A DNA stretch of 64,000 nt from Jiangella alkaliphila (GTDB lineage: Bacteria > Actinomycetota > Actinomycetes > Jiangellales > Jiangellaceae): positions 2,887,278-2,951,277 of the forward strand of contig NZ_LT629791.1 in NCBI RefSeq assembly GCF_900105925.1, given 5' to 3'. Shown piece by piece: positions 1 through 64,000 of the stretch (within the stretch, counting starts at the first letter, position 1; each line of letters starts with the position of its first letter). A program made the translations under genes and the position numbers. The notes under the pieces were generated by a model. It did not search any database. It worked only from the letters and a program-made list of their open reading frames with translations, and was not told the DNA's origin.

Positions 1-621
1 CCCGGACCCCGGCGCCGGGACGCGGTCGAACCCGTCGCCGGGCCAGGCCGCCGGCGTCGCAGGGTCCAGCCAGACGGTCCGCGCCGCGGTCTCGATGCGC
101 GCCGCCGGGCCGACCAGCGGAGCGCCGAACGCCGGGTGCTGGCTCCACATCACCTCGACCGGCTCGGCGCCGTCGTTGCGTGCGGTCTCCGTCACCGTGA
201 CCGCGGGGCCGTCGACCTCGATGCGCTTGACGATGGAGAACGGGCTGCGGACGAGGTCGGTGCGCAGCTCGACGGCGCTCGGACCCGTCGCGGTCCAGTC
301 GTACGAGGCCAGCCACGCCTCGCCGTGCATGCCCCACTCGACGCCGTGCTCCTGGCTCGGCGCGCCGGCGTTCGGGAACACCGTCTGCCAGCCGCCGGGG
401 TAGGCCTGCATCAGCAGCGCCTCGCTGCTGCCCACGGTGACGTGCTCGCCGTGCGGGCGCAGCCCCCACCGCGTACGCCACATGACGTCGACGTCGATCG
501 GGCGCCAGCGCACCGACGTCACGTCGCCGCCCTTGCCGGGGACGACGTCGACGCTCAGCTCGTCGGACGTGAGGTGGACGATCTCCCAGCCGCGGTGTGC
601 GGACACGCTCGGTTCGGTCAC
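1..621 (-). CDS. Aldose 1-epimerase-like protein (mutarotase fold), 3' end outside window
   Basis: The reverse strand is open from a GTG at 621 to the left edge (207 codons, no stop). The translation contains YPGGWQTVFPNAG (residues 74-86) and EWGMHGEAW, which resemble the sugar-pocket and histidine segments of galactose-mutarotase-like enzymes that interconvert aldose anomers in the cytoplasm. The start lies just after the MFS stop at 632, so the two genes probably share a transcript; an in-frame GTG at 630 is an alternative start. The C-terminal part is missing, so the family is inferred from the first two thirds and the substrate is unknown. Confidence 0.6.
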   Translation of the reverse strand, partial: MTEPSVSAHRGWEIVHLTSDELSVDVVPGKGGDVTSVRWRPIDVDVMWRTRWGLRPHGEHVTVGSSEALLMQAYPGGWQTVFPNAGAPSQEHGVEWGMHGEAWLASYDWTATGPSAVELRTDLVRSPFSIVKRIEVDGPAVTVTETARNDGAEPVEVMWSQHPAFGAPLVGPAARIETAARTVWLDPATPAAWPGDGFDRVPAPGSG

Positions 622-631
622 GGCACACACC

Positions 632-1936
632 CTAGGGTTCCGGGTGCCGGGCGTCATAGCGCAGGAACCGCCGCTGCGTGACCGCCAGCATGCTCACGAT
701 GACGATGCAGGCCAGGCCACCGATGATGGCCGCCCACGCCTCGGTGCTCAGCTCGGCCAGCGAGCCGAGCGCCAGGTCGCCCAGCCGCGGCCCGCCCGCC
801 ACGACGACGATGAACACGCCCTGCAGCCGCCCCCGCAGCTCGTCGGGCGTGGCCGCCTGCAGGATCGTCATCCGGAACACCGCGCTGACGGTGTCGGCGG
901 CGCCGGCCAGCACCATGCAGAACACCGCCGGCCACAGCGCCCAGTGCACGACGCCGTCCTCCGGTCCGGTGACGACCAGCAGCACCAGGCCGAACGCGAT
1001 CACCGACAGCGCCCACGCGATGATCGCGACCACGACCGCGAGGCCCTGCCGGCGCACGTGCCCCAGCGGCCCGGAGAACAGGCCGGCCAGGAACGCGCCG
1101 ACCGCCATCCCGGCCACCAGGATGCCCACCGTCGTCGAGCCGCCGCCCAGCACCGCCGCCGCGACCGCCGGGAACAGCACCCGTGGCATCGCCAGCACCA
1201 TCGCGCACAGGTCCACGATGAACGTCATGCGCACGTTCGGCCGGGTGCGCAGGTACGACAGGCCCTCCAGCACCGAGCGCAGCCCGGCCCGGCGGACGCC
1301 CCGCTGCGGCGGCATCGGCGGCAGCGCCAGGAGGGTCGTCAGCGCGAACGTCAGCAGCACCGCCTCGATGCTGTACGTCCACCCGTAGCCGACCGAGTCG
1401 ATCAGCACGCCGGCCAGCAGCGGCCCGATGGTCAGGCCGAGGCTCATCGACATGCTGCCCAGCGCGTTCGCCGCCGGCAGCAGCGGGCCGGGCAGCAGCC
1501 GCGGGATGATCGCCGTCCGCGCGGGGGAGTTCACCGCGAAGAACCCGTTCTGCACCGCGACCAGCCCGTACAGCAGCCACACCTGGCCGAGGTCCAGCCA
1601 CGCCTGCACCGCGAACCCGGTCGCCACCAGCAGCAACCCCGCCGAGCTGACGATCACCACCCGCCGCCGGTCGTACGCGTCGACGATCGCGCCGCCGTAC
1701 AGGCCGAGCGCCACCAGCGGCGCCAGCGCGAACAGCCCCACCAGCCCGACGTTGAACGTCGACCCGGTCAGGTCGTACACCTGCAACCCGACCGCGACCG
1801 TGGTCAGGTGGGTGCCGATGCCGGACAGCGAGATGCCGATCCAGAGCCGGCGGTACGGGACGCTGACCTTGAGCGGCGTAAGGTCCAACAGCAGCCGGCG
1901 CACCTGGACATCCTTGCAGTGCGCCGGTGCCGGCAT
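632..1936 (-). CDS. MFS transporter, EntS/MFS_3-like exporter
   Basis: A 434-residue protein with about 12 hydrophobic segments after a short soluble N-terminus. The A-type loop after TM2 (GGAIVDAYDRRRV) and the segment NSPARTAIIPRLLP are typical of the EntS/MFS_3 group of drug and siderophore exporters. It is therefore expected to be a proton-driven efflux protein in the cytoplasmic membrane. The start used gives a polar stretch before TM1; a later start is possible. The gene downstream begins two to eleven bases after the stop, so the pair is likely co-transcribed. The substrate cannot be read from the sequence. Confidence 0.85.
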   Translation of the reverse strand: MPAPAHCKDVQVRRLLLDLTPLKVSVPYRRLWIGISLSGIGTHLTTVAVGLQVYDLTGSTFNVGLVGLFALAPLVALGLYGGAIVDAYDRRRVVIVSSAGLLLVATGFAVQAWLDLGQVWLLYGLVAVQNGFFAVNSPARTAIIPRLLPGPLLPAANALGSMSMSLGLTIGPLLAGVLIDSVGYGWTYSIEAVLLTFALTTLLALPPMPPQRGVRRAGLRSVLEGLSYLRTRPNVRMTFIVDLCAMVLAMPRVLFPAVAAAVLGGGSTTVGILVAGMAVGAFLAGLFSGPLGHVRRQGLAVVVAIIAWALSVIAFGLVLLVVTGPEDGVVHWALWPAVFCMVLAGAADTVSAVFRMTILQAATPDELRGRLQGVFIVVVAGGPRLGDLALGSLAELSTEAWAAIIGGLACIVIVSMLAVTQRRFLRYDARHPEP

Positions 1937-1979
1937 CGCGCCAGGTCGCCGGCGAGCGCGCCATCGCGCCGCCCGAGGG

Positions 1980-2828
1980 TCAGGCGGGGTCGAGGTCGGT
2001 GCCCCGCGACACGGGCTCCCAAGCCAGGAACTCCGCGCGCAGGCGGTCCAGGCTGTCCGCCACCGCGTCGGCGGCGTCGTTGCCCAAGGGCAGCCGCAGC
2101 GGCGGCTCGGCGGCGTCGAGGGCGGCGCGGATGGCGGCGGCCGCCTTGGCCGGGTCGCCGGGCTGGGCGCCGTCGAACCCGGCCTGCATGGCCCGGATCG
2201 GCCCGACTACGGCGTCGTAGGCGGGGATGGGGGTGGTCATCCGCATCGCCGCGCCGTGCAGGCCGGTGCGGAACGCGCCCGGCTCGACGATGAGCACCCG
2301 GATCCCGAACGGCGCCAGCTCCGCCGCCAGCGCCTCCGAGTAGCCCTCCAGCGCGAACTTCGTCGCCGAGTACGCCGACACCGCGGCGAACGACAGGCGC
2401 CCGCCCATGCTGCTGATCTGCACGATCGCGCCCGACCCGCGCGCCCGCATGCCGGGCAGGACCGCGCGGACGAGTGCTGCCGGGCCGAGGAAGTGCACCT
2501 CCATCAGGTCGCGCAGCTCCTCGTCAGTGGTCTCCTCGGCCGCGCCGATCAGCGCCCGGCCGGCGCTGTTCACGAGGACGTCGATACGGCCGAACGCGTC
2601 GGTCGCGGCGGCGACGGCGGACGGGATGGGGGGCAGGTCGGCGACGTCCAGCTCGACGACGGCGACGCGGTCCGGGTGGCGGTCCACGAGGTCGTCCAGC
2701 GCGCCGGCCTTGCGGGCGGTCGCGACGACGGAGTCGCCGGCGTCGAGGGCGGCCTGGGCGACGGCGCGGCCGAGTCCGGACGACGCGCCGGTGACCAGCC
2801 AGACCCGCGTGGTGTGGTTCGTGTTCAC
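1980..2828 (-). CDS. Short-chain dehydrogenase/reductase (classical SDR)
   Basis: A 282-residue NAD(P)-dependent oxidoreductase. TGASSGLG near residue 14 is the Rossmann glycine motif, NSAGRA corresponds to the NNAG element, and YSATK supplies the catalytic Tyr and Lys preceded by the ISS segment carrying the Ser. GTG 2828 was chosen because the longer open frame would run into the regulator gene, which stops at 2839. The gene follows an AraC regulator on the same strand with a 10-base gap, so the regulator probably controls it. The substrate is unknown; this subgroup often acts on small carbonyl compounds or steroids. Confidence 0.85.
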   Translation of the reverse strand: MNTNHTTRVWLVTGASSGLGRAVAQAALDAGDSVVATARKAGALDDLVDRHPDRVAVVELDVADLPPIPSAVAAATDAFGRIDVLVNSAGRALIGAAEETTDEELRDLMEVHFLGPAALVRAVLPGMRARGSGAIVQISSMGGRLSFAAVSAYSATKFALEGYSEALAAELAPFGIRVLIVEPGAFRTGLHGAAMRMTTPIPAYDAVVGPIRAMQAGFDGAQPGDPAKAAAAIRAALDAAEPPLRLPLGNDAADAVADSLDRLRAEFLAWEPVSRGTDLDPA

Positions 2829-2838
2829 GCAGCCGACC

Positions 2839-3708
2839 CTACGGAGCGCTCCTGGCCGGGGGATGTACGTTCTTGCGGGCATACGTGCCGGGCGGGACGC
2901 CGACGAACCGCCGGAAGTGCCGGGTGAAGTGGCTGAGGTCGAAGAACCCCGCCTCGTGGCCGGCGTCGCTCACCGGGCGGCCGGTCAGCAGCAGGCGTTT
3001 GGCGTGCTCGACGCGCAACTGGAGCTGGTAGGCGTGCGGTGGCATCCCGACGCTCGCCGTGAACAGCCGGGTCAGGTGGTACGGGCTCAGCTCACTGACG
3101 CGGGCGAGGTCGGCCAGCGTGACCGGGGCGGCGCTGTGCTCGTGCAGGTACTCGCGGGCCCGGCGGACGGCGCGGTGGGCGGGTGGGAGCGGGCGGCCGG
3201 CGGGGACGCGGGCGTACCGGTGCAGGAGCCCGTGCACGAAGCCGAGCAGCCGCACGTCCTGGTCGAGCACCGACGCCGTGGCCGGGCCGCCGGACAGCGC
3301 GGCGTGGGCACGGGCGAACCGGGCGACGGTGTGGGCGTCGGCGATGGCGACATCGCGGAAGAACGGCAGCCCGGCCGGCCGGCCGGCGATCTCGGCGGCC
3401 GCGGCGGCGAGGGCGTCCGGCGCCACGTACAGGACGAGGTGCTCGGAGTCGCTGTCGCGGTGGTCCGGGTCGATCCCCGTGTGTGCCTCGCCGGGCATGA
3501 CGACGGTGAGCCGCCGGGCCGGCACGACGTGGTACTCGCCGCGGTAGCGGATGCCGCCGGGCAGGTCGAGGTTGAGATTGAGCTGGTAGCCGTCGTGCGT
3601 GTGCCGAGGGATGGTGACCGGCGGGCCGGGCGGGTAGCGGTACCACTCGAGCAGCACGTCGTGGCGGAGCAGACCGGTGGCGTCGGGCCGCGGCGTGGGC
3701 GAGGTCAC
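2839..3708 (-). CDS. AraC-family transcriptional regulator
   Basis: A 289-residue protein with an N-terminal cupin-type sensor (HTHDGYQLNLNL and PGEAHTG are the characteristic beta-strand segments) and a C-terminal double HTH (about residues 180-280). In the HTH part, VTLADLARVSELSPYHL is the first helix-turn-helix and SHFTRHFRRFVGVPP the second. It should bind a small effector and regulate the adjacent SDR, which starts 10 bases after its stop. The stop-to-start arrangement suggests the two genes are transcribed together, so the regulator is probably autoregulated. Confidence 0.88.
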   Translation of the reverse strand: MTSPTPRPDATGLLRHDVLLEWYRYPPGPPVTIPRHTHDGYQLNLNLDLPGGIRYRGEYHVVPARRLTVVMPGEAHTGIDPDHRDSDSEHLVLYVAPDALAAAAAEIAGRPAGLPFFRDVAIADAHTVARFARAHAALSGGPATASVLDQDVRLLGFVHGLLHRYARVPAGRPLPPAHRAVRRAREYLHEHSAAPVTLADLARVSELSPYHLTRLFTASVGMPPHAYQLQLRVEHAKRLLLTGRPVSDAGHEAGFFDLSHFTRHFRRFVGVPPGTYARKNVHPPARSAP

Positions 3709-3779
3709 ACCGTCCAGCCTAGGCGGGCCGCGGCGGTCACCCAGAGTGACGGGGACGGCCTCATCACGATTCCGTAACG

Positions 3780-3825
3780 CCGAGTGGCCCCGGTCCCCGC
3801 ACGAGGCGGGGCCGGGGCCACTCGG
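3780..3825 (-). terminator. Strong hairpin terminator of the LPDTG protease gene
   Basis: A perfect 14-bp stem (CCGAGTGGCCCCGG at 3780-3793, its complement at 3812-3825) with an 18-base loop lies 28 bases after the protease stop at 3854 (reverse strand). There is no clear U-tract, which is common for terminators in GC-rich actinomycetes. It also separates the protease transcript from the AraC promoter. Confidence 0.75.
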
Positions 3826-3853
3826 TTCAGCTGGTGGTGCGTCTACCTAGTGA

Positions 3854-6094
3854 TCAGGCAGTGGTGCTGCCAGCGTTGCGACGGGCTCGGACGGCCACCG
3901 CAGCGCCGCCGGCCAGCAGCAGCGCGACGCCGCCGACGATCATCCAGGTGGTGCCGGACGAACCGGTGTCGGGCAGGTCGTCGTCGCCGTCGTCGTCACC
4001 GCCGCCGTTCGCCACGGTGAAGGTGGCCACGGCCTCGGAGTCGGCCAGCTCGGGGTCGCCGCCCTCGAGGGTCGCCTGAGCGGTGATGGTGTACTCACCC
4101 TCGGGCAGGTCCTCGGCCGGGTCGAACGTCCAGTTGCCGGCGTCGTCGATCTCGAACTCGCCGGCCCACTCCTCGACGTCGTCGTCGCCCTCGGCCCGCA
4201 GGCCCAGGCGCGGCTGAGCGTCGTCGCCAGCGGCGTCGGCGGCAGCCTGCTCGAGGAGCAGACCGACCGTGGCGCCACCGAACGAGGTGCCCTCGAAGTT
4301 CGTGTCACCGGCGACGGACGAGCCGTCCTCGGGCGCCGTGATCGTGACGTCCGCGGCCTCGATGCCGAGACCCGCGACGGTGACCTTCTGGGTGTCCTCC
4401 TCGAAGGTCTGCGTCACGACGGCGTCGAACCGCACGCCGACCGGCAGGTCGCTCTCCGGGGCGATCGCCCAGGAGCCGTCCTCGCCGACCTCGGCCGAGC
4501 CGAACTCGGCGTCGCCGACCGTCAGAGCGACCGTGGCGCCGGGCTGGCCGGTGCCGGAGAACTCCGGACGGGCGTTGCCGGTGGTCTGGCCCTCGGACGG
4601 GGAGTCGACAGCGAGCTCCTCGACCGGCGGGGCCTCGGTGACCGTCCACGAGCCCTCGGTGACCTCGGACTGCGAGTGGTTGCCGTAGAACGCCTGGACC
4701 GCGTAGCTGTGCTCGCCCGGCTCGAGGTCACCCTCGAGCGGGACCGAGAACGAGCCGTCGGCCGCGACGTCGCCCTCGACAGCGTCGCCGCCGTCGACGG
4801 AGACCGAGACGCGGTGGTCGGCGGTGCCGCCCTCGACCGTGCCCTCGAAGGTCACGGACTGGCCGGTCTCGCCGCCGTCCTCTGGGGTGGAGACGGCCGG
4901 CGCGTTGACCGCGACGTTGAGCTCCCACTGGTCGCCCAGGACGTCCAGCGCGTTGTACTGGCCACCGGACACCGCGAAGCCGATGCCGAAGCTGCCGGTG
5001 TTGCAGTCGGGGCCGAAGTCCGAGCCCGAGTTCACGCCCAGGGCGTAGTTGCCGACGACGATCGAGCCGCCGGAGTCGCCGCCCAACATGCAGGCGTCGA
5101 AGATGAAGCCGGTGACGGTCTCGCCGGTGCCGAACGTGACGGACTGCTCAGGGGTCTGGATGGTGCCGCAGGTCCAGCCCGAGGTGGAACCCGACTTGCA
5201 GGCCTCGGCGCCCTGGACGGCGTCGATGGTGCCGTAGACGGTGACCGAGTTCTCGTCCGGAGCGCCTTCGCCGCCACCCCAGCCGGCGACCTGGGGGACA
5301 CCGGTGTAGTCGGGGTTGGTGATGTCGACCAGGCCGGCGTCGTAGTTGTCGAAGTCCGGGCCGAAGTGGAACGAGCCGTCGGTGAGGTCGCCGATCTCGT
5401 CGCCGACGTTGAGCGGCGGCGGCGGGTCCTGCGGCGGGCCGATCGGAGCGTCCAGCGGCAGGTGCGAGACCGGGCCGGCGAGCTGCTCGTAGGTCTCGCC
5501 GTCCAGGCCGCAGTGACCGGCGGTCAGGTAGCGGTCGGCGCCGTCGGGCGTGTAGCCGCTGAAGCCGACCGAGCAGCGGTAGCCGCTGCCGTCCGGGCTG
5601 GCCTGCGTGAAGAAGCCGTAACCGCCCTTGTGGTCGATCTTCGGCTCGAAGTCGTAGTCGGAGTAGTCGTGCTGCTCCGGCTCGCCGATCTCGACCTTGG
5701 CGCCGACCGCCTCAGCGGCGGCGACGTCGGCCTCGGCCTCGACGTACAGGGTGACGTCCTGGCCGTCGATGACGGTGGCGTTGACGTTCACGCCGGCGTC
5801 GACGAGCTCAGCAGACACGTCAGCGGCGACCTTGGCGGCCGCCGCGTTGGCGAGGTACTCCTCGGCGGAGATGCCGAGGTCACGCTGGATGGCCTCAACG
5901 AGGCCGGTGGGGAGCTCGTCGGCCTGGGGGGCAAACGCCTCCGCAGCGAACGTCTGCAGGGACCCGGTGACGGTCTCCTCCTCGGCCGAAGCTGCCGTGG
6001 AAGAGATGACGACGCCTGTGCTCACGAGAGCGCAGACGCCCAGCACACCGGAGACCCGTGCGACGCCGCGACGGCGCAGCAGGGCTGTGCTCAC
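3854..6094 (-). CDS. Secreted S1-family serine protease with LPDTG cell-wall anchor
   Basis: A 746-residue surface protease. GTG 6094 has GGAG eight bases upstream and yields a signal peptide (RRR n-region, hydrophobic core, cleavage near ASA-EE). Then comes a prodomain of about 130 residues like that of alpha-lytic protease/streptogrisin, followed by a trypsin fold with His194 (TAGHCG), Asp252 (NYDAGL) and Ser341 (GGDSGGS). Three Ig/Big-like repeats follow (near residues 405-495, 500-590 and 590-700). The protein ends with LPDTG, a TM helix and a RARRN tail, which is a sortase sorting signal. It should therefore be displayed on the cell wall. A paralogue lies immediately upstream on the same strand. 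No sortase gene is in the window. Confidence 0.92.
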   Translation of the reverse strand: MSTALLRRRGVARVSGVLGVCALVSTGVVISSTAASAEEETVTGSLQTFAAEAFAPQADELPTGLVEAIQRDLGISAEEYLANAAAAKVAADVSAELVDAGVNVNATVIDGQDVTLYVEAEADVAAAEAVGAKVEIGEPEQHDYSDYDFEPKIDHKGGYGFFTQASPDGSGYRCSVGFSGYTPDGADRYLTAGHCGLDGETYEQLAGPVSHLPLDAPIGPPQDPPPPLNVGDEIGDLTDGSFHFGPDFDNYDAGLVDITNPDYTGVPQVAGWGGGEGAPDENSVTVYGTIDAVQGAEACKSGSTSGWTCGTIQTPEQSVTFGTGETVTGFIFDACMLGGDSGGSIVVGNYALGVNSGSDFGPDCNTGSFGIGFAVSGGQYNALDVLGDQWELNVAVNAPAVSTPEDGGETGQSVTFEGTVEGGTADHRVSVSVDGGDAVEGDVAADGSFSVPLEGDLEPGEHSYAVQAFYGNHSQSEVTEGSWTVTEAPPVEELAVDSPSEGQTTGNARPEFSGTGQPGATVALTVGDAEFGSAEVGEDGSWAIAPESDLPVGVRFDAVVTQTFEEDTQKVTVAGLGIEAADVTITAPEDGSSVAGDTNFEGTSFGGATVGLLLEQAAADAAGDDAQPRLGLRAEGDDDVEEWAGEFEIDDAGNWTFDPAEDLPEGEYTITAQATLEGGDPELADSEAVATFTVANGGGDDDGDDDLPDTGSSGTTWMIVGGVALLLAGGAAVAVRARRNAGSTTA

Positions 6095-6111
6095 AGTTAC
6101 TCCAAAATGAA

Positions 6112-6124
6112 ATGTCATTGACAT
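6112..6124. promoter_or_regulatory. Perfect palindrome ATGTCA-T-TGACAT upstream of the protease
   Basis: A 13-base perfect palindrome 18 bases before the protease GTG at 6094. It lies in the untranslated leader and could be an operator for a dimeric regulator. The function is inferred from symmetry and position only. Confidence 0.4.
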
Positions 6125-6607
6125 GGAATGGATCCGGTGCACCGCCGGCGGGGTGGAACTGCCGTCGGCACCTCCGGAACCTGTGTCACCCTACAGCACC
6201 GTTCAGGCCCATATTCAAGTACTCGGCACCTATCAGGGCGAATGTCCGACATCACGGTGAGTGACGACAAAATTGAATGCTCAAGTGGTGAATAGTGCGA
6301 ATCGGACACAACCGGGTCGTTGACCGGTGGTGTCACCAGGAGATGCGAAGGTCGCACCGCGTGTCGCAGGACTCGTTGCGGGGCTCGGGACTGGCCGGCG
6401 GGCATGGTCGCGTCGGTGGGTGCGGCCGTCCCGGCAGGCATTCGAGCGGCCTGCAGAGGGCGCTGGCGGCGATCTTGTCGGCGGTTATATGGCGCGCGTA
6501 TAGCGACCGCTGGTGCGAGTGGTGCCACTGTGACGAGTGGGGCCAGTGGGGCCGGCCGCCCGGGGCGCCGCAGGTGGTGCGGCGGACGTCAGGCGGCGGT
6601 GCGGGCG
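6125..6607. other. Spacer between the two S1 proteases; promoter region of the downstream one
   Basis: No convincing gene. The part from about 6180 to 6310 is unusually AT-rich for this genome. On the reverse strand it contains TTGAAT (near 6222) and TAGGGT (near 6195) with a 19-base spacer, a plausible but weak promoter giving a leader of roughly 90 bases to the protease start at 6094. The remainder (6310-6607) is GC-rich with no recognisable terminator hairpin for the upstream protease. Open frames here lack coding character. Confidence 0.4.
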
Positions 6608-8941
6608 TCAGGCTGCGGTGCGGCGGCGGCGCCAGGCGATGGCGCCCGCGACCGCCGCACCGGCGACCAGGATCCCGGCGGCCGCGGCGAGGACGCCGCC
6701 GGGCAGGCCGTCGTCGTCGCTCGGGGCGGTGCCGCCGTCGATGCCGCCGGAGGTGCGGGCGGTCGCGGCGACGTCGAGGACGACGGGGTCGGACGGCTCG
6801 GAGGTGAGGTCGTCCACCGCCTGGGTGGCGACGACGACGTGGCGGCCGGCGGGCAGCGGGGCGTCCAGCCGGAGCGTCCACGCGCCGTCGGCGCCGGCCT
6901 CGGCGTGCAGCTCCGGCGCGGCGGTGACGTCCGCCTCGGCGTCCGCGACGCGCACCGTCACGGCGGCGCCCGGGATGCCGGCGCCGCTGAGCGTGCCGGC
7001 GTCGGTGACGGAGATCCGGCCGAGCGGCGCGCTCACCACCGGCGCCCTCGGCGCGACGCCCACGTCGGCGACCGTGACGGAGGCGGCGGCCTCCGCGTCG
7101 GAGCCGGCTCCGGTCTCGGATCCGCCGGACTCCCCGGTCCCGGCGCCGGGCGACGCCGCGGCCGTCCCGGCCGAGTCCATGTCGGCGGCGGCGTCGAGCT
7201 CTTGCGTCAGCACCGCGTCGAACCGGCCGGCCGGGCGGGCCGGTTCGGCGCGCAGCGACCACGTGCCGTCGTCGCCGACGGTGGTGCGGGCCAGCTCCTC
7301 GCCGCCGACGGTGAGCGAGACGCCGGCGCCGGGCTGGCCGGTGCCCTCGAAGGCGAGCCGCCCGTCCGGGCTGACGTGGCCGGGCGCGGGCCAGCTCACG
7401 CCGAGGCCGGCCTGCTCGGCGACCTCGAACTCGCCGGTGGCCTCGTCGGAGGTGACGGCGCGGTCGCCGGTCGCCGGCCGGAGCGAGGTGGTCGCCGTAT
7501 AGGAATGGTGGCCGGGTTCGAGCGGCTCCGCGACCGGCACGCTCCAGCGGCCGGTCGGGCCGACCGGCGCCGCCAGCTCCGGCCCGTCCTCGATCCGGAC
7601 GGTCACGGTGGCGCCGGCCGCGGCGTCGGCCGTCCCGGTGATGGTCGGCGTGGGGCCGGTGGTGGCGTCGTCGGCGGGCGCGGTGACCTCCGGCTCGCCG
7701 ACCCTGACGGCCAGCTCCCAGTCCGAGCCGTAGAGCGACTCGACGGAGGCGGCGCCGGTGAGCGCGTACCCGACGCTGAGGTCGTCGCCGGCCGCGGCCG
7801 GGTCGCCGTCGGCGCAGGACGGGCCGGGCCAGGTCGAGCCGGAGCTCAGCCCGAGCGCGTACGTCCCGACGGTGACGGCGCCGCCGCTGTCGCCGGGCAG
7901 CACGCAGGCGTCGAACAGGAAGCCGGTCACGGACTGGCCGCTCACCGGCACGGTGGTCTGGGCGTCGAGGACGTGCCCGCAGGTCCAGCCCGACGCGACG
8001 CCGGCCGCGCAGACCGGCGCGCCGGTGACGGCGCCGATCGAGTCGTGGACGGCGAGCGCGGGCTCGTCGCCGGCGCCCGGGCTCCAGCCGGCCACCTCGG
8101 GCCGCACGTCACCGTCGACGGAGATCAGCGCGGCGTCGTGCCCGTCGCCGAAGGTGACGCTGTCGGGGACGTACTCGCCGAGCGGGTCGCCGATCAGGCC
8201 GGGCCACATCACCGGGCCGCCGGACAGCGGGGCGTCCGGCGCGAGCTCGTCGACGCCGGACCCCTGGGTGCCGCAGTGCCCGGCGGTGAGCAGCAGCGGC
8301 TCGCCATCGGCGTCGGCGCCCGCGAAGGCGGTGGAACAGTGGTAGTCGGCGAGCGGGCCGCGGACGGCGGCACCGGCGCCGCCGCGGTGGTCGTCGTCGC
8401 TGCGCGCCGAGAGCCGCACCTGGCCGACCGGCTCGCCGCGGACCTCCGCGCCGACGGCGACGACCCGCTCGTCCTCGCGGTCGATGTAGGCGAGCTTGTC
8501 CTGCGCGCGGGCGGCGGACAGCGCGTCGGTCAGGACGTCGCCGACCTGCACCTGCGCGCCGGCCGTGCGGGCGACGATCGCCGCGCCGCGGTCGGTGACG
8601 GCGACGTGCAGCGTCTGGCCGTCCAGCCAGGCCGAACGGACGACGTCGCCGAGCGAGCCGACGACCTCGCCGGCCAGCCGCGCGGCCGCCGCCGTCGCGA
8701 GGTACTCCTCGGGCGACTGGCCCAGGTCGCGGCGGACCGCCTCGGTCAGGCCGGCCGGCAACTGTGCGGCGCGGTCGGCGAAGTCGGACGGGTCGAAGGC
8801 GCGCATCCGGACGTCGGGCGCGACGGGGGTGGTGTCGACCTCGAGGCCCGATGCGGGCACGGCGAGCGCGCCACCGGCGGCCGCGAGCGCGGCGACGGTG
8901 CCGAGGGTGCAACGCAGCCGGCGGCCGAACGATGTGTTCAC
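6608..8941 (-). CDS. Secreted S1-family serine protease, paralogue without LPXTG
   Basis: A 777-residue protein colinear with its downstream neighbour: signal peptide, prodomain (LTEAVRRDLGQSPEEYLA matches LVEAIQRDLGISAEEYLA of the neighbour), trypsin fold with His222 (TAGHCG), Asp269 (HDAAL) and Ser352 (PGDSGGA), then Ig-like repeats. GTG 8941 was chosen because GGAGGGG lies upstream and a signal peptide follows; a longer frame to 9043 adds a polar leader that would mask it. The C-terminus keeps a TM helix and an RRRR tail but has DDDGLPGG where the neighbour has LPDTG, so it may be membrane-held or released rather than sortase-anchored. It probably arose by tandem duplication. Confidence 0.9.
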   Translation of the reverse strand: MNTSFGRRLRCTLGTVAALAAAGGALAVPASGLEVDTTPVAPDVRMRAFDPSDFADRAAQLPAGLTEAVRRDLGQSPEEYLATAAAARLAGEVVGSLGDVVRSAWLDGQTLHVAVTDRGAAIVARTAGAQVQVGDVLTDALSAARAQDKLAYIDREDERVVAVGAEVRGEPVGQVRLSARSDDDHRGGAGAAVRGPLADYHCSTAFAGADADGEPLLLTAGHCGTQGSGVDELAPDAPLSGGPVMWPGLIGDPLGEYVPDSVTFGDGHDAALISVDGDVRPEVAGWSPGAGDEPALAVHDSIGAVTGAPVCAAGVASGWTCGHVLDAQTTVPVSGQSVTGFLFDACVLPGDSGGAVTVGTYALGLSSGSTWPGPSCADGDPAAAGDDLSVGYALTGAASVESLYGSDWELAVRVGEPEVTAPADDATTGPTPTITGTADAAAGATVTVRIEDGPELAAPVGPTGRWSVPVAEPLEPGHHSYTATTSLRPATGDRAVTSDEATGEFEVAEQAGLGVSWPAPGHVSPDGRLAFEGTGQPGAGVSLTVGGEELARTTVGDDGTWSLRAEPARPAGRFDAVLTQELDAAADMDSAGTAAASPGAGTGESGGSETGAGSDAEAAASVTVADVGVAPRAPVVSAPLGRISVTDAGTLSGAGIPGAAVTVRVADAEADVTAAPELHAEAGADGAWTLRLDAPLPAGRHVVVATQAVDDLTSEPSDPVVLDVAATARTSGGIDGGTAPSDDDGLPGGVLAAAAGILVAGAAVAGAIAWRRRRTAA

Positions 8942-9090
8942 CGGCGTCCCGCTTCCCCTCCGACCGAAGTCCCCAGACCGGATGAACCGGTCGAATCGCT
9001 GATCAGCGGCCGTTCGGCCGCTTCGCCGGTCGAGGTTACCCACGGGAAACCCAGCAGCGCTGTTGATGTGTCAGGAATCACCCGTACGGG

Positions 9091-9413
9091 CGACCCGGCA
9101 TCGGCCTGGTCGACCCGATCCTGCCGGCCATCTCCAGCGACCTGGACGCCACGCCGAGCCAGGTAACGCTGCTGTTCACCAGCTATCTCGTGGTCACCGC
9201 GGTGGCGATGCTGGTCGCGAACTGGGTGTCCAGCCGCATCGGCGCCAAGCGGACGCTGATCGCCGGGCTCGCGCTCTTCGTGGTGTTCGCCGCGCTGGCG
9301 GCGTTCGCCGCGGGCAAACTGTCGAGGCCACCACCGTGCACGTGCCGTTCTTCCTGGCCGCGGAGCCGTCCGGGTCCGACGGGGTGATCGTCAACGACGG
9401 TTCACGGGTGTGA
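9091..9413 (+). pseudogene. Broken MFS (DHA2-type) transporter fragment joined to an unrelated 3' end
   Basis: From 9091 one frame reads GIGLVDPILPAISSDL, then TPSQVTLLFTSYLV and WVSSRIGAKRTLIAG, the TM1-loop-TM2 region of a 14-TM DHA2-type exporter. There is no start or first half of TM1, and homology stops near 9318. A different frame then gives VEATTVHVPFFLAAEP to a TGA at 9413, which looks like the end of another protein. The piece overlaps the 3' end of the UBP gene by 12 bases. It appears to be deletion debris and no product is expected. Confidence 0.6.
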
Positions 9414-9704
9414 CGGCGCCGGCTGCTGGCCCTCGAGCTCGAACGTCAGCTCGTCGGCGTAGCAGTACCACCAGTCCTCGCCCGGCTCGTACGAGCGGAT
9501 GATCGGGTGGTCGGCGTGGTCGTGCGCGTGCGCCGTGGCGTGCTTGCCCGGCGAGCTGTTGCAGCAGCCCACGTGGCCGCAGGCCATGCAGAGCCGCAGA
9601 TGCACCCAGCGGCCGCCGTCGCGCAGGCACTCGTCGCAGCCGGCGCCCGACGGCGTCACCTCGGCGACGGTGTCCAGGTGCGTGCAGGTCCTCATGGCGG
9701 TCAT
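9402..9704 (-). CDS. UBP-type zinc-finger protein
   Basis: A 100-residue protein that is almost entirely one zf-UBP domain: CTHLD, GCDECL, LRLCMACGHVGCC and HATAHAHDHADHPI supply the expected Cys/His zinc ligands, followed by WYCYADE. In bacteria such proteins are stand-alone and their function is not established; the fold in eukaryotes binds the ubiquitin C-terminus. Start ATG 9704 lies five bases past the APH stop (9709); ATG 9695 and GTG 9719 are alternatives. It is the last gene of an OsmC-APH-UBP run on the reverse strand. Confidence 0.85.
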   Translation of the reverse strand: MTAMRTCTHLDTVAEVTPSGAGCDECLRDGGRWVHLRLCMACGHVGCCNSSPGKHATAHAHDHADHPIIRSYEPGEDWWYCYADELTFELEGQQPAPSHP

Positions 9705-9708
9705 GTTC

Positions 9709-10689
9709 TCACGCGGCACCGACGGCGAGGGCGGCCAGTCCGGCGCCGGTCAGCTCGGCCCGGACGATGCGCAGCGCGAACTCCCGGTCCGCGCGATCGC
9801 CCGCGGGATCGAGGAGCTCCGCGGCGAACTCGGTGAGGTCGGCCAGCGCCCGGACGGTGCGGTAATAGGACAGCCGGTCCGGATCGACGTCGACCGCGCC
9901 GTACCCCTCGGCGAACCGGCCCAGCTCCCACTCGCCGACCGGCGCGTAGCCCGGTAGCCCGCCGACGACGAACATCAGGTCGCGCTCTGGCGGGGCCAGC
10001 GTCGCGTCGTCCCAGTCGATCAGCCAGACCGCGTCGTCGTCGCCGGCCAGCACGTTGCCCAGGTGGGCGTCGGTGTGGCAGACGACCGCGCGGGCCGGCC
10101 GGTCGCGCAGCCGGGCGCCCAGCACGGCGGCCTGGACGGTCAGTGCGCCGAGCAGCTCCACGCCGTCGCGCCAGGCGGCGGCCAGCCCGCGGACCAGGTC
10201 ATCGCCGGAGCCGTCGCCGGCCAGTCGCGCGGTCACCGCCGCCGTGGCCGCCAGCACCGCGTCCGGCCGGTGCTCCTCGACCGGCAGCTCGCGCGCGACG
10301 ACGTCCGCCGCCGACACCGCGTGCACGCGCGCGAGCAGTGCGCCGAACGCCGTCCACTGCCCCGGCGACAGGCCGGCGTCGACGGCGCGGACGTCGGACA
10401 CCCACGGCTGCAGCGACAGCCGGCGCCCGTCGCGCTCGGACCAGAGCCCGCCGTCGAGCGCGCGGACCGGAGCCGGCACCCCGTCGACGCCCAGCGACGC
10501 CAGCCGGTCGGGCAGCAGCAGGCCGGCCGCCGAGCCGCCGCCGCTCCACTTCACCGCGTACCGCGTGTCGCCGGCGCGGACCATCCAGACCGCGGCCGCC
10601 GCGTCGGCGCCGTGGCCGACCGGCGTCACCTCGCCGGGCACGACACCGAAGTCGGCAACGATCCAGTCGCGCAGCTCGGCGGCCGTCAA
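9709..10689 (-). CDS. Phosphotransferase of the aminoglycoside phosphotransferase (APH) family
   Basis: A 326-residue kinase-like protein. CHTDAHLGNVL is the Brenner motif (catalytic Asp and metal-binding Asn), and LIDWDDATLAPPERDL is the second metal motif. The N-lobe has YAVKWSGG with the ATP-binding Lys. TTG 10689 was chosen because it overlaps the OsmC stop (TTGA), which gives translational coupling; a longer upstream frame is Arg-rich and is the shadow of OsmC. Family members phosphorylate aminoglycosides, choline, homoserine or other small alcohols; nothing here fixes the substrate. Confidence 0.82.
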   Translation of the reverse strand: MTAAELRDWIVADFGVVPGEVTPVGHGADAAAAVWMVRAGDTRYAVKWSGGGSAAGLLLPDRLASLGVDGVPAPVRALDGGLWSERDGRRLSLQPWVSDVRAVDAGLSPGQWTAFGALLARVHAVSAADVVARELPVEEHRPDAVLAATAAVTARLAGDGSGDDLVRGLAAAWRDGVELLGALTVQAAVLGARLRDRPARAVVCHTDAHLGNVLAGDDDAVWLIDWDDATLAPPERDLMFVVGGLPGYAPVGEWELGRFAEGYGAVDVDPDRLSYYRTVRALADLTEFAAELLDPAGDRADREFALRIVRAELTGAGLAALAVGAA

Positions 10690-11153
10690 CCGGCGACCAC
10701 CGTCGGCTCGTGCCGGACCGGCATCCGCACCGACGACGCCAGGAAGCACAGCTCGTGCGCCCGCTCGTGCAGCGCCACGGCCTGCTCGACCATCGAGGCG
10801 TCGGCGACAGTGACGACCGGACGCAGCACGACCTCGGTGAACGCGCCGCCGCCGTCGGGCGTCGTCTCCATCGTGCCGCCGGCGGTGTCCTCGTAGCCGG
10901 TCACGACCACGCCGGCCACGGCGCACAGGTGCAGGTACTGCAGCAGGTGGCACTCCGAGAGCGCGGCGACGAACAGCAGCTCCGGGTTCCAGCGGTCCGC
11001 CTCGCCGCGGAACGCCGGGTCCGAGCTGGCCGCGAGCACCGGCCGTCCGTCGGCCACGAGGTCGTGCGAGCGGGAGTAGCCGCGGTACGACGCGGTGCCG
11101 GTGCCCTGGTTCCCGGTCCAGCGGACGGTGGTCGTGTACTGGTGCCTTGTCAT
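10686..11153 (-). CDS. OsmC-family peroxiredoxin-like protein
   Basis: A 155-residue protein with the OsmC fold. WNPELLFVAALSECHLLQYLHL carries one redox Cys, and a second Cys lies in HELCFLASSVRMPV. OsmC/Ohr proteins reduce organic hydroperoxides in the cytoplasm, and this YhfA/OsmC-like subgroup is often only loosely characterised. ATG 11153 has GAGGAG seven bases upstream. The promoter faces the KAS III gene, 33 bases away, so the two divergent promoters overlap. APH is coupled downstream. Confidence 0.85.
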   Translation of the reverse strand: MTRHQYTTTVRWTGNQGTGTASYRGYSRSHDLVADGRPVLAASSDPAFRGEADRWNPELLFVAALSECHLLQYLHLCAVAGVVVTGYEDTAGGTMETTPDGGGAFTEVVLRPVVTVADASMVEQAVALHERAHELCFLASSVRMPVRHEPTVVAG

Positions 11154-11174
11154 CGGCGCTCCTCGAAGGGTGAC

Positions 11175-11180
11175 TACGCT
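11175..11180 (+). promoter_or_regulatory. -10 box of a leaderless KAS III transcript
   Basis: TACGCT is followed by six bases and then ATG 11187. This spacing puts the transcription start at or next to the A of the start codon, and there is no Shine-Dalgarno sequence. Confidence 0.55.
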
Positions 11181-11186
11181 GCGAGC

Positions 11187-12125
11187 ATGACAGGCTCCCG
11201 CGTGGTCGCCGTCGGCCACCACCAGCCCGACCGCGTGCTCACCAATGCCGAGCTGGCCACCATGGTCGACACCAGCGACGAGTGGATCCGCTCCCGGGTG
11301 GGCATCGAGACCCGCCACATCGCCGCCGACGACGAGACCGTCGACGCCATGGCCGCCCAAGCGGCGGCGAAGGCGCTGGCCAACGCCGGCCTCGCGCCCA
11401 CCGACATCGACTACCTCGTCGTCGCGACCTGCACCGCCATCGACCGGTCGCCGAACATGGCCGCCCGGGTCGCGCAGCGGCTGGGCATGACGACGCCGGC
11501 CGCCATCGACGTCAACACGGCCTGCTCCGGGTTCACCCACGCGCTGGCCACCGCCGACCACGCGATCCGGGCCGGCGCCGCCACCCGCGCGCTGGTGATC
11601 GGGTCGGAGAAGCTGACCGACTTCACCGACTGGACCGACCGCTCGACCTGCGTGCTGGTCGGCGACGGCGCCGGCGCGGTCGTGCTGGTGGCCGCCGACG
11701 AGGCCGAGGTCGGCCCCGTGACGTGGGGCTCGGTGCCGGAGATGTCGAACGCGGTGCGCATCGAGGGCCGGCCCGGCACGTTCGGCCAGGAGGGCCAGGC
11801 GGTGTTCCGCTGGGCCACCACCGAGCTGCCGCGCATCGCCCGGCTGGTCTGCGAGCGCAGTGGCGTCGCGCCCGAGGACCTCGGCGGCGTGGTCCTGCAC
11901 CAGGCCAACCTGCGCATCATCGAGCCGCTGGCCAAGCGCCTCGGCGCGGTGAACGCCGTCGTCGCCCGCGACGTCGTCGAGTCGGGCAACACGTCGGCGG
12001 CGAGCATCCCGATCGCGCTGTCCAAGCTGGTCGAGCGGCGCGAGGTGCCGGCCGGCGCGCCGGTCCTGCTGTTCGGGTTCGGCGGCGGGCTGTCCTATGC
12101 GGGCCTGGTCATCCGCTGCCCGTAG
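11187..12125 (+). CDS. 3-oxoacyl-ACP synthase III family protein (KAS III)
   Basis: A 312-residue FabH-like thiolase-fold enzyme with the complete Cys-His-Asn triad: Cys113 (NTACSG), His238 (LHQAN) and Asn268 (ESGNTSAAS). It should condense an acyl-CoA starter with malonyl-ACP. GFGGGLSYAGL is the usual C-terminal signature. It stands alone with no ACP, FabD or FabF nearby, so it may start a special fatty acid, polyketide or signal rather than serve bulk synthesis. The last 17 bases overlap the convergent GNAT gene. Confidence 0.88.
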   Translation: MTGSRVVAVGHHQPDRVLTNAELATMVDTSDEWIRSRVGIETRHIAADDETVDAMAAQAAAKALANAGLAPTDIDYLVVATCTAIDRSPNMAARVAQRLGMTTPAAIDVNTACSGFTHALATADHAIRAGAATRALVIGSEKLTDFTDWTDRSTCVLVGDGAGAVVLVAADEAEVGPVTWGSVPEMSNAVRIEGRPGTFGQEGQAVFRWATTELPRIARLVCERSGVAPEDLGGVVLHQANLRIIEPLAKRLGAVNAVVARDVVESGNTSAASIPIALSKLVERREVPAGAPVLLFGFGGGLSYAGLVIRCP

Positions 12126-12660
12126 CGGGGCGATCGATGCGGTAGACGAAGTGGAGCGGGTCGTCGGCGGGGTTGTCCGGCTCCATCGGGCCCTCGGCGA
12201 CCCGGCCGAAGCCGGCCTTCTCCAGCGCCCGCCACGACGCGGTGTTGGCGGCGACGACGGCGACGAGGACGGCCGGCACGTCCGAACGGATGGCCCAGGT
12301 GTCGACCACGACCGCGCGGATCATCTCTGTGCCTAGGCCGCGGCCGACGCGCGCGGGGTCGCCGACCAGGTAGTCGATGGTGACCGCGCCGTCCGGCACT
12401 TCGGTCAGCGCGGCGAACTCGTCCTCATATTCTGCGAAGTCGGCCAGCCGCGACCGCTGCACCAGCCCGACCGGCGCGCCGTCGACCAGGGCGAGCAGGT
12501 CCTCGCCCGGCTCGGTGCCGTCGGTGGTGCCGCCGAAGTCGCGTTCCAGTGCCTCGGGCGTGGTCTCGTGGTTCCACCACCGGGCGACGTGCGGCCGGTC
12601 CAGCCAGCGGTGCAGCAGCGGGAAGTCGGCGCGGGTCAGCGGCCGGAACATGATCGTCAC
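12109..12660 (-). CDS. GNAT acetyltransferase, AAC(6')-like
   Basis: A 183-residue protein starting FRPLTRADFPLLHRWL, the usual beginning of the RimJ/AAC(6')-like group; DPARVGRGLGTEMI is the acetyl-CoA pyrophosphate loop and NTASWRALEKAGF the motif B region. GTG 12660 overlaps the MarR stop (GTGA), so translation is coupled to the regulator; ATG 12651 is an alternative. It may acetylate an amine such as an aminoglycoside or a polyamine. Coupling to a MarR-type repressor suggests a small inducible detoxification unit. Confidence 0.85.
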   Translation of the reverse strand: MTIMFRPLTRADFPLLHRWLDRPHVARWWNHETTPEALERDFGGTTDGTEPGEDLLALVDGAPVGLVQRSRLADFAEYEDEFAALTEVPDGAVTIDYLVGDPARVGRGLGTEMIRAVVVDTWAIRSDVPAVLVAVVAANTASWRALEKAGFGRVAEGPMEPDNPADDPLHFVYRIDRPATGSG

Positions 12661-13124
12661 GGCCGCAGCCACGCCCTGGACCAGGCGTCGTCGGCGCACC
12701 GGTCGCGTAGCGCGGTGAGCGCGCGGAGCATCGTCTCGCGCTCGCCGCCCGGCTCGACGGCCACCAGCAGGTCCTCGGTCCCGGCCCGCAGGTCGCGGGT
12801 CGCGGCCCGCGCCAGACGCCGTCCGGCCGCCGTCACCTCGACGCGGTTGGACCGGCGGTCGAGATCGTCGACGCGGCGGAACAGCAGCGCCCGCCGCTCG
12901 AGGTCGTCGAGGTCGGCGACGATGCGGTTGCGGTCGTAGCCGATGGCGCCGACGATCTCGCGCTGCGTGCGGCCCGGCGGCTCGGCGGCGGCGCGCAGGA
13001 CGGCGCACTGCCACGACGTCATGCCGTGACGACGCGCTACGGAGGACTCCAACGCGGCGAGCGCCTTGGCGAGCGGGAGCACCAGGCCGGCGAGGTCTTG
13101 GCCGGCCGTGCGCGTGACGGCCAT
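12657..13124 (-). CDS. MarR-family transcriptional regulator
   Basis: A 155-residue winged-helix regulator. MTSWQCAVLRAAAEPPGRTQREI is the entry to the HTH, and DLERRALLFRRVDDLDRRSNRVEVT is the recognition helix and wing containing the family Asp/Arg pattern. ATG 13124 was chosen because upstream codons are not family-like. It overlaps the GNAT gene by four bases, so both are made together, and it most likely represses that operon until a ligand binds. Confidence 0.85.
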   Translation of the reverse strand: MAVTRTAGQDLAGLVLPLAKALAALESSVARRHGMTSWQCAVLRAAAEPPGRTQREIVGAIGYDRNRIVADLDDLERRALLFRRVDDLDRRSNRVEVTAAGRRLARAATRDLRAGTEDLLVAVEPGGERETMLRALTALRDRCADDAWSRAWLRP

Positions 13125-13177
13125 GCCTCCAGCGTAGGCGAAGGGTCGGAAAGATGGCCTGACCTGTGTGTTTGCGG

Positions 13178-13366
13178 TCAGATCTCCTCGCCGGGCCGCA
13201 CCGTCGATCCCGTGACCCGCAAGCCGTACTGGTCGATCACGTGACAGGCGTGATCCTTCTCGTCCGCATGCGTGCGGGCAGCGTTCTCGGCGGTGGTGTA
13301 GCGGGAGAAATCGCGGCTGGTCCACGGGCAGCTGGGACAGTGAGCACGATAACGAGCGGCGTCCAC
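13178..13366 (-). CDS. Small zinc-binding-like protein, 62 residues
   Basis: A short frame with a Cys/His pattern typical of a small zinc module: HCPSCPW, then two His residues about 30 residues downstream (THADEKDHACH). GTG 13366 has TAACGT eight bases upstream, compatible with a leaderless transcript. The protein is rich in Arg and aromatic residues and ends in PGEEI. No family was recognised; similar small C2H2-like proteins occur on actinobacterial chromosomes and phages. It lies between the MarR operon and a membrane protein, with no obvious partner. Confidence 0.45.
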   Translation of the reverse strand: MDAARYRAHCPSCPWTSRDFSRYTTAENAARTHADEKDHACHVIDQYGLRVTGSTVRPGEEI

Positions 13367-13507
13367 GCAGCAAGACGTTAGCTGCGGTGGCGCCGGCGCG
13401 CGCGCCGAACGGCTCAATGGGTGAGACGACGCTTTCGTTCCGGGCCGCACCATAAGGTATTGCGGAGTCCGCCGCCGGTCCTCGGGGCGGCAGAACAGGA
13501 GCGCGAC

Positions 13508-14185
13508 GTGCCCGACCCCTCCGCCGACGAGCAGCCCGCCGCCCCCGTCCCCGCCCCCGTCCGCGAGCCGGCGCCGATCCCCGTCCGCGCGCAGATCCTG
13601 TCGACAGAGCACTGGAGCCTGCTGGCCACCCGGGGGCTGGCGTGGAGTGAGAGCTTCAGCCGGGCCAGTTGGTTCCTGACCGTCGTGTCGGCGACCGTCG
13701 TCGCCCTGGCGCTGGTCGCCGACAGCACCGACTTCGGCGCCGGGTTCCGCCTGTTCGCGCTCGTGCTGATGCCGCTCCTGGTCGTCATCGGCGTCGCCAC
13801 CGTCATCCGCCTCGTCCAGCTCAACAGCGAGGACGTCGAGCTGGTCGCCGGCATGAACCGGCTGCGGCGCGGTTACCTCGACCTCGCACCGGAGCTGGAG
13901 GAGTACTTCATCACCGGCCACCGCGAGGACGTCGCCGGGATCATGCAGACCTACGGCGGACGCCACAGCCGCGTCCCGGCCGGCCAGTACCTCTCCAGCA
14001 TCGCGCTGCTCGTCAGCGTCATCGTGTCCGTGCTGATCGGCGCGCTGGCCGGCCTGATCGCCGACGCGTTCGGCGCCGGCACCGTCGCGGCCGTCGTCGC
14101 CGGCATCCTGGCCGGAATCGTCGCCCTGGCCCTCCTCGTCCGCCTGGTCGTCCGCCAGGTCAACCGCACCTGGGACCGGCGCTGA
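13508..14185 (+). CDS. Uncharacterised membrane protein with four TM segments
   Basis: A 225-residue protein with a Pro/Ala-rich cytoplasmic N-terminus (residues 1-35), two TM helices (about 55-78 and 85-105), a soluble loop with charged residues (about 108-155), and two more TM helices near the C-terminus (160-185 and 190-215) ending in RTWDRR. GTG 13508 has AGGAG seven bases upstream. I do not recognise a family. It precedes the calpain-like locus in the same direction, but a separate promoter lies between them, so a functional link is only possible. Confidence 0.7.
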   Translation: MPDPSADEQPAAPVPAPVREPAPIPVRAQILSTEHWSLLATRGLAWSESFSRASWFLTVVSATVVALALVADSTDFGAGFRLFALVLMPLLVVIGVATVIRLVQLNSEDVELVAGMNRLRRGYLDLAPELEEYFITGHREDVAGIMQTYGGRHSRVPAGQYLSSIALLVSVIVSVLIGALAGLIADAFGAGTVAAVVAGILAGIVALALLVRLVVRQVNRTWDRR

Positions 14186-14214
14186 ATTCTGTCGTGACTG
14201 CCGGTTATGTCGCG

Positions 14215-14244
14215 TTGAGTTGGCATGATTCGACCCCGTACGAT
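14215..14244 (+). promoter_or_regulatory. Promoter of the calpain-like locus
   Basis: TTGAGT (14215-14220), an 18-base spacer and TACGAT (14239-14244) form a sigma-70-type promoter. Seven bases separate the -10 box from GTG 14252, so the mRNA is probably leaderless. It lies between the membrane protein gene and the small first gene of the locus. Confidence 0.6.
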
Positions 14245-14251
14245 GCGGATC

Positions 14252-14497
14252 GTGCCGCCGAACGAGATCGATCCGCCGACCGTGCAGGCCGCCGGCGACC
14301 GTCTGGTCGCGGTCGCGCCCGAAGCCGACTACGCCTTGCCCGATGTCTACGGGCCCGATCTGGACGGCATGCGCAGCGAGGAGTCGGTCACCGACGCCCG
14401 CGTCAAGGCCGTCGAGGTGTTGCACGTCCTCCGCGACCGCGCCGACCACCAGGGCCGCCTCGATCTGGCCGCCTACAACGAGTACAAGGACATCTGA
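14252..14497 (+). CDS. Small hypothetical protein (81 aa), first gene of the calpain-like locus
   Basis: A soluble, acidic, mostly helical protein; the C-terminal half (ESVTDARVKAVEVLHVLRD to LAAYNEYKDI) is predicted to form two helices. GTG 14252 was chosen because of the -10 box seven bases upstream; ATG 14225 and 14243 are longer alternatives. The stop lies four bases before the protease start, with AAGGA inside its 3' end acting as that gene's ribosome site. No family was recognised. Gene position (small helical protein immediately before a WXG-like effector) is that of a partner or chaperone of a secreted protein, but this is inference. Confidence 0.6.
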   Translation: MPPNEIDPPTVQAAGDRLVAVAPEADYALPDVYGPDLDGMRSEESVTDARVKAVEVLHVLRDRADHQGRLDLAAYNEYKDI

Positions 14498-14501
14498 CGC
14501 C

Positions 14502-16067
14502 GTGTGGTTCGAGAAGCCCGACCCGTTCGACCACGACGCCGATGTCTGGACCGAGCAGGCGACCGGGTTCGACAACGCCGCCGCGGCCGCAAGGTCCATC
14601 GCCGACGACACCGGCACCGCGGCCACCGAGGCGGTCTGGAAGGGCCCGATGCCCGAGGAGCGGCTGAACCGCATGCTCCAGCAGGCGCAGGACGCGGGGC
14701 GAACGGCCGACGCGCTGGCGAACATGGCCGACGCGTGCCGCACCATCGCCGGTGAGGCGGATAGCGCGACGACCGCCATCAACGAGATCCGGCGCGAGTG
14801 GGACGAGGGCACGCTGTTCGACCGCGCCGGTTCCGAGGGTGAGGCCGACGCCGTCCGCGGCGAGTTCGCCGAGCGGACCTCCACCGCGCGCACCTCGCTC
14901 GTCGACCTCGCCGACCAGCTGCAACCGGTGATCGACGCCGGCGACCCGCTGGACTACCTGTTCAGCCCCATCCAGACCCACGGCGGGCCGGACCTCGGCG
15001 AACAGCTCGACGCCGAGGCCGCCGGCGAGTACTTCGAGACCGGCAAGCTCATCGACCCGGCCCAGGTCGAGGAGATCGAGACCACCATCACCGGCCTCTC
15101 CGACGGGCAGGACCCGCCGGCGGACTGGAACGAGTGGGCCCGGACCAACGGCTACTCGCCCGACGAGGTGCAGGCCGCCCTCGACAACCTCGACGCCGAC
15201 GAGCGCGCCGCCCTCGACCAGTGGCTCGGCGACAACAAGGGCGACCCCGACAACGAGCAGCCCGACCCCGGCCAGCCGGCCCTCGGGCTCAGCTCGTTCC
15301 TCACGCGGAACATGAGCACGGAGCAGATCGCGGAGTTCCACGAGGACGTGCCCAACCTCGAGCCGACGCTGCACGGCGACGCCGACGGCTGGGTCGACGG
15401 CGACGTCGACATGTCGGCGGACACCGACTTCACCAACGGCGGCAACGGCTTCACCGACATCGACCAGGGCGGTCTCGGCGACTGCGCCACGCTGGCCTCC
15501 ATCGCCGCCGCCCAGGCCGCCGACCCGACCTTCCTCGAGCGCCACATCCAGGAGAACCCGAACGGCACCTACACCGTCACCCTGTACGACGAGGCCGGCA
15601 ACCCCGTCGAGGTGACCGTCAACGGCTACATCCCGGCCGACGACGGCAACCCGGTGTACAACGGCGACGAGCTCGACGGCGAGCTGACCTGGGCGTCCAT
15701 CTACGAGAAGGCCATGGCGCAGTACCAGGGCGGCAACTACGTCGAGATCGACGGCGCCTACACCCCGGACCGGCTGGCCACGACGATCGGCACCGGCAGC
15801 AACAACACCGAGCTGCCGCTGAGCTCGATCATCCCGCCGGAGCTGCTGCTCGCCCAGATGCAGCAGGCGTTCGAGGACGGCCGGCCGATCATCATGGGCG
15901 GCGGCGGCCACGCGTATTCTGTGGTCGGATTCGAGAACGGACAGGTTCTGGTGATGAATCCCTGGGGCGGCGACGGCAGCGTCGTCGCGATGACGCCCGA
16001 GCAGTTCAACTCCGGGCAGTTCCCCCGCCGGCCGACGACTGGCCCGACTTCACCTACGTGGCGGTGA
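14502..16067 (+). CDS. Calpain-type cysteine protease with WXG-like N-terminal region; frameshifted C-terminus
   Basis: A 521-residue protein as read. Residues 1-105 are helical with a W-K-G motif at 46-48, the position of the turn motif in WXG100/T7SS helical hairpins. Residues 110-310 form an acidic linker. The C-terminal part is a peptidase C2 (calpain) domain with Cys328 (GGLGDCATLAS), His470 (GGHAYSVVGF) and Asn486 (VMNPWGGDG). There is no signal peptide. After QFNSGQFP the frame ends in an atypical RRPTTGPTSPTWR tail. One extra C in the run at 16022-16026 would instead give PPADDWPDFTYVAVTE and a TGA at 16073-16075 that overlaps the next ATG (ATGA). This suggests a frameshift, a sequencing error or slippage. 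The domain calls are firm; the secretion route is inferred. Confidence 0.8.
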   Translation: MWFEKPDPFDHDADVWTEQATGFDNAAAAARSIADDTGTAATEAVWKGPMPEERLNRMLQQAQDAGRTADALANMADACRTIAGEADSATTAINEIRREWDEGTLFDRAGSEGEADAVRGEFAERTSTARTSLVDLADQLQPVIDAGDPLDYLFSPIQTHGGPDLGEQLDAEAAGEYFETGKLIDPAQVEEIETTITGLSDGQDPPADWNEWARTNGYSPDEVQAALDNLDADERAALDQWLGDNKGDPDNEQPDPGQPALGLSSFLTRNMSTEQIAEFHEDVPNLEPTLHGDADGWVDGDVDMSADTDFTNGGNGFTDIDQGGLGDCATLASIAAAQAADPTFLERHIQENPNGTYTVTLYDEAGNPVEVTVNGYIPADDGNPVYNGDELDGELTWASIYEKAMAQYQGGNYVEIDGAYTPDRLATTIGTGSNNTELPLSSIIPPELLLAQMQQAFEDGRPIIMGGGGHAYSVVGFENGQVLVMNPWGGDGSVVAMTPEQFNSGQFPRRPTTGPTSPTWR

Positions 16068-16071
16068 CCGA

Positions 16072-16584
16072 ATGAGCGCACGACCGTTGGACGGCGGCGG
16101 GCTCGCCTCCGTGGCCGTCGACCTCGTCGAACCGCCGGCGGACGACCCGACCGTGCACACCCGCACGGCCAAGGCTCGCGTCGTCGCCGGCGCGCCCGCG
16201 GGCACGAACCTGTCGCTCATCCACATCACGCCGCCGACCAGCCAGCGGCCGTCGATCCAGGTGGGCTCCGCGCCCGACCGCGAGACCGCGCCGTGGGCGC
16301 ACCTGACGACGACGGGGCTGTGGAAGGACGTCACGGTCGACGGCCAGCGGGCGAGGCTGACCTACCGCCTGGCCTGGAGCCCGACGCCGAAGCGGTCGCT
16401 GCAGAACGGGACCAAGGTCGCCGTCGTCTACACCGACGACGTCGCGGTGGGCGACACCGTCACCCACGGACCGCTCAGCTACGAGGTGCTCGGCATCAGC
16501 GACACCGGTGACGTCACCACCAGCCACGTCGACCTCGCGGTCCGGTTCGACCCGTCGGTCCCGCTCACCGAGGACACCCCCTGA
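16072..16584 (+). CDS. Hypothetical cytoplasmic protein, paralogue of the next lipoprotein
   Basis: A 170-residue protein with no signal peptide and an all-beta appearance. Three blocks are shared with the downstream lipoprotein: AGTNLSLIHITPP (against AGSNLSIVHVTPP), HGPLSYEVLGISDTGD (against HGPLTYEVLGVTDSGD) and TSHVDLAVRFDP (against TSHLDLAVTFDP). ATG 16072 would overlap the restored stop of the protease gene (ATGA), implying translational coupling. Such coupling to a protease makes it a candidate inhibitor or immunity protein acting inside the producer. No database family was recognised, and the inhibitor role is hypothesis. Confidence 0.7.
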   Translation: MSARPLDGGGLASVAVDLVEPPADDPTVHTRTAKARVVAGAPAGTNLSLIHITPPTSQRPSIQVGSAPDRETAPWAHLTTTGLWKDVTVDGQRARLTYRLAWSPTPKRSLQNGTKVAVVYTDDVAVGDTVTHGPLSYEVLGISDTGDVTTSHVDLAVRFDPSVPLTEDTP

Positions 16585-17213
16585 GCTCGGCACACCGCCG
16601 GACCATCGCGGCGGCAGCCGTGACGGTGCTCGCGCTCGGCCTCGCCGGGTGCGGTGACGACGACCAGGGCGACGGGCCCGATCCGAGCGCGAGCCCGACC
16701 CTGGGCGAGGGTGAGATCCCCGACGGCGAGCCGACGTCGCCGACGACCGCCATCGAGCTGTGCGAACCCGACGTCGAGGGCGACACGATCCTCGACCGCT
16801 CCGACTTCGCGTTGATCGCCTGCGACGCCCCCGCGGGCAGCAACCTCTCCATCGTCCACGTCACCCCGCCGGCCGGCCAGGACATCTCCGTCCAGGCCCG
16901 GTCCGCGGCCGACGACGACGAGACACCGCGCGTCACCCTGCAGGCGACCGGCCTGTGGCCCGACGCCGGCACCGGCGCGACGACCATCGACGGCGAGACC
17001 GCCACCTTCGCGTACACGCTGTTCTGGTACGCCGAAGGCGCCTCCACCGACGACCGCGTCGAACAGGACTTCGCCGACGAGATCACGGCCGGCGACATCG
17101 TCACGCACGGGCCGCTCACCTACGAGGTCCTGGGCGTCACCGACAGCGGCGATCCGGAGACCAGCCACCTCGACCTCGCCGTCACGTTCGACCCTGCCGT
17201 CCCGCTGGAATGA
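16581..17213 (+). CDS. Hypothetical lipoprotein, paralogue of the preceding protein
   Basis: The frame contains a lipoprotein signal: HRRT n-region, hydrophobic core and lipobox LAGC followed by GDDD. A complete signal requires starting at CTG 16581, which overlaps the previous stop (CTGA); the only conventional start, GTG 16620, would remove the positively charged n-region. After a Pro/Ser/Glu-rich linker, the domain from about residue 60 matches the preceding protein in three blocks. The mature protein should sit on the outer face of the membrane. A cytoplasmic copy plus a membrane-anchored copy is consistent with protection against a secreted protease, but that is inferred. A non-canonical start has not been shown. 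Confidence 0.65.
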   Translation: MSSAHRRTIAAAAVTVLALGLAGCGDDDQGDGPDPSASPTLGEGEIPDGEPTSPTTAIELCEPDVEGDTILDRSDFALIACDAPAGSNLSIVHVTPPAGQDISVQARSAADDDETPRVTLQATGLWPDAGTGATTIDGETATFAYTLFWYAEGASTDDRVEQDFADEITAGDIVTHGPLTYEVLGVTDSGDPETSHLDLAVTFDPAVPLE

Positions 17214-17239
17214 CCCGGGTCGCCCGGCCTGGTCGGCTC

Positions 17240-17267
17240 TTGACGGCGCGTTGGTAAAAGGTTTTAC
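17240..17267 (+). promoter_or_regulatory. Promoter with overlapping LacI-type operator
   Basis: TTGACG (17240-17245) is a near-consensus -35 box, and a -10-like TTTACT follows after 17 bases. A perfect palindrome GTAAAA-GG-TTTTAC (17254-17267) covers the spacer and -10 box. LacI-family repressors bind palindromes of this kind, and a LacI gene closes the cluster at 22199. The first gene starts nine bases downstream (GTG 17276), so the mRNA is essentially leaderless. Confidence 0.65.
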
Positions 17268-17275
17268 TTCGGCGT

Positions 17276-18484
17276 GTGACGACCACCTTGCGGGTCCTGT
17301 GCTGGGACCATCCCCGGTGCACCGGGCCGATGGCGGCGGCCGCGGCCGCCTACCGGGCGGTGCGTCCGGACGTCGTGGTGCGGTGCGAGGCCCGGCCGCT
17401 GGCGCTGTTCAACGACCAGCCGCCGTGGGAGCTCGGCGACGGCTACGACCTGGCGTTCGTGGACCATCCGATGACCGGCGCGGCGGCCGAACGGGGCGCC
17501 CTGGTGCCGCTGGACGCCGTCCTGCCGGCGGAGCGGCTGGCCCGCATCGCCGCGGACTCGCTCGGGCACGACGCCTACGCGTGGGGCGGGCGCCAGTGGG
17601 CGCTGAGCGTCGACGTCGCGTGCCAGGTCGCCGTGGTGCGGGCCGACCGGCTCGAGGTCGTGCCCCGGACCTGGGACGACGTGCTGGCGCTGGCCGGGCG
17701 GACGGCCGGTGCGGTCGCGCTGACGCTGGCCCCGGCGGACGCGCTGTGCACGCTGGTGTCGCTGTCGGCCAACGCGGCGCTCGCCGCGGGCGAGCCGGCC
17801 ACCTGGCTGCGTCCGGAGGCCGTGGAGTTCCTCGTCGAGCTGGCCCGGCTGGCGCACCCGGTGTCGATCGGGCTGACGCCGCCGCGGCTGCTCGAGCACC
17901 TGGCCGGCGACGGCGGCATCGTCTACGCGCCGTTCGTCTTCGGCTACGCCGTCGCGGCCCGCGGCCCGCTGGTATTCACCGACGTCCCGGGTGTCGACGG
18001 GCACCCGCGCGGCGCGATCCTCGGCGGCGCCGGCCTGGCCGTGCTGCCGGGCGGGCGCCACGTCGCGGAGGCGGCGGCGTTCGCGGCCTGGTGCATGAGC
18101 GCCGACGTCCAGCGGACGGTGCTGCTGACGGCGGGCGGGCAGCCGGGGCACGGGGCGGTCTGGGACGACCCCGCGTCGGGCGCGTTCTTCCGCGACATCC
18201 GCCGCAGCCTGGCGCAGGCGTACGTCCGGCCGCGCGACCCCTGGTGGCCGGCCTATCACCGGGTGGCCGGCGGGCTGCTGGCCGAGGCGCTGCGGGACGG
18301 CGACGGTGCCGCGTCGATCCACCGCCGGCTGGCCGATCTGGCCGACCGGCACCGCGAGGGGGTGCCCAGTGAGGCTCATGCGGCACCGACGGCGAGGCGG
18401 GGCCGAAGGTCCCGCCGAGTCGTCGGTCGAGACCGAACGCCGACTGGTGGGAAGGAGACATCGCTGCATGGGCCGATCGACTGA
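17276..18484 (+). CDS. Solute-binding-like protein without signal peptide
   Basis: A 402-residue protein with the fold of an ABC-type family-1 sugar-binding protein: LRVLCWDH at the N-terminus, GYDLAFVDHP, and later ILGGAGLAVLPGG and AAAFAAWCMSADVQRTVL, which match the usual 'special treatment near the binding cleft' and helical segments of that group. It lacks a signal peptide or lipobox, and no permease genes are present, so it probably binds a ligand in the cytoplasm. The C-terminal 40 residues are Arg-rich and read through the ribosome site of the next gene, so the natural end may be earlier. First gene of the LacI-controlled cluster. Confidence 0.65.
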   Translation: MTTTLRVLCWDHPRCTGPMAAAAAAYRAVRPDVVVRCEARPLALFNDQPPWELGDGYDLAFVDHPMTGAAAERGALVPLDAVLPAERLARIAADSLGHDAYAWGGRQWALSVDVACQVAVVRADRLEVVPRTWDDVLALAGRTAGAVALTLAPADALCTLVSLSANAALAAGEPATWLRPEAVEFLVELARLAHPVSIGLTPPRLLEHLAGDGGIVYAPFVFGYAVAARGPLVFTDVPGVDGHPRGAILGGAGLAVLPGGRHVAEAAAFAAWCMSADVQRTVLLTAGGQPGHGAVWDDPASGAFFRDIRRSLAQAYVRPRDPWWPAYHRVAGGLLAEALRDGDGAASIHRRLADLADRHREGVPSEAHAAPTARRGRRSRRVVGRDRTPTGGKETSLHGPID

Positions 18485-20252
18485 TGTCACAGTGACCGCG
18501 CGCTGGGCCGTCGACGTCGACGACCTCGTCGCGGAGGTCGCGCCGGGCGCGCGCGTCGGCGTCAGCGGCTTCCACTTCACCCGGGCCCCGGTCGCGGCGC
18601 TGCTGGCGCTGGCCGACGCCGGCATTCGCGACTTGCACTACGTGGCGTGGGGCGGCGGGCTGCCGCTGGAGATCCTGCTCGGCCGCGGCGCGGTCGCCCG
18701 GGCCACGCTGTGCTTCTCCAGCCTCGACGTGCTCGGGCCGGCGCCGCGGTTCCGCCGCGCGGTGGAGTCCGGCGCCCTCGCGCTGGACGAGTGGACGGCG
18801 CTCGGCCTGATCAGCGGGCTGCGCGCGGCCGGCGAGAACCTGCCGTACGAGGTGTTCCACGAGCCGGCCGGCTCGTCGCTGACCGACGGGTTCAGCGTGC
18901 CTGCGCCGTCCCCGTACGGGCCGGACGGCACGCCGCTGCGGGCGGTCCGGCCGCTGCCGCTGGACGTGCTGCTGCTGCACGCGCAGCGCGCCGACGACGA
19001 CGGCAACGTCGAGATCGCCGGTGCCCGCGGCCTGGACATGTCCGCGATCTTCGCCGCCCGCCGGGTCCTCGTCACCGTCGAGGAGCGGGTGCCGCGCGGC
19101 GCGCTGGGCGCGGCCCGCTCATTCGTGCTGCCGCGGACGTTCGTCAGCCGCCTGGCGGTCGCCCCGTTCGGCGCCTATCCGACGTCGTGTCTGCCGTTCT
19201 ACCCGGCCGACTACCGGGCGCTTCGGGCCGTCGTCGGCGCCGACCCGGCCGGGCCGGTGCCCGAGTCCGCGCTCCGCCCGCCGCCCGACGCGCAGGCCGC
19301 GCTGGCCCGGCGGGCGGCTGTCCCGGCGACCTCGATCGCCACCGGCTTCCGGGCGCTGACCACCGTCGACGCCGCGGCCCCGTACACCGTCGACGAGCTG
19401 ATGGTGGCGGTGCTGGCGCGGACGATCGGGCCGGGCGACGTCTGCTCGTTCGGCTCCGCCAGCCCGCTGCCGACGGCCGCGTACGTCCTGGCCAAGCACC
19501 TGTGGGCGCCGGACGTGGTGCTGATGTCGCACAACGGCGGCCTGGTCGACGTGCCGGTGCGCCCGCTCGCGCTGGCGGCGTCGGAGCAGCTCGACCACGA
19601 GCTGGCCGCCGCGCACACCGGCGGCGACGAGACCTACCACTGGTACTACCAGCGCGGCCTGGTGACCCACGAGGTGGTCGGGTCGGCGCAGGTCGACGCG
19701 CGGGGCGCGACCAACAACCTGTGGGTGCGCAAGGGCGACGGCACGCGGGTGCGGCTGCCCGGGCAGGGCGGCATGGCCGACGTCGCGAACCTGCACGCGA
19801 ACTTCATGATCTACCTGCCGCGGCAGAGCACCCGGAACACCCCGGACGGGGTCGAGACGGTGAGCGCGCGGCGCGCCTGGGCCGACCCCGACCTGCGCCG
19901 CCGGTACGGCCTGCGGCCCGGCCGCACGCTCGTCGTCACCGACCTCGCTGTCTTCGAGGACGATCCGGCGACCGGGACGCTGCGGGTGCGCAGCCTGCAC
20001 CCCGGCGTCAGCGTCGACGAGCTGCGCGCGCGGACCGGGTTCGACGTCGTCGTCCCGCCGAGTGCCGGCACGACCGAGCCGCCCACGCCGGACGAGCTGC
20101 ACGCGCTGCGCACCGTCGTCGACCCGCTCGGCGTGCGGCGGCTCGACCTCGTCGGCGCCGCCGACCGCCAGCAGCTTGTCGACCAGCTCCTCGACCTGGA
20201 GGAGACCGTCCTCGACCCACCGACCCGCCGGAGCGCCGATGCCGTCCACTGA
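18468..20252 (+). CDS. Class I CoA-transferase, fused alpha-beta subunits
   Basis: A 594-residue protein with two tandem CoA-transferase family I domains. The first (about 1-270) contains GVSGFHFTRAPVAALLALAD and DVLLLHAQRADDDGN. The second (about 320-540) contains DVCSFGSASPLPTAAYVLAK and later LPGQGGMADVANLH. ATG 18468 has GAAGGAG ten bases upstream. Such enzymes move CoA between carboxylic acids. The gene overlaps the previous one by 17 bases and the next by 14, so it is translated as part of the cluster. The substrate acid is unknown; a glutaconate-CoA-transferase-like role fits the fold. Confidence 0.82.
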   Translation: MGRSTDVTVTARWAVDVDDLVAEVAPGARVGVSGFHFTRAPVAALLALADAGIRDLHYVAWGGGLPLEILLGRGAVARATLCFSSLDVLGPAPRFRRAVESGALALDEWTALGLISGLRAAGENLPYEVFHEPAGSSLTDGFSVPAPSPYGPDGTPLRAVRPLPLDVLLLHAQRADDDGNVEIAGARGLDMSAIFAARRVLVTVEERVPRGALGAARSFVLPRTFVSRLAVAPFGAYPTSCLPFYPADYRALRAVVGADPAGPVPESALRPPPDAQAALARRAAVPATSIATGFRALTTVDAAAPYTVDELMVAVLARTIGPGDVCSFGSASPLPTAAYVLAKHLWAPDVVLMSHNGGLVDVPVRPLALAASEQLDHELAAAHTGGDETYHWYYQRGLVTHEVVGSAQVDARGATNNLWVRKGDGTRVRLPGQGGMADVANLHANFMIYLPRQSTRNTPDGVETVSARRAWADPDLRRRYGLRPGRTLVVTDLAVFEDDPATGTLRVRSLHPGVSVDELRARTGFDVVVPPSAGTTEPPTPDELHALRTVVDPLGVRRLDLVGAADRQQLVDQLLDLEETVLDPPTRRSADAVH

Positions 20253-21402
20253 CACCGCCGGGCCCCTGTCCCACGTGCGGGTGCTCGACTTCACCCAGCT
20301 GCTGCAGGGCCCGCTGGCCACCCAGATCCTCGGCGACCTCGGCGCCGACGTCGTCAAGCTGGAGAAACCGCACGGCGAGTGGATGCGCTCGTGGGGCATC
20401 CTGGCCAGCACCACCGCCGGCGAGATGGACAGCTTCCTGGCCTTCAACCGGAACAAGCGCAGCGTCGCCGCCGACCTCAAGGACCCGGCGGTGCGCGACC
20501 GGCTGCTCGACCTCAGCCGCGAGTTCGACGTCGTCGTCGAGAACTTCCGTCCCGGCGTCATGGACCGCCTCGGCCTGGGCTACGACGACTTCGCCGCGGT
20601 GAACCCGGCCATCGTCTACGCCAGCTCCAGCGGGTACGGGCAGACCGGCCCGTACCGGGAACGGCCCGGCCAGGACTTGCTGGTCCAGGCGCTGGCCGGC
20701 GCCCTGCACCTGACCGGGCGCCGGGAGGACCCGCCGACGCCCAGCGGCATCGGGATCAGCGACGAGTACACCGGCCTGCACCTCGCGGTCGCGATCCTGG
20801 CCGCACTCAGCCACCGTCAGGCCACGGGCATCGGCCAGCGCGTCGCCGTCGACCTGTTCTCCTGCACGATCGCCGCCCAGCAGCAGGAGCTGACGGTGTG
20901 GCTGAACCACCGCCGGCCCATGCCGCGCGCCGAGGAGAACGTCGGCCACGTCGGCGCCACCGCACCGTTCGGCACCTATCCGACCAGCGACGGCCACCTC
21001 GCGCTGGCGATGATGCCCTGCCCTCAGCTGGGGAAGATCCTCGGCGTCGACTGGCTGGAGGAGTTCGACACCAACGAGAAGATGTTCGCCGGGCGCGACG
21101 TCATCCACCGGCGGCTGGCCGCGCACTTCGCCACCGGCACGACCGCCGCCTGGCTGGCGCTGCTCGACGCGCACGACGTGTGGTGCGCGCCGGTCCAGGA
21201 CTATCGTGCGCTGGAGCGTGACCCGCAGGTCCGGCACGCGGGCCTGCTCTGGGACGTCCCCGTCGGCGACGACGGCGCCACGTTCCGCACCGTCGGCTCG
21301 CCGTTCACGTTCTCGCGCACCCCACCGGCGCTGCGCCGCGGCGTGCCCCGCGCCGGACAGCACACCGACGAGATCCTGCCCGCCCTCGACGAGGAGGTCT
21401 GA
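20239..21402 (+). CDS. Class III CoA-transferase (CaiB/BaiF family)
   Basis: A 387-residue protein with the family III signature: VRVLDFTQLLQGPLATQIL, GADVVKLEKPHGE, then FNRNKRSVAADLK and ENFRPGVMDRLGLGYDD. An acidic residue in the segment GIGISDEYTGL occupies the region of the catalytic Asp. Family members transfer CoA between acids such as formate, oxalate, carnitine or bile acids. ATG 20239 overlaps the end of the class I enzyme. Having both CoA-transferase classes side by side suggests two activation steps or two substrates in one catabolic route. Confidence 0.88.
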   Translation: MPSTDTAGPLSHVRVLDFTQLLQGPLATQILGDLGADVVKLEKPHGEWMRSWGILASTTAGEMDSFLAFNRNKRSVAADLKDPAVRDRLLDLSREFDVVVENFRPGVMDRLGLGYDDFAAVNPAIVYASSSGYGQTGPYRERPGQDLLVQALAGALHLTGRREDPPTPSGIGISDEYTGLHLAVAILAALSHRQATGIGQRVAVDLFSCTIAAQQQELTVWLNHRRPMPRAEENVGHVGATAPFGTYPTSDGHLALAMMPCPQLGKILGVDWLEEFDTNEKMFAGRDVIHRRLAAHFATGTTAAWLALLDAHDVWCAPVQDYRALERDPQVRHAGLLWDVPVGDDGATFRTVGSPFTFSRTPPALRRGVPRAGQHTDEILPALDEEV

Positions 21403-21406
21403 CCCC

Positions 21407-22189
21407 ATGACGCCACGGTTCGCCGGCAAGGTCGCGGTCGTCACCGGAGCCGGCGCGGGCATCGGCCGCGCGGTCGCGCTCCGCTTGGCGGCCGAGGGCG
21501 CGTCCGTCGCCGTCCTCGATCTGGCCGCGGACGCCGCCGCCGACACCGTCGCGGCGATCACCGAGACCGGCGCCCACGCCCGGCCGGTCGTCGTCGACGT
21601 CGCCTCGCCCGATCAGGTGCGCGACGGCCTCGCGGACGTCGTCTCGGCGTTCGGCGGCATCGACGTGCTGGTCAACAACGCCGGCGTGGTCCGCTACGGC
21701 ACCGTGCCCGAGATGTCCGTCGAGGACTGGCACCTGGTCGTCGGCACCAACCTCACCGGAACCTTCCTCACCTGCAAGTACGCCATCCCCGCCATGCGCG
21801 CCCGGGGCGGCGGCGCGATCGTCAACACCGCCTCCGCGCAGGCGTTCGCCAGCCAGCCGCTGGTCGCGGCGTACGCGGCGTCCAAGGGCGCCGTCGTGGC
21901 GATGACCCGCTCCCTCGCCGTCGACCACGCCGCCGACGGCATCCGGGTCAACTGCGTCTGCCCGGGCTCGGTCGAGACGCCCATGCTGCGCTACGGCGCC
22001 GAGCTGCTCGGCGAGGGCGACGCCGGCGCCACCATGCACGACTGGGGCCGCCAGCACCCGATCGGCCGGCTCATCCAGCCCTCCGACGTCGCCGGCCTCG
22101 TCGCGTTCCTCGCCAGCGACGACGCCGCCACCATCACCGGCGCCCCCTACCTGGTCGACGGTGGCCTGCTGGCGCGCCTCGGCGTCTAG
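21407..22189 (+). CDS. Short-chain dehydrogenase/reductase, FabG-like
   Basis: A 260-residue NAD(P)-dependent SDR: TGAGAGIGRA cofactor motif, NNAGVV, the segment VNTASAQAF with the Ser region, YAASKGA with catalytic Tyr/Lys, and the C-terminal ITGAPYLVDGG characteristic of FabG-like enzymes. ATG 21407 is preceded by GAGGAGGT. It lies four bases after the CaiB-like gene. It probably oxidises a hydroxyacid or alcohol intermediate in the pathway of this cluster. Confidence 0.9.
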   Translation: MTPRFAGKVAVVTGAGAGIGRAVALRLAAEGASVAVLDLAADAAADTVAAITETGAHARPVVVDVASPDQVRDGLADVVSAFGGIDVLVNNAGVVRYGTVPEMSVEDWHLVVGTNLTGTFLTCKYAIPAMRARGGGAIVNTASAQAFASQPLVAAYAASKGAVVAMTRSLAVDHAADGIRVNCVCPGSVETPMLRYGAELLGEGDAGATMHDWGRQHPIGRLIQPSDVAGLVAFLASDDAATITGAPYLVDGGLLARLGV

Positions 22190-22198
22190 GGTCGCGGG

Positions 22199-23233
22199 GT
22201 GAAGACCAGCATCACCGACGTCGCGCTGGCCGCCGCCGTCACGCCGGCCGTGGTCTCGCGGGTCCTCAACGGCGACCCGACCCTGAAGGTGCGCGCCGCG
22301 ACGCGAGAACGCGTGCTGGCCGCGGCGCTCGAGCTTGACTACACGCCGAGCCACGCCGCCCGGGCGCTGCGGCGCAGCCGGTCGAACGCGCTCGGCCTGG
22401 CCGTCCATGACATGGCCAACCCGGTGTACGGGGAGATCATCGCGGGTGCCCAGAAGGCCGCCACCGATGCCGGCTACGTGCTGCTGCTGGCCGACATCGA
22501 GGCGCTGGCCAGGGGCGACGAGGCATTCCGTGGCGTCCTGCACGGCGGGGCCATCGACGGGCTGCTGCTGCAACGGGCCGGCACCGCCGCCGACCAGAAG
22601 ATCGTCCGCGCGGCCAAGGCCCGGGTGCCGACAGTGCTGCTGAACGATCGCTCCACCACCCTCCCCAGCGTCGCCCTCGACGACGCCGCCGGCACGGACC
22701 TCGCCACTCAGCACCTGATCGAGCTGGGACACACCCGCATCGGTCACCTCACCGTCGGCGGGACCAGCCGCTCCAGCGCCCGGGTCCGGGGGTGGCGCGC
22801 CGCCCTGACCCGGGCCGGGCTGGCCGCGGACCCCGACCGGCTGGTCGACGGCGGACACACGGTCTCGCTGGGACACGACGGGATGGCCGCCATGCTCGCC
22901 GGCGTCCCCGCGGCGCACCGGCCGACCGCGTTCGTGGTGGGCAACGTCCTCGCGGCGATCGGGGCGCTCACCGCGGTTCGCGCGGCGGGCCTGTCGGTAC
23001 CGGACGACCTCTCCTTGGTGGCCCTGCACCACGTCGTCTTCGCCGAGCACGTGACCCCGCCACTCACCACCGTCACCATGCCCCTGCGCGAGCTCGGATC
23101 GGCGGCCGTCACCTTGCTGCTGCAACGGCTGGACGCTGACGCGGACGGCGAGCAGGCCCGTGGCCTGGTGGTTCGCGACCCAGCGCCGAGCCTGGTGGTC
23201 CGCGGCTCGAGCGCTCCACCGAGGTCGCGGTGA
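22199..23233 (+). CDS. LacI-family transcriptional repressor
   Basis: A 344-residue regulator. Its HTH begins with SITDVALAAAVTPAVVSRVLNGDP, the hinge helix is near ALRRSRSNALGLAV, and the rest is a periplasmic-binding-like effector domain (GHTRIGHLTV, VPDDLSLVAL). It starts at GTG 22199, ten bases after the SDR stop, so it is the last gene of the cluster. The palindrome at 17254-17267 in front of the cluster has the LacI-family operator form and is its likely target, which would make the operon autoregulated. Confidence 0.9.
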   Translation: MKTSITDVALAAAVTPAVVSRVLNGDPTLKVRAATRERVLAAALELDYTPSHAARALRRSRSNALGLAVHDMANPVYGEIIAGAQKAATDAGYVLLLADIEALARGDEAFRGVLHGGAIDGLLLQRAGTAADQKIVRAAKARVPTVLLNDRSTTLPSVALDDAAGTDLATQHLIELGHTRIGHLTVGGTSRSSARVRGWRAALTRAGLAADPDRLVDGGHTVSLGHDGMAAMLAGVPAAHRPTAFVVGNVLAAIGALTAVRAAGLSVPDDLSLVALHHVVFAEHVTPPLTTVTMPLRELGSAAVTLLLQRLDADADGEQARGLVVRDPAPSLVVRGSSAPPRSR

Positions 23234-23368
23234 CCGTTGCTTCGGCGGGCGGCGGAGACTGTCGTGCCTGGTCGGTGGGCATGATCCACAGTTCGCCGAC
23301 GGCGGCGTGGCGGGGGCGGGTGACCATGGAGGCGACGCCGTCGGGGGCGAGCACCTCGGTCTGCTCGT

Positions 23369-23474
23369 AGAAGGGGTCGACCACCATGTCTCGGCCGTCC
23401 TGCGCAAGCTGGACGTGAGCACGCGCGCCCAGGCCGCCGCCGAGGCCGTGCGGCGCGGCTTGGGCGAAAGATAG
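23369..23474 (+). pseudogene. C-terminal remnant of a LuxR-type HTH regulator
   Basis: One frame encodes GVDHHVSAVLRKLDVSTRAQ and AAAEAVRRGLGER to a TAG, matching the last two helices of a LuxR HTH ('TVDHHVSAVLRKL'). Nothing upstream in the same frame resembles the rest of the domain. The adjoining stretch (23234-23368) has a reverse-strand frame (MVVDPFYEQTEVL... ELWIMPTDQ) that also looks like a piece of a real protein but was not identified. The 319-base gap between LacI and the methyltransferase therefore appears to hold gene debris. Confidence 0.5.
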
Positions 23475-23552
23475 GGAAGCGTCCCCGACGTACGCGAGCC
23501 GGTTCCGGGCCTAGTGTCGGCCTCATCAGCACCGACCCAGGGGGAGACGATC

Positions 23553-24377
23553 ATGTCCAGCACTGTCAGCGACCAGGAATTGAAGAGCCGCCATCGCGCC
23601 ATGTGGGCCTCCGGCGACTACCCGCAGATGGTCACCACCTTCCTGCTTCCGCTCGGCCCACGCCTGGTCGACGCGTGCGGCATCGGGGCAGGCGACCGCG
23701 TGCTCGACGTCGCGTCCGGCACCGGCAACGCGGCCATTCCGGCGGCACGCAAGGGCGCGGATGTGACGGCCAGCGATCTCACGCCTGAGCTCCTCGATGC
23801 CGGCCGCGCGGTGGCCGAGACGGATGGCCTGCAGCTGACCTGGGTCCCCGCCGATGCCGAGCACCTGCCGTTCGCCGATGACCAGTTCGACGTCGTGATG
23901 TCCTCGATCGGTGTCATGTTCGCGCCGCACCACCAAGCGGCCGCCGACGAATTGGTGCGGGTCTGCCGGACGGGCGGGACGATCGGACTGCTGAGCTGGA
24001 CTCCGGAGGGCATGATCGGTGACCTGTTCGCGACGATGAAGCCGTTCGCGCCGCCGCCGCCGGCCGGGGTGTCGTCCCCGCCATTGTGGGGCAGCGAGAT
24101 TCACCTGGATGAGCTCTTCGGCGACCGGGTGACCTTCGGCAGGCGCGAACGGGCCACGTTGGAGATCACGGCGTTCGCCCGCGCCCATGGCTACGGCGAG
24201 CACTTCAAGGCCTTCTACGGGCCGACCATCGCAGCGCGCAACAACGCGGAGAAGAACGGACGGGCCGACGAGTTCGATGCGGCGCTCGAGGCCTTCTGCG
24301 ACAAGTGGAACCGCGGCACGCACGAGCGGGCGCGCTTCGAGAAGGAGTACCTGCTGTCGATCGGCACCAAGAGCTAG
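23553..24377 (+). CDS. Class I SAM-dependent methyltransferase
   Basis: A 274-residue Rossmann methyltransferase: VLDVASGTGNAAIPAARKG is motif I, GADVTASDL motif II, and QFDVVMSSIGVMFAPHHQ the post-I/motif IV region of UbiE-like enzymes. ATG 23553 has GGGGAGA upstream. The protein resembles small-molecule C/O-methyltransferases. It is followed after 79 bases by a nitrilase gene; co-transcription is possible but a functional link is not evident. Confidence 0.85.
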   Translation: MSSTVSDQELKSRHRAMWASGDYPQMVTTFLLPLGPRLVDACGIGAGDRVLDVASGTGNAAIPAARKGADVTASDLTPELLDAGRAVAETDGLQLTWVPADAEHLPFADDQFDVVMSSIGVMFAPHHQAAADELVRVCRTGGTIGLLSWTPEGMIGDLFATMKPFAPPPPAGVSSPPLWGSEIHLDELFGDRVTFGRRERATLEITAFARAHGYGEHFKAFYGPTIAARNNAEKNGRADEFDAALEAFCDKWNRGTHERARFEKEYLLSIGTKS

Positions 24378-24456
24378 GGAACCAGAGCCGGGCGCGTCGG
24401 GCGGCGCGAGACCTGATCGTCGTCCGACCTCCCCGAAGTACAAGGAGCCGACTCCG

Positions 24457-25422
24457 ATGGAAACCTTGACCGTGGCCGCCGTCCAAGCCGCGTACGTTCT
24501 GATGGACCGCGAGGCGAACCTCGACCGCGTCGAGGCGCTCACCGCGGACGCCGCGAGCCACGGCGCCCAGCTCGTGGTCTTTCCCGAGGCATTCGTGCCC
24601 GGCACCCCGATCTGGATCGACACGCGCCCGATCTGGGACGGCGACGACGAGTGGTTCCGCCTCCTGGTGGCCAACGCCGTCGTGGTCGGCTCGCCGCACT
24701 GCGATCGCCTGGCGCGGATCGCGGCGACCTACGCCGTCTGGCTCGTGATCGGGATACAGGAGCGGGAGCCGGCCGGGGCCTCGATCTACAACACGGTGCT
24801 GTACTTCTCGCCGGCGGGCCAGCTGGTCGGGCGGCACCGCAAGCTGGTGCCCACAGGGTCGGAACGGACAGTCTGGGCACCGGGGGACGGCTCGACGCTT
24901 CCGGTTGTCGACACCGGCACGGCACGCATCAGTGGACTGATCTGCTGGGAGAACTACATGCCGCTCGCGCGGTTCCACCTGTACGCGCAGGGCGTGGACG
25001 TCTGGCTGGCGCCGACGTTGGCCGTCGGCGACGCATGGATCGCCACGTTGCAGCACCTGGCACGGGAGAACCGGATGTACGTCGTCGGTGTCAACCCGGT
25101 GCTGCACGAGGGCATGGTGCCCGCCGACTTTCCGCACCGGGACCGCCTCCTGCCGGAGAGCTTCCTCGCATCGAGCGGGCCGTGGGTCGAGGAGGGCAAC
25201 AGCGCCATCGTCGGACCCGGCGGCAGCATCCTCGCCGGTCCGGTGCGGGAGCGAGAGCAGACACTCCTGGCCGAGCTGGACCTCGGCCAGGTCGCGTCGG
25301 CCCGCCGCCTCATGGATCCGACCGGGCACTACAACCGGCCCGACGTCTTCCGCCTCCTCGTGGACACCTCGCCCCGACCGCCTGTCCAAGCGGCGACCCT
25401 CGGCGTGACGGTCCCGGAATGA
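24457..25422 (+). CDS. Nitrilase (carbon-nitrogen hydrolase)
   Basis: A 321-residue cytoplasmic enzyme with the full nitrilase triad: Glu44 (FPEAF), Lys129 (HRKLVPT) and Cys163 (GLICWENYM). The residues after Cys (WENYMPL) match true nitrilases rather than amidases. It should hydrolyse organic nitriles to the acid and ammonia. ATG 24457 is preceded by AAGGAG. AGDAWIATLQHLARENRMYVV-like segments and a length near 320 fit the bacterial and plant nitrilase branch, which forms spirals of dimers. Confidence 0.9.
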   Translation: METLTVAAVQAAYVLMDREANLDRVEALTADAASHGAQLVVFPEAFVPGTPIWIDTRPIWDGDDEWFRLLVANAVVVGSPHCDRLARIAATYAVWLVIGIQEREPAGASIYNTVLYFSPAGQLVGRHRKLVPTGSERTVWAPGDGSTLPVVDTGTARISGLICWENYMPLARFHLYAQGVDVWLAPTLAVGDAWIATLQHLARENRMYVVGVNPVLHEGMVPADFPHRDRLLPESFLASSGPWVEEGNSAIVGPGGSILAGPVREREQTLLAELDLGQVASARRLMDPTGHYNRPDVFRLLVDTSPRPPVQAATLGVTVPE

Positions 25423-25534
25423 GCGTCCGCACCTCGGCCGACCCATGACGCGGCGCCGACGATTCGATGAGTGAGCGTGATCGATGCCTCATCGCACGCA
25501 CGACGGCGGCGCCCTGGTGGATGGGGCGACGGCG

Positions 25535-27019
25535 TCAGTAGCCTCGGTAGTCCGCCAGCGCCAGCGCCTGCCGGAACTCCTCGACGGAGACGACGCGGCC
25601 GTGGTGCGCTTCGAGCAGTGCGGTGAAGGTGGTGATGCCGAGCGCCGCCAGCTTCTCGGCGAAGTCGACGGTGATTGGCATCGCCGGGTTCAGACCCCCG
25701 CCGGTGGCCGGCGAGAAGAAGATGTCCGCCTGCCAGACGACGCCCTGGTCGGGGAGGTGAACGATCGTGAGCTCCTCCGAGTGCGCGTTCGGGCCGACGT
25801 CGTGGAGCACCATGGTCCGGACGTTGTCGGAGATCACGTGCGTGCCGCGGAAGGCCTCGATCGGCGGGCCGTCGTCCGTGGCGACGTAAGGGTCCGGCGA
25901 GATGGTCCGCGGCGCGGGCCGGGCCAGCGTGCGGTAGAACTCGACGTGGCCTGGCGTCGTGAGCACCGTGGCGCCGATCTCGAAGTACGCCCTGGCGCCG
26001 CCGCCGTGGTCGCCGTGGGTGTGGCTCGGCACCACGTAGCGCACCGGCTTGTCCGGGAACCGCTCGCGCAGCGCGGCAATGGTCGAGCGGGAGCGGTGGT
26101 AATCGTCGGGGCAGTCGGCGACGGCGAGGAAGTCGCCGAACTCGACGACCATGACGCCGTCGGGGTCGAGGTACACGCCGTCGGCGACCTCGCGGAGGCG
26201 CTCATCCGGCCGGTCCGGTGCGGGCCTTGGACGGGTGTAGCCGGGCGGCAGCTCGAACCGGTCGTCTTCGACCGCAAGGTCGACGCCGTACTCGAGGTCC
26301 AGCTCGCGCACGACCTCGTCGTTGCACCGGTCCGTGCGCTTGGCGGGGAGGACCACCCCGCCGACCCGGCGCCAGTCCGAGTACGCGACACGGTCGGTGA
26401 CGTCGCCGTACACGCCGTCGCCGCGGACCGACTCGAACCCGTGGACGACACCGGTGCCCGTCTCGACGAGCAGCGTGACGGTGCCGCCGTCGCGCTGGGT
26501 CCAGGCCACAGCGTCCATGGGCAGGTCGTCGCGCGTGACGCGGCCCAGCCGGCGCAGGTTGGTGCCGCAGTCCCACGCGTCGATCAGGATGAGCGGCGGG
26601 ATCCAGCGCGTGGCCAGCGCCCAGGGTCCGGCGGTCTCGCGCCCGGAGTAGGTGGCGATGACCTCGCTGCCGTAGTGGTTGCGGTCGGGCTCCCAGTGCA
26701 CGCCCTGGTCGCCGCGGACCGCCCAGGCGGCGCCGAACCGGCCGATCCCCGGGTAGGACGTGTAGTTCTCGGCGAACATCCGCTCGCCCTCGCGGTCGAC
26801 GACGACGCTGCCGCTGGCGGGTTCACGGTCCCACGGCGGGTACGCCTGCCGACTCTGGTTGATCATGGTGCGGTGGCCGGTGTAGTGCAGCGTGACGGTG
26901 CGCAGACGGCGGAGGCGATCCTCCCCGCCGGCGACGGCGATCGCCCGTTCCAGCACGGCGCGTGCCTGCTGGACGGAGTGCAGGGTCGAGTCAGCCGGCG
27001 CGAATACCATGGCGTCCAT
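25535..27019 (-). CDS. Metallo-beta-lactamase-fold hydrolase
   Basis: A 494-residue protein. The N-terminal 250 residues resemble the soluble domain that precedes MBL domains in alkyl-sulfatase-like or outer-membrane-lipoprotein-like proteins. The C-terminal domain carries the metal motif SHTHGDHGGGA (HxHxDH), and further His residues in HVISDN and LEAHHGRVVS. There is no signal peptide. ATG 27019 was chosen because it leaves a 27-base divergent gap to the AraC gene; ATG 27010 and GTG 27025 are alternatives. Gene order suggests it is controlled by that regulator. Substrate unknown. Confidence 0.78.
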   Translation of the reverse strand: MDAMVFAPADSTLHSVQQARAVLERAIAVAGGEDRLRRLRTVTLHYTGHRTMINQSRQAYPPWDREPASGSVVVDREGERMFAENYTSYPGIGRFGAAWAVRGDQGVHWEPDRNHYGSEVIATYSGRETAGPWALATRWIPPLILIDAWDCGTNLRRLGRVTRDDLPMDAVAWTQRDGGTVTLLVETGTGVVHGFESVRGDGVYGDVTDRVAYSDWRRVGGVVLPAKRTDRCNDEVVRELDLEYGVDLAVEDDRFELPPGYTRPRPAPDRPDERLREVADGVYLDPDGVMVVEFGDFLAVADCPDDYHRSRSTIAALRERFPDKPVRYVVPSHTHGDHGGGARAYFEIGATVLTTPGHVEFYRTLARPAPRTISPDPYVATDDGPPIEAFRGTHVISDNVRTMVLHDVGPNAHSEELTIVHLPDQGVVWQADIFFSPATGGGLNPAMPITVDFAEKLAALGITTFTALLEAHHGRVVSVEEFRQALALADYRGY

Positions 27020-27046
27020 GGCCACCCAGCCTGGCACTGTGCGGGG

Positions 27047-27889
27047 GTGCCGGTCTTGAACGAACACAAGGTGCCCGCAGGCGGCCGCGATCTCTCCGCC
27101 GGCGAGTTCTACGGCGAGGTACTGCGCACTCAGGCCGCGTCGCAGTTTGTGCTGTCCGAGATCAGCCATGCGCGCGGCCGGGCACTGCCGACCCACGCGC
27201 ACAGGGCCGCGTACTTCAGCCTGCTCGTCGACGGGCGCTACGCCGAGCGTTACGACGGCCGGTGCCACGAGTACGAACCGCTGACCGTCTGGTGGCACCG
27301 TCCGGGGGTCGTGCACGACGACGCGGTCGGCACCGGTGGCGGCCGGTTCTTCAACGTCGAGCTCACCGCCGGGGGCACACAGCTGCTGGCGCAGGCCGGG
27401 CCGTCGCGGCGCGACTTCCACGAGGAGCGGACCCGGGTCGTCTGGCTGGCCTGCCGGCTGCTGCGTGAGCTGCGGCAGTGGCGGCCCTGCTCCACCTTGG
27501 TCGCCGAGAGCCTGGCGCTGGAGCTGGCCGGGTGCGCGCTGCGGCACGCCGAACGGCCGCCGTCGTCGCCGCCCGGCTGGCTGGCCCGAGTCGTGCAGCA
27601 GCTGCACGACGAGCCGCACCGGCGGCACTCCACGGCGGCGCTGGCGCGCGAGGCCGGCGTGCATCCCGTCCATCTCGCCGCGGTGTTCCGCCGGTTCCAC
27701 AGGCAGAGTGTCGGCGAGTACGTGCGGACGATGCGCGTCCGGCAGGCGGCGCTGCTGCTGCGCCGCGGCGACGTGTCGCTCGCCCAGGCGGCCGTGTTGC
27801 TCGGCTTCGCCGACCAGGCCCATTTCACCCGGGTCTTCGGCGGCGTCGTGGGTATGCCACCGGGCGCGTTCCGGCGGCTGCTCGCATGA
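27047..27889 (+). CDS. AraC-family transcriptional regulator
   Basis: A 280-residue regulator: an N-terminal cupin with LPTHAHRAAYFSLLVDG and WWHRPGVVHDD, and a C-terminal HTH pair (STAALAREAGVHPVHLAAVFRRF, then VSLAQAAVLLGFADQAHFTRVF). GTG 27047 was used; the frame upstream belongs to the divergent gene's shadow. It is divergent from the MBL-fold hydrolase, with only 27 bases between starts, so it very probably controls both genes from overlapping sites. Confidence 0.88.
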   Translation: MPVLNEHKVPAGGRDLSAGEFYGEVLRTQAASQFVLSEISHARGRALPTHAHRAAYFSLLVDGRYAERYDGRCHEYEPLTVWWHRPGVVHDDAVGTGGGRFFNVELTAGGTQLLAQAGPSRRDFHEERTRVVWLACRLLRELRQWRPCSTLVAESLALELAGCALRHAERPPSSPPGWLARVVQQLHDEPHRRHSTAALAREAGVHPVHLAAVFRRFHRQSVGEYVRTMRVRQAALLLRRGDVSLAQAAVLLGFADQAHFTRVFGGVVGMPPGAFRRLLA

Positions 27890-27952
27890 GCTGCGAGCGC
27901 AGGGCCGGCGTACGTGGTCGTTCGATCGTGATCGACATGACCGCTGACCTGC

Positions 27953-28028
27953 TGGTGCCCGCGGTAGGATTCGAACCTACGGCCTTCTGCTCCGGAGGCA
28001 GACGCTCTATCCCCTGAGCTACGCGGGC
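27953..28028 (-). tRNA. tRNA-Arg (anticodon CCG)
   Basis: The reverse strand folds as a complete tRNA: acceptor GCCCGCG pairing with CGCGGGC, D-arm GCTCAGGGGATAGAGC, anticodon stem TCTGC/GCAGA with loop CTCCGGA (anticodon CCG, reading CGG), T-arm with GTTCGAATC, discriminator A and an encoded CCA (27953-27955). CGG is a frequent Arg codon in this genome. Confidence 0.97.
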
Positions 28029-28081
28029 TCGGGCTTGAGAAGGGTATCAGCCCTCCGCAGGGCCGGGCGAACCTGTTCAGC

Positions 28082-28849
28082 TCACGGCAGCGTGAGGATG
28101 CGCGGCCCGTCGGCGGTGATGGCGACGGTGTGCTCGACGTGGGCGCTGCGGCTGCCGTCGTCGGTGACGAGCGACCACCCGTCGTCGGCCGTGTGGTAGC
28201 CGTCGTGGCCGCCGGCCATGAGGCTGGGCTCGATGGCGATGACCAGCCCCGGGCGCAGCCGCAGGCCGCGGCCCGGCTCGCCCTCGTTGGGCACGAACGG
28301 CTCCTCGTGCATGGCCCGGCCGATGCCGTGGCCGCCGAAGTCGTTCTGCATGCCATAGCCCGCGGAGCGCCCGACCGCGGACATCGCGTGACCGACGTCA
28401 CCCAGGTGGGCGCCGGGCTGGGCTGCCGCGATGCCGGCGGCGAGGGTCCGCTCGGCGGTCTCGACCAGCGCGACGTCCGCGGGCGCGGGCGTCCCGACGA
28501 CGAAGCTGATGGCGGCGTCGGCGTGCCAGCCGTCGACGTGCGCGCCGCAGTCGACGCTGAGGAGGTCGCCGTCGCGCAGCAGGTACGGCGTCGGCAGGCC
28601 GTGCAGCATGATGTCGTTCACCGACGTGCAGATGACGCCCGGATACGGCGTCGCGCCGAACCGCGGGTGGTACCCCAGGAACGACGACACCGCCCCCGCG
28701 CCGTCGATGACCTTGCGGGCGAGCTCGTCCAGTTCCGCCAGCGACACGCCGGGCACGGCCTGCGCGCGCATCTCCGCATGGACGGCGGCGACGACGCGGC
28801 CGGCCGCCCGCATCGCCTCGATCTCGGCGGCGGTCTTCAACTCGATCAT
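28082..28849 (-). CDS. map: Methionine aminopeptidase, type I
   Basis: A 255-residue enzyme that removes the initiator Met from nascent proteins. The di-metal ligands are in SVDCGAHVDGWHADAA (two Asp), GHGIGRAMHEEP (His), IEPSLMAG (Glu) and HVEHTVAIT (Glu region). The length fits the short type Ia form without the N-terminal zinc extension. ATG 28849 is preceded by GAGGGTGCC on this strand. It sits alone between the tRNA and a regulator, not in the ribosomal operon, so it may be a second map copy. Confidence 0.92.
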   Translation of the reverse strand: MIELKTAAEIEAMRAAGRVVAAVHAEMRAQAVPGVSLAELDELARKVIDGAGAVSSFLGYHPRFGATPYPGVICTSVNDIMLHGLPTPYLLRDGDLLSVDCGAHVDGWHADAAISFVVGTPAPADVALVETAERTLAAGIAAAQPGAHLGDVGHAMSAVGRSAGYGMQNDFGGHGIGRAMHEEPFVPNEGEPGRGLRLRPGLVIAIEPSLMAGGHDGYHTADDGWSLVTDDGSRSAHVEHTVAITADGPRILTLP

Positions 28850-28895
28850 GCGGCACCCTCGCGGTTGGAGCCCTACGTTCAGCGAACGCCGATAA

Positions 28896-30386
28896 CTATA
28901 CCGGTTCGCCGGTCGCGACCGACTCGATCGCGGTGCGCAGGAGGGTGAGGCTCTCCTCGACGTGGTCGGTGGGGAGGGCGCCGAAGCCGAGGAGGAGGCC
29001 GCGGTGGCGGCCGGTGACGGTGCGGTCGGAGATGGCCGCGACGGCGACGCCTGCGGAGGCGGCCTGCCGGGCGACCTCGACGTCGTCCAGGTGTGGGTCG
29101 CGGAAGAGGGCGGGGACGTCCAGGCCGGTGGGGGAGGGCTGGAGCGTCGCGTGCTCACCGAGCGTCCAGGTCGCCGCCGTGATCAGGCGTTCGCGCCGTT
29201 CGGTGTAGACCGCTCGCATCCGCCGCACGTGCCGGGACAGGTGCCCGTCGCGGAGGAAGGCGGCCGCCGCGAGCTGCACGGGCGTGGCCGGCTCGGGGTC
29301 GAGGACCTGCTTGGCCTTGTGCAGGACGGCGTGCAGGGGCGCCGGCGCGACGAGGTAGCCGATGCGCACGTCGGGGCGGAGCAGACGGGCCAGCGAGCCG
29401 GCGTAGAGCACGCGGCCGGACCGGTCGAGACCGCGCAGCGGGTCGATCGGGCGGCCGGTGTGGCGGAACTCGCCGTCGTGGCCGTCCTCGACGATCACGC
29501 CGTCGACGCGGCCGGCCCAGTCCAGCAGCGCCACGCGCCGGTCGGCGGAGAGCGGCCGGCCCAGCGGGAAGTGCCGGGCCGCGCGGGTGTAGACGCAGCG
29601 CACGCCGGAAGGGATCGCGTCGACCACCAGCCCCTCGGCGTCGACACGGACAGGGACGACGTGCAGCCCGAGGCTCGTGAACAGTGCCGCGAGGTCGCGA
29701 TGGCCCGGTTCCTCGACCGCCACCAGGTCGCCGGGCTCGAGCAGCACCCGCGCGGCCAGCTCCACCGCCTGCCGCGCGCCGGTGGTGACGACGACGTCGT
29801 CCGGCTCGGCCGGTACGCCATGGAAGAGGCCGAGGTGCTGGGCCAGCGCGGACCGCAGCGCGACCGGCCCGGCCACGTCGGACGAAGTGGCGCTGAGCGC
29901 CTCGGCGTTCGTGTGCCGCGACAGCTCCGAGCGCCAGGTCGAGAACGGGAACTGCCGCGGGTCCGGCCGCCCCGGCCGCAGGTCGAACCGGACGTCGCCG
30001 GCGGCGGCATCGCAGGAGGCGGGCAGAGCCGGCCACAGCGGCGCCGGCCGCAGCGGCGACGTCGCGGCGGACGGCCGGGCCCGGGCGCCCGCCGGGCTCC
30101 CGGTCACGAACGTCCCCACCCCCACCCGCCCCTTCACCAGGCCCTCCGCCATCAGCCGGTCGTAGGCCGTGCCCACGGTGGTGCGGGAGACGCAGAGCCG
30201 GGCGGCGAGGTCGCGGGTCGACGGCAGCAGCTCGCCGTGCTCCATCAGGCCGTCGAGGATCACCTGCCGGATGCGCCGGTGGATCTGACCGCTCAGATCG
30301 CCGTCCCCGGTCAGGGTGACGTGGAGGTTGATCCGGCGTGGCAAGGAGCGGTCCCATCGGTCGACTGGTCTGACGAGACCAGCCAA
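28896..30386 (-). CDS. MocR/GntR-type regulator with degenerate aminotransferase domain
   Basis: A 496-residue protein: an N-terminal GntR winged helix (IHRRIRQVILDGLMEHGELLP and CVSRTTVGTAYDRL), then an aminotransferase-like domain as in PdxR/GabR. The PLP site looks altered. Where the family has GTFSK with the Schiff-base Lys, this protein has GSLAR (Arg334), and EDDYD is EDGHD. TTG 30386 is the longest start; TTG 30344 would place the palindrome at 30366-30381 in the leader and is equally plausible. It may sense something other than PLP aldimines, or nothing. Confidence 0.82.
   Translation of the reverse strand: MAGLVRPVDRWDRSLPRRINLHVTLTGDGDLSGQIHRRIRQVILDGLMEHGELLPSTRDLAARLCVSRTTVGTAYDRLMAEGLVKGRVGVGTFVTGSPAGARARPSAATSPLRPAPLWPALPASCDAAAGDVRFDLRPGRPDPRQFPFSTWRSELSRHTNAEALSATSSDVAGPVALRSALAQHLGLFHGVPAEPDDVVVTTGARQAVELAARVLLEPGDLVAVEEPGHRDLAALFTSLGLHVVPVRVDAEGLVVDAIPSGVRCVYTRAARHFPLGRPLSADRRVALLDWAGRVDGVIVEDGHDGEFRHTGRPIDPLRGLDRSGRVLYAGSLARLLRPDVRIGYLVAPAPLHAVLHKAKQVLDPEPATPVQLAAAAFLRDGHLSRHVRRMRAVYTERRERLITAATWTLGEHATLQPSPTGLDVPALFRDPHLDDVEVARQAASAGVAVAAISDRTVTGRHRGLLLGFGALPTDHVEESLTLLRTAIESVATGEPV
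30366..30381. promoter_or_regulatory. Palindrome TGGTCT-GACG-AGACCA at the MocR gene start
   Basis: A perfect 6-bp inverted repeat with a 4-base centre, at or just before the MocR-type start. Position and symmetry fit an autoregulatory operator. If the gene starts at TTG 30386 the site is inside codons 2-7; if at TTG 30344 it lies 22 bases upstream. Confidence 0.45.
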
Positions 30387-30504
30387 CCCCCTCGTTGCTT
30401 CATTTCAGCGTCGGAACTGCTTCACCCGGCACGGTCCGCGTGTGTCGCCGGCTACCGGCGCGCAGCGTGCGGCCGCCGCCAGACGACGTCCGTCACCTGA
30501 TCAT

Positions 30505-31356
30505 CTACCGGCCGACCAGGCTGAGCTCGCCGATCGCGGTGAAGTCGCGGCCGCCGGGGTCGGACACCTCGTCGAGGCGGATGCGCACCGTCGTCGTCTC
30601 GACCGGCGCGTCGAGCGTGAAGACCTGCGGCTCGACCGTCTCCTCCAGCTCGAAGGACGCCTCGGTGCCGTCGTCGAAGATCCAGGTGGCGGCGAGGACG
30701 CGGCGGTTCTGGCCGTACCGGCGGTCGCCGCTCTCCTCGTCGACCTTCGCGTAGCCGTTGACCATGCCGACCTCGGTGATGGTCCGGGCCGACGGCAGCG
30801 TGAGGACGATCTCCTCGTCCTCGGCGTCGCCCTCGACCCGCCAGGCCGTGCTCGGGTCGCCGTCGACGAGGTTGGCTGCGGCGTAGCCGATGGTGTTGCC
30901 GGCGCTGTCGACGCCTTCGGGCGCGGTGCCGGGCACGTCGACGTCCGCCTGCGCTGCGACCTCGGCCGGGGGCGCGGCGTCGCCGGTGTCGTCGCCGGCC
31001 GGCTCGCGTCCGACCAGGATGACCACGATCATCACGACGACGATCGCGGCGGCCGCCGCGGCGATGGCCAAGACGCCCCGCGACACCGGCGCCCGGTCGT
31101 GCTCCGGAGGCGGCGGCACCGGGCCGGCGGGCGGTGGTGGCGGCGGCGGGGCGATGCCGATCGGCTGGGTGCCCTGCCGTGGCGGCGGCGGTTCCGCCGG
31201 CCTGACCGGCGGCGACGGCCTGATCGCCGACGACGGTGGTGGCGGCGGGACCGAGACCGCCACCGGCGCCGGGGTCGTCACGATCGCGGCGCGGCACCGG
31301 GGGCACTCCCGGGCCAGTTCGGAGACGCGGTTCCCGCACGCGTCGCAGACGGCCAT
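30505..31356 (-). CDS. Zinc-ribbon, proline-rich, single-TM protein with discoidin/NADase-glycan-binding-like domain
   Basis: A 283-residue protein. Residues 1-25 form a zinc ribbon (CDACGN and CPRCRA), 26-95 are Pro-rich, 96-115 a TM helix (LAIAAAAAAIVVVMIVVILV), and 150-280 a jelly-roll like the NADase-type/F5-8C discoidin fold (NLVDGDPSTAWRVEG, VGMVNGY, VRIRLDEVSDPG). The order predicts a cytoplasmic zinc ribbon with the ligand-binding domain outside. ATG 31356 is preceded by GAGGAGGAC. Proteins of this layout occur widely in actinomycetes with unknown function. Confidence 0.78.
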   Translation of the reverse strand: MAVCDACGNRVSELARECPRCRAAIVTTPAPVAVSVPPPPPSSAIRPSPPVRPAEPPPPRQGTQPIGIAPPPPPPPAGPVPPPPEHDRAPVSRGVLAIAAAAAAIVVVMIVVILVGREPAGDDTGDAAPPAEVAAQADVDVPGTAPEGVDSAGNTIGYAAANLVDGDPSTAWRVEGDAEDEEIVLTLPSARTITEVGMVNGYAKVDEESGDRRYGQNRRVLAATWIFDDGTEASFELEETVEPQVFTLDAPVETTTVRIRLDEVSDPGGRDFTAIGELSLVGR

Positions 31357-31451
31357 CTCGCTGTCCTCCTCATCGCTGCGCCGAGACGGTACGCGACGCC
31401 GCCGCCCGCCGTCGAGCCGCGATCCGGCGGGCGGACGTAGGAGACAAGTCC

Positions 31452-32144
31452 TCAGTTCGGCAGCGGCCCGGGCACGGGGATCCGGGCCAGCCGCAGCCGC
31501 ACGGCGCTGACCGCCATCGCCACGGCGAACAGCGTCACCCACGTCACGGCGAAGTGCGTGAGCCCGCGGCCGAGATAGTCGTCGCCGGTGCCGTCGATGG
31601 CGTACGTCCCGATCTCCCGGGTCGACCAGAACGGCAGCATGACCGCGATCCGATCGCCCGGGTCGGCCAGCAGCTGCGTCGACAGGATGGCCAGCAGCGC
31701 CAGTGCGCCCTCCAGGTCGCGCGGCAGCACCGCCGCGATGACGGCGCCCAGCGGCGCGGCGATCACCGTGGTCGTCGCCAGCAGGAGCATCGCCGCCCAC
31801 AGCCGGTTGACGTCCTGGTCGACGGCGATGAGCAGCCCATACAGCGCGGCGAGCGGCAGCCCGCAGAGCGTGATGGCGAGGGTGCGTCCGACCACCAGCT
31901 GCTGGGCGCTGTAGCCGGCCAGCCGGAGCCGCTGGTCGACGCCGCGCGCGGACACCGTCACGAACAGCGCGAGCGTCGACACCGTCCAGCCCAGGCCGAG
32001 CGCAAGCATCCGGATCGACTGGCCCTGCAGATCGCGGCGGACCAGGTAGAACACCAGCGGCAGCAGCACCAGCAGCACGATCACGCCGCGTCGCCGCGAC
32101 ACCTCCCGCAGGCAGCCTCGCGCCACCGCGGCCAGCCGGTTCAC
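31452..32144 (-). CDS. ABC-2-like transporter permease
   Basis: A 230-residue membrane protein with six hydrophobic segments and no soluble domain, starting at GTG 32144, which overlaps the ATPase stop (GTGA). The arrangement PadR-ATPase-permease is that of a small efflux system. It pairs with the ATP-binding gene upstream. Substrate unknown. Confidence 0.8.
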   Translation of the reverse strand: MNRLAAVARGCLREVSRRRGVIVLLVLLPLVFYLVRRDLQGQSIRMLALGLGWTVSTLALFVTVSARGVDQRLRLAGYSAQQLVVGRTLAITLCGLPLAALYGLLIAVDQDVNRLWAAMLLLATTTVIAAPLGAVIAAVLPRDLEGALALLAILSTQLLADPGDRIAVMLPFWSTREIGTYAIDGTGDDYLGRGLTHFAVTWVTLFAVAMAVSAVRLRLARIPVPGPLPN

Positions 32145-32962
32145 CGGTCCTCCCTCGTGCCCAGCTCCACGACGCGGTCGACCGCGTCGAGCTCGTACAA
32201 CAGGTGCGTGACCAGCACGATCCCGCGCCCGGCGGCCCGCCACTGCCGGACCTGCCGCCACAGGTCGACGTAGGACGTCTGGTCGAAGCCCTGGTACGGC
32301 TCGTCGAGCAGCATCAGCTCGGGGTCGCCCAGCTCGCCGAGCACGACGTTGAGCTTCTGCCGGGTGCCGCCGGACAGGTGCTCGGCCAGCTCGCCGGTCG
32401 GCCGCCACGACAGCCGCCCGGCCAGATGCTCGCCGGCCGCGCGGGCCTTGCGCCGCGGTTGGCCCAGTCCGGCGCCGATCAGGTCGAAGTGCTCGGCCGC
32501 GGTGAGCTTGTCGGCCAGGCCGTTCGCCTGCGGGACGTAGCCGATGCGCGCGGTCCGCCGCACGGAGCCGGAGCTGGGCCGGACCAGTCCCGCGCAGATC
32601 TGCAGCAGTGTCGACTTGCCCGACCCGTTCGCCCCGATGACGGCGACGATCTCGCCCGCGCGGGCGGTGAACGAGACGCCGTCCAGGACGGTCCGGCCGC
32701 GGTAGGTCTTCGTCACGGCGTCGACCTCGAGCAGCACCGCGCCGGCGTCGTCCGGGTCGAGCGCGGGCGGCTCGACCCGCAGCGCGCCGGCCAACTCGCG
32801 GGCATAGGCGTGCGCCGGTCCGTAGAGCTGCCGCGGCGGCGTGCCCGTACCCGCCGCTTCCAGCTCGCTGTCCTGAGCCAGCTGTCCAGCCTCGGCCGAC
32901 GGCACGCCGAGGTCGAGCAGCGCCGCGCGCAGCTCGTCGGCCCAGTGCTGATCGGCGCTCAT
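32141..32962 (-). CDS. ABC transporter ATP-binding protein with N-terminal extension
   Basis: A 273-residue protein. Residues 1-70 are a helical extension (MSADQHWADELRAALLDLG) resembling the small permease/DUF1048-like domains next to PadR genes, and 75-273 form the ATPase: Walker A GANGSGKS, signature LSGGTRQK, Walker B LMLLDEP, and the switch His in VTHLLYE. ATG 32962 overlaps the PadR stop (ATGA). Together with the next gene it forms an exporter whose expression is set by PadR. Confidence 0.87.
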   Translation of the reverse strand: MSADQHWADELRAALLDLGVPSAEAGQLAQDSELEAAGTGTPPRQLYGPAHAYARELAGALRVEPPALDPDDAGAVLLEVDAVTKTYRGRTVLDGVSFTARAGEIVAVIGANGSGKSTLLQICAGLVRPSSGSVRRTARIGYVPQANGLADKLTAAEHFDLIGAGLGQPRRKARAAGEHLAGRLSWRPTGELAEHLSGGTRQKLNVVLGELGDPELMLLDEPYQGFDQTSYVDLWRQVRQWRAAGRGIVLVTHLLYELDAVDRVVELGTREDR

Positions 32963-33303
32963 CGGAGCGGGTCCCGCGCCGACTCGGCCAGGCCGGTGAT
33001 GCTGGCACTGAACCCGCGCCACTGCTCGGCCAGCCCGGCCAGCGCCGTCACGCCGGCCGCCGTCAGCTCGAAGTACTTGCGCCGCGGGCCGCTTGCCGAC
33101 GACTCCCACGTCGCCGCGGCCAGGCCCTGCCGTTCCAGGCGCAGCAGCGCCGGATAGATCGTCCCGCCCGGAACCTCGCCGAGCCCCGCGGCCGCGAGCC
33201 GCTGCGTCAGGCCGTAGCCGTAGTCGCGCCCGGCCGCGAGCAGGCTGAGCAGGGCGAGATCGAGGAAACCGTGCAACCAGTGAGAGGGGATACCGTCGTC
33301 CAC
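32959..33303 (-). CDS. PadR-family transcriptional regulator
   Basis: A 114-residue winged-helix protein: FLDLALLSLLAAGRDYGYGLTQRL, GTIYPALLRLERQGL and the GPRRKYFELTAAG wing are characteristic of PadR. GTG 33303 is preceded, seven bases away, by TAGCCT, compatible with a leaderless transcript. It overlaps the ATPase by four bases. PadR proteins with this operon structure usually repress their own multidrug ABC exporter. Confidence 0.9.
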   Translation of the reverse strand: MDDGIPSHWLHGFLDLALLSLLAAGRDYGYGLTQRLAAAGLGEVPGGTIYPALLRLERQGLAAATWESSASGPRRKYFELTAAGVTALAGLAEQWRGFSASITGLAESARDPLR

Positions 33304-33359
33304 GCTAGGCAGGCTAGCTGAATAGCAGCCGCCCTGCATAGCCCTGTTACCTTGTGCCG

Positions 33360-33860
33360 ATGGTCGATCGAGTGCCGGAGCCGGCTGACGGCGACGAGCG
33401 GAGCATCCTGCTGGGGTGGCTCGCGTTCCACCGCGACGCGTTGCGGGCCAACTGCGCCGGGCTCGACGCCGGGCAGTTGGCCACCCGATCGGTGCCGCCG
33501 TCGTCGTTGTCGCTGATCGGCCTGGTGCGGCACCTCACCGAGATGGAGGACGCCTACGCGGCCTGGGCGCTCGGGCCGGGCGGGCCGTGGCGCGGCGTGT
33601 GGGGCGACTACACCGACGACGGCCCCGAGTGGGACTTCGACGTCGACGCCTCCGTGGTGGACGAGTCGCTGGCGGCGTGGGAGCAGAAGAAGGCGCTGGC
33701 CGACGAGCGCATCGCCGCGCACGCCACGCTCGATTCCGTCGGCGCCGGCAACGGCCGCAGCCTGCGGTGGAACCTGCAGAAGCTGACCGGCGAGTACGCC
33801 CGGCACAACGGCCACGCCGACCTCGTCCGCGAATCCATCGACGGCTGGACCGGCGAGTAA
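33360..33860 (+). CDS. DinB/DUF664-family protein (mycothiol-dependent enzyme-like)
   Basis: A 166-residue four-helix protein. LVRHLTEMEDAYAAW and YARHNGHADLVRESIDG carry the His residues that bind metal in DinB-like enzymes, some of which transfer or use mycothiol. ATG 33360 is preceded by TACCTT six bases away (leaderless). Divergent from the PadR operon, with 56 bases between starts. The reaction is unknown; mycothiol use would fit an actinomycete. Confidence 0.82.
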   Translation: MVDRVPEPADGDERSILLGWLAFHRDALRANCAGLDAGQLATRSVPPSSLSLIGLVRHLTEMEDAYAAWALGPGGPWRGVWGDYTDDGPEWDFDVDASVVDESLAAWEQKKALADERIAAHATLDSVGAGNGRSLRWNLQKLTGEYARHNGHADLVRESIDGWTGE

Positions 33861-33884
33861 CCCGTCCTCGGCTACCGTCGCCCT

Positions 33885-36572
33885 GTGCACCAGGACGGCA
33901 CCGGCACCGCACCGGCGATCGTGGGCCGCGCGAGCGAGCGCTCCCGGCTGAGTCGGGCGCTGGCCGACGCCAAGGACGGGCGCGGGTACGCGCTCGTCCT
34001 GCGCGGTGAGGCGGGCATCGGGAAGACCTCGCTGCTCGACCACGCGGCCGCGATCGCCGGCGGGTTCCGGGTGCTGCGCGCGTCCGGGGTCGAGTCTGAG
34101 GCGGAGATCCCGTTCGCGGCCCTGCACCTGCTGCTCGCGCCGTTCGCCGAGCGCGTCGACGACCTCCCCGCGCCGCAGGCCCGCGCGCTGCGGGCCGCGT
34201 TCGGGACGGTGGCGGCGCCGACCGAGCCGCTGATGGTGGGCGCGGCGACGCTGTTGCTGCTGTCGGAGCTGGCCGACGAGGCGCCGGTGCTGTGCCTGCT
34301 CGACGACGCACACTGGTTCGACCGGTCGTCGGCGGCCGCGCTGTTGTTCGCGGCCCGCCGGCTGCGGTCCGACCCGGTCGTCGTGATCCTCGCCGCCCGC
34401 GACGGCGACCGCCCGTTCCCGGCCGACGGCGTCGAGAGCCTGACACTGCCCCGGTTCGACGACGAGAGCGCGGCCCTGCTGCTGGCCGGGCTGCGGACGC
34501 TGCCGCACGACGTTGCTGGCCGTGTGATCAGGGAGTCCGGCGGCAACCCGCTGGCCATCGTCGAGCTGGCCGCCGACCGGCCCAAGGGTGTGCTGCCGGC
34601 GCCGGTCGCGCCGCTCCCTGCGGCCGGCCGGATGGAGGAGCACTTCCGCGGCCGGCTGCTGGCGCTGCCCGAGCGGACGCGGTGGGCGCTGCTGCTGGCC
34701 GCGGCCGACGACCGGTCCGACCTGACGGCGTTCGCGGCGGCCGCGGAGCGGCTCGGCCTGGGCGTCGCCGACCTCGAGCCGGCCGAGCTGCAGCGGCTGG
34801 TGCGGGTGACGGCCGGCGGGCTGGAGTTCCGGCACCCGCTGGTCCGCGCGGCCGCCTACCAGGACGTCCCGCTCGCCCGCCGGCTGGCCGCGCACCAGGC
34901 GCTGGCCGCCGTCCTGGACGACGCGCGCGACGCCGACCGCCGCGCCTGGCATCTCGCCGCGGCCGCCACCGGCGCCGACGAGATCGCCGCGGCCGCCCTG
35001 GACCGGGCGGCCGAGCGGGCCCTGGCGCGGGGCGCGCCCGCGGCCGCGTCGCGCGCCTGGGAGCGGGCCGCGGCGCTGAGCGGCGGCACCCCGGAGGGCC
35101 GCCTCGTCGACGCCGCCCGCGCCGCCTACGACGCCGGCGAGCTGGACCGGGCCCAGGCGCTGGCCACGGCGGCCGACGCGCCTGGACTGCCGGCCGGCCA
35201 GGCGGCCGAGGCGGCCTGGGTCCGCGCCCAAGTGGCGTACGAGCGCGAGTCGCCGGCCCGGGCCTGCGGGCTCGCGCTGGAGGTCGCCGCGCCGATCGTC
35301 ACCACCGACCCGGACCGCGCGACGGCCGTGCTCACCGAGGCGGCCTGGTGCGCCCGTGACGCCGCCAGCCCCGTCCTGCTGGCCCGCTGCGCCGAGCTGG
35401 CCCGGGAGCTGCCGGCCGGCCGCGACGAGGTGCGCGACTGCCTGATCGGCGTCGCGTCGCTGCTGCGCGGCGAGCCGGCCGCGACCACGGAGCCGCTGCG
35501 GGCGCTGCTGCTGGCGACCCGCGACGGCCGGGTCGAGGACAACGTCGAGCGGCTGCTCGGCGGCTTCGCCGGCCTGCTGATCGGCGCCGACGACGTCGCC
35601 CTGGAGGCGCTGACGGCGCAGGTGGCGGGGCTGCGCGACGACGGCGCGATCGGCTGGCTGCCGTACGTGCAGGAGACGCTGGCCCTCGCGCACCTGGTGT
35701 CCGGGCGGTTCCGCGACGCCGAGGTCACGGTCACGGAGGCGGTCGCCCTGGCCACCGAGCTGGGCCAGCACCTGGAGGTCACCGTCCTCACCTCGATCGC
35801 CGCCTGGCTGGCCGCCGTCCGGGGCGACCCGCCCGTCGTCGTCGGCGACACCCGCGGGCACCGGATGGCCGCCGCGACGCTCGCCTGGGCCGACGGCGTC
35901 GCCCTGCTCGCCCGAGCCGAGCCCGCCGCCGCGCTCGACCGCCTCGAGGACGCCTGCACCGGCCCGGCCCGCTTCGACGTGAATGTCCGCGCGATCCCGG
36001 ACCACGTCGAGGCCGCGATCCGCGCCGGTGACCGCGACCGGGCCGGCACCTGGCTGCCCGACCTCGACCGCTGGGCCGCGCGCACCGCCGGCCCGGCCGC
36101 GACGGCGCTCGCGTTGCGCTGCGCCGCCCTGCTCGACGACGGCGCGGCCGCGGCCGATCGGTTCGAGGCGTCGCTGCGCGCCGGCGCCGGGCCGTACGAC
36201 GAGGCCCGCACCCGGCTGGCCTACGGCGAGTGGCTGCGCCGGCACCGCCGGCCGACGACCGCTCGCGACCAGCTGACCCGGGCGCTGGAGACGTTCGACC
36301 GCATCGCCGCGCACGCCTGGAAGCCCCGTGCCCGGGCCGAACTCGACGCGCTGGGCGGCGCCGTACCGCAGCGGCGGCCGGAACCGCGCCACACCGGCCG
36401 GCTGACCCCGCAGGAGCTGCAGGTGGTCCGGCTGGCGGCGCGCGGGCTGACCAACCGCGAGATCGCCGGCCAGCTGTTCCTCAGCCCGCGCACCATCGGC
36501 CACCACCTCTACAAGGCCTACCCGAAACTCGGCGTCGCCCGGCGGGCCGAGCTCGGCCGCCTCGACCTCTAG
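33885..36572 (+). CDS. LuxR-family regulator with N-terminal AAA/NACHT-like ATPase (LAL type)
   Basis: An 895-residue regulator. An ATPase domain occupies the first 300 residues (Walker A GEAGIGKT, Walker B VLCLLDDAHWFD), followed by a long helical TPR-like region (about 330-800) and a C-terminal LuxR HTH (LTPQELQVVRLAARGLTNREIA and SPRTIGHHLYK). GTG 33885 is preceded by TACCGT six bases away, again a leaderless pattern. These large regulators typically control secondary metabolism or sugar use in response to a bound ligand. No clear target operon is adjacent. Confidence 0.88.
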   Translation: MHQDGTGTAPAIVGRASERSRLSRALADAKDGRGYALVLRGEAGIGKTSLLDHAAAIAGGFRVLRASGVESEAEIPFAALHLLLAPFAERVDDLPAPQARALRAAFGTVAAPTEPLMVGAATLLLLSELADEAPVLCLLDDAHWFDRSSAAALLFAARRLRSDPVVVILAARDGDRPFPADGVESLTLPRFDDESAALLLAGLRTLPHDVAGRVIRESGGNPLAIVELAADRPKGVLPAPVAPLPAAGRMEEHFRGRLLALPERTRWALLLAAADDRSDLTAFAAAAERLGLGVADLEPAELQRLVRVTAGGLEFRHPLVRAAAYQDVPLARRLAAHQALAAVLDDARDADRRAWHLAAAATGADEIAAAALDRAAERALARGAPAAASRAWERAAALSGGTPEGRLVDAARAAYDAGELDRAQALATAADAPGLPAGQAAEAAWVRAQVAYERESPARACGLALEVAAPIVTTDPDRATAVLTEAAWCARDAASPVLLARCAELARELPAGRDEVRDCLIGVASLLRGEPAATTEPLRALLLATRDGRVEDNVERLLGGFAGLLIGADDVALEALTAQVAGLRDDGAIGWLPYVQETLALAHLVSGRFRDAEVTVTEAVALATELGQHLEVTVLTSIAAWLAAVRGDPPVVVGDTRGHRMAAATLAWADGVALLARAEPAAALDRLEDACTGPARFDVNVRAIPDHVEAAIRAGDRDRAGTWLPDLDRWAARTAGPAATALALRCAALLDDGAAAADRFEASLRAGAGPYDEARTRLAYGEWLRRHRRPTTARDQLTRALETFDRIAAHAWKPRARAELDALGGAVPQRRPEPRHTGRLTPQELQVVRLAARGLTNREIAGQLFLSPRTIGHHLYKAYPKLGVARRAELGRLDL

Positions 36573-36608
36573 TCGCGGCTCATTGGCGCCCCAGCACTCC
36601 CGCCCCAC

Positions 36609-36679
36609 CCCCTGTTGATCACGGAATAGGTCGGCTCCCGCCGCGCTCGGGACCCGACCTTCGCCATGATCAACAGGGG
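36609..36679. repeat. Dispersed hairpin repeat, copy A
   Basis: Outer arms CCCCTGTTGATCA (36609-36621) and its complement (36667-36679) are perfect, and an inner stem AGGTCGG/CCGACCT (36628-36634, 36654-36660) extends the hairpin. It lies between convergent genes. A related element occurs at 48862-48932, so this is a family repeat rather than a simple terminator, though it could also stop transcription from both sides. Confidence 0.75.
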
Positions 36680-36701
36680 TCGTTCCGCACGCTCGACGGT
36701 G

Positions 36702-37862
36702 CTAGGTGCGCCGCGGGCCGTAGGTGACCCGGCGGACCAGCACCTCGAACGGGCCGCGCCGGCCGGTCCGCCGCATCCAGTCGGCCGCGGCGACGGTGCC
36801 CAGCCACGTCGCGGTGGCCAGCAGCGCAGTGGTGGTGACGGTGAGCGTGCCGGACAGGTCGAGCAGGAACGGCGTGAACACCGCCGCCCACACCACCGAC
36901 TGCATCAGATAGCAGGTCATCGACCGCTGGCCGGTCGCCCGGATCGCCTCGGTGATGCGGCCGGTGCGCCCGGTGAGCCGCGCCGCGACCAGCGCTATCA
37001 GCGCCGCGTAGCCGAACCCGCCGAGCACGCCGGCCGCGTCGTGCAGCGGCCCGATCAGCTCCAGCGTGGCCTCGCCCGGCACGTCGGTGACGCCGGCCAG
37101 CATGAGCGCCGCCGGCTGGGCGCCGAGCACGGCCACCCCGATGCCGGCGACCGCGGTGACGATGAGCAGCCGCCGGTGCCGCTCCGGCTGCTCCAGGACC
37201 CGGGCCCGCCCGGCCAGCAGCCCGATGAGGAACGGGCAGGCGAACCCGATCGGCCCGAACAGCATGATGATCGGCTGCACCACGATCCGCTCGGAGAACA
37301 TCGCCGCCAGGTCCGGCGGAAGCATCGACGCGTCCGGCGGCTCGGCGGAGACCGACAGGGAGTCGGCCGACGGCGCCAGCCCCAGCGCGAAGAACGCGAC
37401 CGCCACCAGCACCAGCCAGCGGGCCCGCCAGCGCACCGTCCAGGCTCCGAGCAGCAGCAGGACCCCGTACGCGGCCAGGATGTCGCCGACGTACAGCAGC
37501 ATCGCGTGCAGGAAGCCCACCACGATCAGCACCAGGCTGCGCCGCCACAGCAGGTGCCGCACGCCGCGCGGGCCGAGCGCCTCGTTGCGCCGCACGATGT
37601 GCGCGACGCCGTAGCCGAACAGTAGCCCGAACATCGGGAACGCCCGGCCGTCGACGAACGTCGCGATCAGCCAGGTGACCGCGGAGTCCAGCCACGTCCC
37701 GTCCATCGGGAAGCCGCCGCGCACCGTGTCGCCGCGCAAGAAGTAGTGCGAGTTGGCCAGCGCGATGAACAGCAGCATGAAGCCGCGCGCGAGGTCCGGT
37801 CCGAGTGCCCGCTCGGACGTCGCGGTGGGTCCGGCGGGCCGGGTCTGCGGGGTCGTGGCCAT
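36702..37862 (-). CDS. DUF418-type membrane protein
   Basis: A 386-residue protein with about nine TM helices, starting RALGPDLARGFMLLFIALANSHYF, and with FPMFGLLFGYGVAHI and a C-terminal CYLMQSVVWA, all typical of DUF418/YeiB-like proteins, a branch of the acyltransferase-3 fold. It is predicted to modify an envelope or secreted molecule or transport it; the function is unknown. ATG 37862 is used. Convergent with the LuxR gene across the dispersed repeat, divergent from the XRE-argS pair. Confidence 0.85.
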   Translation of the reverse strand: MATTPQTRPAGPTATSERALGPDLARGFMLLFIALANSHYFLRGDTVRGGFPMDGTWLDSAVTWLIATFVDGRAFPMFGLLFGYGVAHIVRRNEALGPRGVRHLLWRRSLVLIVVGFLHAMLLYVGDILAAYGVLLLLGAWTVRWRARWLVLVAVAFFALGLAPSADSLSVSAEPPDASMLPPDLAAMFSERIVVQPIIMLFGPIGFACPFLIGLLAGRARVLEQPERHRRLLIVTAVAGIGVAVLGAQPAALMLAGVTDVPGEATLELIGPLHDAAGVLGGFGYAALIALVAARLTGRTGRITEAIRATGQRSMTCYLMQSVVWAAVFTPFLLDLSGTLTVTTTALLATATWLGTVAAADWMRRTGRRGPFEVLVRRVTYGPRRT

Positions 37863-37980
37863 GGTGACGAGCCTCGCGGGCGGCGGCGGTGTGCGCATCG
37901 GACCAAAGTCGAGCGCGCCGCGACCATCGGCTACGGCGGCCAGGTCTTGGCTGCGGGCGACCGGTATTAGTATCGGTGTC

Positions 37981-38256
37981 ATGGTGCGAGTCCCGTTGAC
38001 CATCTCCGAGCGCGAGCGCGGCGAGCGGCTGGGCCTGGCCCTGCGCACCGCGCGCGGCGCGCGGAGCATCGTCGAGGTCGCGACGCAGGCGGGCATCTCG
38101 CCCGAGACGCTGCGCAAGATCGAGCGCGGCCGCATCCCTACCCCGGCGTTCTTCACCGTCGTGGCGGTCGCCGACGTGCTCGGCCTGTCCGTCGACGACC
38201 TGCTCTCCGGGCTGGCCTCCGGCGACGCCGCGGAAATGGCTACCCTTGGCCGGTGA
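37981..38256 (+). CDS. Small XRE-family HTH regulator coupled to argS
   Basis: A 91-residue protein that is one HTH: RLGLALRTARGARSIVEVATQAGISPETLRKIERGRIPTP, with a DVLGLSVDDLL tail. ATG 37981 is preceded by TAGTAT seven bases away, so the mRNA is probably leaderless. Its TGA overlaps the argS GTG (GTGA), coupling the two. A regulator placed in front of argS in this way is recurrent in actinobacteria; whether it controls argS or lysine/threonine genes is not known. Confidence 0.85.
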   Translation: MVRVPLTISERERGERLGLALRTARGARSIVEVATQAGISPETLRKIERGRIPTPAFFTVVAVADVLGLSVDDLLSGLASGDAAEMATLGR

Positions 38257-39911
38257 CCCCCGAACAGCTCTCCGCCGCGGTACGTGACGTCCTCACCGCC
38301 GCCGTCGACGCAGGTGACCTCGCCCTGCCCGACGGCGTGCCGGCCCAGGTGAGCGTCGAGCGACCGCGCAACCGCGACCACGGCGACTACGCCACGAACG
38401 TCGCGCTCCAGTTGGCGAAGAAGGCGGGCACCAACCCGCGGGCGCTGGCCGAGCTGCTGGCCGCCCGCCTGCGTCAGGCCGGCGGCGTCGAGGCGGTCGA
38501 CATCGCCGGGCCGGGCTTCCTCAACATCACCGTCTCCGCCGCCGCGCAGGGCGAGCTCGCCCGCGTCGTCGTCGAGGCGGGGGAGTCCTACGGGCGCGGC
38601 GAGGCGCTGGCCGGCACCACCATGAACGTCGAGTTCATCTCCGCCAACCCGACCGGCCCGCTGCACCTCGGCCACGTCCGCTGGGCCGCCGTCGGCGACG
38701 CCCTGGCGCGCGTGCTCGAGGCCGCCGGCGCCGCCGTCACCCGTGAGTTCTACATCAACGACCGCGGCGCCCAGATGGACAAGTTCGGCGCGTCCATCAT
38801 GGCCCGGGCGCACGGCGAGACGGTGCCCGAGGACGGCTACCACGGCGAGTACGTCAACGACCTCGCCCGGGTCATCGTCGCCGCCGACCCCGGCCTGCTC
38901 GAGCGGCCCCGCGACGAGCAGCTGGTCACGTTCCGCGAAGAGGGCTACCGCCTGCAGCTGGCCGAGCAGCAGCGCCAGCTCGACGAGTTCCGCACCCACT
39001 TCGACGTCTGGTACTCCGAGCGCAGCCTGTACGAGCGGGGCCGGGTCGAGCACGCCCTCGACGTGCTGCGCCAGCAGGGCCACCTGTTCGAGGCCGACGG
39101 CGCGCTGTGGATGCGCACCACCGGCTTCGGCGACGACAAGGACCGCGTGCTGCGGCGCGGCAACGGCGAGTTCACCTACTTCGCCGCCGACGCCGCGTAC
39201 TACGTCGACAAGCGCGAGCGCGGCTTCGACGTCTGCGTCTACCTGCTCGGCGCCGACCACCACGGCTACATCGGCCGGCTCAAGGCGCTGGCCGCCTGCG
39301 CGGGCGACGACCCCGAGAAGAACATCGAGATCCCGATCGGCCAGCTGGTCAAGATCGTCCAGGACGGCCAGGAGCTGCGGCTGTCCAAGCGGGCCGGCAC
39401 CATGCTCACGCTCGGCCAGGTGGTCGAGGCGGCCGGCGTCGACGCGCTGCGCTACTCGCTGTGCCGCTACCCGGCCGACTCCCCGCTGACCCTCGACGTC
39501 GCGCAGATCACCAAACAGACGTCGGACAACCCGGTCTTCTACGTGCAGTACGCGCATGCGCGGCTGGCGTCGATCCTGCGCAACGCCGCCGAGCTGGGCA
39601 TCGACAAGGGTGAGCTGCGGCCCGAGCTGCTCGACCACGAGCGCGAGTCGCTGCTGCTGGCGGCGCTGGCCGAGTTCCCGCGCGTCGTCGCCACGGCGGC
39701 CGAGCTGCGCGAGCCGCACCGCGTGGCCCGCTACCTCGAGGAGACCGCGTCCACGTTCCACAAGTTCTACGACGCCTGCCGGGTGCTGCCGATCGGTGAC
39801 GACGAGGCCACCGACGTGCACCGCGCGCGCATCTGGCTGGTCGAGGCCACCAAGGTGGTCGTCGCCAACGGCCTGGGCCTGCTCGGCGTCGATGCACCGG
39901 ATCGGATGTAA
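38253..39911 (+). CDS. argS: Arginyl-tRNA synthetase
   Basis: A 552-residue class I synthetase that attaches Arg to its tRNA. It has the N-terminal additional domain (about 1-110) for tRNA D-loop recognition, then the Rossmann domain with ANPTGPLHLGHVR (HIGH motif) and LSKRAGTML (KMSKS equivalent), and a DALR anticodon domain (FYVQYAHARLASI onward). GTG 38253 overlaps the XRE stop. lysA follows three bases after its stop, so argS-lysA form one operon. Confidence 0.97.
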   Translation: MTPEQLSAAVRDVLTAAVDAGDLALPDGVPAQVSVERPRNRDHGDYATNVALQLAKKAGTNPRALAELLAARLRQAGGVEAVDIAGPGFLNITVSAAAQGELARVVVEAGESYGRGEALAGTTMNVEFISANPTGPLHLGHVRWAAVGDALARVLEAAGAAVTREFYINDRGAQMDKFGASIMARAHGETVPEDGYHGEYVNDLARVIVAADPGLLERPRDEQLVTFREEGYRLQLAEQQRQLDEFRTHFDVWYSERSLYERGRVEHALDVLRQQGHLFEADGALWMRTTGFGDDKDRVLRRGNGEFTYFAADAAYYVDKRERGFDVCVYLLGADHHGYIGRLKALAACAGDDPEKNIEIPIGQLVKIVQDGQELRLSKRAGTMLTLGQVVEAAGVDALRYSLCRYPADSPLTLDVAQITKQTSDNPVFYVQYAHARLASILRNAAELGIDKGELRPELLDHERESLLLAALAEFPRVVATAAELREPHRVARYLEETASTFHKFYDACRVLPIGDDEATDVHRARIWLVEATKVVVANGLGLLGVDAPDRM

Positions 39912-39914
39912 CCC

Positions 39915-41294
39915 ATGCGCACACACGAAGCCGGGCCGACCTGGCTGCGCGAGCCCGATGACGTCAACGCCCTCTACCCGGGCCTGTGGGCCGCCGGGGT
40001 GGAACGCGACGACGACGGCGTCCTGCGGGTCGGCGGCCTGTCGGTGAAGGAGCTGGCGACCGAGTTCGGCACGCCGCTGTTCGTCGTCGACGAGAACGAC
40101 TTCCGGTCGCGGGCCCGGACGTTCCGCGACGCCTTCGGCGCGGTCCTGGGCGGTGCCGACGTCTACTACGCCGGCAAGGCGTTTCTCTCCGTCGCCGTCG
40201 CGCGCTGGATCGCCGACGAGGGGCTCAGCCTCGACGTGTGCTCCGGCGGCGAGCTGGCGGTGGCGCTGCGGGCCGGGTTCCCGCCCGAGCGCATCGGCCT
40301 GCACGGCAACAACAAGTCCGTCGCCGAGCTGGCGCGGGCGCTCGAGGCCGGCGTCGGGCGCATCATCGTCGACTCGTTCGAAGAGATCGAACGGCTGGCG
40401 GCGCTGGCCACCGCGCGTGGGCTGCGCGCCGACGTCCTCATCCGCACCAAGGTCGGCGTCGAGGCGCACACCCACGAGTACATCGCCACCGCGCACGAGG
40501 ACCAGAAGTTCGGCTTCTCCATCGCGTCGGGCGAGGCCGCCGGGGCGATCCGGGCCGTGCTGAAGGCCTCGTCGCTGCGGCTGCTCGGCCTGCACTCGCA
40601 CATCGGCTCGCAGATCTACGACACCGCCGGCTTCGAGGTGGCCGCCCGCCGGGTCCTGCGGCTGCAGGCCGAGGTCCGCGACGAGCACCGGGTCGAGCTT
40701 CCCGAGCTGGACCTCGGCGGCGGCTTCGGCATCGCCTACACCAGCCAGGACCACCCGCAGCCGCCCGCCGTCCTGGCCGCGAACATGGCCGAGATCATCG
40801 CGCACGAGTGCGCCGGCTACGGCCTGGCGGTGCCGCGGCTGAGCGTCGAGCCCGGCCGTTCCGTCGCCGGCCCGTCCACCTTCACGCTCTACGAGGTCGG
40901 CACCGTCAAGTCGGTCCCGCTCGACGGCGGGCACTCGCGCCGGTACGTGGCCGTCGACGGCGGCATGACCGACAACATCCGCACCGCCCTGTACGACGCC
41001 GACTACTCCTGCACGCTGGCCTCGCGCGGGTCCTCGGCCGCGCCGGTGCTGGCGCGCGTGGTCGGCAAGCACTGCGAGAGCGGCGACATCGTCGTCAAGG
41101 ACGAGTTCCTCCCCGACGACATCGCGGCGGGCGACCTCATCGCCGTCCCCGGCACCGGGGCCTACGGCCGGAGCATGGCCAGCAACTACAACCTCATCCC
41201 GCGCGCCGCGGTCGTCGCCGTCCGCGACGGCGACGCCCGGCTGATTATGCGCCGCGAGACCGAGGACGACATGCTCGCCCTCGACGTCGGCTGA
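39915..41294 (+). CDS. lysA: Diaminopimelate decarboxylase
   Basis: A 459-residue PLP enzyme of alanine-racemase fold, last step of lysine synthesis. Lys88 in YYAGKAFLS is the PLP lysine, GLHSHIGSQI and DLGGGFGIAY are the phosphate and loop motifs, and CESGDIVVKD carries the C-terminal active-site Cys. The length is typical of actinobacteria. It follows argS within three bases. In many relatives hom comes next; here hom is 10.2 kb away. Confidence 0.96.
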   Translation: MRTHEAGPTWLREPDDVNALYPGLWAAGVERDDDGVLRVGGLSVKELATEFGTPLFVVDENDFRSRARTFRDAFGAVLGGADVYYAGKAFLSVAVARWIADEGLSLDVCSGGELAVALRAGFPPERIGLHGNNKSVAELARALEAGVGRIIVDSFEEIERLAALATARGLRADVLIRTKVGVEAHTHEYIATAHEDQKFGFSIASGEAAGAIRAVLKASSLRLLGLHSHIGSQIYDTAGFEVAARRVLRLQAEVRDEHRVELPELDLGGGFGIAYTSQDHPQPPAVLAANMAEIIAHECAGYGLAVPRLSVEPGRSVAGPSTFTLYEVGTVKSVPLDGGHSRRYVAVDGGMTDNIRTALYDADYSCTLASRGSSAAPVLARVVGKHCESGDIVVKDEFLPDDIAAGDLIAVPGTGAYGRSMASNYNLIPRAAVVAVRDGDARLIMRRETEDDMLALDVG

Positions 41295-41296
41295 GC

Positions 41297-41332
41297 CGCG
41301 GCGCGGAAACCCGGTGTCGGAAACGCGCCGCG
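41297..41332 (+). terminator. Hairpin after lysA
   Basis: CGCGGCGCG (41297-41305) pairs with CGCGCCGCG (41324-41332) immediately after the lysA stop. There is no U-run, but the stem is all G/C. It is a plausible terminator of the argS-lysA operon, in agreement with the break in the lysA-hom order. Confidence 0.5.
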
Positions 41333-41540
41333 ACCCGCCGCCGGGGTCGTCGGTGTAGCAGCACCTCGCCCAGTGAAAATCACTGTAACTGCGGGGTTGA
41401 CCGGTTGTCGATGCGCGCCGAGCATATGGGAACAACACAATATCTGGAGTCCCGGCCGGGACCGCCATCACATGGCTCCCGGTCGGCCGTAGCAGCGGTT
41501 TCACCCCTGGGAGCCCTTATTTCAGAAGGGCAGGAACCCG
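41333..41540. promoter_or_regulatory. AT-richer spacer with perfect palindrome CAGTGA-AAA-TCACTG
   Basis: The palindrome at 41371-41385 is a perfect 6-bp inverted repeat with AAA at its centre. The spacer has several locally AT-rich segments (near 41440 and 41510) suited to promoters, but no gene was seen before the 48-codon frame at 41541. It may control that small gene or be a terminator remnant. Confidence 0.35.
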
Positions 41541-41687
41541 GTGGTGTATTGCTCCGGTACGCGACGCGCGCCAGCTCGCCTGCGCAGGTGGCTGGTGAGC
41601 CCGCGTGGCCAGTATCAGGTGGCCGGTCTGGCACTCGGCCTGGTGCTGTGCCTCGCGGTCCTGCTCGCCCTCAGGGCGGGCGGATAG
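41541..41687 (+). CDS. Small hypothetical membrane protein, 48 residues
   Basis: A frame with an Arg-rich cytoplasmic N-terminus (TRRAPARLRRW) and a single predicted TM helix (VAGLALGLVLCLAVLLAL) ending RAGG. GTG 41541 has AGGA upstream (41531-41535). The codon bias is coding-like, and the distribution of charge fits a type II single-pass protein. No family was recognised and no homologue is implied by context. It could be chance in a GC-rich spacer. Confidence 0.4.
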   Translation: MVYCSGTRRAPARLRRWLVSPRGQYQVAGLALGLVLCLAVLLALRAGG

Positions 41688-41805
41688 CCGACTCCACGAT
41701 CCGGAGACACCGCGGCGCCGCCCCGACCAGGCGGCCGGCGGGTCCTCCGCGATCGCACCCGGCCCAGCCCTCGCTGGGCCGACGTGCGCCGAGGGAACGT
41801 CAAGA

Positions 41806-42420
41806 TCATCGACGCAGCGTCAGCGACTGGAACGGGTGGCTGTCGCCGTCGAGCACGTGGAAGTCGACGACCTCGAAGTGCTCGCCGGCGTAGGCGAGCA
41901 GCTGCTCGTCGGTGCGCCAGGAGAAGAACCGGGGCGGGTCGTGCCGGTCGTTCTCGTGCACGCCCTCCGATCCGTCGCCGCCGTAGACGCCAAGGAAGAA
42001 CAGCCCGCCCGGCCGCAGCAGCGTGCGCACCGACGCCAGCGCCGTGGGCAGGTCGGCGTTGGGCACGTGCAGCAGGCAGTTCAGCGAGTACGCCGCGTCG
42101 AACGACTCCGGCGGCAGGTCCGGCGCCAGCACGTCCATCACCTGCGCCTCCAGGCCCTTCGCCGCGCAGGCGGCCACCATCTCGGCCGTGAAGTCGGTCG
42201 CGACGACGTCCAACCCGTGCTCCTGGAAGAACAGCGCGTCCTGGCCGGTGCCGGCGCCGATCTCGACCAGCGACCGCGCACCGGCGGCCCGCAGCCGGTC
42301 GCGGAACGCGGCCCGTTCGGCCAGCTTCCACGCCGCCTTGGGCGTCGATTCGCGCCACCCCACCCCGCCGGCGTACGCGGCCCGGAGGTCGTCGGCGACG
42401 TCGTCGAATCGAGGGTTCAT
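41806..42420 (-). CDS. Class I SAM-dependent methyltransferase
   Basis: A 204-residue protein: SLVEIGAGTGQDALFFQEHGLDVVATDF is motif I/II, FDAAYSLNCLLHVP the motif IV segment, and LLRPGGLFFLGVYGG the post-motif strand. It is a free-standing small-molecule methyltransferase of the UbiG/SmtA type. Divergent from the next gene, with 41 bases between starts. Substrate unknown. Confidence 0.82.
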   Translation of the reverse strand: MNPRFDDVADDLRAAYAGGVGWRESTPKAAWKLAERAAFRDRLRAAGARSLVEIGAGTGQDALFFQEHGLDVVATDFTAEMVAACAAKGLEAQVMDVLAPDLPPESFDAAYSLNCLLHVPNADLPTALASVRTLLRPGGLFFLGVYGGDGSEGVHENDRHDPPRFFSWRTDEQLLAYAGEHFEVVDFHVLDGDSHPFQSLTLRR

Positions 42421-42461
42421 GCCACCGATCCTCTCGTACGCGCCCGGGTAGCCTGGCCGCC

Positions 42462-43151
42462 GTGGCCGACGAGGAACTCGCCCGGAGGTTGGCGCACGTG
42501 CGCTGGATCGGCGGCGGCACCGGGGCGGGAAAGAGCACTGTGGCGCGGGCGCTCGCCGCCACCCACGACGCCCTCGTCTACGACGGTGACCGTGCCGAGC
42601 ACGGCTGGCTGGACCGGGCCACCGCGGACGAGCATCCGCGGTTCCACGCGATGGTCCACGCCGGGTCGGCCGGCGCGTCGTGGGCGCGTCGCACGGCGGC
42701 CGAGATCTTCGACGCGATGGCGAGCCGGCACGGCGAGACGATCGGCTTCGTGACGGAGGACCTGCTCGCGCTGCCGGGCGACCGGCCGGTGCTGGTGGAC
42801 TGGTTCGGCAACCCGCCGCGCGACGTCGCGCCGCTGCTGCTGGAGCCGTGGCAGGCGGTGTTCCTGCTGCCCAGGCCCGACTTCCGCCGTCGCATGCTGA
42901 CCGACCGGTACGCCGACCCCGAGCGAGCCCGCGCTAACTGGGGCGACCACGACCCGGCCGCGATGCTGGCCAAGCGACTGGATCGCGACGCGCTGTGGGA
43001 CGCCGAGGTGCGGCAGCAGGCCGCGGCGGCCGGGCTGCGGGTCGTCGAGGTGGACGGGAGCCGGAGCGCCGGCGAACTCGCCGCGGACCTGGCCGGGCAT
43101 TTCCGGCTGCCGGCGGCCACGGCTGTCCGCCCAGGGCGGACACGGGAGTAG
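42462..43151 (+). CDS. P-loop NTPase, small-molecule kinase-like
   Basis: A 229-residue protein beginning with a Walker A motif WIGGGTGAGKST at residue 15, a DGDRAEHGWL lid region and DWFGNPP. It resembles AAA_18-type or gluconokinase-like kinases. GTG 42462 is preceded by TAGCCT seven bases away, a leaderless pattern. The substrate is unknown. Confidence 0.75.
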   Translation: MADEELARRLAHVRWIGGGTGAGKSTVARALAATHDALVYDGDRAEHGWLDRATADEHPRFHAMVHAGSAGASWARRTAAEIFDAMASRHGETIGFVTEDLLALPGDRPVLVDWFGNPPRDVAPLLLEPWQAVFLLPRPDFRRRMLTDRYADPERARANWGDHDPAAMLAKRLDRDALWDAEVRQQAAAAGLRVVEVDGSRSAGELAADLAGHFRLPAATAVRPGRTRE

Positions 43152-43204
43152 CGTGCCGAGGGCCCGGCGTTGACCGTGCATCTTCGAAGGTCAGGAGGTG
43201 CGCC

Positions 43205-44149
43205 GTGGCTGATGAGCTCGACGCGTATTCGCAGGTGGTCACCGGGGTGGCGCGCACGCTGCTGCCGTCGGTCGCGAGCCTGGCGGTCCAGGGGGAGCGG
43301 CGCGGCCGCACCGGCATCGTCGGCACCGGGTCGGCGGTGGTGTTCACCGGCGACGGGTTCCTGCTGACGAACGCGCACGTCGTGGGCGCCTCGTCCCGGG
43401 GCGTGGCCGCGTTCGCCGACGGCACCGAGGTCGGCTACACCGTCATCGGGCGGGACCGGCTGTCCGATCTCGCCGTCGTCCGGGCCGACGGCGAGACGCC
43501 GCCACCTGCGACGCTGGGCGACGCCGACGAGCTGGTGGTCGGGCAGCTCGTGGTCGCCGTGGGCAGCCCGCTGGGGCTGACCGGGTCGGTGACGGCGGGC
43601 GTGGTCAGCGCACTGGGCCGGTCGATGCCGGCGCAGAGCGGCCGCACCGTCCGCATCATCGAGGACGTCATCCAGACCGACGCCGCGCTGAACCCGGGCA
43701 ACTCCGGCGGCGCGCTGGCCGACGCGAACGCCAAGGTCGTGGGCGTCAACACCGCCGTCGCCGGGGTCGGGCTGGGCCTGGCCGTGCCGATCAACGCGAC
43801 CACGAACCGCATCGTCACGACGCTGCTGCGTGACGGCCGGGTGCGCCGGGCGTTCCTCGGGGTCGCGACGTCGCCCGCGCCGGTGCCGCCCGCCCTGGCC
43901 GAGCGCATCGGCCGCGCCAAGGGCGTCCGCATCGTCCACGTCGAGCCGGGCAGCCCGGCGGAGGTGGCCGGCCTGCGCCCCGGCGACCTGGTCGTGACGG
44001 TCGCCGGCGAGCCGGTCGACGACGCGCAGGCGCTGCAGCGGCGGATGTTCGCCGACGCCATCGACGTGCCGCTGCCGATCACCACGTTCCGCAACGGTGC
44101 CATGGTCGACGTCATCGCCCGGCCGGTGGAGCTGGCCGACCAGGCATGA
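43205..44149 (+). CDS. HtrA/DegP-like serine protease with C-terminal PDZ, no membrane anchor
   Basis: A 314-residue protein: trypsin-like domain with His58 (TNAHVVG), Asp88 (SDLAVV) and Ser167 (NPGNSGG), followed by a PDZ domain (about 220-300; IVHVEPGSPAEVAGLRPGDLV). GTG 43205 has AGGAGGT just upstream, so the start is secure. Unlike usual actinobacterial HtrA proteins it has no TM helix or signal peptide, implying a cytoplasmic protease. It precedes an ABC/two-component operon but is not clearly part of it. Confidence 0.88.
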   Translation: MADELDAYSQVVTGVARTLLPSVASLAVQGERRGRTGIVGTGSAVVFTGDGFLLTNAHVVGASSRGVAAFADGTEVGYTVIGRDRLSDLAVVRADGETPPPATLGDADELVVGQLVVAVGSPLGLTGSVTAGVVSALGRSMPAQSGRTVRIIEDVIQTDAALNPGNSGGALADANAKVVGVNTAVAGVGLGLAVPINATTNRIVTTLLRDGRVRRAFLGVATSPAPVPPALAERIGRAKGVRIVHVEPGSPAEVAGLRPGDLVVTVAGEPVDDAQALQRRMFADAIDVPLPITTFRNGAMVDVIARPVELADQA

Positions 44150-44217
44150 CAACTGTCATGCCCAGGACCGGACGGCGGTGACGTCCGCCCGGGGCGTCGC
44201 CGCCGCACGCTGGAGGC

Positions 44218-45138
44218 ATGACCGAACACCCCACACCGCACGCGGTCCGGCTGGCCGGGCTGCGCAAGTCCTACGGCGACACGCTCGCCGTCGACGGCGT
44301 CGACCTGGAGATCGCTCCCGGTGAGATCGTCGCGCTGCTCGGCCCGAACGGCGCCGGGAAGTCCACGACCGTCGAGCTGATCCTCGGCCTGAGCCGCCCC
44401 GACGCCGGCACCGTCGCCGTCTTCGGCCGTACCCCGCGCGAGGCGGTCGACGACGGCCTGGTCGGCGCCATGCTGCAGGACGGCGCGATGCTCGAGGACG
44501 CCACCGTCGGCGAGCTGGTCGCGCTGTTCGCGTCGGTCCACCGGCACCCGCTGCCGGTCGCCGACGTGCTCGAGCGGGCCGGCATCGCCGACCTCGCCTG
44601 CCGCCGCGCCACCGAGCTGTCCGGCGGGCAGACCCAGCGAGTCCGGTTCGCCCTCGCGCTGGTCCCCGACCCGGACCTCGTCGTCCTCGACGAGCCGACC
44701 GTCGCGATGGACGTCGCCACCCGCCGCGAGTTCTGGGCGGCCATGCGCCGGTTCGTCGCCGCCGGCCGGACCGTGCTGTTCGCGACCCACTACCTCGACG
44801 AGGCCGACGGGTTCGCCGACCGCATCGTGCTGCTGCGCGACGGGCGCATCGTCGCCGACGGCACGCCGCGGCACATCAAGTCGATCGTCGCCGTCCGCAC
44901 CGTCCGGGCCACCGTGCCGGACCTGTCCGCGGACGCCCTCCGCGCCCTGTTCGGCACCGACGGCGTGACGGTCGACGGCGACGGCGGCGGCGTGCGGATC
45001 CGCACCAACGACGGCGACGGCGTCCTGCGCACGCTGCTCGCGCACTCGCCCGAGGCGCACGACATCGAGGTGACCGGCGCCGACCTGGAGGAGGCGTTCC
45101 TGTCGCTCACGACCCGGACCGGAGGCTCCGTCCGATGA
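44218..45138 (+). CDS. ABC transporter ATP-binding protein
   Basis: A 306-residue ATPase: Walker A GPNGAGKS, signature LSGGQTQR, Walker B LVVLDEPT and ATHYLDEAD. Its C-terminal extension (about 220-306) is of the drug-export DrrA type. It overlaps the permease gene by four bases (ATGA). Together with the permease it likely exports a drug, peptide or lipid, under control of the downstream two-component system. Confidence 0.92.
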   Translation: MTEHPTPHAVRLAGLRKSYGDTLAVDGVDLEIAPGEIVALLGPNGAGKSTTVELILGLSRPDAGTVAVFGRTPREAVDDGLVGAMLQDGAMLEDATVGELVALFASVHRHPLPVADVLERAGIADLACRRATELSGGQTQRVRFALALVPDPDLVVLDEPTVAMDVATRREFWAAMRRFVAAGRTVLFATHYLDEADGFADRIVLLRDGRIVADGTPRHIKSIVAVRTVRATVPDLSADALRALFGTDGVTVDGDGGGVRIRTNDGDGVLRTLLAHSPEAHDIEVTGADLEEAFLSLTTRTGGSVR

Positions 45139-45848
45139 ACGCCACCTACACGATCCTCGAGGTGCGCCGGCTGCTGCGCGACCGCGCGGCGCTGATCCTC
45201 ACCGCCGGCCTGCCGACCGGGCTGTTCCTGCTGTACAACACGATGTGGGGCGACGACACCGGCGCCACGACGTCGCTGATGGTGATGATGGGCGTGTTCG
45301 CCGGGCTGGCCGCGACGATCTCCGCCGGCGGCCGCGTCTCGCTCGAACGTCACGCCGGCTGGACCAAGCAGCTGCGGCTGTCGCCGCTGCGGCCGCTCTC
45401 GTACGCGCTGACCAAGAGCATCGTCGCGCTGGTGCTGGGCATGCTGGCCGGCACGCTGGTGTTCGCCGTCGGGCTGGCCGTGCAGGGCGGCGGCGCGGAC
45501 CTGCCGGCCATGGTCGAGTCGCTCCTGCTGCTGTGGCTCGGCAGCATCCCGTTCGCGCTGATCGGCGTGTTGATCGGGCAGATCGGGTCGGCGAGCTCGG
45601 CGCAGCCGCGCGGCATGGTCGTGCTGCTCGGCAGCGCGTTCCTCGGCGGCGTGTTCGTGCCGATCGACCAACTGCCCAGCGGTATGGAGGCGGTCGCCCA
45701 GTGGTACCCGTCGTACTGGCTCAACGCGCTCGCGCAGGCGCCGTTCGGCGAGTCCGTCGACGTCGTGCGGGCGGTGGCGACGCTCGCGGCGTGGACGCTG
45801 GTCCTGGCGGCGCTGGTCCGCTGGCGCTACGGCCGGGCCGACCGGTGA
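45135..45848 (+). CDS. ABC-2 type transporter permease
   Basis: A 237-residue membrane protein with six TM segments and no extracytoplasmic domain, the usual DrrB-like partner of the preceding ATPase. ATG 45135 overlaps the ATPase stop by four bases. It is followed directly by a histidine kinase gene. Confidence 0.88.
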   Translation: MNATYTILEVRRLLRDRAALILTAGLPTGLFLLYNTMWGDDTGATTSLMVMMGVFAGLAATISAGGRVSLERHAGWTKQLRLSPLRPLSYALTKSIVALVLGMLAGTLVFAVGLAVQGGGADLPAMVESLLLLWLGSIPFALIGVLIGQIGSASSAQPRGMVVLLGSAFLGGVFVPIDQLPSGMEAVAQWYPSYWLNALAQAPFGESVDVVRAVATLAAWTLVLAALVRWRYGRADR

Positions 45849-45871
45849 CCGTCCGCGCTAGGTTGGCGCCG

Positions 45872-47005
45872 ATGGCTCCCACGACACCGGCCGAGACGGC
45901 GGCGCCCGTCGCGCGCGACGGCGAGCGGCGGATGCCGCTGGTCGTCGCCCTGGTGTGGGCCGTCGTGCTGACTCCGACCGCCGTCGGCGTCCACCAGCAG
46001 CAGGACTCCCTGGGCTGGGAGATCCTCGGCTACGTCGTGCTGGCAGCGTTCCTCGTGGCGTTCTTCTACGTCTTCACCCGGGCGGCCGTGGCCCGGCGGC
46101 GCGGTGAGCTGCCGCCGTGCGCGGTCGGGCGGTTCGGCTTCGCGGCGCTGTGCGTGCTCGGCGCCCTGGTGGTCGGGTTCGCCGGCGAGAACGGCGTGGT
46201 CGTCTGGTTCGCGCTGAGCCAGATCGCGCTCGTGGTCATGCCGCGGCGCGAGGCGTGGTCCACCATCGGCAGCATCTGCGTCGCCGTGCTCTTCGTGCCG
46301 TGGTCGCTCGGGCTGGACTGGGAGGTCAACGTCTGGTTCCTGGTGGCGATCCTCGGGTCGGCGTGGGCGACCGACGCGATCTTCCGGCTGCGCGACAGCA
46401 ACCGGCAGCTCGTGCGGGCGCAGGAGCAGATCGCGACGATGGCGGTCGAGCAGGAGCGGCTGCGCTTCGCGCGCGACCTGCACGACGTCCTGGGCCACAG
46501 CCTCACCGCGGCGACGGTGAAGACGCAGCTGGCCCGACGCATGGTCGGCGGCGACGACGACCGCGCCCGGGGCGAGCTGCGCGAGGTCGAGGGCCTGCTG
46601 CGCGACGCGCTCAAGGACGTCCGCGGCACCGTCGCCGGCTATCGCGACGTCACGCTGACGTCGGAGCTGGTCCGCGCGGCGACGGTGCTCGAGGCGGCCG
46701 GCATCGCGGCCGAGCTGCCCGGCGGCGTCGACCACGTCCCGGCCGGACGTCGCGAGATCTTCGGCTGGGTGCTGCGCGAGTCCGTCACCAACGTCGTCCG
46801 GCACAGCCATGCGCGGCACGCCCGGGTCACCGTCACGCCTGACCGGATCGAGGTCTGGAACGACGACGCCGACGGGACGGCGCCGGGGCCGGCCTCGTCC
46901 GGCCTGGTCGGGCTGCGGGAACGGGTCGAGGCGGCCGGCGGGACGTTGCAGGCCGGGCCGGACGGCTCCGGCGGGTGGACGACGGCCGCGATGATGGTGA
47001 CGTGA
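45872..47005 (+). CDS. Histidine kinase, NarL/DesK-like
   Basis: A 377-residue sensor: five TM helices in the first 150 residues, then a HisKA_3 dimerisation domain with His204 (RDLHDVLGHSL) and an HATPase domain (VLRESVTNVVRHSHARHARV as N-box, SGLVGLRERVEAAGGTL as G-box region). ATG 45872 is preceded by TAGGTT seven bases away; GTG 45845, overlapping the permease stop, is a coupled alternative start. It should sense membrane or cell-wall state and phosphorylate the regulator that follows. Confidence 0.88.
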   Translation: MAPTTPAETAAPVARDGERRMPLVVALVWAVVLTPTAVGVHQQQDSLGWEILGYVVLAAFLVAFFYVFTRAAVARRRGELPPCAVGRFGFAALCVLGALVVGFAGENGVVVWFALSQIALVVMPRREAWSTIGSICVAVLFVPWSLGLDWEVNVWFLVAILGSAWATDAIFRLRDSNRQLVRAQEQIATMAVEQERLRFARDLHDVLGHSLTAATVKTQLARRMVGGDDDRARGELREVEGLLRDALKDVRGTVAGYRDVTLTSELVRAATVLEAAGIAAELPGGVDHVPAGRREIFGWVLRESVTNVVRHSHARHARVTVTPDRIEVWNDDADGTAPGPASSGLVGLRERVEAAGGTLQAGPDGSGGWTTAAMMVT

Positions 47006-47607
47006 TCCGACTGCTGCTCGCCGACGACCAGGCGCTGGTCCGCGGTGCGATGGCGGCGCTGCTGTCGCTGGAGCCCGACCTCGAGGTCGTCGCCCAGGTC
47101 GACCGCGGCGACGAGGTGGTGGCGGCCGCGCTGGCGCACCGCCCCGACGTCGCGCTGCTCGACGTGGAGATGCCGGGCCTGGACGGCATCGCGGCGACGG
47201 CGGTGCTGCGCGAGCAGCTGCCGACCTGCCGCGTGCTCATCGTGACGACGTTCGGCCGGCCCGGCTACCTGCGCCGGGCGGTCGAGGCCGGGGCCGGCGG
47301 CTTCGTCGTCAAGGACAGCCCGGCTGAGCAGCTGGCCGACGCGATCCGCCGCATCCACGCCGGCCTGCGCGTCGTCGACCCCGCGCTGGCGGTCGAGTCG
47401 CTGGCCGCCGGCCCGTCGCCGCTCACCCCGCGCGAGGCCGACGTCCTCCGCGCGTCCCGCGACGGCTCCAGCGTCGCCGACGTCGCCGGGCGGCTCTACC
47501 TGTCCGAGGGGACGGTGCGGAACTACCTGTCCAGCGCGATCGGCAAGACGGGCACCCGCAACCGGGTCGAGGCCGTGCGGGTGGCCGAGGGGAACGGCTG
47601 GCTCTGA
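47002..47607 (+). CDS. Response regulator, NarL/FixJ type
   Basis: A 201-residue regulator: receiver domain with Asp54 (LLDVEMPGLDG) and Lys in FVVKDSP, plus a C-terminal HTH (PSPLTPREADVL and LYLSEGTVRNYLSSAIGKTGTRNRVEA). GTG 47002 overlaps the kinase stop (GTGA), so both are made in equal amounts. The four genes 44218-47607 form one regulated exporter operon, as seen for cell-envelope stress systems. Confidence 0.93.
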   Translation: MIRLLLADDQALVRGAMAALLSLEPDLEVVAQVDRGDEVVAAALAHRPDVALLDVEMPGLDGIAATAVLREQLPTCRVLIVTTFGRPGYLRRAVEAGAGGFVVKDSPAEQLADAIRRIHAGLRVVDPALAVESLAAGPSPLTPREADVLRASRDGSSVADVAGRLYLSEGTVRNYLSSAIGKTGTRNRVEAVRVAEGNGWL

Positions 47608-47620
47608 CCGCTCGCCGCCC

Positions 47621-48208
47621 TCACCGCCTCACCAGCGCGTCGAGCAGGTGGTCCAGCGCCGCCGTCTGCGCCTCCGCGTCGAGCCAGTCGCCCGAGCTGA
47701 CGGCGTGCAGCGCCAGCCCGTCGACGGTAGCCAGGGCCACCTGGGCCTGGACGCTGGCCCGCTCGGCCGTCGTCGTGCCGTGACCGGCGAGCGTGAACGC
47801 CGTGGCGATGGCGTCGGTGACGTCGCGGAGGATGACGCCCTGCATCTCGGCCAACGCGGGCGACGTCGCCGCGCGGGCGGCGAACGCGACCTGGATGCGC
47901 ACCTCCGCCGTCCGGTGGTCGTCCAGCGGCAGCAGCTCCCGCAGCACGGCGGCCAGGTTGCGCCGGACGTCCGGCCCGAGCACGGTGGCCGCGACGCGCT
48001 CGCGGATGCGGAGGACGACCTCGGTGAACGCCGCCGTCAGCATGGCGTCCTTGGTGGGGAAGTAGTGCTGGACCGTGCCGATGGCGACGCCGGCCGCCGC
48101 GGCGACCTGCCGGACGCTGACCTGGTCGAGGCCGCGCTCGGCCGTGATGTCGAGCAGCGCCTCGGTGATGACGTCCTTCGTCGGCCGGGGGGTTGACACC
48201 TGAGCCAT
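47621..48208 (-). CDS. TetR-family transcriptional regulator
   Basis: A 195-residue repressor: VITEALLDITAERGLDQVSVRQVAAAAGVAIGTVQHYFPTKDAM is the HTH. ATG 48208 is chosen; ATG 48217 and 48220 lie in the operator. It faces the DUF385 gene, and two tandem operators lie between, one covering each start, so it very likely represses both genes. Its 3' end is 13 bases from the response regulator's, with no terminator visible. Confidence 0.9.
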   Translation of the reverse strand: MAQVSTPRPTKDVITEALLDITAERGLDQVSVRQVAAAAGVAIGTVQHYFPTKDAMLTAAFTEVVLRIRERVAATVLGPDVRRNLAAVLRELLPLDDHRTAEVRIQVAFAARAATSPALAEMQGVILRDVTDAIATAFTLAGHGTTTAERASVQAQVALATVDGLALHAVSSGDWLDAEAQTAALDHLLDALVRR

Positions 48209-48217
48209 GCGTGCCAT

Positions 48218-48249
48218 CATACAGTCGTATGAGACCATACGATCGTATG
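48218..48249. promoter_or_regulatory. Two tandem TetR-type operators
   Basis: CATACAGTCGTATG (48218-48231) and CATACGATCGTATG (48236-48249) share the half-site CATAC/GTATG; the second is a perfect 14-base palindrome. Their centres are 18 bases apart, and they span the space between the divergent TetR and DUF385 starts (the second covers ATG 48247). This is a typical layout for autoregulation by a TetR dimer pair. Confidence 0.75.
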
Positions 48250-48966
48250 ACGGCACCGCGAGGCCTGGTGGTGGGTACTGCCGTGGCGCTCGCGCTGGTG
48301 TGGGGGCTGTACGCGCTGGACCCCGGAGCATGGCCCGGCCTGGCCGGAGCGCTGACGCAGACCGCCCTCTTCGTGGCCAACCTGGTGGTGACCGCGCGAA
48401 GCCGGCGCACGAAGGTCGCCGTCGTGCGGACGCTGCAGCGATGGCTGATCAACCCGCTGGTCCGCCTGCTGTTCCGGGTCGGGTTGAACCCGCTGGGCCT
48501 GGCGATCCTGGAGACCCGCGGCCGGGTGAGCGGTCAGCCGCGCCGCACCCCGGTCGGCAACGGCCGAGTCGGCGACGACTTCTGGATCATCGCCGAGCAC
48601 GGTCTGCGGGCCGGCTACGTCCGCAACATCCAGCGCGATCCGCACGTGCGGATCCGGCTGCGCGTGGGCTGGCGCTACCGCTGGGTCAGCGGCGTCGCCG
48701 AGATCCTCCCCGCCGACGACGTCCTGGCGCGGCAACGCTCGATCGTCCGGTGGCATCCGCTGCGCATGCTCAACGCCATGAACGTCCGCGTCCTCGGCGC
48801 CGACCTGCTCACCGTGCGCGTCCGCCTCCTCCCCGCCGATGAGCATGAACACCCCCCGGAACCGCTGTTGATCATGGAAAAAGGGGGCTCCCAGCGCCCC
48901 GGAACCCCGACCTTCTCCATGATCATCGGCGGTCCACCCCGCTCTGACGTGGGGGATAGCCGATGA
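48247..48966 (+). CDS. DUF385/nitroreductase-family (F420-dependent-like) protein with repeat-derived C-terminus
   Basis: A 239-residue protein: two N-terminal TM segments (about 7-26 and 30-50), then a split-barrel domain starting ILETRGRVSGQPRRTPVGNGRVGDDFWIIAEHG, the signature of deazaflavin-dependent (DUF385) proteins, some of which reduce nitro compounds or quinones using F420. The last 34 residues (from EPLLIMEKGG) are encoded by the hairpin repeat at 48862-48932 and have no domain character. ATG 48247 sits in the operator; ATG 48229 is an alternative. Confidence 0.82.
   Translation: MTAPRGLVVGTAVALALVWGLYALDPGAWPGLAGALTQTALFVANLVVTARSRRTKVAVVRTLQRWLINPLVRLLFRVGLNPLGLAILETRGRVSGQPRRTPVGNGRVGDDFWIIAEHGLRAGYVRNIQRDPHVRIRLRVGWRYRWVSGVAEILPADDVLARQRSIVRWHPLRMLNAMNVRVLGADLLTVRVRLLPADEHEHPPEPLLIMEKGGSQRPGTPTFSMIIGGPPRSDVGDSR
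48862..48932. repeat. Dispersed hairpin repeat, copy B (inside the DUF385 gene)
   Basis: Arms TGATCATGGA (48869-48878) and TCCATGATCA (48916-48925) are perfect; the loop carries a GGGG/CCCC stem. It has the same plan and largely the same bases as copy A (36609-36679), including GATCA, GGCTCCC, CCCGACCTT and CCATGATCA. Here it lies within a reading frame instead of between genes. Confidence 0.75.
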
Positions 48967-48984
48967 TCATGGGGGCGCCGACGG

Positions 48985-51315
48985 TCAGGTGGCGCGCAGG
49001 CGGCGGCGGGTCAGCCAGGCGTACGCCGTCCCGAGCACCGTCAGCGCCAGCAGCGCGCCCAGCCAGGCCGCCGCGTTGTGACTCCACAGGGCGTCGTCGG
49101 GGGCGCTGGGGATCAGCTCGGTGACGTCCACCGTCGACGCGGCCGCGGCGTAGCCCCAGCGGGCCGGGACCAGCCAGGACAGCTGCGACACGACGGCCTG
49201 GCCGGTGACCTCGATCAGCCCGCCGCACAGCACCAGCTGCGCCATGATCGCGACGACCAGGGGCGGCATGGTCTGTTCCGGCGTCGCGACCAGCGACGAG
49301 ATCAGCAGGCCGAGCAGCGCCGACACGATTGCCGTCGCCGCGAGCGCGATGCCGACCTCGACCTTGCCGGTGCCGAACAGCACGCCGTCCTCGGGCCCGG
49401 CGCGGAACCAGTAGACCAGCCGCAGCAGGATCAGCGTCTGCACGACGACGACCCCGCAGAACACCGCGATCTTCGCCGCCAGGTACGCGTCGGGCATCAG
49501 GCCGGCGGCGCGTTCGTGCCGGAAGATGCGCCGCTCGGCGACGAGGTCGCGGACGGTCGCGGCCATGCCCATGAACGCGGCGCCGACGACCATGACGACC
49601 AGCAGCCGCATCGCCTCGGTGCTGCCCGGGCTGGTCGGCCGGCCCAGCCCGGTCTCGTCCGGGATCGCGAAGGTCAGCAGGGCGAGCACCATCGGCAGCG
49701 CCAGCAGGAAGCCGGCGTAGCCGCGGTCGGCCCAGATGAGGCGGAGCTGGCGGCGGATCAGCACCCAGGACTGCTGCCGGCGGCGGCGCTGGTCGATGGC
49801 CTGCGGTCCGACGATCTCCGGCGCGGCGCCGGCCGTGAGTGGTCCGGCGGCCGCGCCCAGGCGGGCCAGCCGGCGCGCGCTGGCCGACGGGTCCCCGGCG
49901 TCCGGGCGCCCGAAGCCGCTCAGCCGGTCCAGCCAGGTCAGCGGGTTCAGCCGGCGCAGCGACTCGCCCAGGCCGGGACCGGCCGCGGCCGGCGGAGGTG
50001 GTGGCGGCGTCGCCGCGTTGAGCCGTTCGAAGATGTCCGCCCAGTCGGCGGTCCCGAAGTGCGCCGAGATGCCGGCCGGCGGGCCGAAGTACTCGACCCG
50101 CCCTCCCGGGAGCATGATGAGGACGTCGTCGCACAGGTCGAGGTGGGCGAGGTCGTGCGTGGTGACGATGATCTGCCGGCCGGCGTCGGCCAGTTCGCGC
50201 AGCCCGGTCATGATCTGCCGGACCAGCGCGGGGTCCAGGCCGGCGGTGGGCTCGTCGAGGATCAGCAGCGACGGGCTGGTCAGCAGCTCGAACGCGATCG
50301 CCAGCCGGCGCTGCTGGCCGCCGGACATCCGGCGCACGGGGATGTCGGCGTGCTCGGACAGCGACAGCTCGGCCAGCACGTCGTCGACCCGCTGGCGCCG
50401 CTCGGCCGCCGTGGTGTCCTGCGACAGCCGCAACTCGGCGGCGTACTGCAGCGCCTTGCGGGCGGTCAGCTGGGCGTGCGCGATGGTGTGCTGCGGCACC
50501 ACGCCGATGCGGCCGTGCACCTCCTCCTGCTGCCGGTGCGGGTTGATGCCCTGGTAGTGCACCGACCCCTGCGACGGCTCCAGCTCACCGCTGATCAGCC
50601 GCAGCAGCGTCGACTTCCCCGACCCGGACGGCCCGATCAGCGCGACCAGCCGCTGCCCCGCGATGTCCAGCGAGACGCCCGACGTCAGCACCTTGCCGCC
50701 GGGCAGTGCGTAGTGCACGTCGGCGACGTCCAGCCCGCCGCTGGACGGGGAGTCCGGCACCGGCAGCACGCCGTCGCGCGTGACGACGAAGCGGACCTTG
50801 CCGAACGTGACGACGTCGCCCTCGTGCAGTTGCGCGGTCTCGACGTCGGCGCCGCGGACGAACGTCTGGTGGTGCTTGTCGAGGTCCTCGAGGTACCAGC
50901 CGTCGGCGTTCGGCGTCAGCCGCGCGTGGTAGCGGGCGGTGAGGAGGTCGTCGATGACGAGGTCGTTGTCAGGCGCGCGGCCGATCCGGATCGTGCCCGG
51001 CGGCCGCGGCGGCGCGGCCTGTGGCGGCGGCACCGACAGCGACACCGCCGGCCCGGACGGCCCGCCCAGCGTCAGCTCGACGGCTCCGTTGACCGGCACC
51101 TCGCCGACCTGGACGCCGGCGCGCCAGGTGCCGCCGGAGCTCTCCTGGTCGCGGGCGGTCCAGCCGCCGTCATACGACACGACCAGGTGCCGGCGTGACA
51201 CCCTGGACTCGGGCACGACGACGTTGGAGGCGGCCGAGCGACCGATGCGGACCTCGCCGGCCGACGGCGGGAAGTGCTGGGTCACCCCGCCGACGGTGAC
51301 CTGCAGCACACTCAC
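48985..51315 (-). CDS. FHA-FHA-ABC exporter (Rv1747-like)
   Basis: A 776-residue fusion protein: two FHA domains (about 1-95 with RIGRSAASNVVV and SRVSRRHLVV, and 105-195 with RIGRAPDNDLVI and LTARYHARL), then an ABC ATPase (Walker A GPSGSGKS, signature MSGGQQRR, Walker B LLILDEPT) and a C-terminal six-TM ABC-2 domain. Same layout as mycobacterial Rv1747, whose FHA domains bind phosphothreonine made by a Ser/Thr kinase. GTG 51315 is preceded by TATCAT seven bases away (leaderless). No kinase gene is adjacent. Confidence 0.92.
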   Translation of the reverse strand: MSVLQVTVGGVTQHFPPSAGEVRIGRSAASNVVVPESRVSRRHLVVSYDGGWTARDQESSGGTWRAGVQVGEVPVNGAVELTLGGPSGPAVSLSVPPPQAAPPRPPGTIRIGRAPDNDLVIDDLLTARYHARLTPNADGWYLEDLDKHHQTFVRGADVETAQLHEGDVVTFGKVRFVVTRDGVLPVPDSPSSGGLDVADVHYALPGGKVLTSGVSLDIAGQRLVALIGPSGSGKSTLLRLISGELEPSQGSVHYQGINPHRQQEEVHGRIGVVPQHTIAHAQLTARKALQYAAELRLSQDTTAAERRQRVDDVLAELSLSEHADIPVRRMSGGQQRRLAIAFELLTSPSLLILDEPTAGLDPALVRQIMTGLRELADAGRQIIVTTHDLAHLDLCDDVLIMLPGGRVEYFGPPAGISAHFGTADWADIFERLNAATPPPPPPAAAGPGLGESLRRLNPLTWLDRLSGFGRPDAGDPSASARRLARLGAAAGPLTAGAAPEIVGPQAIDQRRRRQQSWVLIRRQLRLIWADRGYAGFLLALPMVLALLTFAIPDETGLGRPTSPGSTEAMRLLVVMVVGAAFMGMAATVRDLVAERRIFRHERAAGLMPDAYLAAKIAVFCGVVVVQTLILLRLVYWFRAGPEDGVLFGTGKVEVGIALAATAIVSALLGLLISSLVATPEQTMPPLVVAIMAQLVLCGGLIEVTGQAVVSQLSWLVPARWGYAAAASTVDVTELIPSAPDDALWSHNAAAWLGALLALTVLGTAYAWLTRRRLRAT

Positions 51316-51392
51316 GCGCGGAATGATACGGGGTAGGGAGGCCCGTTCGGGACAACGAAGGACTTGCGGTGTCGCCACGTATGGTGAGACGG

Positions 51393-51476
51393 ATGTCTCG
51401 CATCATGGATGGACGGCGCGAGATCGTCCGGGGCTCCCAGAGACTAAAGGTCCACTGGGTGAAGGAGGGGGACTGA
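51393..51476 (+). CDS. Short upstream frame overlapping the hom start (27 codons)
   Basis: TATGGT lies seven bases before ATG 51393, so transcription probably starts on this ATG. The frame runs [14 protein letters not shown]... VKEGD and stops at TGA 51474-51476, which overlaps ATG 51476 of hom (TGATG). That would couple hom translation to it. A longer version starts at ATG 51381. It contains no run of Thr, Met or Ile codons, so it is not a classical attenuator peptide. Confidence 0.45.
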
Positions 51477-52768
51477 TGGCCAGCCTGCGCGTGGCACTGC
51501 TCGGATGCGGTGTGGTGGGCACGGAGGTCGCCCGCCTCCTGCACGAGCACGCCGACGACCTCGCCGCCCGGGCCGGCGCCCGGCTGGAGCTCGCCGGCAT
51601 CGCCGTCCGCCGCCTCGGCCGCGACCGGTCCATCACCGGTGTCGACCCCGGCCTGTTCACCACCGACGCCCGCGCGCTGGCCGAGCGCGACGACGTCGAC
51701 CTCGTCGTCGAGGTCATCGGCGGCATCGAGCCGGCCCGTGGGCTGCTGCTGGCCGCCATGGAGCGGGGCGCCTCCGTCGTGACGGCGAACAAGGCGCTGC
51801 TCGCCGAGGACGGCGTCACGCTGCACACCGCCGCCGAGAAGCACGGCGTCGACCTCTATTACGAGGCCGCCGTCGCCGGCGCGATCCCGCTGCTGCGGCC
51901 GCTGCGCGAGTCGCTGGCCGGCGACCGCATCAAGCGCGTGCTCGGCATCGTCAACGGCACCACCAACTACGTCCTCGACCGCATGGACAGCGAGGGCAGC
52001 AGCTTCGCCGAGGCGCTGGAGGAGGCGCAGTCGCTCGGGTACGCCGAGGCCGACCCCACCGCCGACATCGAGGGCTTCGACGCCGCCGCGAAGGCCGCCA
52101 TCCTGGCCGGCATCGCGTTCCACTCGCCGGTCGTCGCCGCCGACGTGCACCGCGAGGGCATCGCCGACGTCAGCTCCGCCGACGTCGCGTCGGCGCAGGC
52201 AATGAACGCCGTGGTGAAGCTGCTGGCCATCTGCGAGCTGTCGCCCGACGGCCAGGGCGTGGGCGTCCGCGTCCACCCGGCGATGCTGCCGCGCACCCAC
52301 CCGCTGGCCAGCGTCCGCGGCGCCTACAACGCGGTGTTCGTCGAGGCCGAGGCGGCCGGCCGGCTGATGTTCTACGGCCCCGGCGCCGGCGGCGTGCCCA
52401 CCGCGAGCGCCGTCCTCGGCGACCTCGTCACCGCCGCCCGCAACCGCCTCGGCGACGCCGTCGGGCCGCGCGGCTCGTGGTACGCCGACCGCCCGGTGCG
52501 ACCGATGGGCGCGACGGTCACCCGCTACCACATCAGCCTCGACGTCGACGACCGGCCGGGCGTCCTCGCCGCCGTCGCCGCGGTGTTCGCCGAGCACGAC
52601 GTGTCCATCGAGACCGTCCGGCAGCGCGCCGAGGGCCCCGACGACGCCGAACTGGTCATCGTCACGCACCAGGCCACGGACGACGCACTGGCGGCGACTG
52701 TCGACGGGCTCACGCGACTCGATACCGTTCGTGCTGTCCTGTCGGTGATGCGGGTGGAAGGCGAGTGA
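51476..52768 (+). CDS. hom: Homoserine dehydrogenase
   Basis: A 430-residue enzyme that reduces aspartate semialdehyde to homoserine. It has the [13 protein letters not shown] nucleotide motif, NKALLAE, the catalytic region [15 protein letters not shown] and [17 protein letters not shown], and a C-terminal ACT domain (about 350-430; [22 protein letters not shown]), which allows feedback by threonine. ATG 51476 has GAAGGAGGGG directly upstream. thrC follows after two bases. Confidence 0.97.
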
Positions 52769-52770
52769 CC

Positions 52771-53850
52771 ATGGCTGTCGTGACTCAGTCTCGGCTGTGG
52801 CGTGGAGTCATCGAGGAGTACCGCGACCGGTTGCCGGTCAACCCGGCGACGCCGGTCGTGACGCTGCGCGAGGGCGGGACGCCGCTGGTCCCGGCTCCGT
52901 GGCTGTCCGAGCAGACGTCCTGCGAGGTGTACCTCAAGGTCGAGGGCGTCAACCCGACCGGCTCGTTCAAGGACCGCGGCATGACGGTGGCCATCTCGAA
53001 GGCCGCCGAGGAGGGCGCCGAGGCCGTCGTCTGCGCGTCCACCGGCAACACCAGCGCGTCGGCCGCCGCGTACGCCGTCCGGGCCGGCATGCGCCCCGTC
53101 GTGCTGCTGCCCGACGGCAAGATCTCCGGCCCGAAGCTGGCCCAGGCGGTCGTGCACGGCGGCGTCATCGCGTCGGTGCAGGGCAACTTCGACGACTGCC
53201 TGCGGCTGGCCCGCGAGCTGGCGGAGACGTACCCCGTCGCGCTGGTCAACTCGGTCAACCCGTACCGCCTGGCCGGGCAGAAGACCGCCGCGTTCGAGGT
53301 GGTCGACGACCTCGGCGACGCTCCCGACCTGCACGTCCTGCCGGTCGGCAACGCCGGCAACATCTCCGCCTACTGGCTCGGCTACTCCGAGTACGCGGCC
53401 GACGGCCCGGCCCAGCGACGTCCGCGCATGTGGGGCTTCCAGGCCGCCGGCGCCGCGCCGTTCGTGCACGGCGGCCCGGTGTCCGCGCCCGAGACGGTGG
53501 CCAGCGCCATCCGCATCGGCAACCCGGCGTCGTGGGACCTCGCCATCGCCGCGCGCGACGACTCCGGCGGCCTCATCGACGCCGTCACCGACGAGCAGAT
53601 CCTGGCCGCGCAGCAGGAGCTGTCCGGCCGCGAGGGCCTGTTCGTCGAGCCGGCGTCGGCGGCCGGCGTCGCGGGCCTGCTGCACTACAGCCGCACCGGA
53701 CGCCTCGACGCCGGGCAGCGCATCGTCGTCACCGTCACCGGGCACGGCCTCAAGGACGTCGACACCGCCAGCGCCTACTACGGCGAGATCCGTCCCTACG
53801 TCGTCCCGGCCGAGACCGCCGCCGCCGCGAAGGCGCTGGGCCTGGCGTGA
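52771..53850 (+). CDS. thrC: Threonine synthase
   Basis: A 359-residue PLP enzyme converting phosphohomoserine to threonine. Lys67 in [11 protein letters not shown] binds [31 protein letters not shown] and [10 protein letters not shown] are the phosphate and cofactor loops. It is the short class I type. ATG 52771 was used; an in-frame GTG at 52765 overlaps hom. It overlaps thrB by four bases. Confidence 0.97.
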
Positions 53851-54749
53851 GCCCGGCCACCGTCCGCGTCCGCACCCCGGCCACCAGCGCCAACCTCGGT
53901 CCAGGGTTCGACGCGTTCGGCCTCGCGCTGTCGCTGCACGACGAGATCGAGGTGACGGCGCGGTTCGGCGGGCCTGCGGCGCCGGTCGAGGTGACCGTCG
54001 ACGGCGAGGGCGCCGGGTCGGTGCCGCTGGACGAACGGCACCTCGTCGTGCGGTCGCTGCGCGCGGCCTTCGCCGAGCTGGGGGAGCAGCCGTCGGCGCT
54101 GCGGCTGCACTGCCGCAACGCGCTGCCGCACGGCCGCGGGCTGGGCTCGTCGGCAGGCGCGATCGTCGGCGGCGTCGTCGCGGCCCGTGCGCTGACCGGC
54201 GTGACGGCGCACGACGACGCGCTCGCCCTGGCCGACCGCCTCGAGGGGCACCCGGACAACGTCGCCGCCTGTCTGTACGGCGGGCTCACGGTGGCCTGGC
54301 GCGACGACGCCGGCGCCGCCCGCGCGACGCGCATCGACGTCCACCCCGACGTCGCGCCGATCGTGTGCGTCCCGTCCTTCGAGGTGTCGACGGAGAAGGC
54401 CCGCGGGCTGCTGCCCGGCACCGTCCCGCACGCCGACGCCGCCGCCAACGCGGGCCGCGCCGCACTGCTCGTCCACGCGCTCGGGCGGCGCCCGGACCTG
54501 CTGCTCGACGCCACCGCCGACCGGCTGCACCAGCACTACCGCGAACCCGCCATGCCTGAGACGTTCGAGCTGGTCACAGCGTTGCGGGCGGATGGGCTGG
54601 CGGCCGTCGTGTCGGGCGCCGGCCCGACGGTTCTGGTGCTCGGAACGGGCGACGACGCCGGCCGCGTCAGCGCCCTCGCCGGCGGGTGGTACGTCCGCGC
54701 ATTGCAAGTGGACACGCGGGGTGCGGATGTGGAGTACGCCACGCCGTGA
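53847..54749 (+). CDS. thrB: Homoserine kinase
   Basis: A 300-residue GHMP kinase: [16 protein letters not shown] near the N-terminus, ATP loop [16 protein letters not shown], and C-terminal [13 protein letters not shown]. It phosphorylates homoserine for the threonine synthase encoded just upstream. GTG 53847 overlaps the thrC stop. hom-thrC-thrB is thus one operon, with rho following. Confidence 0.96.
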
Positions 54750-54789
54750 GCGGCGCGAACGGGGGTGGGTCAAACGGCCCACGGCATGC

Positions 54790-55009
54790 TACGCTCGCTG
54801 TGCACCGACGTTCTGCTGGTCGGTATCCCCATGGTGGTGACGTTCGTCGCCGATGGCCATGGTCTTCGCCCATCTCCCCGGGTTTCGCTCACGCGGGTCC
54901 CGCGGAAGGGCGGCCCATCAGTTCGCGTCGTGCCTTTCCTCGGGAACCTCCCGAGGTGTTCGATGCATCGGCTTGTCTGAACCGATGCCGGTCCAGGGAA
55001 GGACCCTGA
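54790..55009 (+). promoter_or_regulatory. rho promoter -10 and structured 5' leader
   Basis: TACGCT (54790-54795) is a likely -10 box, giving a leader of about 205 bases. It holds hairpins CCTCGGG/CCCGAGG (54938-54956) and GCATCGG/CCGATGC (54965-54988), and a third, GGTCC/GGACC (54990-55005), whose loop and 3' arm contain the AGGGAAGGA ribosome site. Such folding could tune rho translation; rho genes are commonly autoregulated. A reading frame (ATG 54831 to TGA 54980) also crosses the leader. Confidence 0.5.
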
Positions 55010-57100
<2,091 letters not shown>

Positions 57101-57116
57101 CGCCGCTGAGTCCGCT

Positions 57117-57152
57117 GATGCCCTGACCGTTCTGTCGAGCGGTCAGGGCATC
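57117..57152 (+). terminator. Terminator of the rho transcript
   Basis: A perfect 13-bp stem GATGCCCTGACCG (57117-57129)/CGGTCAGGGCATC (57140-57152) with a 10-base loop, 17 bases after the rho stop. Only a weak T-content follows. Confidence 0.75.
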
Positions 57153-57161
57153 GCTGTGTGT

Positions 57162-57308
57162 GTTGCCAAGTTGGGCGTCTCCCTGCTGCCCATTGTCTTA
57201 GCCGCGCACCCGCGCCTCAAGCGGACAGAGGGGCGCTTCGCGCCGTCGATGACCGCTTGACCCGCGCGTCCCCGGCCTAAGAACTGGCAGCTATCAGGGG
57301 GACGGGGA
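57162..57308. repeat. Palindromic repeat, copy 1
   Basis: An imperfect palindrome of about 147 bases: the left arm (57176-57226) begins GTCTCCCTGCTGCCCATTG, the right arm (57250-57306) ends TATCAGGGGGACGG, and the reverse complement of one closely matches the other (shared CTGCCC.., TTCTTAG, GCGCGC/GGGTCAAG). A second copy with the same order lies in inverted orientation at 57690-57846. It looks like a MITE- or REP-like element. No transposase is present here. Confidence 0.65.
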
Positions 57309-57689
57309 AGAACCGGGCACAGCCGCGCCCGATATGCACCGTTCGCCGGACTCTGCAGCGTCGGCTTCCTGGGTGTGAGGCGCGTCCTGGGTGTGAGTCG
57401 CGCCGAACCGGCGAAACAGGCCCGAAAACGCGACTCACACCCAGGTTGGTGAGCGCCGGCGTCCTGGTCTGCCGTTACGTCCTGGTCCCCAGTCACGCCA
57501 CCAGTCCCGAATCCGCCATTTCGCGTCACGGCAGACCACGACGTAACGCCAGACCAGGACCCGTACCGTCGTCCTCGATAGCCAGGGCGGTCCTCGATGG
57601 CAGAAACTGTCCTCGCACCCCGTCGAGGACGGTCACCACTATCGAAGACGACAGCCGGCATCGACGCCCCAGCCGTCGCCACACCTCCC
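57309..57689. repeat. Nest of inverted repeats between the two palindromic copies
   Basis: Three separate inverted repeats: CCTGGGTGTGAGTCGCG (57386-57402) with its exact complement (57429-57445), preceded by a near-copy at 57368-57384; GTCCTGGTCTGCCGTTACGT (57461-57480) with a near-perfect complement (57540-57561); and GTCGTCCTCGATAG (57568-57581) with CTATCGAAGACGAC (57636-57649). No gene or coding bias was seen. Each pair could form a stable hairpin. Confidence 0.65.
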
Positions 57690-57846
57690 CCGTCCCCCTG
57701 ATAGCTGCCCGTTCTTGGCTGGGGACGTGCGGGTCAAGTCCAGAGCCCTCAACCACAGACCGCCGCGACCAGCAGAGGCGTCGGACTTGAGGCGCGCGTT
57801 CACGGCTAAGAAAATGGGCAGCAGGGGGACGACCAACGTTGCAAAC
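57690..57846. repeat. Palindromic repeat, copy 2 (inverted relative to copy 1)
   Basis: The reverse complement of this segment aligns with copy 1 over its length: CCCCCTG..CTGCCCATTTTCTTAGCC, then CGCGCGCCTCAAG and, at the other end, CCAAGAACGGGCAGCTATCAGGGGGACG. Its own arms pair as in copy 1, so it is a palindromic element with a variable centre. It ends just before the rpmE promoter. Confidence 0.65.
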
Positions 57847-57878
57847 CCCCGGCCAACGGTACGAATCCCGGTCACGGT

Positions 57879-57907
57879 TTGGCCGGGGCGGCGCGGCCTG
57901 GAATACT
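57879..57907 (+). promoter_or_regulatory. Probable rpmE promoter
   Basis: TTGGCC (57879-57884), a 17-base spacer and AATACT (57902-57907). An inverted repeat CCCCGGCCAA/TTGGCCGGGG (57848-57857, 57879-57888) overlaps the -35 box and could be an operator. In actinomycetes rpmE genes may be controlled by zinc regulators, but this site was not recognised as a Zur box. Confidence 0.45.
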
Positions 57908-57985
57908 GATCTGCTGGCTCCGGTTCACGTCACGACATCCCGTCGTGCCGACCCGGCGGCCCATGAGACGCCAGGAGTACAGAGC

Positions 57986-58207
57986 ATGAAGTCCGACATC
58001 CACCCGGCCTACGTGGAGACCACGGTCACCTGCACCTGTGGCAACACGTTCACCACCCGGAGCACCGCGTCCAACGGCGTCATCCACGCCGACGTCTGCT
58101 CCGCCTGCCACCCGTTCTACACGGGCAAGCAGAAGATCCTCGACACCGGCGGCCGGGTCGCGCGCTTCGAGTCGCGGTACGGCAAGAAGAAGGCCGACGC
58201 GAAGTAG
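57986..58207 (+). CDS. rpmE: 50S ribosomal protein L31, zinc-binding (C+) type
   Basis: A 73-residue protein with the zinc ligands CTCGN (residues 16, 18) and [13 protein letters not shown] (37, 40), so it is the Zn form rather than the Cys-less alternative. It belongs to the central protuberance/B1 bridge of the 50S subunit. ATG 57986 has AGGAG upstream. rpmE-prfA-prmC order is standard in actinobacteria. Confidence 0.97.
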
Positions 58208-58215
58208 TTCTCCGT

Positions 58216-58252
58216 GGGCGGGGCGTGCGAGGTTCTCTTGCACGCCCCGCCC
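58216..58252 (+). terminator. Terminator/attenuator between rpmE and prfA
   Basis: GGGCGGGGCGTGC (58216-58228) and GCACGCCCCGCCC (58240-58252) form a perfect 13-bp stem followed by CCTTTG. It is only eight bases past the rpmE stop and about 40 before prfA, so it may limit read-through into prfA. Confidence 0.75.
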
Positions 58253-58294
58253 CCTTTGTGCCCGCACCCCGCGTCCCCGGAAGGAGCCGACCCC

Positions 58295-59386
58295 GTGTTC
58301 GAAGGTGTCGAGACGCTGGTGTCCGAGCACAGCGAGCTCGAGCAGCGCCTGGCCGACCCGTCGGTGCACGCCGACCCCGGGCTGGCCATGCGGCTGAACC
58401 GGCGTTACGCCGAGCTGTCGGCCATCGTCGAGGCGTACGCCGCCTGGCGAGAAGCCGGCGACGACCGCGCCGCCGCGCTGGAGCTGGGCGCCGACGACCC
58501 CGCGTTCGCCGCCGAGGCGGCCGAGCTGGAGACGCGGCAGGACGGGCTGGCCGAGCGGCTGCGCATGCTGCTGCTCCCGCGCGACCCCAACGACGACCGC
58601 GACGCCATCCTCGAGATCAAGGCGGGGGAGGGCGGCGCGGAGTCCGCGCTGTTCGCCGGCGACCTGCTGCGCATGTACCTGCGCTTCGCCGAGCAGGCCG
58701 GCTGGAGCACCCAGGTGCTCGACGCCGAGGAGTCCGACCTCGGCGGGTACAAGGACGTCTCGGTCGCGGTGAAGGCGCGCGGCACGCCGCAGCCCGGCAC
58801 CGCGCCGTTCGCCCGGCTCAAGTACGAGGGCGGCGTTCACCGTGTCCAGCGCGTCCCCGTCACCGAGAGCCAGGGCCGCATCCACACGTCGGCCGCCGGC
58901 GTGCTGGTGCTGCCCGAGGCCGAGGACGAGGGCGAGGTCGAGATCAACCCCAACGACCTGCGCATCGACGTGTTCCGGTCGTCCGGCCCGGGCGGGCAGA
59001 GCGTCAACACGACCGACTCCGCCGTACGCATCACGCACCTGCCCACGGGCATCGTCGTGTCCTGCCAGAACGAGAAGAGCCAGCTGCAGAACAAGGAGCA
59101 GGCCATGCGCATCCTGCGCGCCCGGCTGCTCGCGGCGCAGCAGGAGGAGGCGCAGCGCGAGGCCTCCGACGCGCGCCGCAGCCAGGTCCGCACCGTCGAC
59201 CGCTCCGAGCGGGTGCGCACGTACAACTACCCGGAGAACCGCATCTCCGACCACCGCACCGGCTACAAGGCGTACAACCTCGACGCCGTGCTCGACGGTG
59301 AACTCGCCCCGGTGCTGCAGTCGCTGGTCGACGCCGACGCAGAGGCGGCGCTGGCGGCCACCGCCGAGGGCGGCGAGCGGGCATGA
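58295..59386 (+). CDS. prfA: Peptide chain release factor 1
   Basis: A 363-residue RF1 that recognises UAA/UAG and releases the peptide. GGQ at 233-235 ([15 protein letters not shown]) is the catalytic motif, and the codon-reading loop is near GRIHTSAAG (the PxT-like region). GTG 58295 is preceded by AAGGAG at the expected spacing. The stop overlaps the prmC ATG (ATGA), and prmC methylates the Gln of GGQ. Confidence 0.97.
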
Positions 59387-60252
59387 CGTCGGCGCCGCTG
59401 CTCGAGCAGCTCCGTGCGGCCACCGGTGTGCTGACCACCGCCGAGGTGCCGTCGCCGCGGCACGACACCGAGGCGCTGGCGGCGCACGTGCTCGGCATCG
59501 AGCGCGGCGCGTTGCTGTCCCAGCCCGAGCCGGACGCCTCGTTCGCGTCCCGGTTCGCCGAACTGGTCCGCCGCCGCGCCGGCCGCGAGCCGCTGCAGCA
59601 CCTCACCGGCGAGGCGCCCTTCCGGCACCTGACGCTGCAGGTGGGGCCCGGTGTGTTCATCCCGCGGCCGGAGACCGAGCTGACCGCCGGAGCGGCCATC
59701 GACGAGGCGGCGGCGGTGGTCGCGGCCGGCCGGGTGCCGGTCGTCGTCGACCTGTTCGCCGGCTCCGGCGCCATTGCCGTCTCCGTCGCCACCGAGGTGC
59801 GCCCGGTCATGGTGCACGCCGTCGAGCGCGAGGACGACGCCGTCGCCTGGCTGCGCCGCAACGCGGCCGGCAACTCCGTCATCGTGCACCGCGACGACGT
59901 CGCCCTGGTCGCCGAGCGGAGCCTGTCGATGCTGCTCGGCCAGGTCGACGTCGTCGCCGCGAACCCGCCGTACATCCCGGCCGACGCCACCATCCGCGAC
60001 CCCGAGGTGGCCGAGCACGACCCGCCGGCCGCGCTGTGGTCCGGCGCCGACGGCCTCGACGCCATGCGGGTGCTGGCCGACGTCGGCGCGCGGCTGCTCA
60101 AGCCCGGCGGCCTGCTGGTCGCCGAGCACGCCGACGTGCAGGGCGAGACCGCGCCCGAGGTGTTCCGGCGGCACGGCGGCTGGACCGCCGTCGCGGATCA
60201 TCTCGATCTGGCCGGCCGCCCGCGGTACGTCACGGCCCGCCGTGCGGGATGA
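59383..60252 (+). CDS. prmC: Release-factor glutamine methyltransferase
   Basis: A 289-residue SAM methyltransferase: [16 protein letters not shown] is motif I, NPPYIP the catalytic NPPY motif, and the N-terminal helical domain ([27 protein letters not shown]) binds the release factor. It methylates the Gln in the GGQ of PrfA, encoded directly upstream and coupled by ATGA. Confidence 0.96.
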
Positions 60253-60259
60253 TGGCACC

Positions 60260-60907
60260 GTGAGTCCCCTGTACGACTGCTCCGACGAGACCAAGCGGCA
60301 GCGCGGCGTCGCCGCCGCGGCCCGCGCCATCCGCAACGGCAAGCTCATCGTGCTGCCCACCGACACCGTCTACGGCATCGGCGCCGACGCGTTCACGCCC
60401 GAGGCCGTCGCGGCGTTGCTGCAGGCCAAGGGGCGCGGCCGCGACATGCCGGTGCCGGTGCTGGTCGGTTCGCCGGCCACGCTGGGCGGCGTCGCCGTCA
60501 CCGACAAGACCATCGACGCACTGGTCGAGGCGTTCTGGCCGGGTGGGCTGACGCTCATCTGCCGGCAGCAGCCGTCGGTGCGGTGGGACCTCGGCGACAC
60601 CGGCGGCACCGTCGCGGTGCGGATGCCCGACCACGACGTGGCCGTCGAGGTGCTCAAGACCACTGGCCCGCTGGCGGTCAGCAGCGCCAACGTCACCGGC
60701 CAGTCGCCGGCCCGGACCGCGGGCGACGCCCGCGACCAGCTCGGCGACTCCGTCGCGGTCTACCTGGAGGCCGGCGACACCGGCAGCGACACGCCGTCGA
60801 CGATCGTCGACGTCTCCGGCTCGCTGCCGCGTGTGCTCCGGCAAGGCGCCCTCGGCCTGGCCGAGCTCCAGTCAGTGGTCCCCGAGCTGCAGGGCCCGGA
60901 AGCGTAA
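60260..60907 (+). CDS. L-threonylcarbamoyladenylate synthase (Sua5/YrdC/TsaC)
   Basis: A 215-residue YrdC-domain protein: LIVLPTDTVYGIGADAF, KGRGRDMPVPVLV, and SSANVTGQSPARTAGDA. It makes the threonylcarbamoyl-AMP precursor of the t6A37 modification in tRNAs reading ANN codons. No additional C-terminal Sua5 domain, so it is the short form. GTG 60260 was used. It lies seven bases after prmC, and wecA follows. Confidence 0.94.
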   Translation: MSPLYDCSDETKRQRGVAAAARAIRNGKLIVLPTDTVYGIGADAFTPEAVAALLQAKGRGRDMPVPVLVGSPATLGGVAVTDKTIDALVEAFWPGGLTLICRQQPSVRWDLGDTGGTVAVRMPDHDVAVEVLKTTGPLAVSSANVTGQSPARTAGDARDQLGDSVAVYLEAGDTGSDTPSTIVDVSGSLPRVLRQGALGLAELQSVVPELQGPEA

Positions 60908-60918
60908 GGACGCCGCCG

Positions 60919-62034
60919 GTGCGCGAGTATCTTCTGACCTTCTTCATCGCGGCCTCGGTCACGTACCTCGTGGTGGGGCTCGCGGGACGGTTCGCGTACT
61001 GGGTGGGCGCGGTGCCGCCCACCCGCGACCGTGACGTGCACCGCGACCCCGTCCCGCGGCTCGGCGGCATCGCGATGCTCGTCGGCCTGCTGGTCGCGAT
61101 GCTGGTGGCCAGCTACCTGCCGCGCATGCGCAACGTGTTCACCGAGTCCAGCGACGCCTGGGCGCTGATCCTCGCCGCGGTGGTCATCTGCCTCATCGGC
61201 GTCGCCGACGACATCTGGGACCTCTCCGCGCTGGCCAAGTTCGCCGGTCAGGTGGTCGCGGCCGGCCTGCTCGTCGCGCTCGGCGTGCAGTTGCTCTATC
61301 TGCCGCTGCCGGGCGGCACGTTCGTGCTCGACTCCACCCAGGGCGCGATCATGACGGTGCTGCTGGTGGTGGGTGCCACCAACGCGGTGAACTTCGTCGA
61401 CGGACTCGACGGACTGGCCGCCGGCGTCGTCGGCATCGGCGCCGCGGCGTTCTTCTCCTACGCCTACCTGCTGGCGCGCGAGAACAACAACCCCTCGTAC
61501 ATGACGACGTCGGCGCTGGTGTCGGTGGTGGTCGTCGGCATCTGCGCCGGGCTGCTGCCGCACAATGCGCACCCGGCGAAGATCTTCATGGGCGACTCCG
61601 GCGCGATGCTGATCGGGCTGCTGCTCGCGGCCGGGTCGATCAGCCTGACCGGCCGGCTGCCCAGCCAGGACGTCGACACCTCCAGCTTCCTGCTCACGCT
61701 GCTGCCGCTGGTGCTGCCGCTGGCGGTCATCCTGCTGCCGTTCCTCGACATGATGTTGGCCGTCGTACGCCGCACCAGAGCCGGCAAGTCGCCGTTCGCG
61801 CCGGACAAGATGCACCTGCACCACCGGCTGCTGGAGATCGGCCATTCGCAGTGGCGCGCGGTGGCGATCATGTGGGTGTGGGCGGCGCTGGTCTCAGGTG
61901 GTCTGGTGGTCATCGCGCTCGTCGGCGGCTGGACCACCTACGTGCTGCTGGCGCTCGCCGTCGTCGTCATGATCGCGTTCACCACGGGCCATCCGCGCCG
62001 GCTCTTCCGCCGCGGCGGGCCGTCCACAGTGTGA
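60919..62034 (+). CDS. wecA: Undecaprenyl-phosphate GlcNAc-1-phosphate transferase (WecA/MraY family)
   Basis: A 371-residue membrane enzyme with about ten TM helices. DRDVHRDPVPRLGG, the metal motifs VADDIWD and NFVDGLDGLAAG, KIFMGDSGAM and the basic HLHHRLLE loop mark it as the WecA subfamily, which starts synthesis of arabinogalactan, teichoic acid or other polymers by loading GlcNAc-1-P onto undecaprenyl phosphate. GTG 60919 has AAGGA upstream. Confidence 0.92.
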   Translation: MREYLLTFFIAASVTYLVVGLAGRFAYWVGAVPPTRDRDVHRDPVPRLGGIAMLVGLLVAMLVASYLPRMRNVFTESSDAWALILAAVVICLIGVADDIWDLSALAKFAGQVVAAGLLVALGVQLLYLPLPGGTFVLDSTQGAIMTVLLVVGATNAVNFVDGLDGLAAGVVGIGAAAFFSYAYLLARENNNPSYMTTSALVSVVVVGICAGLLPHNAHPAKIFMGDSGAMLIGLLLAAGSISLTGRLPSQDVDTSSFLLTLLPLVLPLAVILLPFLDMMLAVVRRTRAGKSPFAPDKMHLHHRLLEIGHSQWRAVAIMWVWAALVSGGLVVIALVGGWTTYVLLALAVVVMIAFTTGHPRRLFRRGGPSTV

Positions 62035-62086
62035 GAACTGGTGTGAGAAACAGCACGTCGGAGCGGCCGGGTAGGCTGAAGCGGCC

Positions 62087-62536
62087 ATGACTGAACCCGC
62101 CTCCCCGCCACCGCGCCGCCGCAGCCCGGCCGCGGTCGCGCGCCCCGCCCTGTTGCTCACCCTCGCCGCCGGCGTCGCTTGCTCCGTGGTGGCGGCGTTC
62201 ACCGGCGGCAGCGCAGGGCTGTGGTCGGCGGTCGGCGCGACGGCGCTGGTCATCGCGTTCTTCGCCACCGGAGCGCTGCCCGTCCTGCTGGACCGGTTCC
62301 TGCCGCCCACTGGCATGGCGGCCGCGGGGGCGCTGATCGTCACGTACTCGCTGCGCATCGGGCTGGTCCTCATCGGGCTGGGCGTCCTGACCAGCGTCGA
62401 CGGCGTCCACGAGCGCGCGCTGGGGCTGTCGCTGATGGCCTGCGCGCTGGTCTACACGCTCACCTACGCGGTGACGATGTTCCGCGAGAACAGCCGCGGG
62501 GTGAGCACACCGGCACGGAGCAGCGGGCCGGAATGA
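62087..62536 (+). CDS. ATP synthase operon membrane protein, AtpI-like
   Basis: A 149-residue protein with four TM helices between a Pro/Arg-rich N-terminus and a polar tail (RENSRGVSTPARSS). Position just before atpZ-like and atpB genes, length and topology match AtpI-type proteins thought to help c-ring assembly. Sequence alone does not prove it. TAGGCT lies nine bases before the ATG. The next gene is 82 bases away. Confidence 0.65.
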   Translation: MTEPASPPPRRRSPAAVARPALLLTLAAGVACSVVAAFTGGSAGLWSAVGATALVIAFFATGALPVLLDRFLPPTGMAAAGALIVTYSLRIGLVLIGLGVLTSVDGVHERALGLSLMACALVYTLTYAVTMFRENSRGVSTPARSSGPE

Positions 62537-62618
62537 CCTGGGCCTTGACGACGGCCGCGGCTGGTAGTGGGACCCGATTTCGTTACCGGCGAGGGCACCC
62601 AGTAGTATTCGAGGCGCC

Positions 62619-62831
62619 ATGAGTCCGGACGATCCTGATGACGTACGTCAGACGGATCAGAACGGTGCGTGGGATGCCTTCGCACTGGTCGCGTCCGGAG
62701 TAGCAGTATGGGGTGGCGTCGGCTGGCTCGTCTCCGAGTGGCTCAACAGCCGCGTGTTCCTCGTACTGGGGCTCCTGGTAGGGATGGGTGCCGCTCTGTA
62801 CCTGGTATGGGTCAGATACGGTAAGCCCTGA
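62619..62831 (+). CDS. AtpZ-like small membrane protein of the ATP synthase operon
   Basis: A 70-residue protein with two TM helices (AFALVASGVAVWGGVGWLV and FLVLGLLVGMGAALYLVWV) and a short polar N-terminus, the layout of AtpZ/F0F1-ATPase-associated subunits that assist assembly or bind Mg2+. ATG 62619, with a -10-like TAGTAT about ten bases upstream. atpB starts 50 bases downstream. Confidence 0.75.
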   Translation: MSPDDPDDVRQTDQNGAWDAFALVASGVAVWGGVGWLVSEWLNSRVFLVLGLLVGMGAALYLVWVRYGKP

Positions 62832-62881
62832 CCTGGCCCTCCTCGTCGGGCGTGTCGCGAGCGCGCTGAAGAAAGGACCAC

Positions 62882-63667
62882 GTGAGCACTCGGATCGTGG
62901 CCGAGTCGGGATTCCACAGTCCCGGACCGGCCGACTTCGAATTCCCGCCGCTGTTCGGCGAGGGCACGTTCTTCACCAAGCCGATGCTGGTCATCGTGCT
63001 CGGCACCATCGCCGTCGGCGCATTCTTCTACTTTGCCGCCCGGCGCAGCGCGCTCGTTCCCGGCAAGTTGCAGTTCGCCGGCGAGGCGGTCTACGGATTC
63101 GTCCGCGACGGAATCGCGCGTGACGCCATCGGTCGCGAGGGCATCAAGTACGTCCCCTATCTCGTGACGCTGTTCAGCTTCATCGCCGTGCTGAACATCT
63201 CGGGCATCATCCCGGTCCTCCAGCTGCCGGCCACCTCGAAGATCGCGATCCCGCTGTTCCTGGCGCTGATCTCGTGGGTCATCTACAACTACGTCGGCAT
63301 CAAGCGGCAGGGCTTCGGCGGCTACTTCAAGAACATGATGTTCCCGCCCGGTGTGCCGAAGGCGATCTACCCCCTGCTGGCGCCGCTGGAGTTCTTCTCG
63401 ACCTTCATCGTGCGGCCGTTCACGCTCACCCTCCGTCTCACGTTCAACATGTTCGCCGGACACCTCGTCCTGTTGCTGACGATTCTGGGTGGCGAATACC
63501 TGATCACCGAATATCAGGGTGTGGTCGGAATCGCGGCCGGTAGCGTGTCGATTCTGTTCAGCATCGTGCTGACTTTCTTCGAGGCATTCGTCCAGATTCT
63601 CCAGGCTTACGTTTTCGTCCTGCTCTCCGCCATCTACATCGGCGGCGCTCTCTCCCACGAGCACTGA
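62882..63667 (+). CDS. atpB: ATP synthase F0 subunit a
   Basis: A 261-residue membrane protein with five or six TM helices. [22 protein letters not shown] contains the essential Arg of the proton channel, and [20 protein letters not shown] is the signature last helix. GTG 62882 is preceded by AAAGGA. It forms the stator half-channels facing the c-ring. Confidence 0.97.
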
Positions 63668-63695
63668 GCTTCACTTAAAGAGGAAAGGAAGAAAG

Positions 63696-63899
63696 ATGGA
63701 AGGCTCGCTCAACATGGTCGGTCTCGGCCTCGCGGCCATCGGCCCGGGCGTCGGCATCGGTCTGATCTTTGCTGCCTACATCAACGGCGTGGCCCGCCAG
63801 CCGGAGGCGCGCAGCGTTCTCCAGGGCATCGCGATCCTCGGCTTCGCGCTCGCCGAGGCGCTGTTCATCATCGCCATCGGCCTCGCGTTCGCCATCTGA
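63696..63899 (+). CDS. atpE: ATP synthase F0 subunit c
   Basis: A 67-residue hairpin: [21 protein letters not shown], the polar loop GVARQPEA, and a second helix with the proton-binding Glu54 (ALAEALFII). The helix-1 GPGVGIG motif gives tight packing of the ring. No Na+-type ligand pattern is evident, so it is probably proton-driven. ATG 63696 is preceded by AGGAAAGGAAG. Confidence 0.97.
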
Positions 63900-63901
63900 T
63901 C

Positions 63902-64000
63902 ATGGCCCTCTCGATGGCACCGATCGCGGTGATGGCGGCGGAGGACGGTCCCGATCCGCTGATGCCGCACATGTCCGAGCTGATCGTCGGTCTGGTCGCC
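63902..64000 (+). CDS. atpF: ATP synthase F0 subunit b, N-terminal part only
   Basis: The frame from ATG 63902 reads to the right edge and ends DPLMPHMSELIVGLVA, the region just before and into the single TM helix of subunit b, which anchors the peripheral stalk. It begins two bases after atpE, within the expected operon order. Only 33 residues are in the window; the exact start could also be ATG 63914 or 63932. Confidence 0.85.
   Translation, partial: MALSMAPIAVMAAEDGPDPLMPHMSELIVGLVA

Follow-up and report, generated by a model that had tools for sequence, protein, structure and literature searches.

Fusions of a WXG100 domain to a calpain-type (C2) cysteine protease were listed in 2015 from Herpetosiphon and Segniliparus, and a reviewer whose comments were printed with that paper regarded them as likely type VII secretion system (T7SS) toxins (PMC4631099). 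The locus described here lies in a stretch of 64,000 nucleotides from Jiangella alkaliphila (the window) and shares with these fusions a C2 protease, a WXG domain and a proposed export by a T7SS. However, the available part of that paper mentions no inhibitor pair, and the Pfam WXG100 model misses the hairpin of the window. A sequence-only reading of the window, made without database searches, knew of no described system with this composition; given the 2015 list that statement was too strong. The WXG100-calpain fusion is already known, and the new part is the pair of proposed inhibitors.

Other described systems resemble the locus in part. Staphopain and staphostatin likewise combine a secreted protease related to the papain fold with an adjoining small beta-barrel inhibitor, and staphostatins are thought to act in the cytoplasm; however, the protease belongs to family C47, and no surface paralogue is mentioned in the available parts of the sources (PMC7863939, PMC3462683). 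In Bacteroides, small beta inhibitors (Bfi/Bti) lie beside C10 proteases and occupy more than one envelope location, which has been suggested to give extra protection. Unlike the window pair, they are predicted to be periplasmic proteins and lipoproteins, with none cytosolic in the portions available, and the C10 proteases carry lipoprotein leaders, unlike the window calpain (PMC2873492, PMC3462683). In the T7SSb pairs TelC/TipC and TslA/TilA, a T7SS toxin likewise has an immunity protein, membrane-bound or a lipoprotein, that faces outwards, whereas their toxins are lipid-targeting enzymes and the accessible text reports no cytosolic paralogue (PMC6193138, PMC10730906). T7SS variants of actinobacteria and firmicutes are surveyed in PMC11217815. 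In the literature searched we found no cytosolic plus lipid-anchored paralogue pair behind an exported calpain, and searches combining C2 family cysteine protease with type VII, or bacterial calpain-like protease with polymorphic toxin, yielded none. The word calpain was not found in the available part of the polymorphic toxin survey.

Organisation of the cluster and its protease

Four co-oriented reading frames are present at 14252-17213, all on the + strand, as the sequence-only reading had described. The features of the cluster are as follows.

14215..14244, + strand: promoter, read from the sequence, with TTGAGT (14215-14220), an 18-nt spacer and TACGAT (14239-14244), 7 nt ahead of the GTG; leaderless
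14252..14497, + strand: gene 1, an 81-aa protein, first in the cluster; its distribution (7 of 22 family genomes) coincides with that of the calpain
14502..16067, + strand: gene 2, the calpain (C2) protease; 521 aa as assembled here (PF00648; fold match via P0017)
14502..14816, + strand: WXG-type helical hairpin, residues 1-105 of gene 2 (helices in the P0017 model; hhalign 91.9%)
14637..14645, + strand: WKG turn, residues 46-48 (sequence)
15402..16025, + strand: protease domain with C328, H470 and N486 (PF00648, alignment)
16026..16075, + strand: stretch out of frame relative to relatives; the conserved tail is encoded in another frame, whose stop (16075) overlaps the gene-3 ATG
16072..16584, + strand: gene 3, signal-less protein predicted at low confidence to be mostly beta, proposed cytosolic inhibitor
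16581..17213, + strand: gene 4, a lipoprotein paralogous to gene 3 and a proposed inhibitor at the surface; probable start at CTG 16581

The leaderless promoter noted from the sequence has a conserved layout, kept at the other Jiangella loci read (TTGAAT, and TACGAT 6-7 nt ahead of the start). Two further genera have a -10-like box (TAGGGT, TATAGT) 6-7 nt ahead of the start, with a first hexamer that is not the same. A strict sigma-70 consensus scan gave no match at the window promoter.

Synteny in relatives is stable. The four-gene cluster occurs in 7 of 22 family genomes, identical for all four genes, and in 5 of 12 genus genomes, counting that of the window. One weak additional gene-3 match (E 0.003, containing stops) was seen elsewhere in one genome, G015. 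The protein search found 10 gene-3/4 proteins, one being the window's own; among 7993 candidates scored for calpain it found 16, 10 of them in the window calpain family. Where the organism was named, window-type calpains came from Jiangella, Haloactinopolyspora and Phytoactinopolyspora.

Gene 2 exceeds the PF00648 cut-off (54.6 bits against 23.8, E 1.2e-14), and the calpain domain and triad read from the sequence are in place: C328 and H470 are invariant in 16 of 16 aligned sequences, and the Asn is conserved in 15, with Asp in its place in P0026. In the model of a relative, P0017, the protease half matches human calpain cores with a Foldseek E of 4e-7, and 21 matches to calpain cores have E < 0.001. 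The last ~11 residues before the 16067 stop are in a frame that differs from the relatives aligned. Since an intact 524-aa copy (P0013), 100% identical over 98% of the window protein, is on record, this difference is a strain variant or a sequence error.

The product of the small first gene had also been proposed as a partner of the protease. It is conserved beside the calpain, has no Pfam match over cut-off and reaches a probability of 0.3% against WXG100-type sequences in a profile-profile comparison. Gene 1 as a proven WXG partner was rejected.

The N-terminal hairpin and a possible export route

The N-terminus of gene 2 has no direct Pfam WXG100 match. However, a profile of 10 Jiangellaceae N-termini aligned with 16 WXG100-type sequences at 91.9% probability (hhalign, E 7e-7), with the WKG placed on WxG; one reversed and five column-shuffled controls each gave at most 0.7%. 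Members of this set were the WXG100 of the genome itself, proteins of small genes that precede other calpains, and hairpins that are part of other calpains. In the P0017 AlphaFold model, helices span residues 13-47 and 52-102 with the WKG at the turn, the turn itself being of low confidence. The WXG-type targeting domain proposed from the sequence is thus supported by both the alignment and the predicted helix-WKG-helix arrangement. By eye, a WKG hairpin is also fused to the calpain of Antribacter (P0023), where Pfam does not call it.

An FtsK/SpoIIIE-type ATPase of 1560 aa adjoins a WXG100 gene (28.5 bits, cut-off 27.3) ~151 kb past the end of the window, so the genome holds a candidate for the EccC/FtsK-type T7SS that the sequence-only reading had proposed to look for. 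Against the EccC model TIGR03924 this ATPase scores 376.6 bits, under the curated cut-off of 509. The model has some match in all 22 family genomes, 20 of them at E 5e-108 or better, and it also matches 9 of 14 control genomes; we count both the low score and the matches in controls against the favoured model. The genes beside the ATPase and WXG100 pair are Tad-pilus-like in appearance.

In a search that covered proteins of 0.55-1.75x the length of P0017, the N-terminus was not found on other toxin domains: all 10 matches to P0017 residues 1-260 are the same calpains.

The paralogous partner genes

Genes 3 and 4 encode paralogous proteins that are 45% identical over 163 aa (E 6e-36 or better), one signal-less and one a lipoprotein, as the sequence-only reading had noticed. 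Its account of the four genes stands in the main, with the calpain tail noted above and the lipoprotein start as the parts that changed. Gene 4 most likely begins at CTG 16581, which overlaps the gene-3 stop and supplies the n-region of an otherwise normal lipoprotein signal ending LAGC. This CTG is present at all 6 junctions read (the seventh, at L010, was not located). A lipocalin-like beta-barrel of the staphostatin kind was sought in the gene-3 model, which is of low confidence (pLDDT 57.5) and has no PDB match.

Window-type pairs sit with the calpain in 7 of 7 cases. The sequence-only reading had named three observations that would speak against it (no hairpin similarity at the N-terminus, paralogues mostly away from calpain genes, unrelated genes behind the calpain), and none of them was made in the window's own family.

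On balance we lean slightly towards a protease/inhibitor system matched to the export route, with an exported calpain and inhibitors in the cytosol and at the surface. In its favour are the constant grouping of the four genes, the WXG homology, the ATPase with its WXG100 gene, the paralogy of genes 3 and 4 and the partners of calpains in other genomes described below; the export, inhibition and target of the calpain are inferred. A leaderless mRNA would give a calpain with a fused WXG hairpin, which a type VII-like ATPase would export. Gene 3, its start coupled to the end of the protease gene, would bind the protease in the cytosol and hold it in an inactive state until it is exported. The product of gene 4, which is coupled to gene 3, would be a lipid-anchored version of this inhibitor fold that shields the outer surface from protease released by the cell itself or its siblings. 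Outside the cell, the protease would most likely attack envelope proteins of competitors.

Between genera, identity is 77-81% for gene 3, 72-75% for gene 4 and 65-66% for the calpain. That genes 3 and 4 diverge more slowly than the protease counts against the favoured model. The idea of a polymorphic toxin with fast-evolving immunity genes was rejected in its strict sense, given this slow divergence and the lack of domain swapping at the N-terminus among proteins of similar length. The same two observations (10 of 10 matches in one calpain family, slow divergence of genes 3 and 4) suit a protease exported for feeding or development, with inhibitors in a housekeeping role, which would not be a weapon and would overlap the favoured model except in its target. 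The patchy presence of the cluster within the genus (5 of 12 genomes) and the WXG targeting argue against such a role, and we consider it rather unlikely.

Partners of calpains in other genomes

Two Jiangellaceae genomes (G016, G018) encode a different calpain, ~35% identical, with a WXG100-like gene upstream that falls below the Pfam cut-off. Downstream lie a cytosolic protein of 82-83 aa and a lipoprotein of 130-132 aa, and all four copies match DUF6406 (PF19944) over cut-off. A second protease cluster thus carries the same cytosolic and lipoprotein pair, and the inside/outside arrangement proposed from the window recurs with DUF6406 proteins at other ESX-type calpains. These pairs led us to a wider survey of calpain neighbourhoods. 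No paper on DUF6406 was found in the literature searched.

A calpain is encoded in 55 of the 393 genomes sampled from the class, in 16 of 295 from one genus and in 34 of 250 from one family; 60, 13 and 40 regions, respectively, were analysed (113 calpain loci). Not included from the class sample were the window-type loci of G000 and G008, and G360 contributed a single region. The family sample left out G783, G766, G874, G862, G757:C10, G757:C6, G790:C18, G790:C2 near 688 kb and loci in earlier samples; of the tandem calpains of G810, the second only was analysed. With a profile built on the first sample, a DUF6406-like gene lies close behind the calpain at 11 of 13 new genus loci and 20 of 40 family-sample loci. 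When all 113 loci are taken together, those used for training among them, the profile matches 71 of 1398 downstream segments vs. 2 of 2623 control segments. A partner was found at 58 of the 113 loci (by profile, five window-type loci by hand) and none at 55. We count these 55 loci, among them all 26 loci of one family, f18, and the WXG-fused L080, L098 and L099, against the favoured model.

DUF6406 is not specific to calpains: of the 43 class-sample matches over cut-off, 33 are not beside one, and this would suit a paralogue pair of unrelated function that is a neighbour of the calpain by chance. Of the 20 such regions read, 18 belong to the family f17; the other two are an orphan and a remnant interrupted by a stop. 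The 18 calpain-free f17 regions seem to represent two further fixed arrangements, with subfamilies of their own and an adjoining SecA2-like or acyl-CoA-ligase-like gene (L138 was placed among them by DUF6406 sequence only). This, the constant association of window-type pairs with calpain and the excess of profile matches behind calpains over controls make chance neighbourhood very improbable.

Like genes 3 and 4, DUF6406 genes encode small proteins and, in other lineages, occur behind ESX-type calpains in both a cytosolic and a lipoprotein form. Unlike DUF6406 proteins, genes 3 and 4 do not match PF19944, and direct profile comparison (hhalign) with the DUF6406 sets gave a non-significant 0.4-1%. 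Two-domain lipoproteins of the genus of G347 reached 8.5-28%, over a stretch around V-G-D-x-V, vs. mostly <1% and at most 4.4% for reversed and shuffled controls. A half-profile test with a split DUF profile was mixed: for most gene-3 rows the ordered score was above nearly every one of 200 shuffles, but gene 4 of the window and several further rows did not pass. Membership of genes 3 and 4 in DUF6406 was therefore rejected; they may be distant kin or an independent solution. This uncertain kinship also counts against the favoured model.

The location of the partner varies with the type of calpain. Among 24 ESX-type loci (fused WXG, WXG100-like gene upstream or GFD-type N-terminus), 17 have both partners (12 DUF6406-like pairs and five window-type), three a lipoprotein only, one a cytosolic partner only and three neither. 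Of 26 loci with a membrane-type N-terminus, the eight with a partner have a lipoprotein only; 14 of the 18 without one by profile have a lipoprotein gene directly behind the calpain. Many membrane-type N-termini resemble Flp/Tad pilins by eye. The 35 loci without a recognised export signal comprise 26 with a cytosolic partner, one with a lipoprotein and eight with none, so that 26 of 27 partner-bearing loci are cytosolic only; the exception, L195, is a near copy of the membrane-type L093 with a shortened frame. Two giant proteins have a cytosolic partner.

Counted by locus, the difference between membrane-type and signal-less loci in lipoprotein vs. cytosolic partners is strong (Fisher p 4e-7). 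However, by 45%-identity clusters it is not significant (p 0.33), which counts against the favoured model. All 12 DUF6406-like pairs fall within one cluster of 51, together with the eight membrane-type loci that have a lipoprotein and the 26 f18 loci that lack a partner, and 11 of the 26 signal-less loci with a cytosolic partner are one Jiangella lineage. The pattern is consistent, yet it is based on few deep lineages, since few clusters remain.

Genes 3 and 4 might also be helpers of folding and export, the former a cytosolic chaperone keeping the calpain export-competent and the latter a surface foldase activating it. Their slow divergence and the start of partner genes at or near the protease-gene end at many loci agree with such a role. 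However, a small cytosolic partner of this kind also accompanies calpains in which no export signal was recognised, and lipoprotein-only loci lack a cytosolic helper by profile; the helper role therefore appears distinctly unlikely.

Returning to the protease/inhibitor reading, the chances seem even that actinobacterial calpains represent a large unrecognised class of such systems, with small beta domains (DUF6406 and its relatives) duplicated to match each location of the enzyme. These domains would be cytosolic for resident calpains, lipid-anchored for membrane or Tad-type calpains, and both for calpains exported by type VII systems. The partner would be placed wherever the protease goes, and therefore its address would read out the route of the enzyme. 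If this is true, calpain-linked DUF6406 would gain a function, the tolerance of bacteria for active calpains that pass through two compartments would be explained, and the neighbouring gene would be a simple predictor of the export route of a calpain. To our knowledge no bacterial protein inhibitors of calpains have been described, and the partner genes may yield them.

Junctions within the window's calpain cluster

The lipoprotein gene of the window most likely begins at a CTG codon (16581-16583) that overlaps the stop codon of the preceding gene as CTGA, an arrangement conserved in all six junctions read. The 3' end of the calpain gene (16026-16075) is out of frame relative to the aligned relatives, and intact copies of this gene are on record.

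Other calpains in the genus and beyond

The window's own genome carries a second, short calpain without WXG at 7.03 Mb (region L118); downstream of it is a DUF6406-like gene for a cytosolic protein of 98 aa. This type of pair was found in 11 of the 12 genus genomes, with a profile that itself includes members of the same set. Elsewhere, six separate calpain-model matches lie within one 9009-codon open frame (G360:C1:4789819-4803120; regions L065 and L128), and a second DUF6406-like gene lies on the opposite strand approximately 4.8 kb past the giant calpain protein in region L170 (14061-14396, oriented view). In regions L171-L193, many calpains have a Flp/Tad-pilin-like N-terminus, as judged by eye, and a small lipoprotein gene adjoins; the portions of the literature covered make no mention of a Flp/Tad-type export route for calpains.

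DUF6406 genes and a HerA-like ATPase

In regions L129-L148, SecA2-like or acyl-CoA-ligase-like genes adjoin DUF6406 subfamilies in one family, and calpains are not alongside. A HerA-like ATPase gene lies upstream of a signal-less calpain and a cytosolic DUF6406 gene in five loci (L120, L166, L167, L168 and L169), with no match to it in the remaining 108 fetched regions. This three-gene cassette may be a unit that serves defence or signalling inside the cell.
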